In this document: positions 1-21,690 of the stretch, in pieces
Layout: every line of letters begins with the position of its first letter
Position numbering within the stretch: position 1 is the stretch's first letter
Origin: a virus
IMG/VR virus record: IMGVR_UViG_3300006352_000017
Location: 1 to 21,690 of that record
Strand: one strand, 5' to 3'
DNA length: 21,690 nt
Made by a program: the position numbers and the translations under genes
Notes under the pieces: generated by a model
The model's input: the letters and a program-made list of their open reading frames with translations, nothing else
What the model was told of the DNA's origin: nothing
The model's database searches: none

Positions 1-1449
1 ATCGTTTACAAATCCTTGACGATATTCTTCTGCGCCTTTGAATACATTCATCAAGTCGCCTTGATCATTATTTGTATATTGCGATCCAAGCATCTTCTCG
101 CTAGCTTCCATTCGACCTGCTCTATTTGCTGCAAGAAGTTCATTCATTGCTGTAATTTGAGCCGCATCATCAGAAGCATTACCTACGGTGCTTAAATTTG
201 ATTGTGCGTTAATTGCGGCTTGCTCACCACCTTGTTGCTCAACCCAATCTAAGTCGGCAACGATTTGATCCCACGATTTACCAGTAGAGGAGTCACTCAT
301 GTTGTCCAATAATGCTTGGCTATAATAGTCTAATCCGGGAGTACCGATCTGACGGCCAAGATTCTCCACATATTGATTGTTTAATTGAGATTCTATATAA
401 GCGGGGTTTATGCTATAACCACCGTTTGGTGCCGTAAAGGTTTCCCCTGTAACGGGGTTTGTATGCTCAACCATGGCCATGGTATTCATTGACCCTTCAG
501 GCGGTGCGATCATCCAATCAGGAAGTTGATTTGTACGCGGCATTACTGGTGGCATTACTGGTGGCATTACTGGCGGTACTACTGGTGGCATTACTGGCGG
601 TACTACTGGTGGCATTACTGGCGGTACTACTGGCGGCATTACTGGTGGCATTACTGGTGGCATTACTGGTGGCATTACTGGTGGCATTACTGGTGGTACT
701 ACTGGTGGCATTACTGGTGGCATTACTGGTGGCATTACTGGTGGCATTACTGGCGGCATTACTTCATCAACTGGAAGTTTATTATCGTAATCGACAATAT
801 CAAAAGCAGGATTTGATGGAGAAAGAGGCCCAGCGCCGTAGGCTGGTGCGCCTAAGAAATTTCCGAAGTAATTTCCAGACTGATTCATCAGGTACTGGTT
901 GCCCGTATTATTGATACCTCGTTGGAACAACTCTGTGTCTGCGTTTCTAATGAACGCATTACGCTCAGCATCGTTTACCTGTCGATTTTCGTCATCGTAA
1001 ACTCTTTGTCTTTCTTCAGGACTAGGTCCATAGCCAATCGCCATTGGATACATTTTGTTGTTATTCTCATTCTCTCGACCCAAATACTTCTCATACATTT
1101 CATTTACAGTATTAGGAGCTACGCGCTTAGAGCCTGCGAATTGCTTATTGGCGTACATGGGAGTGCCTGCAAGACGTTGATCGTACTGAGCAGAGTAGTT
1201 GTCATAAGCGGCTCTATCGTTTACATTATTAAGATCATATTTAGATTTTAGGTCATCATAATTATTTTTTCTCGTCTTATAATTAGCTATTTGATCGTCT
1301 TCAGATATTAACTCACCCGCAGCATTTACTTTTTCTTTGTCGTAGTTAAAATCTTCAAGAACTCCAGGATTTTTAACCCCTGCATATCCAAGCTTAGCCG
1401 CCGAACCTACGCCGTACTGTTTCTTTAATTTATTTAGATTAAAGCCCAT
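1..1449 (-). CDS. Large virion/ejection-type protein with VMPP repeats, cut by window edge (at least 483 aa)
   Basis: Open frame of 483 codons from ATG at 1449 to the window edge with no stop, so the C-terminus is missing. The start MGFNLNKLKKQYGVG has AGGAG 6 nt upstream and lies 12 nt after the stop of the 855-aa gene. Residues 1-229 are hydrophilic, rich in Asn, Asp and Tyr, with no signal peptide or membrane segment. Residues 230-303 are 19 tetrapeptides of V-(M/V)-P-P, probably a stiff polyproline-like linker. Residues 304-483 are again hydrophilic (for example HTNPVTGETF and NELLAANRAGRMEA). I do not recognise a family. Its position after two probable ejection proteins suggests an internal or ejected virion protein, as in the gp14-gp16 block of T7. 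That is inference; a tail-associated or host-wall role is possible. Existence of the gene is near certain, function is weak. Confidence 0.85.
   Translation of the reverse strand, partial: MGFNLNKLKKQYGVGSAAKLGYAGVKNPGVLEDFNYDKEKVNAAGELISEDDQIANYKTRKNNYDDLKSKYDLNNVNDRAAYDNYSAQYDQRLAGTPMYANKQFAGSKRVAPNTVNEMYEKYLGRENENNNKMYPMAIGYGPSPEERQRVYDDENRQVNDAERNAFIRNADTELFQRGINNTGNQYLMNQSGNYFGNFLGAPAYGAGPLSPSNPAFDIVDYDNKLPVDEVMPPVMPPVMPPVMPPVMPPVVPPVMPPVMPPVMPPVMPPVMPPVVPPVMPPVVPPVMPPVVPPVMPPVMPPVMPRTNQLPDWMIAPPEGSMNTMAMVEHTNPVTGETFTAPNGGYSINPAYIESQLNNQYVENLGRQIGTPGLDYYSQALLDNMSDSSTGKSWDQIVADLDWVEQQGGEQAAINAQSNLSTVGNASDDAAQITAMNELLAANRAGRMEASEKMLGSQYTNNDQGDLMNVFKGAEEYRQGFVND
541..762 (-). repeat. 12-bp in-frame tandem repeat, 18.5 copies, encoding (V-M/V-P-P)n
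   Basis: On the plus strand the unit is (c/t)a(t/c)tactgg(t/c)gg. It runs without interruption as 18 full 12-mers and a final 6-mer. Four units carry GTA (Val) in place of ATG (Met), and proline codons alternate CCA/CCG, so copies differ at only a few positions. The period is a multiple of three, so length changes would keep the frame. The same property opens long meaningless frames (ALLVALLV, HYWWHYWW) on the opposite strand. Confidence 0.97.
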
Positions 1450-1461
1450 GTCAAACTCCTA

Positions 1462-4029
1462 TTATCCTGGATTCAAGCCTTTATACGTTGCAAAGCCAGA
1501 GGCCAATTGCGAAAGAGGTGAATTATTGTAAGTTGCGCCAGTCGTGCTGCCAGATGTTGTTGTTCTTCGATCTGTAATTGGAGCCATTCCTCGAACTTGT
1601 GTACTGAGCCAATCCATCTGCTGCTGTGGGTAAAGCTGCTGGTTCATGAATTCTCTCTCTGCAGCTGACAATTCTGTTTGGAGCTGCATTTGCTCTGATT
1701 TTCCTGCGGCTTCAAGAGCGGCGAGATCTTTGTAATTAGCATCTTGAGACGTTGTTGCCATATTAGCCATACTAGTCAATGCGCCCATCTGGCGCTGCAA
1801 GTCTTGTGCGCTAGCATTCTGAACCTGTGATGCTGCATTTAAGCCAAATTGCTGCTGACTTTGACCAGCTCCAGTACGTGCCTGAGCTAAGTTTCCAAGC
1901 TGAGACATCTGCTGTCCTGTTAGCTGTCCAGTCGTTGCGCCCAAGCTAGCAAGCTGCGAAGCCTGCTGCCCAGTTAGCTGGCCCATAGTCTGGCCCAGCT
2001 GAGCCTGACGATTTGCGTCTTGACCCATCATCTGACCCGCTGTCGAGGCTGCTTGCATCTGACGCGCTGCATCAGCATTGGTCATTTGACCCGCTATGCC
2101 TGCTGCTTGGAATTGTCGCGCCGCATCTTGACCTGTAAGCTGCCCAGCCATTTGCCCAAGCTGCACTTGTCGAGAAGCGTCAGCGTTAGTTAGAGCACCT
2201 AGTTGACTAGCAACTTGAGCTTGTCTTGCTGCGTCAGCATTAGTCAAAGCGCCTAGTTGACTAGCAGCTTGAAGCTTCCTTGACGCATCAGCGTTAGTTA
2301 GAGCGCCTAGTTGACTAGCAGCTTGAAGCTTCCTTGACGCATCAGCGTTAGTTAGAGCGCCTAGTTGACTAGCAACTTGAAGCTTCCTTGCTGCATCCTG
2401 TCCAGTAAGCTGCCCCATCTGGCTAGCAACCTGTGCCTGCCTTGCTGCATCGGCATTAGTGAGTTGACCTGCTGTAGAGGCACCCTGCATTTCTCTGGCA
2501 GCGTCTGCATTTGTAAGTTGGCCCATTGTTGATGCGAGCTGAGCTTGTCGAGCAGCGTCTGCATTTGTAAGTTGACCCGCCTGAGAGCCCAGTTGAGCGT
2601 ATTGACCAGCACCCTGTAATGTGCGACCCAAGTCTGCGCCTGAGATACTGCCAACCGTGCCAGCAAGACTAGCTTGTCGTGCCTTGTCAGCTGCTGAAGC
2701 CTGCATGGCTTGAGCGTAACCTTGTTGCATCATTGGAGCTTGCTGTCTTAGAACAGACTCTTGCGTGTCTCGTAATGCTCTAGATCCAAACTCACCCATG
2801 TTTCTGCTACCAAACTGGCCTGCCTTAATGAAAGCATCTGAAACGCTAGGTAGTAAGTTTTCAGTTAAATTGCGCGAACCCTGTTGAGCTAATGCATCCA
2901 TAACATTCGTCTGATACGGATTCATATACTGGCCAATATCAGACACAGAAGACTGAGACGCCTGCTGTAAATAAGGATTAGCCGCATTAAGAGCTTTGTC
3001 AGCTAATGCTTGGGCAGTAGTGCTCTGAGATTGATTCATGTACGGATTAGCAGCGTTCATACCGCTAGCTGCTGCCGCGTTCTGAATATATGGATTAGCA
3101 GCGTTTACGCCGCTTGCTGATGTTCCTCTCTGCAGATAAGGATTAGCCGCGCTCATACCGCTTGCGCCAGCGGCTTGCTGAAGCAAAGGATTGGCAACAT
3201 TAAAAGCATTTGCTGCTGCTGCTTGTTGTAACATAGGATTGGCTGCGTTCAACCCGCTTGCTGCTGCTGCTTGTTGCAGCATAGGATTAGCTGCGTTAAA
3301 CCCGCTTGCCGATGCTGCTTGTTGCAGCATAGGATTAGCTGCGTTAAACCCGCTTGCCGATGCTGCTTGTTGCAGCATAGGATTAGCTGCGTTAAACCCG
3401 CTTGCTGCGTTTGCCGTGCCCATGTAACCGCTAGCGGCATCCATAGCATTAGCAGATGCCCCAGCTTGTAGATAAGGATTCGCCGCATCAAATGAACTTG
3501 CTGAAGAGCCAGCTTGCAAATAGGGGTTTGCCGCGTCAGATGCGCTCATGCCTGCGGCTTGAGTTAGGTAAGGAGACGCCGACCCAACAATATTATTTGC
3601 ATTGGTCTGAGCCTGATTTAGCAAAGGCTGAGCAGAGCCGAGGATGTTTAAGTTTCCGGCTTGAGTAAAAAGATTTTGCCCAGCGTTTAGATTCTGACCA
3701 GCCAGATCGTCTCTTAAATAATTAGCTTGAGCAGTGCCCAACGCTCCAGCAGTTCCTGCTGTAGACATGCCTTCCATGCCAGTTTGAGCTTTACCGAAAT
3801 TTTCTTTATAAGCTCCTTGTGCGTTCTGAATACCAGTGTAGGCTTGCTGTTGCAGTGGAGATAATTCAGCAACAGTAGGCAATGCATACGCCTCATAAGG
3901 TTTATTAGCTATGTTTGTAGCCCAATTTACTTGGTTGTAAATCGCATCCTGCATCCACTCTGGCGTTTCACTGGTACTGGCGCTATAAGATGTTGCACTT
4001 TGAGGGCTTCCTTCAAAAATACTACCCAT
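1462..4029 (-). CDS. 855-aa repeat-rich Ala/Gln/Asn virion protein, probable internal/ejection protein
   Basis: Starts ATG at 4029 with GGAG 7 nt upstream and overlaps the preceding gene by 8 nt. Layout: N-terminal segment with PEWMQDAIYNQ and LSPLQQQAY (about 20-150); 11 tandem 16-residue units with core AANP(M/Y)LQ (165-340); a conserved-looking block, QYMNPY...RNLTENLLP...AGQFGSR (about 366-450); 13 tandem 18-residue units with core LTNADA(A/S)R (485-718); then a Gln-rich C-terminus with AEREFMNQQLYPQQQMDWL (about 789-807). No cysteine, signal peptide or membrane segment is seen. The NPY/AGQFGSR block recalls proteins common in environmental podovirus contigs (from memory). The composition predicts long helices, fitting a protein packed in the capsid and ejected with DNA, but a tail-shaft or fibre role cannot be excluded. 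Confidence 0.85.
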   Translation of the reverse strand: MGSIFEGSPQSATSYSASTSETPEWMQDAIYNQVNWATNIANKPYEAYALPTVAELSPLQQQAYTGIQNAQGAYKENFGKAQTGMEGMSTAGTAGALGTAQANYLRDDLAGQNLNAGQNLFTQAGNLNILGSAQPLLNQAQTNANNIVGSASPYLTQAAGMSASDAANPYLQAGSSASSFDAANPYLQAGASANAMDAASGYMGTANAASGFNAANPMLQQAASASGFNAANPMLQQAASASGFNAANPMLQQAAAASGLNAANPMLQQAAAANAFNVANPLLQQAAGASGMSAANPYLQRGTSASGVNAANPYIQNAAAASGMNAANPYMNQSQSTTAQALADKALNAANPYLQQASQSSVSDIGQYMNPYQTNVMDALAQQGSRNLTENLLPSVSDAFIKAGQFGSRNMGEFGSRALRDTQESVLRQQAPMMQQGYAQAMQASAADKARQASLAGTVGSISGADLGRTLQGAGQYAQLGSQAGQLTNADAARQAQLASTMGQLTNADAAREMQGASTAGQLTNADAARQAQVASQMGQLTGQDAARKLQVASQLGALTNADASRKLQAASQLGALTNADASRKLQAASQLGALTNADAARQAQVASQLGALTNADASRQVQLGQMAGQLTGQDAARQFQAAGIAGQMTNADAARQMQAASTAGQMMGQDANRQAQLGQTMGQLTGQQASQLASLGATTGQLTGQQMSQLGNLAQARTGAGQSQQQFGLNAASQVQNASAQDLQRQMGALTSMANMATTSQDANYKDLAALEAAGKSEQMQLQTELSAAEREFMNQQLYPQQQMDWLSTQVRGMAPITDRRTTTSGSTTGATYNNSPLSQLASGFATYKGLNPG
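1876..2577 (-). repeat. 54-bp tandem repeat, 13 units (18-aa helical repeat)
   Basis: Encodes residues 485-718 of the 855-aa protein as 13 consecutive 18-mers with consensus G-(Q/A)-L-T-N-A-D-A-(A/S)-R-x-x-Q-x-A-S-x-(L/M). Two 54-bp units, at 2282-2335 and 2336-2389, differ by one base, pointing to recent duplication; outer units are diverged, and the last two lose the NADAAR core. Eighteen residues equal five alpha-helical turns, so each unit would present the same face of a continuous helix. Confidence 0.93.
3010..3537 (-). repeat. 48-bp tandem repeat, 11 units (16-aa AANPxLQ repeat)
   Basis: Encodes residues 165-340 of the 855-aa protein. Units are exactly 16 residues with core N/D-A-A-N-P-(M/Y)-(L/I/M)-Q. 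A degenerate copy precedes the array (149-164) and one follows it (about 348-363). At DNA level, 3281-3328 and 3329-3376 are identical over 48 bp and the next copy matches for 29 bp more, so the centre of the array has expanded recently while its flanks are old. Confidence 0.93.
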
Positions 4030-5983
4030 TTGATGCTCCTTTTAAATACTGTAATGGGGATTTAGCGTTAGGACTAAACTTTCCTTTAGCTAAGACTTTG
4101 CCTTTGTGAGATCGGATATTTTCTCTCATTGTATCAAGTGCCGCTGCACCTGCTTTGCTAGAGCCATCGCCCAGCATAGCAACAGTCTCTGCATCAACTA
4201 CAAACTCGCCATCGGACAAATAAGCTGGTATTTCATCAGATCTACCTGTACCTCCACCTCTTACATAGCGAGATGCTTGGCTTAACGGACCGCCTTGATT
4301 CATACGCATCGGACCGCCTCGATAGTAACCGTTAAAACCATCGCCCGTAGACTGCATATTATACTGTCCAGAAGTCATATTGTTAAAATTCCCCGCCATA
4401 TACTCCGTCAAAGACATATTAGCTCGGTTGGCGTCAGCCCGAATGGCATCCCAGTCCCAAGACTGAAGAGGTCTATTAAAGTATTCTTTTTGCTGTGGAG
4501 ACATTTCCTCAATAGCCATACTAACATCTTCAGGAGCTTCTATGGCTCCAGCGGCCAAAATTCCTAAGCCGGCGGTCCTTAATTTATCTTCTTTCAAGTA
4601 GTCCATAGCGTTGGCAAGGAATCCGGGCTCAGGCAAAGCTGGGCTTTTGCCGGCAGTTCCTACCCTGAAGGCTGGGCTTGGGATTTGTGGATCGCTTATT
4701 ATTCCAGCCATAAAGTCTTCTCCAAGAGGAGACTGGGCGCTCGAAGCAGCAGCAAATGTGTCTGGCGTATTAGGAATGCCGTTTGTGTAAGCTTGACCGT
4801 CATAGTAGCCAGTGATTTTGTCTCCACTAATCTTGTTGACTAAAGGACCGACGCTGTCATTGCCTTGCATTCTAAACTCGAATCCTACGTCTTTATTGCC
4901 GCTGTAATCTTTACGGCCAGCAAATGTGTTTTGCTCGTCTTTTAATCCACTAACAACAGACTCAGCTGGCTTAGGACCAGACAACAAAGACTGTCCTGCA
5001 GTAAATAGACCTGCTGTCGCTCCACCAACAACAGCTTCTTGAGGCTTGTAGCCTGCAGTGAGCATGTTACCAGTTTGATCAACTCCAGCTTGTATTGCGC
5101 CTTGGAAAGCGTTTGGCGCTCCTGTTCCAGAGCCTGTTCCTGCAAAGTTTTTGAGAAGCTGTCCACCTGCGCCTTGTAACGCACCTTGAGCAAAACCCTC
5201 TCCTGAAATAGCTCCTGCTGCACCGCCGACTAAACCGCTTCCCAGCGTTGCTATTGCTCCTGGTGATGTTAATCCTAAACCAAGACCTTTATTAACAGCT
5301 TGACCTGCTGCACCACCAACGCCTCCAGAAATACCACCCATTACTGCGCCACGTAAAGGGTCTCCACCAGTCAATGCTGCTGTGCCTGCGCCAAGAACTG
5401 CGTTGCCTGCAATTGCCGAACCCATAGAGCTCATAAAGCCCATAGCCTCACCAATACCCTTCGCTAGCGGACCACCAAAAACCGTCAGAGCAACAGGAAG
5501 AACCGTCTTGAATATCTTTTTTAAACTTTTATATTCTACTAATCCAGTGTTTGGGTTTGTCGTGCCTTGGCCACCCATCCTTCGTAACACTTCAGCTTCA
5601 CGAGGATTAATGTGGGCCAGCATGCTGTCGCCACCTTGTCCTTGGTTAGCTAAATGTCTTCCAGCTACCATTAAACCGCCACGGGCAAAACCTTGTGCCG
5701 TACCTCGATCTTGTAGTCCGTAAAGTGCAATCAGAATAGATATAATAAATTCAGCATTAAATTCAGCAGGAGCATCGCCCTCATCTATTAGGCCGTCAGC
5801 AATTGCAGCCTGCACCATTTCGGCGTACATAGCTGGATTCTCAAGAGCCGCTTCAAGCATCTCAATCGCTTCGTCTAAGTCTTCTGGGACCATAGCTGTG
5901 CGAGACAGACGCTCTTCTATGACATCAATGCCTTGACTGAACTCTGGACTCTGACTAGCGAACTCTATAATTTGTTCCCGCAT
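4022..5983 (-). CDS. 653-aa glycine-rich, membrane-prone virion protein, probable ejection protein
   Basis: ATG at 5983 is preceded by AGGAG, which forms the last codons of the GNAT-like gene. The N-terminal 90 residues are acidic and helical. Residues 118-150 hold a motif, GDSMLAHINPREAEVLRRMGG then NPNTGL, that I recall from environmental phage proteins. Residues 155-330 are Gly/Ala-rich and hydrophobic (runs such as GGAAGAISGEG), the type of sequence able to insert in membranes. Residues 581-610 contain DEIPAYLSDGEFVVDAETV, a motif seen near the C-terminus of various phage tail and internal virion proteins, followed by a basic tail. Lying between the tail hub genes and another large virion gene, it probably helps move DNA across the cell envelope. 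No lysozyme or transglycosylase motif is visible. Family name uncertain. Confidence 0.8.
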   Translation of the reverse strand: MREQIIEFASQSPEFSQGIDVIEERLSRTAMVPEDLDEAIEMLEAALENPAMYAEMVQAAIADGLIDEGDAPAEFNAEFIISILIALYGLQDRGTAQGFARGGLMVAGRHLANQGQGGDSMLAHINPREAEVLRRMGGQGTTNPNTGLVEYKSLKKIFKTVLPVALTVFGGPLAKGIGEAMGFMSSMGSAIAGNAVLGAGTAALTGGDPLRGAVMGGISGGVGGAAGQAVNKGLGLGLTSPGAIATLGSGLVGGAAGAISGEGFAQGALQGAGGQLLKNFAGTGSGTGAPNAFQGAIQAGVDQTGNMLTAGYKPQEAVVGGATAGLFTAGQSLLSGPKPAESVVSGLKDEQNTFAGRKDYSGNKDVGFEFRMQGNDSVGPLVNKISGDKITGYYDGQAYTNGIPNTPDTFAAASSAQSPLGEDFMAGIISDPQIPSPAFRVGTAGKSPALPEPGFLANAMDYLKEDKLRTAGLGILAAGAIEAPEDVSMAIEEMSPQQKEYFNRPLQSWDWDAIRADANRANMSLTEYMAGNFNNMTSGQYNMQSTGDGFNGYYRGGPMRMNQGGPLSQASRYVRGGGTGRSDEIPAYLSDGEFVVDAETVAMLGDGSSKAGAAALDTMRENIRSHKGKVLAKGKFSPNAKSPLQYLKGASNG

Positions 5984-5987
5984 TTAT

Positions 5988-6422
5988 TTAACTCCTACAC
6001 CAGTCGTGTTTTCTGTATTCATTATTAAGAAAGCCATAAATAAACATGTCTTCATCGTCATCGTATGCTTTTCTCATTGTCCCTTCTTTTAGAAATCCCA
6101 AATGCTCGCAGAATTTCTGAGAATCTGTATTACTGGCAGCAACCAATGCTGTGGTCCTAACTGCTTTGAGTTCATCAAAAACCATTTTAAATAAGCCGTT
6201 AAACATTTTAATAGTCGCCTTTGGCGTCCATTGACAAGTGGCGGCAATGTTTATGTCTATATTTCTTTTAGTAAAATTTGTTAGCAAAATAACACACGTA
6301 AATTCGCCAGCATCATCAACAGCCGATAACGCTCTAAAAACACTAGGAGCGCTCTTAATTCCTAAGTATTTTCTTGCCCATTTTTCTGCCATTTCTTCGT
6401 CTTGATAGCCAATATATTTCAT
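5988..6422 (-). CDS. GNAT-fold acetyltransferase-like protein in T7 gp13 position
   Basis: Start chosen at ATG 6422 (MKYIGYQ), which overlaps the preceding stop as ATGA and gives 144 aa. An upstream ATG at 6452 would add ten residues but lacks a clear ribosome site. The C-terminal half reads as a GNAT domain: AASNTDSQKFCEHLGFLKEG (97-114, the loop, helix and LGF turn), then TMRKAY and MFIYGFLNNEYR. The usual acetyl-CoA pyrophosphate-binding motif (Q/R-x-x-G-x-G/A) is absent where expected; that stretch is QWTPKATIKMFNG (64-76). In T7 a small protein, gp13, sits between the nozzle gene and the ejection genes, as here. So it may be a virion or morphogenesis factor rather than an active enzyme. 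A true acetyltransferase acting on host or virion proteins remains possible. Confidence 0.7.
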   Translation of the reverse strand: MKYIGYQDEEMAEKWARKYLGIKSAPSVFRALSAVDDAGEFTCVILLTNFTKRNIDINIAATCQWTPKATIKMFNGLFKMVFDELKAVRTTALVAASNTDSQKFCEHLGFLKEGTMRKAYDDDEDMFIYGFLNNEYRKHDWCRS

Positions 6423-6658
6423 AATGTTGTTTGAACAAACCTCTCTGCCCATTCTCGCCAGTCCGTAATAGCGTAACTATACGGATCTGGAAAGTCTTCC
6501 ACTAAGTTACTAGATCGCATGTACTGCATAGCCCAATCTTGCCACTTATTCACATCATCTAGTGGCTGGTAAACGCCAAAAGCATCAAAATCAGTGATTA
6601 GGCAGTCAGCCCAGTCCTTGAGACCAATACCAACTGGGAGCGTAACACTAAGACTCAT
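6419..6658 (-). CDS. Small tryptophan-rich conserved phage protein (79 aa), function unknown
   Basis: ATG at 6658 overlaps the preceding stop as ATGA, and the gene ends in another ATGA overlap with the GNAT-like gene, so it is embedded in a translationally coupled set. The protein is acidic with five Trp. Its C-terminus ITDWREWAERFVQTTL resembles a D-x-W-x-x-W-A-E-R-(F/L) ending I recall from small proteins beside tail hub genes of environmental phages. No membrane segment or catalytic motif. A small virion or assembly protein is the best guess. Confidence 0.75.
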   Translation of the reverse strand: MSLSVTLPVGIGLKDWADCLITDFDAFGVYQPLDDVNKWQDWAMQYMRSSNLVEDFPDPYSYAITDWREWAERFVQTTL

Positions 6659-8487
6659 CCTAGATCCGTACCATCACCGCTGTCAAAGTGCGCGATGATC
6701 TGGCCCATTTGATAATCTCCGTACAGCTCATTACTTTCAAACTTAACTCTAAGCTCTCTTCTCTGCTCTTTTAGCATAACTATCTGCTGATAAGGTTCAG
6801 AGGCCGACTCAGGAAACTCAAATGTTGTACTGACCACTTCTGGCGCTCTTGCGTTAGCTCTTCCCGTTATATTAACAGTCATCGGACCGCTTTGCACAAA
6901 GTCCGGCTCAATCGTTGTGCAGCGTAAATATCTATTATTTCCAGTAACTAGGGTAGATAAGTCAGCTGTCTCAAAGTTAGACTTAATGGGTCTTACTGAT
7001 GGACCATCATACTCATCAGACTTAAACTCATGACGCCAAACTTTATAGCCGCCGCCATCATTTTTAACGCCTGTGAGAACTGGGGCAGCAAATGAGTTGT
7101 TAAAGTGTCCAGCAGACCTTCCATCGTTAGGGAGCTCAGTATCATACCAAGTCTGCTCTCGCACGTTATACACGACAGCGTGGGTGCATTCTGTCGCTGT
7201 TCCGCGAGGATAACACCACCAAATCTCGCCGTATTTTGGCACTTGAAAACAGAATGTTTTGCTTTGCTCGTTGACGTTAATGCCGTCAAAAAAGTAATTA
7301 AGATTCATGCTGTTTGGTACTTCGCGCACTACACCGTTAAACATGTAGAATCTATCTACGCCAGCCCAGTAAAATACTCCATCGTAATCTACCACGCAGA
7401 ACTGAGACATAATTGAAGTGCCAGTCGCAATAATGTCAAACTGGAATACTGTTGATCCGCCTGTAAAAGTAGCCCTTAATACCGCGTCAAACGCCCAAAA
7501 TATTCCTGCAGGGGCCGTTCCAGATCCCGCTCTCATTGGTAGACCCTTGATGATCTTTTGCCCCCAGACGCGAGCTAGGCCGCTACCTGAACCAGTTAAA
7601 TCCGTTGGCTCTCCAGGAACTGACCAGCCAATAATGCCATCAGTACCATAATAAAATAAGTAAGGATGAAGACTAACAATTCCGCCAGTCACATTAGCGT
7701 TTGGAGGAAGTGGTATGCTTTTCAAATCGCCAGTTCCTAAGACTTCTCCAAAGAATATTTGACCATCCTGATCATTGCACACACAAGTACCATTTGGTGC
7801 CACTGAGGCTATTAAATAGTTTTGATTAGTAGATGAGGCATATTGGACATCAAACATCCAATAGTTGAAAGGATTTGCTAGCAGAGGATCAGATCCGTAG
7901 TCGAATTTCACTAAAGTAGACGTAAGCGTGGTTAATGTGTTGGTAATGATAAATCCATTAACCTGATCACCTGTGGTAACTGAAGTAATGGTGATTACCG
8001 CGCCTACTGCCGCAGCAGTGTAATTTGGCGTTGAGTTAAATGCAGTGATATTGGAGGCAACATCTGTTGCTGTTTGATTTAATGTACTGTTAAAGGCCAC
8101 AGCTCCAGACATAATGTCAACGCCATTGACAGCAATCATACTTACTGATCCGCTAGCGCCAGCCAAAGTTACAGTTCCATATGCGCCTACAGCAACAGGT
8201 GTTCTGTCGGTAATAACTGAACTGTTACTTGTAGCGTCTAGCGTAAATCGCTCTAATTTATTTGCGCTGCCCGAATGACAGTAGACGTATAGCATCTGCG
8301 TAAACGTAGAAAATCCACGGCTTATTTCTTGTAATAATTTCTGAGTAGTTTTGTATCCACCCATTTTGCGAGGAAGCCCTCTTTGCCAGCGCACCCACTG
8401 ACCATCCGTATACGCATCGCCTTCAAACTTGGTTCCATCTCTTTTGATTCCTGGAGATGATTTTAATACAGCTGTTTGAATAGGCAT
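6655..8487 (-). CDS. P22 gp10-like tail nozzle / packaged-DNA stabilisation protein
   Basis: Start set at ATG 8487 (MPIQTAVLKSSPG), one nt after the previous stop, with GGAGG about 11 nt upstream; a TTG at 8517 in the same frame would only overlap the upstream gene. The 610-aa product has a beta-propeller-like pattern with repeated F-x-V-x-Y-D-G segments (FCVVDYDGVFYWAGVDRFYM, HAVVYNVREQTWY) and a C-terminal strand region, RELRVKFESNELYGDYQMGQ, typical of gp10-family proteins that cap the tail hub of P22-type podoviruses. Residues about 103-190 are an extra Ser/Thr/Ala-rich beta domain (VNGVDIMSGAVAFN, then GDQVNGFIITNT) not expected in the propeller core. It follows adaptor and fibre genes and precedes the ejection genes, consistent with tail-tip assembly. 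Annotation rests on pattern and order, not on alignment. Confidence 0.65.
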   Translation of the reverse strand: MPIQTAVLKSSPGIKRDGTKFEGDAYTDGQWVRWQRGLPRKMGGYKTTQKLLQEISRGFSTFTQMLYVYCHSGSANKLERFTLDATSNSSVITDRTPVAVGAYGTVTLAGASGSVSMIAVNGVDIMSGAVAFNSTLNQTATDVASNITAFNSTPNYTAAAVGAVITITSVTTGDQVNGFIITNTLTTLTSTLVKFDYGSDPLLANPFNYWMFDVQYASSTNQNYLIASVAPNGTCVCNDQDGQIFFGEVLGTGDLKSIPLPPNANVTGGIVSLHPYLFYYGTDGIIGWSVPGEPTDLTGSGSGLARVWGQKIIKGLPMRAGSGTAPAGIFWAFDAVLRATFTGGSTVFQFDIIATGTSIMSQFCVVDYDGVFYWAGVDRFYMFNGVVREVPNSMNLNYFFDGINVNEQSKTFCFQVPKYGEIWWCYPRGTATECTHAVVYNVREQTWYDTELPNDGRSAGHFNNSFAAPVLTGVKNDGGGYKVWRHEFKSDEYDGPSVRPIKSNFETADLSTLVTGNNRYLRCTTIEPDFVQSGPMTVNITGRANARAPEVVSTTFEFPESASEPYQQIVMLKEQRRELRVKFESNELYGDYQMGQIIAHFDSGDGTDLG

Positions 8488-8488
8488 A

Positions 8489-9673
8489 TTAGTAAGTGCC
8501 TCCGTCTGCTGGTCCAATCGCGGTCCATGCAGTCCGTTGATTTACAGACTCAAATATAGCGATACCTGTAGATTTACCGCCCAAATTTATTAATGCAGCT
8601 CCTGCGGAGGTGGCTCCAGTACCGCCATTTGCGATAGAAATAGGTACGCCAATAGTTGCAGTGTCAGCATCTAAGATCACACTACCATCGCAATAAAATA
8701 TACCGCGCTCATTGGTGCTTAAAACTACACCCGTGGTTCCGCTAACTTTTACTGTGAATGTATGTGACCCAGTGGTGCGATTATCAATCCAATACTGCTG
8801 TACGGTTGCGGGTATAATAATGTTTCTAGCGCCTGTTAGCGCTCCAGTGAATCGATAAGCAACTCGATTTAGCTGGGCTCCAGACAACACAAAGTTGCCC
8901 GATCCGGGCACATCAATTACTGTGTAATCAAATGCGAAAGTCGCTGATTTACCAAATCCTATAGTGTAAAAATTAGTACCATCAGAAGCGACTATTGCTG
9001 ACTCTCCAGGCTGAAAAGGAAGCGGAGACGTACCATCAATCTGAACACTGCCTGTTGGCGTTACCGCAACTTGGCCTGATCCTGAATTACGCAGATAGAG
9101 AAACCAATTATCGCCAACAATAGTAGGGTCTGGTAGTGTCAAAACACCTCCAGCTCCAGTCCAGTTGTACATCCTTGCTCGATCATTATCGCCAGCAGTA
9201 TAGTTCGAGTTAAATGCTGTAATAGGTACTGACTGAGATAAAACAGTGCCAACAGCAACAATGCCTGTGCCAGCCAATGCCGAGGCGTTCGCGCTCGATG
9301 TGGTGGCTCCATACTGCAGGATTTGCCAAGTGCCGTTTACGCTAGTATTACTAGTTAAGTAAACTTGCCAAATTTGTCCCGCAGCGATTGTACCGACTTG
9401 AACACCGCCAGCGTTTAAAACCGTAAATGTATGGCTACCTTTATTGTTAAATAATATCGTATTACCCGTACCACTTTTAGTGGCATCAGGTAGGGTAATG
9501 TTAAAGTTTATCGCAGATGGGGTAACATCCATGATTCTAGTGGCTAAATTGACGTTTGTAGACGTTTCTTCTGGCCAGCTCAGCACAATGCTGGCAGTTA
9601 AAGCAACAGAGCTATAGCTTATTTCACTTGGGTATATATTTGCACCGCCAAAAACATCGGTATAACTTGGCAT
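8489..9673 (-). CDS. 394-aa beta-repeat tail/fibre protein
   Basis: ATG at 9673 overlaps the previous stop (TAATG) with AGGAG about 9 nt upstream. Three related beta modules occur at residues 48-120, 170-242 and 262-335. Each has a (T/I)-(L/I)-P-(D/A) strand, a turn with N-x-x-(T/S)-G-S or similar, a T-V/V-T strand and a final N-G-T-W or D-G-T-N-F turn. The C-terminus has PISIANGGTGATSAGAALIN, the glycine-rich collar common in phage tail fibres, and ends AWTAIGPADGGTY. It sits between an adaptor-like gene and the nozzle gene, so it is probably attached to the tail hub as a short fibre or spike. Receptor specificity cannot be read from sequence. Confidence 0.75.
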   Translation of the reverse strand: MPSYTDVFGGANIYPSEISYSSVALTASIVLSWPEETSTNVNLATRIMDVTPSAINFNITLPDATKSGTGNTILFNNKGSHTFTVLNAGGVQVGTIAAGQIWQVYLTSNTSVNGTWQILQYGATTSSANASALAGTGIVAVGTVLSQSVPITAFNSNYTAGDNDRARMYNWTGAGGVLTLPDPTIVGDNWFLYLRNSGSGQVAVTPTGSVQIDGTSPLPFQPGESAIVASDGTNFYTIGFGKSATFAFDYTVIDVPGSGNFVLSGAQLNRVAYRFTGALTGARNIIIPATVQQYWIDNRTTGSHTFTVKVSGTTGVVLSTNERGIFYCDGSVILDADTATIGVPISIANGGTGATSAGAALINLGGKSTGIAIFESVNQRTAWTAIGPADGGTY

Positions 9674-10305
9674 TACGCTTCACTCCTATTTGCTGATCTG
9701 TCCATAATCTTACTTAGATCCTCGCCGTTCAATGCCTGCGCTGCACGATCATACATTCCAGTCCACATAGCAACTCGTTCGTCATTTTTTAAAAATGGAG
9801 CTGCTTCCAGAAGTGCGGCATATAATAGAACATCAGGCGCATATTCTGTCAGCCAATTACTTTGGAAATCATCTCCCAAAAGAGCTGGCTGCTCGTAATA
9901 AAGTATTTCCATTGTGCTTGCAGCATTAGGAGTCGGAACTATTAGCCAATGCTGATAGTCGTAATCTGCATAAAATTCAGGCGTGGCAGTCTCAGATTCG
10001 TTTGTCCAATAGTTGCGGCAGTATTCGTAAGATCGCGCAAATATAGACTTTCCAGAAACATTCATCGATATAGTGTCGCGCCATCTGTCAGGCTTTAAAT
10101 ACGTTGATACTCCAATCGCCAGCGGTAGATTAACTGCCCGGATGAATCCTTCTATTTTAAGCTCACGCGCAATACGCCTCTCTCCCAAGGTAATTAAACG
10201 TGGGAGTTGATCAAACACTATTTGATCGCTATCCTGAGTAAACCCTCGCTCTAAATATCTGCGAAGGTCCACCAACAGGCTGTCGTAGGTCATCGTGTAG
10301 CTCAT
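9673..10305 (-). CDS. Head-tail adaptor-like protein (SU10-type adaptor family)
   Basis: 210 aa; ATG at 10305 follows the holin stop by one nt. The N-terminus MTYDSLLVDLRRYLERGF and the helix LPRLITLGERRIARELKIEGF match the all-helical opening of phage adaptor proteins, and a middle beta part includes YKPDRWRDT-like sequence (actually YLKPDRWRDT) and WLIVPTPNAAS. The C-terminal helices (APDVLLYAALLEAAPFLKND) complete the fold. Such proteins form the dodecameric ring that joins portal to tail. The window also contains a gp4-like protein (16665-17675) with a comparable opening and P-x-P-N-A-A-S motif, so the two may form stacked rings or be paralogues. Assignment is by remembered family pattern. 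Confidence 0.6.
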   Translation of the reverse strand: MSYTMTYDSLLVDLRRYLERGFTQDSDQIVFDQLPRLITLGERRIARELKIEGFIRAVNLPLAIGVSTYLKPDRWRDTISMNVSGKSIFARSYEYCRNYWTNESETATPEFYADYDYQHWLIVPTPNAASTMEILYYEQPALLGDDFQSNWLTEYAPDVLLYAALLEAAPFLKNDERVAMWTGMYDRAAQALNGEDLSKIMDRSANRSEA

Positions 10306-10306
10306 A

Positions 10307-10714
10307 TTATTTCTCTCTACTCACAGCTTTTACTTTTTCTACAGTACGCATGGCACCTAATCCTAACATGCCCATCAGCACTGGCATCATCTCAGACAGT
10401 GCTATCATGGGTATAGTTACGCCTGTTTTTGATAATTCTAGCGCCATGTTAGCGAATGGAATGACTAAGAAGTTGCCTGCCATGCCCATCGCGCATATCC
10501 AACCAATCGCTGGACGCCAGCCAGCCACAAACATGCTGCTGTGCGCGGCTTCAACTTTATTGACTTCAATCTGAGCCATAACCTGCGCTTGAGCATGTTT
10601 TTCAGCCATTGTTGCAATTTCATGCGACAACCGTTCACGCAAGTCTTTATCAGGAATAACCTTGTCAAGAATGCTTGATACCGGACCAATTAACGCGCTT
10701 AACGCAGACAGCAT
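10307..10714 (-). CDS. Holin, GTA_holin_3TM-like
   Basis: 135 aa; ATG at 10714 has AAGGA about 10 nt upstream. The order amphipathic N-terminus (1-20), charged helix (21-58, with DKDLRERLSHEIATMAEKHA), a GWRP motif at 65-68 and two strong hydrophobic segments (about 69-91 and 101-123), then a basic tail, matches the family known as 'holin of 3TMs, for gene-transfer release'. Holins oligomerise in the inner membrane and open it to let endolysin reach the wall. No endolysin gene is visible in the window, so it must lie elsewhere or be encoded by a large virion protein. The gene separates the fibre genes from the tail hub genes. Confidence 0.85.
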   Translation of the reverse strand: MLSALSALIGPVSSILDKVIPDKDLRERLSHEIATMAEKHAQAQVMAQIEVNKVEAAHSSMFVAGWRPAIGWICAMGMAGNFLVIPFANMALELSKTGVTIPMIALSEMMPVLMGMLGLGAMRTVEKVKAVSREK

Positions 10715-10728
10715 ATTAGAAATCCTTA

Positions 10729-11181
10729 TTAAGCAGGCTTATCAGGCCATGTGACTTCGCTCGGAAACCCTGATTGTGTAGGTACGTCCCTAAGTGCTTG
10801 GCGGTAGGTTGCCATTTCAGTAGTCATTGTCACATCAGAGTTTGCAGTCCAGTCGGTAGCTGCGAGTAATCCATCACGCTTCTCACGCATATTAGCTGCA
10901 ATCACTGCCGTAGCTTCTGCCACTTCATCTGATGTTAGATCAACAGCTTGGTGGTCTAATACCCAATCACTGCCTGATAGTGTGGGTGTCCAAGTCTTAG
11001 CCAAACGCTGACCCTCGCCAACTGTTGGGTTTGCTTCGGTCACGGGATAGACATTGAATGCTGCCATATCTTCTGCACTAGGCTGCTTTGGAAAGCTAGT
11101 GTTTGGGTTGTCTTTTCGTAGCATACCCAGTGAATAGGGGTATTGCTCTACTGTGCTGCCTGTTGCTTTTAATAATAGCAT
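10729..11181 (-). CDS. Tail-fibre assembly chaperone-like protein (Phage_tail_APC type)
   Basis: 150 aa; AGGAG lies about 8 nt before ATG 11181. The C-terminal third has the diagnostic pattern R-D-G-L-L-A-A-T-D-W-T then YRQALRDVPTQSGFP and VTWPDKP, found in tail assembly chaperones encoded next to fibre genes. The N-terminus (MLLLKATGSTVEQYPYSLGM) and the P-V-T-E-A-N-P segment also fit this group. It directly follows the LamG-repeat protein, its most likely client. It probably helps fold or trimerise that protein, or forms part of its tip; which of these cannot be read from sequence. Confidence 0.8.
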   Translation of the reverse strand: MLLLKATGSTVEQYPYSLGMLRKDNPNTSFPKQPSAEDMAAFNVYPVTEANPTVGEGQRLAKTWTPTLSGSDWVLDHQAVDLTSDEVAEATAVIAANMREKRDGLLAATDWTANSDVTMTTEMATYRQALRDVPTQSGFPSEVTWPDKPA

Positions 11182-11199
11182 TGTGTGTTCTCCTGTCTG

Positions 11200-13296
11200 C
11201 TATGTTGGGGTTACATCTTCGGCTGCGATTAATGTGCCGTTTAGAGTAAAGTTACCACCTGTCCCCCCGTTAATACCGAAGGCTGTGGTGTCTTCAAATT
11301 TCATGTAGATGAGTGGTTCTGGTAGGTCTCCTGATTCAATAGCAGGAGTTAAATTTACAGGGTAGCCAAGTTGATCTACAAACGCATTACGGTTAGTTTC
11401 TTGCGAGAAGTCTATGTAATCTTGGGTTAAATAGAAGTTACTGAGCGTTGCATCTCGATTAGCTATCCTACCCAAAACATCAATGTCGTCACTGTCACCT
11501 AAATCATATTGCCCGTTTGCAGAATACCCGTAGAAGCCACTGCCAGATGAACTCCGATCAACATTATCGACAAATACAAATCTCTTATTTGCATCAGAGG
11601 TGTCAAAGGTGATAAATACGTTATACCAAGTATCATACGCAAGAGTAAAACCTCCATTATACGCAACAATCTCTGCTCCGGTAGTTGACGCAGCATTGAA
11701 ACTTATCCCTCCTCCTGCTTTTATCACAATATCTAACCTAGCAGAAGATCCATTTCGTGCTTCTATTATGTATCCTAAACTAGAGGCTCCGATCTTAGCA
11801 GTAAAAACAGCCGACATTTGCTTACTATTTGGCGCAACAATTGATGTTCTTTTTAAATAACCTGAAGAGCTAAGTCTCTCTACACTCCTAGACCAATATT
11901 CACTACCACCCCTAGCACCTGTGTACGGCCCTGAGTTAACAGTAAAGTCTCCTCCACTACCTAAGTTGTTACCTGCATCAGAGCCGATAATAGGTAGAGC
12001 TATAAGAGGTGTAACACCTGTGTCTTCAATGACCTTGCGTACTGAGTTAGGGAGGTTAGCTGTTGAATCCCAGAATGGGTTATCTGTGGCTAGGTCTGTG
12101 TAGGCTGTGTTGAAATACACCTCACCGAGTGGCCCTTCGTAGAAAGTAGGCGCATATGTCGCTGGGGCCGAAGCACCAACTCTATATCTATCATCGGTAA
12201 AATTAACATTTGTATTGACAAAAGTAGACCATGTAACGGATTGAGCCACACCATCTAAGTACAGATCACTGCCACTTTGACTAGCAGCATCAAAGTTAAT
12301 TTGTATTGTATGAGATTGCCCACTTTTAAGAATATTATTAAGATCAAATTGAGCTACACTTGTGTCAGAAGCGTCACTACACTTAAACGAAATACCAGTT
12401 GCACTATACCTAATGTAAAACCAATCTGTTCCTGAGTCTCCTATGCTCATAATTGTTGCATAATTCATAGATGACGCATCACAACCTATAACTGCACTAA
12501 AGGTAAATACTTTCCCGTCAGCTATGCTAGTTAAGCTAGTCCTGCTCAAATAATCATTACTACCATCAAACACACTAGCACTACAATTATCTTGGTTAGG
12601 CCCACGCTGTGCGGTAGCCAGTACACCAACCGCAGAAAAATTACCGCCTGTGCCAGAGTTGTATCCTGCTGTGGCTGCGTCAGTCATGGGTAAATACATG
12701 ATGGGGTTTGAGGGTATTGTGCTAGAAGGTTTGCCCTCTGCGTCTATGAATAAACGTCTGTTAGCTGTGACACTTAGATCACGATAGGTGTAGTCTAGGA
12801 AGAAGTTTGATAGGCGGCCGCCATTGTAAGCACCTCCATCTTTTATAATGTAATAAACTGATTGAGAAAAATCAGCGAGACTATTGTTATATACAGACCA
12901 TGTAACAGTCTGGGCTATATCATTTACATACACATATCGATTTGATGTATTTGCTAAATCTATAGAGCAAAGAACATTTGAAAAAGTGTTAATTGGTATT
13001 CCCGGTATACTAAAACTAAACGCTGTGGAACTTGATGGAGTCGGCTGATAAGCAAAGAATCTAAAGTTTGCTCCGTCATGTCTAAAGTAAAATCTTGATG
13101 CGCCCCCAAGAAAAACCAGCATGGTAGTTTTTGTAGGATAAATCCAAACACTAAACGTAAACGTCTTACTATTAGCATTACCCGTCATGTTGCTGCTACG
13201 AGTAAGGTAATCGCTAGTCCCGTCAAAGCTCACTGCTTTTGGCAACACCTCACCCGATACAGGGTTAGTACCTAGTAATTTACTTTCAGTAGTCAT
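11200..13296 (-). CDS. Triple LamG/concanavalin-like receptor-binding candidate (698 aa)
   Basis: ATG at 13296 overlaps the preceding stop (TAATG). Three homologous modules follow each other at about 21-225, 242-455 and 475-692. They begin with F-D-G-(T/S)-(S/N)-D-Y-L in the first two (SGYLKRTS in the third), have a core like K-x-F-T-F-S-(V/A) and (F/V)-x-(V/L)-(N/D)-(D/G)-V/I, then close with N-R-x-x-F-(I/V)-D-x-x-G-x-P (modules 1 and 3) and (S/G)-G-(T/S)-G-G-(N/D)-F-(S/T). This is the pattern of laminin-G/pentraxin-like lectin folds, which bind glycans. It is the largest fibre-type gene and is followed by a chaperone gene, so it is the best candidate for the receptor-binding protein. No catalytic glycosidase motif is seen. 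Two cysteines occur in the middle module (238, 272) and one at 306. Confidence 0.75.
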   Translation of the reverse strand: MTTESKLLGTNPVSGEVLPKAVSFDGTSDYLTRSSNMTGNANSKTFTFSVWIYPTKTTMLVFLGGASRFYFRHDGANFRFFAYQPTPSSSTAFSFSIPGIPINTFSNVLCSIDLANTSNRYVYVNDIAQTVTWSVYNNSLADFSQSVYYIIKDGGAYNGGRLSNFFLDYTYRDLSVTANRRLFIDAEGKPSSTIPSNPIMYLPMTDAATAGYNSGTGGNFSAVGVLATAQRGPNQDNCSASVFDGSNDYLSRTSLTSIADGKVFTFSAVIGCDASSMNYATIMSIGDSGTDWFYIRYSATGISFKCSDASDTSVAQFDLNNILKSGQSHTIQINFDAASQSGSDLYLDGVAQSVTWSTFVNTNVNFTDDRYRVGASAPATYAPTFYEGPLGEVYFNTAYTDLATDNPFWDSTANLPNSVRKVIEDTGVTPLIALPIIGSDAGNNLGSGGDFTVNSGPYTGARGGSEYWSRSVERLSSSGYLKRTSIVAPNSKQMSAVFTAKIGASSLGYIIEARNGSSARLDIVIKAGGGISFNAASTTGAEIVAYNGGFTLAYDTWYNVFITFDTSDANKRFVFVDNVDRSSSGSGFYGYSANGQYDLGDSDDIDVLGRIANRDATLSNFYLTQDYIDFSQETNRNAFVDQLGYPVNLTPAIESGDLPEPLIYMKFEDTTAFGINGGTGGNFTLNGTLIAAEDVTPT

Positions 13297-14198
13297 TAAG
13301 CCATCCCTATGCCAGAAGCGATTCCGTACCAGATTGTACCGCCATCAATTGTCACAAAAGTTAAAACATCCACCCCGGATGGCGTAAGTGTCGGTGCGGT
13401 CGCCGCTGGCCAATCCACAGAAGAGGGAAAAGTCACAGCAGCACTACCGCCATTGGTCAGGATTAACGTGAACGAACCCGCTAGTCCACTTGCAGGAGGA
13501 TTACTAAATGTAAGAGTCTGTGCGCCTGAGATGGTTTTGGTCTGTACATTACCTAATGCAAGGTCCACAGCATTAGCAGCCATCGCTACTTTAGTTTCTG
13601 CATAATCTTTTAATACAGGACGCTGGACAATATTATCTGCTAAATTCTGCGTTGCTGTAAAAGTATTGGCGCCAAGAGAGGCTACCCCTACCAAAGTATT
13701 GTTGGCATAATTAATAGTCTTATTAGTCAGCGTATCAGCAGATACCAAACTTACTAAAGTTGAGTTGGCGCCGATGGGAAGTAACATCTCATTTGTAATG
13801 CCCAGCGCATGAGGCTGTGCTGTAAGAGATTGACCATGACTGTTAGCGGCACAGTTAAGTTTAATAGTACCCTCGCTAGACCCTCCACCCCTAATCACCA
13901 TCGTGTAATCAGCAGGTAAAAACTCCATTGAACCACTAGCTGTGGTAGTTATACCACCCAAAACAGGAGAAGTTAGGGTCTTGTTCGTCAGCGTCTGTGT
14001 GCCATTAAGCGTAACATCCCCTGTTGATCCGCTAGTGGATGCCATTACAGCAACTGCACCTGCAGAATTTTTATAGAACAGTTTGCCATCATTAGTATTG
14101 ATCGCAAGCTCTCCTGCAGCTAAATTACCAGCTGTAGGAGCAGCTGAGCTAGTCGCAGTTCGATAAAGTTGAATTGGTGTAAATCCTGTTTCAGCCAT
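13296..14198 (-). CDS. Tail-fibre protein with Mtd-like N-terminus (300 aa)
   Basis: ATG at 14198 with GGAGG about 6 nt upstream. Residues 20-48 (AGNLAAGELAINTNDGKLFY) match the short N-terminal motif of phage fibre and tropism-determinant proteins. TLTNKTLTSPVLGG and DTLTNKTINYANN are the classical strand repeats of trimeric tail fibres. Residues about 212-300 form a C-terminal beta module (TLTFSNPPASGLAGSFTLIL, then DGGTIWYGI) resembling modules in the 394-aa and 160-aa proteins. The frame is the same as that of the upstream 72-aa gene, separated by tandem stops. Probably a trimeric fibre on the tail. Confidence 0.8.
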   Translation of the reverse strand: MAETGFTPIQLYRTATSSAAPTAGNLAAGELAINTNDGKLFYKNSAGAVAVMASTSGSTGDVTLNGTQTLTNKTLTSPVLGGITTTASGSMEFLPADYTMVIRGGGSSEGTIKLNCAANSHGQSLTAQPHALGITNEMLLPIGANSTLVSLVSADTLTNKTINYANNTLVGVASLGANTFTATQNLADNIVQRPVLKDYAETKVAMAANAVDLALGNVQTKTISGAQTLTFSNPPASGLAGSFTLILTNGGSAAVTFPSSVDWPAATAPTLTPSGVDVLTFVTIDGGTIWYGIASGIGMA

Positions 14199-14210
14199 TT
14201 TAGCCTCCGC

Positions 14211-14232
14211 TCATTAAAAATATCATTAAAAA
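14211..14232 (-). repeat. 10-bp direct repeat carrying doubled stop codons between two fibre genes
   Basis: The minus strand reads TTTTTAATGA twice, 12 bp apart. Each copy gives TAA TGA in the frame shared by the 72-aa and 300-aa genes, so four stops separate them. It may be a small slippage duplication. Confidence 0.8.
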
Positions 14233-14444
14233 GTACCGCCAGTTATTCCAGTGGTTGCAGTTACAGTAGTAAAAGCACCTGTATTTTTGGTGGTTGCCCC
14301 AATGGGCGTGTTATCTATAGTTCCTCCCACAATAGTTGGAGCTATTGGAGAAGCTAGTTTAGCAGTGGTTACTATACCATTGCCCAGCTGATCAGTCGTT
14401 AGCGGTACATCTGTAGGCGAATTACCGATATATGGATTAGACAT
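14226..14444 (-). CDS. Small fibre-like protein / fibre stub (72 aa)
   Basis: Start taken at ATG 14444 (MSNPYIGNSPTDVPL), one nt after the stop of the 110-aa gene, with GGAG about 10 nt upstream; a longer frame from 14495 would overlap that gene and lacks support. The N-terminus is a typical fibre anchor (N-P-Y-I-G-x-S), followed by LPL-type strand sequence and GATTKNTGAFTTVTATTG, a motif that normally leads into longer fibre shafts. The protein then stops at GGTF. It could be a complete short adaptor or the N-terminal stub of a once longer fibre, since the next gene continues in the same frame. Confidence 0.65.
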   Translation of the reverse strand: MSNPYIGNSPTDVPLTTDQLGNGIVTTAKLASPIAPTIVGGTIDNTPIGATTKNTGAFTTVTATTGITGGTF

Positions 14445-14445
14445 G

Positions 14446-14778
14446 TTATGTGATCTCCAAGATAGATAACACTGCATCAACAGATGATGCCGCACTTGAA
14501 TTAACTTTTATTGAGTCGCCAGTAATTAAAACAACTTTCTGGTTACCTCCTATGGGCACCAGTGCTCCTCCTACCGGGACAGGAGCATCTTTAACTATGT
14601 AATTGTCGTTGGTCCCATCATTAAGCGTCACATCAATGTTTACAGTCGATGCGCTGGTGTTAGACACTGTTAAACCGATCACAGTAGTCTGAGTTGAAGA
14701 CCCGACTGTATAACTACCAACGGCGGTCAGCGCAGTGCCGATACCTCTTGATAGTTTACGTGTAAATGTATTTGCCAT
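14446..14778 (-). CDS. 110-aa beta-sandwich virion protein
   Basis: ATG at 14778 with AGGAG 8 nt upstream. The protein starts MANTFTRKLSRGIGT and then alternates strands with Thr/Ser/Val-rich sequence (TTVIGLTVSNTSASTVNIDV, ALVPIGGNQKVVLITGDSIK). The pattern of two facing sheets and the ending S-S-V-D-A-V-L-S-I-L-E resembles small tail- or fibre-associated phage proteins. Lying between two fibre genes it is probably a structural component of the tail. No family can be named with certainty. Confidence 0.75.
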   Translation of the reverse strand: MANTFTRKLSRGIGTALTAVGSYTVGSSTQTTVIGLTVSNTSASTVNIDVTLNDGTNDNYIVKDAPVPVGGALVPIGGNQKVVLITGDSIKVNSSAASSVDAVLSILEIT

Positions 14779-14787
14779 ATTATTCTC

Positions 14788-16362
14788 CTATCCTAAAGCC
14801 ACGGCCAACGCCACGACATCATCAAGTGTTACGCCAGCCGCTGGTGTAGCAGATGTCCAAGTTGTTCCGTTCGATGTTAACACATTTCCACTTGTTCCAG
14901 CTGACGTTAATCCAGTGCCGCCATTGGCCGCTACCAAAGTTCCTGCGACAGTAATATCGCCTGTTGTTGACGAACTTGGTGTTAATCCTGTCGATCCACC
15001 ACTGAAGCTCGTTACCGCAGCGGTCACCGCTGAATTCCAAACAAAAGCAGAGCCATTCCATTTTAAGAAAGTATCAGCCGATGTGGGCGCTGCCACAAAG
15101 TTCGTAGTGTTTGCACCTGTATTATAAACTAGTCGGTTAGCTGCACCACCTGCCACATTAGCTATTTGAGTGAGGTTTACAGCTCCTGTCTGTCCGTTTA
15201 CTGATATAACAGTGTTCGATTGATCAAGTTTCTGCCATGCTGTGCCGTTAAATACAGCCCAGTCTCCAACTTGCCAATCAGTTATGCCGTCAAGATTCGT
15301 GTTTCCAGCAACGCTCGTAATGTAATACTGACCATTTGTTCCTGTCCCAGACGATAAAGACGGAGAGTTTGTTGCAGCATTCCAAGTGCCTTGGAAGCTT
15401 AATCCTGTTGTAAAAGAGGCTGTGGTGGCGTTGGTGACTACGCCCTTAGCATTTACAGTAATGACTGGTATAGCGGTTGAAGAGCCGTAGGTTCCTGCAT
15501 TTGCTCCAGAAGTTGGTAAGTCGGCGTTAACTAAAGATCTAAACGATGTTGGAGCGTCTGCTCCAGATGCTGGCCCACCATAAATTACGTTAGCAGCTTG
15601 GTCGGTAATTACCAGAGCAGAGCCCCATGTTGGAGTTCCAGTTCCACCTGAGATTAATACCTGACCATTCACACCTGCTGGTCCTAATGCTATTTGATTG
15701 CCTGCGCCATAAGCAATGGCCCCAGGAACTGACGTATTAGCTCGGCCTGTGCCACCCTGATCTATCGGCAATGTGCCATCAATTTGGTTCTGATCGTTAA
15801 GATTAACAGGAGGATGACGATGGTCTCCCCTAGAGAGTTCGTTTAGAGTTCCTGCTGAACCATTAGTGGTTCCAGTCAGCGGAGCAGTGTCCTCAAAGTC
15901 AGCAGTTAGCGTCACGTTAGAGTTGAGATTTCCACCTCCCTGTAATCCTGCGCCAGCGATGATTTGACGAGCAATCGGTACATATCCAGAGACAGACACT
16001 GCGACTGAAGTAACTCCCGTAATACGACCCGTAGCGTCTACAGTGACGACAGGTATATTACCTGCATCTCCATAAGTTCCGGCAGTAGCTCCACTATTTG
16101 CAAGTTGCACACTGCCAACGCCTCCATTGGCAATACTTAGAGTAACATCAGAAGCTAATGAGCCACCGCCCGTCATCCCGGTTCCTGCTAGAACTTTGCG
16201 AGTAGTTGGCACGCCTGTAACTTGTAAAAGGTCTCCAGCACGAATCTGGTAGCTAACACCCTGATAAGTAAACAGCAACAAGCCATCAGGCGATGCCACA
16301 GGTGCAGTTGGGAGCTGGGTAACTCTACTGGGTATTAAATTGCTTGGAACATCTGCTGTCAT
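14788..16362 (-). CDS. Long tail-fibre protein (524 aa)
   Basis: ATG at 16362 directly follows the stop of the 101-aa gene, with GGAG 8 nt upstream. N-terminal anchor segment QLPTAPVASPDGLLLFTYQG (16-35). Then a shaft of duplicated glycine-rich units: LAGTGMTGGGSLASDVTLSI (58-77) against IAGAGLQGGGNLNSNVTLTA (135-154), and GTYGDAGNIPVVTVDATG (95-112) against GTYGSSTAIPVITVNAKG (290-307). An RGDHRHP sequence (178-184) could bind a metal, as H-x-H motifs do in fibres. LPIDQGGTG and VAANGGTGLTSAG are fibre collars, and ITDWQVGDWAVFNGTAWQKL (360-379) is a module often found in phage fibres. The C-terminus is a short hydrophobic helix. Probably trimeric. Confidence 0.8.
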   Translation of the reverse strand: MTADVPSNLIPSRVTQLPTAPVASPDGLLLFTYQGVSYQIRAGDLLQVTGVPTTRKVLAGTGMTGGGSLASDVTLSIANGGVGSVQLANSGATAGTYGDAGNIPVVTVDATGRITGVTSVAVSVSGYVPIARQIIAGAGLQGGGNLNSNVTLTADFEDTAPLTGTTNGSAGTLNELSRGDHRHPPVNLNDQNQIDGTLPIDQGGTGRANTSVPGAIAYGAGNQIALGPAGVNGQVLISGGTGTPTWGSALVITDQAANVIYGGPASGADAPTSFRSLVNADLPTSGANAGTYGSSTAIPVITVNAKGVVTNATTASFTTGLSFQGTWNAATNSPSLSSGTGTNGQYYITSVAGNTNLDGITDWQVGDWAVFNGTAWQKLDQSNTVISVNGQTGAVNLTQIANVAGGAANRLVYNTGANTTNFVAAPTSADTFLKWNGSAFVWNSAVTAAVTSFSGGSTGLTPSSSTTGDITVAGTLVAANGGTGLTSAGTSGNVLTSNGTTWTSATPAAGVTLDDVVALAVALG

Positions 16363-16668
16363 TTAATTCATCTCCAGATATTTATTGCCATCTTCAGTGA
16401 CAATAAACTCATCACCAGCTTCTTGAATAACGCCTGATGGGCGAGTATCTATGTTCTTATCAGGCCGATTAAACGGCAAAACAATTTGATCTGGGCGTCT
16501 AGGAGGTAATAAATAAGGATCTAATCTATCCTTATCAGCCTCACACACCATTAATCCCGGAAAGTTAGGATCAGGCGAAAGTTCTGATAATAGAAATTTA
16601 ATAGAGCATCTAGCACATATCGCAATACCAAATGTAGGCTGACCCGTTGGGTCCAGATAAATGCTCAC
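16363..16668 (-). CDS. 101-aa three-cysteine protein, degenerate zinc-finger-like
   Basis: Uses a GTG start at 16668 that overlaps the upstream stop as GTGA and has no close Shine-Dalgarno, implying translational coupling to the adaptor gene. C-A-R-C at 18-21 and V-C at 41-42 sit around SPDPNFPGL; the place where a fourth cysteine would complete C-x-x-C is Asp45. LDPYLLPPRRPDQI (49-62) follows. Similar proteins with four cysteines and the D-P-Y-x-L-P segment occur near phage tail genes (from memory). It may bind a metal weakly or not at all. A small tail-assembly or structural role is likely. Confidence 0.75.
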   Translation of the reverse strand: MSIYLDPTGQPTFGIAICARCSIKFLLSELSPDPNFPGLMVCEADKDRLDPYLLPPRRPDQIVLPFNRPDKNIDTRPSGVIQEAGDEFIVTEDGNKYLEMN

Positions 16669-17675
16669 GCTGTGTAAACCCCTATTCCTGGATTGATTTG
16701 AATTGCAGATCCATCATTATCGCCATCCCAAGCTCGTTGCATACTCATTGTTGCTTTAGCATCGAGCATTGGCATAAGTTGAGCATCTGCAGAGGGTGTT
16801 TCAGCGCATACCCTAGCCGCTAACCCATTGATTATAGCCTCTAACCACCGATTAGGTATATCAATCTCTTGCTGTAAGTTGTCGGTATCCATTATTTGGC
16901 GGTGACGCCAGAGCACTAATTGAAACTTTTCAGACGCAGCGTTAGGCGCTGGCCATAAATTAACAACTGGCTGAGGAATATCACGCTGGTAGTAGAAGCT
17001 ACTGGGGCGTCCAGCAAATACTAAATTGCTTTGGTTTACATAATTATCTCTACTCAATAAGCCAAGAGGAATGGCTTGAGGCATATTTCCTAACGTAATT
17101 CGGGAGGAAGAGATAGTAGAAGCACCATCAGTTGGTACGATTCTAAAGTATTGCTTGGCTAAAGCGCCATTAATTTGAGTCCAAGTAATATTACCAGCAA
17201 CCGCTGTCGCATTGGTTGATAAATCAAGACTAGTCGAAGTTCCTACCGTAGTCCAAGCAGCATTGTCTGAACTAGTCTGAAAATTGACTGGAATAGCGTT
17301 CGCAGACCATTTAATTCCAATGAAATTGACTATTGTGGAGGTAGTAAAATTAACTAAATAAGAGGTATTTGTGGATGTTACAGTGCCACTTAGCTCTTGA
17401 AGTACGTTTAAATTTAGGTTTAAAACGTCAATTGTGCCCTTTGGAAGCTTGACAATTTGATTATTTTCGTAAAGAGGCAGTATTTGCTGCTCTATGCACC
17501 AAGATGGTGTCCGTATATTGGCCAGCTCATCGAGCATGAATGTCAGAGAATCAAGTGCATATTCTTGCATTTCTGAAGTTATGGCCTGAGCAGGCAGGCG
17601 ACACCTGCGGAAAGCGTGGTCTACGACTTTCAGCGCATTAAATGTTTTAACCCCAATGTTTCCCGAATAAGCCAT
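16665..17675 (-). CDS. P22 gp4-like head-tail adaptor with inserted discoidin-like domain
   Basis: 336 aa from ATG 17675, with only a weak GGA site. The helical opening (FNALKVVDHAFRRCRLPAQA, then EYALDSLTFMLDELANIRTP) and the second half (GLLSRDNYVNQ, NLWPAPNAASEKFQLVLWRH, IDIPNRWLEAIINGLAARVC) match adaptor/tail accessory proteins that dock below the portal. Residues about 97-198 interrupt this fold with a beta domain: VNFIGIKW, FQTSSDNAAWTTVG, NITWTQI and AKQYFRIVPTDG are the strand signatures of discoidin/F5-8C-like domains, which often bind carbohydrates. The gene overlaps the next by GTGA. The assembly function and the insert call are both by pattern; AlphaFold-type modelling would settle them. 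Confidence 0.65.
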   Translation of the reverse strand: MAYSGNIGVKTFNALKVVDHAFRRCRLPAQAITSEMQEYALDSLTFMLDELANIRTPSWCIEQQILPLYENNQIVKLPKGTIDVLNLNLNVLQELSGTVTSTNTSYLVNFTTSTIVNFIGIKWSANAIPVNFQTSSDNAAWTTVGTSTSLDLSTNATAVAGNITWTQINGALAKQYFRIVPTDGASTISSSRITLGNMPQAIPLGLLSRDNYVNQSNLVFAGRPSSFYYQRDIPQPVVNLWPAPNAASEKFQLVLWRHRQIMDTDNLQQEIDIPNRWLEAIINGLAARVCAETPSADAQLMPMLDAKATMSMQRAWDGDNDGSAIQINPGIGVYTA

Positions 17676-17706
17676 ATAAATTCCATATTAATGTAAATGT
17701 ATGGAG

Positions 17707-17719
17707 TGCTGATTCAGCA
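17707..17719. repeat. 13-bp palindrome in the 69-bp gap before the adaptor gene
   Basis: TGCTGATTCAGCA has perfect 6-bp arms around one base. The gap is the second longest in the window and separates the basic protein genes from the adaptor gene. No convincing -35/-10 pair was found, so operator, processing or attenuation roles are only possibilities. Confidence 0.5.
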
Positions 17720-17744
17720 AACCCTATGAAGCTCAGTAGTAAAT

Positions 17745-18041
17745 CTACCAGCTGTTCTTCATGGTGCCCATTTTCTTAAATTCTTTCATCTCTGCTGAAC
17801 CTACAGCGCCTTTAGAAGATCCTACGTCCATCATTTTATTGCCAGAAAACTTACGCTTACCCATGGATTTTTCCATACCTTCGCTTTCATTCCGGCGAGA
17901 CTTCATAGACTGACTTTTTGAGCCATTCCTAGAACCCATCGAATCATCTAAACGAGCGTTATAACCTTGAGTTTTACCACCCTTGGAATAACCCTTAGTT
18001 TTCATACCGCCTTTTGCATAGCCTTTTGATTTCATACCCAT
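17745..18041 (-). CDS. Small Lys/Gly/Met/Ser-rich basic protein (98 aa)
   Basis: ATG at 18041 with AAGGA about 10 nt upstream. The N-terminus repeats a ten-residue unit, MKSKGYAKGG then MKTKGYSKGG then KTQGY. The rest is Lys/Arg/Ser-rich with about 23 basic and 8 acidic residues, at least ten Met, no Cys and a single Trp at the C-terminus. Low-complexity K-G-Y-x-K-G-G proteins recur in environmental phage genomes, but I know of no assigned role. Location between capsid and adaptor genes suggests a DNA-contacting internal head protein; this is inference from charge only. Confidence 0.7.
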   Translation of the reverse strand: MGMKSKGYAKGGMKTKGYSKGGKTQGYNARLDDSMGSRNGSKSQSMKSRRNESEGMEKSMGKRKFSGNKMMDVGSSKGAVGSAEMKEFKKMGTMKNSW

Positions 18042-18053
18042 GTCTAAGTATCC

Positions 18054-18569
18054 TTATTTCATTTTGGAAAATGATTTAGCAAGATTTGCTCGCTTCATCG
18101 TTTTAGCAGATGGCTTAGGACCACCCACTATAGCTGGTTTGCCAGAAGCAACTTTATTTAACTTGCTTTTGGAAATGCTTTGCCCTTCAGGAGTTTCCAT
18201 GTACTCACGAAGAGCACCCGGCTTTTTTACAGCACCTTTTATCCAGTCCTTTTCAGAACCGCCTTTAGCTGCCTTAAAGCCATTTCTAGCTTCACCGCGC
18301 AATCTAGTCATCTCATCACGGGCGTTACGCTCACGCGAGCTAACACGATCCATTTGAGCACGTTTATCTTTACGCTCTGCAGCGTCATTAGACTTACGCC
18401 CAGATACTCTACGCATTTCATCAGCTGCATTATCCTGAACCCCAATAACGCGAGACTCTTCGTCACGTAGATTTCTCATGCCGCCACGACTCATTTTCGC
18501 TGTAGATGAGGATTTTGTAAAGCCGAAATCAGAAGGGAAGTCAAATTCAGACATATACTTAATTGTCAT
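18054..18569 (-). CDS. Highly charged basic protein (171 aa), unknown function
   Basis: ATG at 18569 overlaps the preceding stop (TAATG), with GGAGG upstream that also encodes the previous C-terminus. The N-terminus MSEFDFPSDFGFTKSSS is acidic-aromatic; from residue about 25 the protein is dominated by Arg, Lys, Asp and Glu (RNLRDEESRV, ERKDKRAQMDRVSSRERNAR), predicting a long charged helix, and it ends in a Lys-rich tail (KTMKRANLAKSFSKMK). No recognisable domain. It pairs with the following basic 98-aa gene, and both may act on packaged DNA or as assembly factors. Confidence 0.7.
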   Translation of the reverse strand: MTIKYMSEFDFPSDFGFTKSSSTAKMSRGGMRNLRDEESRVIGVQDNAADEMRRVSGRKSNDAAERKDKRAQMDRVSSRERNARDEMTRLRGEARNGFKAAKGGSEKDWIKGAVKKPGALREYMETPEGQSISKSKLNKVASGKPAIVGGPKPSAKTMKRANLAKSFSKMK

Positions 18570-19216
18570 TAGTAACCTCCACCTGAGTTGTTGATGTACA
18601 CCGTGATGGTCGCGCCTGCAGTAAATGAATTAACGCGGAGCATAATGGCTCGACAACTTTCGCCACCTGCAGCCAAAGCATTAGCTGTAGCAGCCGCAAG
18701 GCCCGTAATCGGCATTCCGATTGACGTATAGATAGCATCTCGCTCTGGAGCATCAAAGATATTCGCAGGCGTTTGGAACACGCTATAATTTATCGTTCCA
18801 GTGACGCCGACCATAACCATCGGGGCAGACATCGTGTTTTCTAAATTGACCCAATAACCCACAGCTTCACTCAATAAGCCTACCGATAAGACTTTAGTAC
18901 CCATAGTGGCATTAGGCTGTATAGTTTCAACAGTAAGAAAAAACTGAGTACTACTCACTGTCGCTCCACTTGCAGGACCAGCTGCGATCACTTCAGTCTG
19001 GGCAGCGCCATTGGCGTTAGTCCCGACGATCGTGAATGCAATACCTGCCAAGGTGGCCTGAACGGGAGCGGTCAATGTCACTCTATGAGCAAGCCCATCG
19101 AATGTGCTGGTTGTCTGGACGGCAACCGCCGCACCAGTACTAGTGAGCCCGTTCCCATTAAACCAGATTGGGGAAACACCTGTTGGCGTCAATGCACCTA
19201 TTTTAACTGGACGCAT
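18569..19216 (-). CDS. 215-aa beta-rich virion protein (head/decoration type)
   Basis: ATG at 19216 with GAGGAG about 7 nt upstream. The central section, LAGIAFTIVGTNANGAAQTE then GATVSSTQFFLTVETI, is a pattern I recall from phage virion proteins of beta-sandwich type, with G-T-(N/D)-A-(N/D)-G turns. The C-terminus (AIMLRVNSFTAGATITVYIN then NSGGGY) is also beta. It follows the capsid-linked 160-aa gene, so it may decorate the head or act at the head-tail joint. Function inferred from position. Confidence 0.7.
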   Translation of the reverse strand: MRPVKIGALTPTGVSPIWFNGNGLTSTGAAVAVQTTSTFDGLAHRVTLTAPVQATLAGIAFTIVGTNANGAAQTEVIAAGPASGATVSSTQFFLTVETIQPNATMGTKVLSVGLLSEAVGYWVNLENTMSAPMVMVGVTGTINYSVFQTPANIFDAPERDAIYTSIGMPITGLAAATANALAAGGESCRAIMLRVNSFTAGATITVYINNSGGGY

Positions 19217-19241
19217 AATTTACTCCTCTAAGTTCTAAAAT

Positions 19242-19724
19242 CTATGCAACGCGCGTAAACGTGTATGCTGTTGCGCTAGAGAACATAAGAGTAAATTTAG
19301 CTTGACCAGTCACGCCAGCAGGAATTGTTTTAAGACCAGCGCTGGCAGCAACGGCAGCACCCAGTGCAGATATAATACCATTGGTGGCAACCGCGATTGT
19401 TACTACGTTTGCACCTGCGGTGTTATCAATGTACAAGTCAAAAACTGTACCTTTTGATGCGCCTAACTTTGTACCCAATAAGGTACCAGTAGGCAATGTT
19501 AAAATAGTGGCAGCAGCCGAGGTACATGTAATGTATCCTGCAGCAACCTTATCTGCCGTAAGTGTTGCAGTAGCGTTAGCTGTTACAGCCACATGCGAAT
19601 AGGTAGGATTAACTATCTTGCCGCCGCTGATGCTGCCGGTTACGTTACCTGTCACGTTGCCGGTTAAATTGCCGATAAAGCCGTTGGTCGAAGTTACTGG
19701 ACCGCTAAAAGTAGTATTAGCCAT
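19242..19724 (-). CDS. 160-aa beta-structural virion protein
   Basis: Start set at ATG 19724 (MANTTFSGPVTS) with GAGGA 8 nt upstream; the frame stays open to an ATG at 19772, but that one has no visible ribosome site. The N-terminus has GNLTGNVTGNVTGSISGG, a short glycine-asparagine repeat seen in fibre shafts. The remainder is a beta module with TLPTGTLLG, FDLYIDNTAGANVVTIAVAT and AKFTLMFSSATAYTFTRVA, like the modules of the 394-aa and 300-aa proteins. It is the first gene after the capsid hairpin. A capsid decoration or head fibre is plausible; a misplaced small tail fibre is the alternative. Confidence 0.75.
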   Translation of the reverse strand: MANTTFSGPVTSTNGFIGNLTGNVTGNVTGSISGGKIVNPTYSHVAVTANATATLTADKVAAGYITCTSAAATILTLPTGTLLGTKLGASKGTVFDLYIDNTAGANVVTIAVATNGIISALGAAVAASAGLKTIPAGVTGQAKFTLMFSSATAYTFTRVA

Positions 19725-19796
19725 TTTAAAATTCCTCACATGCGAGTTAAAAGATTTAGCTGCTGTCTGCATGTCGTCAGCCTAAGCTGTCAGCAA

Positions 19797-19811
19797 CCAA
19801 ATTAAATTTGG
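19797..19811. repeat. 15-bp AT-rich palindrome downstream of the capsid hairpin
   Basis: CCAAATTAAATTTGG has perfect 7-bp arms around one A. It begins 6 nt beyond the capsid-linked hairpin in the direction of transcription and could form a second weak stem or be a protein-binding site. Confidence 0.55.
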
Positions 19812-19817
19812 TAAAAT

Positions 19818-19855
19818 GCTCTTAACTCTATAAGGAGAGCCATAGAGTTAAGAGC
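19818..19855 (-). terminator. Perfect stem-loop after the capsid gene, probable leaky terminator
   Basis: Arms of 14 bp (19818-19831 and 19842-19855) are exact complements around a 10-nt loop. The stem starts 9 nt after the capsid stop codon. It is AT-rich (about 5 G:C pairs) and followed on the minus strand by ATTTTACC, a short T run, so termination would be partial. Many phages place such a hairpin after the major capsid gene to make capsid the most abundant product. A role in protecting the 3' end of mRNA is the alternative. Confidence 0.75.
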
Positions 19856-19864
19856 GGTACTTAC

Positions 19865-20779
19865 TTATACACCTGCGGTGCCAAACACTGCACGCGGATC
19901 TGTCCAGCCAACTGTGTAACGCTCTGTCGCTTTGTAGCGCATAGAGTCAGTTGCAAAATCGCCTTCCATAGACTTCTCAAGACCTCGACGCATCAGAAGT
20001 TTTAAACCTTCTGGAGCATCAGTCTGAACCCACCATGCTGTGTTAGACGTAATACGAGACATGTTAGCCTGACCATCTGCCAATAAACCCATCGATTTAA
20101 CGGGGTTAATGTCGTTGTCAGCAGTTCCAGACTTCAATACTGATTTAAGCAAAGTTTCCGCTTGGAAAACATTACTTGGTCCAGTAATAATCTGAGTCGG
20201 AGTCAAACGAATACGCTTACCATTGTTGTCAACAGCGTTGCGAATTTGAATGAGCATCTGCTCAAGAGAAGTCTGGGACAGAACAGCAGCAGTAGTGAGC
20301 TGGTTGCTGAATGAACCCTGAACAATCGGGTGAGCAGTGTTAGTCAAAGAACGACCATCGCCACCAACGAATGCTGCGTTAAACGCACGATTCAATACAT
20401 TGGCAGTTAATGTTTCTTTTGTCTCAATCAAAGATTGCGCCAAATGCTTGGCGTAAGTTTGACCGATACGAATGTGATCGCCGTCTTCAACCAATACTTT
20501 GGTCAATGCAAACGCAAGGCCGTAGACATGGTAAAGATAACGCTGAACAAACAAGATACCGCCTGATTGATATGTAACTGCCATACCATCGGGAAGCTCA
20601 GGAGCCGCGCCAAAGCCATAAAGAACTGGTTCTTCGTGGTAATTGCGTGGAATGCCTTTTTGCTCACGGAAAATTTGCTTCCATTCGTCAGCTCGTTGAT
20701 CATAAACGCCATCAAAGACTTCGTTAAGGATTGGTTCAACAACCGAACGAAAGTCTGTACTTCTCATGGGAGTAGCCAT
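19865..20779 (-). CDS. Major capsid protein (HK97-fold type)
   Basis: 304 aa from ATG 20779, preceded by the strongest ribosome site in the window. Features expected of a major capsid protein: helical N-terminus (RSVVEPILNEVFDGVYDQRA), a long backbone helix (QTYAKHLAQSLIETKETLTANVLNRA), the segment GGDGRSLTNTAHPI, which many phage capsid proteins share as D-G-x-x-L-x-(N/S)-T-A-H-P, then ITGPSNVFQAETLLKSVL and the C-terminal strands LKLLMRRG and RYTVGWTDPRAVFGTAG. Length is normal for a capsid protein without a large N-terminal delta domain. It follows the 197-aa head gene and ends at a hairpin. It would form the icosahedral shell. Confidence 0.85.
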   Translation of the reverse strand: MATPMRSTDFRSVVEPILNEVFDGVYDQRADEWKQIFREQKGIPRNYHEEPVLYGFGAAPELPDGMAVTYQSGGILFVQRYLYHVYGLAFALTKVLVEDGDHIRIGQTYAKHLAQSLIETKETLTANVLNRAFNAAFVGGDGRSLTNTAHPIVQGSFSNQLTTAAVLSQTSLEQMLIQIRNAVDNNGKRIRLTPTQIITGPSNVFQAETLLKSVLKSGTADNDINPVKSMGLLADGQANMSRITSNTAWWVQTDAPEGLKLLMRRGLEKSMEGDFATDSMRYKATERYTVGWTDPRAVFGTAGV

Positions 20780-20786
20780 TTTTCAG

Positions 20787-20794
20787 ACCTCCTT
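20787..20794 (-). promoter_or_regulatory. Full-consensus Shine-Dalgarno AAGGAGGT of the capsid gene
   Basis: The complete AAGGAGGT lies 7 nt before the capsid ATG and overlaps the stop codon of the 197-aa gene, so ribosomes ending there can restart. Other genes in the window have only 4-6 matching bases, fitting highest expression of the capsid. Confidence 0.85.
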
Positions 20795-21386
20795 ATACAG
20801 ATGCTACAGAAGCTTTGTATTGATGTTCGTTAATACGAACAGTCACTACAACAAATGCATCTGTAATCAGGTTATTAGGACCACCAGCAACGCCAGTGAT
20901 CTGGTATTGACCAGTTCCGGCTTGGATAGCAGTTAAGGAAGTAGAGGACAGACCAGTGGCTGTTGAGCCGCCAGGTGTAGCTACAGTCCAATCGCACTCT
21001 TCGCCAACTGCTGTTTGAACCGTAGTTCCAGCTGCTGGGTTAGGGTACTCAACATCAAATATAGTTTCTGGATCGTCATAAACGAAAGCGATAATATTTG
21101 TTGCTGCGGCACTCGCTGGCCAAAATGGCGATAGAGTGGGCCTGCCTAACGCGTCATCATATTGGACGCCAGCAAAAATACCCAGATTAAGGATACCTGC
21201 AGATGTGCCGCCACGTTGGCCGTTAGATGTAGCTAATTGAATAACACCAGTATCTACTAGTTTTACTGGGTCTCCTGAGAATACGTTTTGGGCGTATCCG
21301 CTGGCAATGGTGTAAGCTTTCGCTGTGATTCGGCCACTATTGTGGTAGGAAGCGCGAAAGCCAAATGCTTCAGTAGTCGCTGACAT
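20793..21386 (-). CDS. 197-aa head protein, possible capsid decoration/cement
   Basis: ATG at 21386 with AAAGGAG upstream. The N-terminus MSATTEAFGFRASYHNSGRI is followed by beta-rich sequence: ASGYAQNVFSGDPVKLVDTG (28-47), a Gly/Thr-rich centre, IIAFVYDDPETIFDVEY, and a C-terminal stretch GGPNNLITDAFVVVTVRINE. Proteins with the A-F-G-F-x-x-x-Y-H-x-S-G opening are often encoded just before the capsid gene in environmental podoviruses (remembered pattern). Capsid cement or decoration is likely; a scaffold is less so, because it is not helical or strongly charged. Confidence 0.7.
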   Translation of the reverse strand: MSATTEAFGFRASYHNSGRITAKAYTIASGYAQNVFSGDPVKLVDTGVIQLATSNGQRGGTSAGILNLGIFAGVQYDDALGRPTLSPFWPASAAATNIIAFVYDDPETIFDVEYPNPAAGTTVQTAVGEECDWTVATPGGSTATGLSSTSLTAIQAGTGQYQITGVAGGPNNLITDAFVVVTVRINEHQYKASVASV

Positions 21387-21418
21387 ACTGTTGCTCCTTT
21401 GGTTAAATAGATTGTTCG

Positions 21419-21690
21419 TCAGCCCAGATCAAATTGACCTAAGCGGCTCTCTCCAAGACTTTTACTACCATCACCTTGAACAATGTTGCTGCCCGATCCT
21501 TCAGCCTGTTGGGCTAAGAAGTCAGCGGTGTCTCGTAACTTACCTTCTTCTCTATTCGGAGCGTCATGATGGGCTTCCATCATAAACTTCTCGTACAAAG
21601 AAATAGGCAGCTTAAAAGCCAGCATTTCATTAACCCCAATGAAGCCTTGCCAATCACCCGTTTTGAGTGAAGCGTACTCCCAGCCAGGAA
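21419..21690 (-). CDS. C-terminal part of a pre-capsid gene, cut by the right window edge
   Basis: The frame is open from the window edge to a TGA at 21419, giving at least 89 residues; an internal Met at 21625 is unlikely to be the start because upstream sequence (for example GWEYASLKTGDWQGFIGVN) is continuous and protein-like. Then NEMLAFKLPISLYEKFMMEA and HHDAPNREEGKLRDTADFL, followed by a polar Gly/Ser tail. Position just upstream of the head genes suits a scaffold or portal-associated protein, but no family is recognised. Stop-to-start gap to the next gene is 32 nt. Confidence 0.7.
   Translation of the reverse strand, partial: PGWEYASLKTGDWQGFIGVNEMLAFKLPISLYEKFMMEAHHDAPNREEGKLRDTADFLAQQAEGSGSNIVQGDGSKSLGESRLGQFDLG

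Follow-up and report, generated by a model that had tools for sequence, protein, structure and literature searches.

The locus and its two repeat arrays

The stretch of viral DNA analyzed here (the window, 21,690 nucleotides in full) carries a cassette of minus-strand genes in which the gene for an 855-residue protein with two tandem arrays lies between two others (Table 1). The source virus is a podovirus (short tail), judging from the matches of its nozzle protein and SU10-type adaptor, and its major capsid protein is 80% identical to the counterpart in Caulobacter phage RW, a laboratory phage of C. vibrioides CB15. Besides the full adaptor, a second protein (16665–17675) has partial SU10-adaptor similarity (6.5e-7). 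A GNAT acetyltransferase is encoded upstream of the cassette (5988–6452), and in OspP_OH and Octadecabacter DB2 the gene for the related protein likewise has an acetyltransferase gene a short way upstream.

Read on the minus strand, positions 3010 to 3537 are exactly residues 165 to 340 of the 855-residue open reading frame, or 11 units of 16 residues, and the second array, of 18-residue units, occupies about residues 487 to 720. TRF placed both far above chance, with 48-bp arrays at 3131–3405 (score 300) and 3044–3165 (score 139) and a 54-bp array at 2180–2397 (score 336). The original prediction had described this eleven-unit array, its 16-residue period and the 18-residue period of the other array, and a repeat-block-repeat design with a non-repeated block between the arrays, all of which we upheld. 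Its unit motif, AANPxLQ, proved strict in only 7 of the 11 units; the other four read AASGYMG, VANPLLQ, AANPYIQ, and AANPYMN, and an additional copy of this type follows after 23 residues, at residue 349. Two adjacent central 48-bp units are identical, as had been stated, but the next unit matches over its first 33 bp (46/48 overall) and not over 29. The 16- and 18-residue consensus units of the window have no significant sequence similarity to each other (shuffle p = 0.94); homology between the two arrays was likewise not found in relatives, among which one member with 18-residue units in both arrays reached p = 0.04 in the shuffle test.

Table 1. Features of the repeat-protein gene and its neighbors in the window
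Feature	Position	Strand	Basis or remark
Downstream cassette gene, cut by the window end (483 residues); VMPP array at 539–763	1..1449	(-)	
Gene for the putative hairpin protein, 855 aa	1462..4029	(-)	138 distinct complete relatives in core set
Conserved C-terminal base region, residues 743–855, including stop	1462..1803	(-)	Alignments; boundary approximate
C-arm, residues 455–742, 18-residue units	1804..2667	(-)	54-bp repeats; helix prediction
Most recent C-arm duplication, units 5.5–7.8 from tip, opposite the N-arm one	2248..2373	(-)	Exact lag-54 run of 73 bp
Conserved non-repeated block, residues 355–454, putative hairpin tip	2668..2967	(-)	Most conserved stretch; anchor in all relatives
N-arm, residues 115–354, 16-residue units counted outward from the block	2968..3687	(-)	Clear part, 3010–3537
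Most recent N-arm duplication, units 6.1–9.1 from tip	3265..3408	(-)	Exact lag-48 run of 93 bp
Conserved N-terminal base region, residues 1–100	3730..4029	(-)	Conserved in alignments; boundary approximate
Upstream cassette gene, 653 aa, C-terminal motif common to tape-measure proteins	4022..5983	(-)	Syntenic in RW and MW202545
Short-tail nozzle protein	6655..8517	(-)	PDB 9nwi, 1.2e-13; 8zkk/8zkm nozzle, about 9e-7
SU10-type adaptor	9673..10305	(-)	Pfam PF24175, 6.4e-28; PDB 7z47, 1.9e-7

Unit number and unit length are locked between the arms

Relatives were found with the non-repeated block (residues 355 to 480) as the query, among viral contigs and four Caulobacter phages; a scan of genome contigs for relatives returned no match. 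Arm lengths were measured as the distances between one fixed anchor position within the block and the two termini, in complete and distinct proteins with identical ones counted once, and a tree built from the block served for the independent contrasts. The lengths on the two sides of the anchor were correlated with r = 0.994 in the first 59 distinct proteins, with steps of 16 and 18 residues, and again with r = 0.994 and a residual standard deviation of 10 aa in the core set of 138 distinct complete proteins, which range from 285 to 1464 aa. Phylogenetically independent contrasts gave r = 0.9975 (87 contrasts) and r = 0.984 (137 contrasts), with a slope of 1.09 to 1.10, near the ratio 18/16 = 1.125. 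One more 16-aa unit before the block accompanies one more 18-aa unit after it, and most close pairs of unlike length differ by equal numbers of units on both sides, for example, L051/L052 (1/1), L004/L008 (3/3), and L001/L003 (14/14). The original prediction had proposed that one and the same unit number in all homologues would speak against it; the numbers vary widely, but in pairs.

Several proteins that we considered as breaks of this lock were rejected as such. In L044, L048, and L053, about 24 extra residues sit in the N-terminal region, outside the array; L075, L085, and L087 had been called from an upstream start; and L118, which has an added C-terminal domain, was excluded from the core set. 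The L118 protein (3692–5953 of its contig) belongs to the family without carrying arrays and is extended at its C terminus by about 430 aa. Arrays are absent from distant families (L123, L127, L184 to L194, and others).

Unit length, determined for each arm by autocorrelation, is also matched. Most arrays have N-arm/C-arm units of 16/18 residues, while L108 has 23/25 (16/18 with 7 added in both arms), L043, L067, L087, and L139 have 39/43 (16+23/18+25), and L031 to L042, L235, and L256 have 18/18. Given the 18/18 arrays, the two-residue deficit of the N-arm unit is not universal. Higher-order periods match as well, at 32/36 in L001 and 64/72 in L233, with L070 (32 versus 54) as the exception.

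It is very improbable that common descent, the repeated sampling of one lineage, or repeat misassembly has produced the lock as an artefact. Many of the loci are near-identical and short-read assembly can collapse repeat copies, but identical proteins were counted once, the independent contrasts retain an r of 0.98 or more, separate lineages have expanded with unlike unit lengths, and misassembly would not alter two unlike arrays by the same amount and at corresponding places.

Register and covariation of opposing units

With units numbered from the block outward, the DNA identity between neighbors in the window, L001, and L003 is highest at the same unit number in the two arrays. Identity profiles taken from the tip were best correlated at lag 0, with r of 0.80 to 0.94 in the window and L003 and of 0.54 to 0.88 in L001. 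Exact duplications lie opposite each other in the window (Table 1) and cover units 5.8 to 9.5 of the N-arm and 6.3 to 10.2 of the C-arm in L001.

Opposing units also covary in side-chain size at lag 0. Where the residue after the N-arm proline is Met or Leu, the opposite residue at C-arm position 11 is Met or Leu in 22 of 22 cases; where it is Tyr or Phe, position 11 holds a small, Ala-type residue in 24 of 30 (post-proline residue versus C-arm residue 11 at lag 0, Fisher 1.6e-9; circular-shift P = 0.0002). Of seven independent sets, six had their maximum of summed mutual information at lag 0 in the antiparallel orientation, and in these six it exceeded the parallel control; the z values are inflated by permutations that remove autocorrelation and are informative for the lag and not for the size of the effect. 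Parallel pairing of the arms was rejected, since the control peaks lay below the antiparallel ones in those six of seven sets. In L108, the 23/25 array, there was no antiparallel lag-0 peak in mutual information, though its number and unit-length lock hold. The covariation signal is shared duplication history plus physical contact, both contributing, and either demands coupled arms.

Unit number, unit length, and duplication position are coupled between the arms. The original prediction had called the second array unrelated to the first and its amplification recent and independent; the amplification is recent and the arrays share no sequence similarity, but independence does not survive the locking of copy number, unit length, and duplication position. 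That two unstructured low-complexity arrays amplified independently for variable length is hardly credible: both contain recent DNA-identical copies and neither resembles the other, yet they are locked in copy number, unit length, higher-order period, and register, and correcting for phylogeny leaves the lock in place.

Exchange between close genomes

The predicted length variation is real and can be seen between genomes that are otherwise nearly the same. L004 and the window share 98.1% identity over a 4.8-kb flank (window positions 3656 to 8453) and 93% over 752 to 2073, but only about 81% over 2596 to 3098, the block region, and L004 has 3 unit pairs versus 13 in the window. L008, which is 95% identical to the window over 4.86 kb, has 6. 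This pattern of identity fits replacement of the whole hairpin, presumably through recombination at its base.

A proposed hairpin rod of paired units

Physical pairing of the two arms as a helical hairpin, to which the lock points and which the covariation of opposing units supports, is very likely. The conserved N- and C-terminal regions would form a base from which the 16-residue array leads outward as the N-arm; the chain would turn in the block (residues 355 to 454), which would be the tip, and fold back on itself, antiparallel, as the returning 18-residue array, so that each 16-aa unit of the N-arm would stand opposite one 18-aa unit of the C-arm. Most simply, the C-arm would be a continuous alpha-helix. 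A continuous helix is favored because 18, 25, and 43 residues make whole numbers of turns (5, 7, and 12 turns at 3.57 to 3.60 residues per turn). The N-arm is probably helical with one proline break per unit, and such a break, more extended than helix, would allow it to cover the same distance with two residues fewer (16 versus 18, 23 versus 25, 39 versus 43). A unit gained in one arm would need a partner in the other, and the rod would lengthen in paired steps of about 2.7 nm, as estimated from the helix rise, while base and tip remained constant. Exchange of whole hairpins could then spread new lengths among phages.

Structure prediction gave no confident hairpin with AlphaFold2 for either L004 (pLDDT 59, pTM 0.30) or the window protein (pLDDT 47, pTM 0.24). 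The only well-scored part was in the C-arm of the window protein, predicted as a single helix over residues 492 to 640 with pLDDT of about 82 to 85 at residues 550 to 620. The helical moment, taken as a measure of a regular hydrophobic stripe on the helices, had p of 0.01 to 0.11 in six of seven N-arms and of 0.03 to 0.62 in C-arms. A Foldseek search with the low-confidence L004 model yielded matches to phage proteins alone, all with low TM-scores, and among solved structures no chain matched the family profile at E ≤ 1.

The arms might instead not be in contact within one chain, either because the N-arm of one subunit pairs with the C-arm of the next or because both follow a common scaffold of variable length. 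Equal unit numbers alone are compatible with these arrangements, and covariation is blind to the difference between intra- and intermolecular contacts. We regard them as unlikely: a hairpin gives the antiparallel register from the block outward without further assumptions, and the search for a scaffold of scaling length among the cassette genes found none; the downstream partner is near 495 to 498 aa in most relatives, across 0 to 23 units. Length matching with the cassette neighbors was rejected on this steady length and on the null result in 17 loci, a small set in which upstream and downstream open reading frames gave no significant correlation.

The downstream gene does hold an array of its own, the VMPP/VVPP array with its 12-bp period, which encodes a proline-rich run of 76 aa. 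The original prediction had grouped it with the other two. The array is real, but the relatives checked lack it, even L004 with its 98%-identical flank elsewhere, so that it is private to the window in this comparison, and it shows no tracking of unit number; we rejected it as a member of the paired system, and it is an ordinary proline-rich expansion. The plus-strand frames at 459–914 and 526–816, opposite this array, are repeat by-products and not likely genes.

Genome context and probable role in ejection

The cassette is syntenic with those of RW, MW202545, and phiM5, where it lies beside internal virion and SLT proteins, and an SLT transglycosylase protein is encoded two genes downstream of the family gene in RW and MW202545. 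Profile phrog_4287, a DNA ejection protein, matches the short relatives L055 (7e-14), L029 (413 aa, 7e-10), and RW gp65 (333 aa, 1.6e-9) over most of their length and phiM5_27 of Sinorhizobium phage phiM5 at 6.5e-91; phiM5_27 is annotated as detected in virions (particle proteome), with internal virion proteins coming next. The 855-aa protein of the window itself had no significant match among PHROG profiles. Synteny, the PHROG 4287 matches, and the transglycosylase support the ejection-type cassette of the original prediction, and the putative hairpin protein more likely than not belongs to the ejection (internal virion) set of the podovirus.

The same paired hairpin might alternatively be an external trimeric tail fiber, spike, or needle that reaches a receptor. 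Peptidase_S74 chaperone domains are typical of trimeric fibers and not of ejected proteins, and such a domain lies at the C terminus of the phiM5, OspP_OH, and DB2 relatives, which are annotated as tailspike or tail fiber. Neighbors of the low-confidence model in BFVD include intramolecular-chaperone and tail-fiber proteins, and lengths of up to about 70 nm would suit a fiber. Because some phrog_4287 relatives end in an S74 chaperone, a fiber role keeps some probability. We nevertheless consider it unlikely, as a domain search found no Peptidase_S74 in the window protein, in its short relative L055, or in L118, the cassette adjoins internal virion proteins and a transglycosylase, separate tail-fiber genes lie upstream, and the PHROG annotation is DNA ejection.

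Overall, the best explanation, and a likely one, is an antiparallel, largely helical hairpin rod of paired units that belongs to a podovirus ejection cassette. Its variable reach would lengthen a trans-envelope conduit or a stalk of it. Lengths range over about 27 units, which in full extension would come to some 70 nm, more than a periplasm spans, and that rod length is tuned to the host envelope is speculative. We tentatively propose, as somewhat less likely than not, a new extensible protein ruler in which two non-homologous arrays form the strands of a modular hairpin and coevolve one unit at a time, and in which the phage would reset the length of its genome-delivery rod by whole-hairpin swaps (about 27 paired steps, from 285 to 1464 aa), perhaps matching host envelope geometry.

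Significance and comparison with known systems

Tandem repeats in phage proteins are usually taken as loose length variation, and here they follow a strict pairing rule. Such a rule between two dissimilar arrays exposes architecture from sequence alone, where structure prediction failed. The natural series of lengths, which runs from 3 to 23 unit pairs with an almost constant tip, offers a probe of the relation between host envelope and the reach of a rod for delivery or attachment. It also poses the puzzle of how insertions come about in pairs, since single ones should break the register. No description of such an array lock was found in the literature that was searched.

Close to the family by profile is PHROG 4287 (for example, phiM5 gp27), which short relatives of the window protein match. 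phiM5_27 carries an S74 domain, whereas the window protein has none, and paired arrays are not described for PHROG 4287. The tail needle gp26 family of P22 provides a podovirus rod, a helical coiled coil whose length differs between phages. However, gp26 is a parallel trimeric coiled coil, whereas the window protein would be a hairpin of two different arrays, and we found no similarity between them. Podovirus ejectosome proteins form trans-envelope channels (PMC8954989, PMC10925440). The ejectosomes of T7 (gp14/gp15/gp16) and DEV (gp72/gp73) and the P22 ejection proteins have in common with the window cassette a late gene position, downstream of the nozzle gene, and a member that bears a transglycosylase; they differ in that paired-unit length change is absent from the literature passages searched, and the family profile has no solved-chain match.

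Another likeness, in architecture only and with no sequence relation claimed, is to the antiparallel coiled-coil arms of SMC and Rad50 proteins. There the chain turns at a hinge that forms the tip and its N-terminal and C-terminal arms run back along each other, which requires the two to be equally long. In SMC proteins the coiled-coil arms span 47 to 49 nm from head to hinge (PMC5344682, PMC5526789). Matching arm lengths with coordinated change, as in SMC/Rad50-type arms, are found in the window family. Unlike SMC and Rad50 arms, those of the window family are tandem arrays, their unit number varies between genomes of one species, and proline breaks occur in one arm only.
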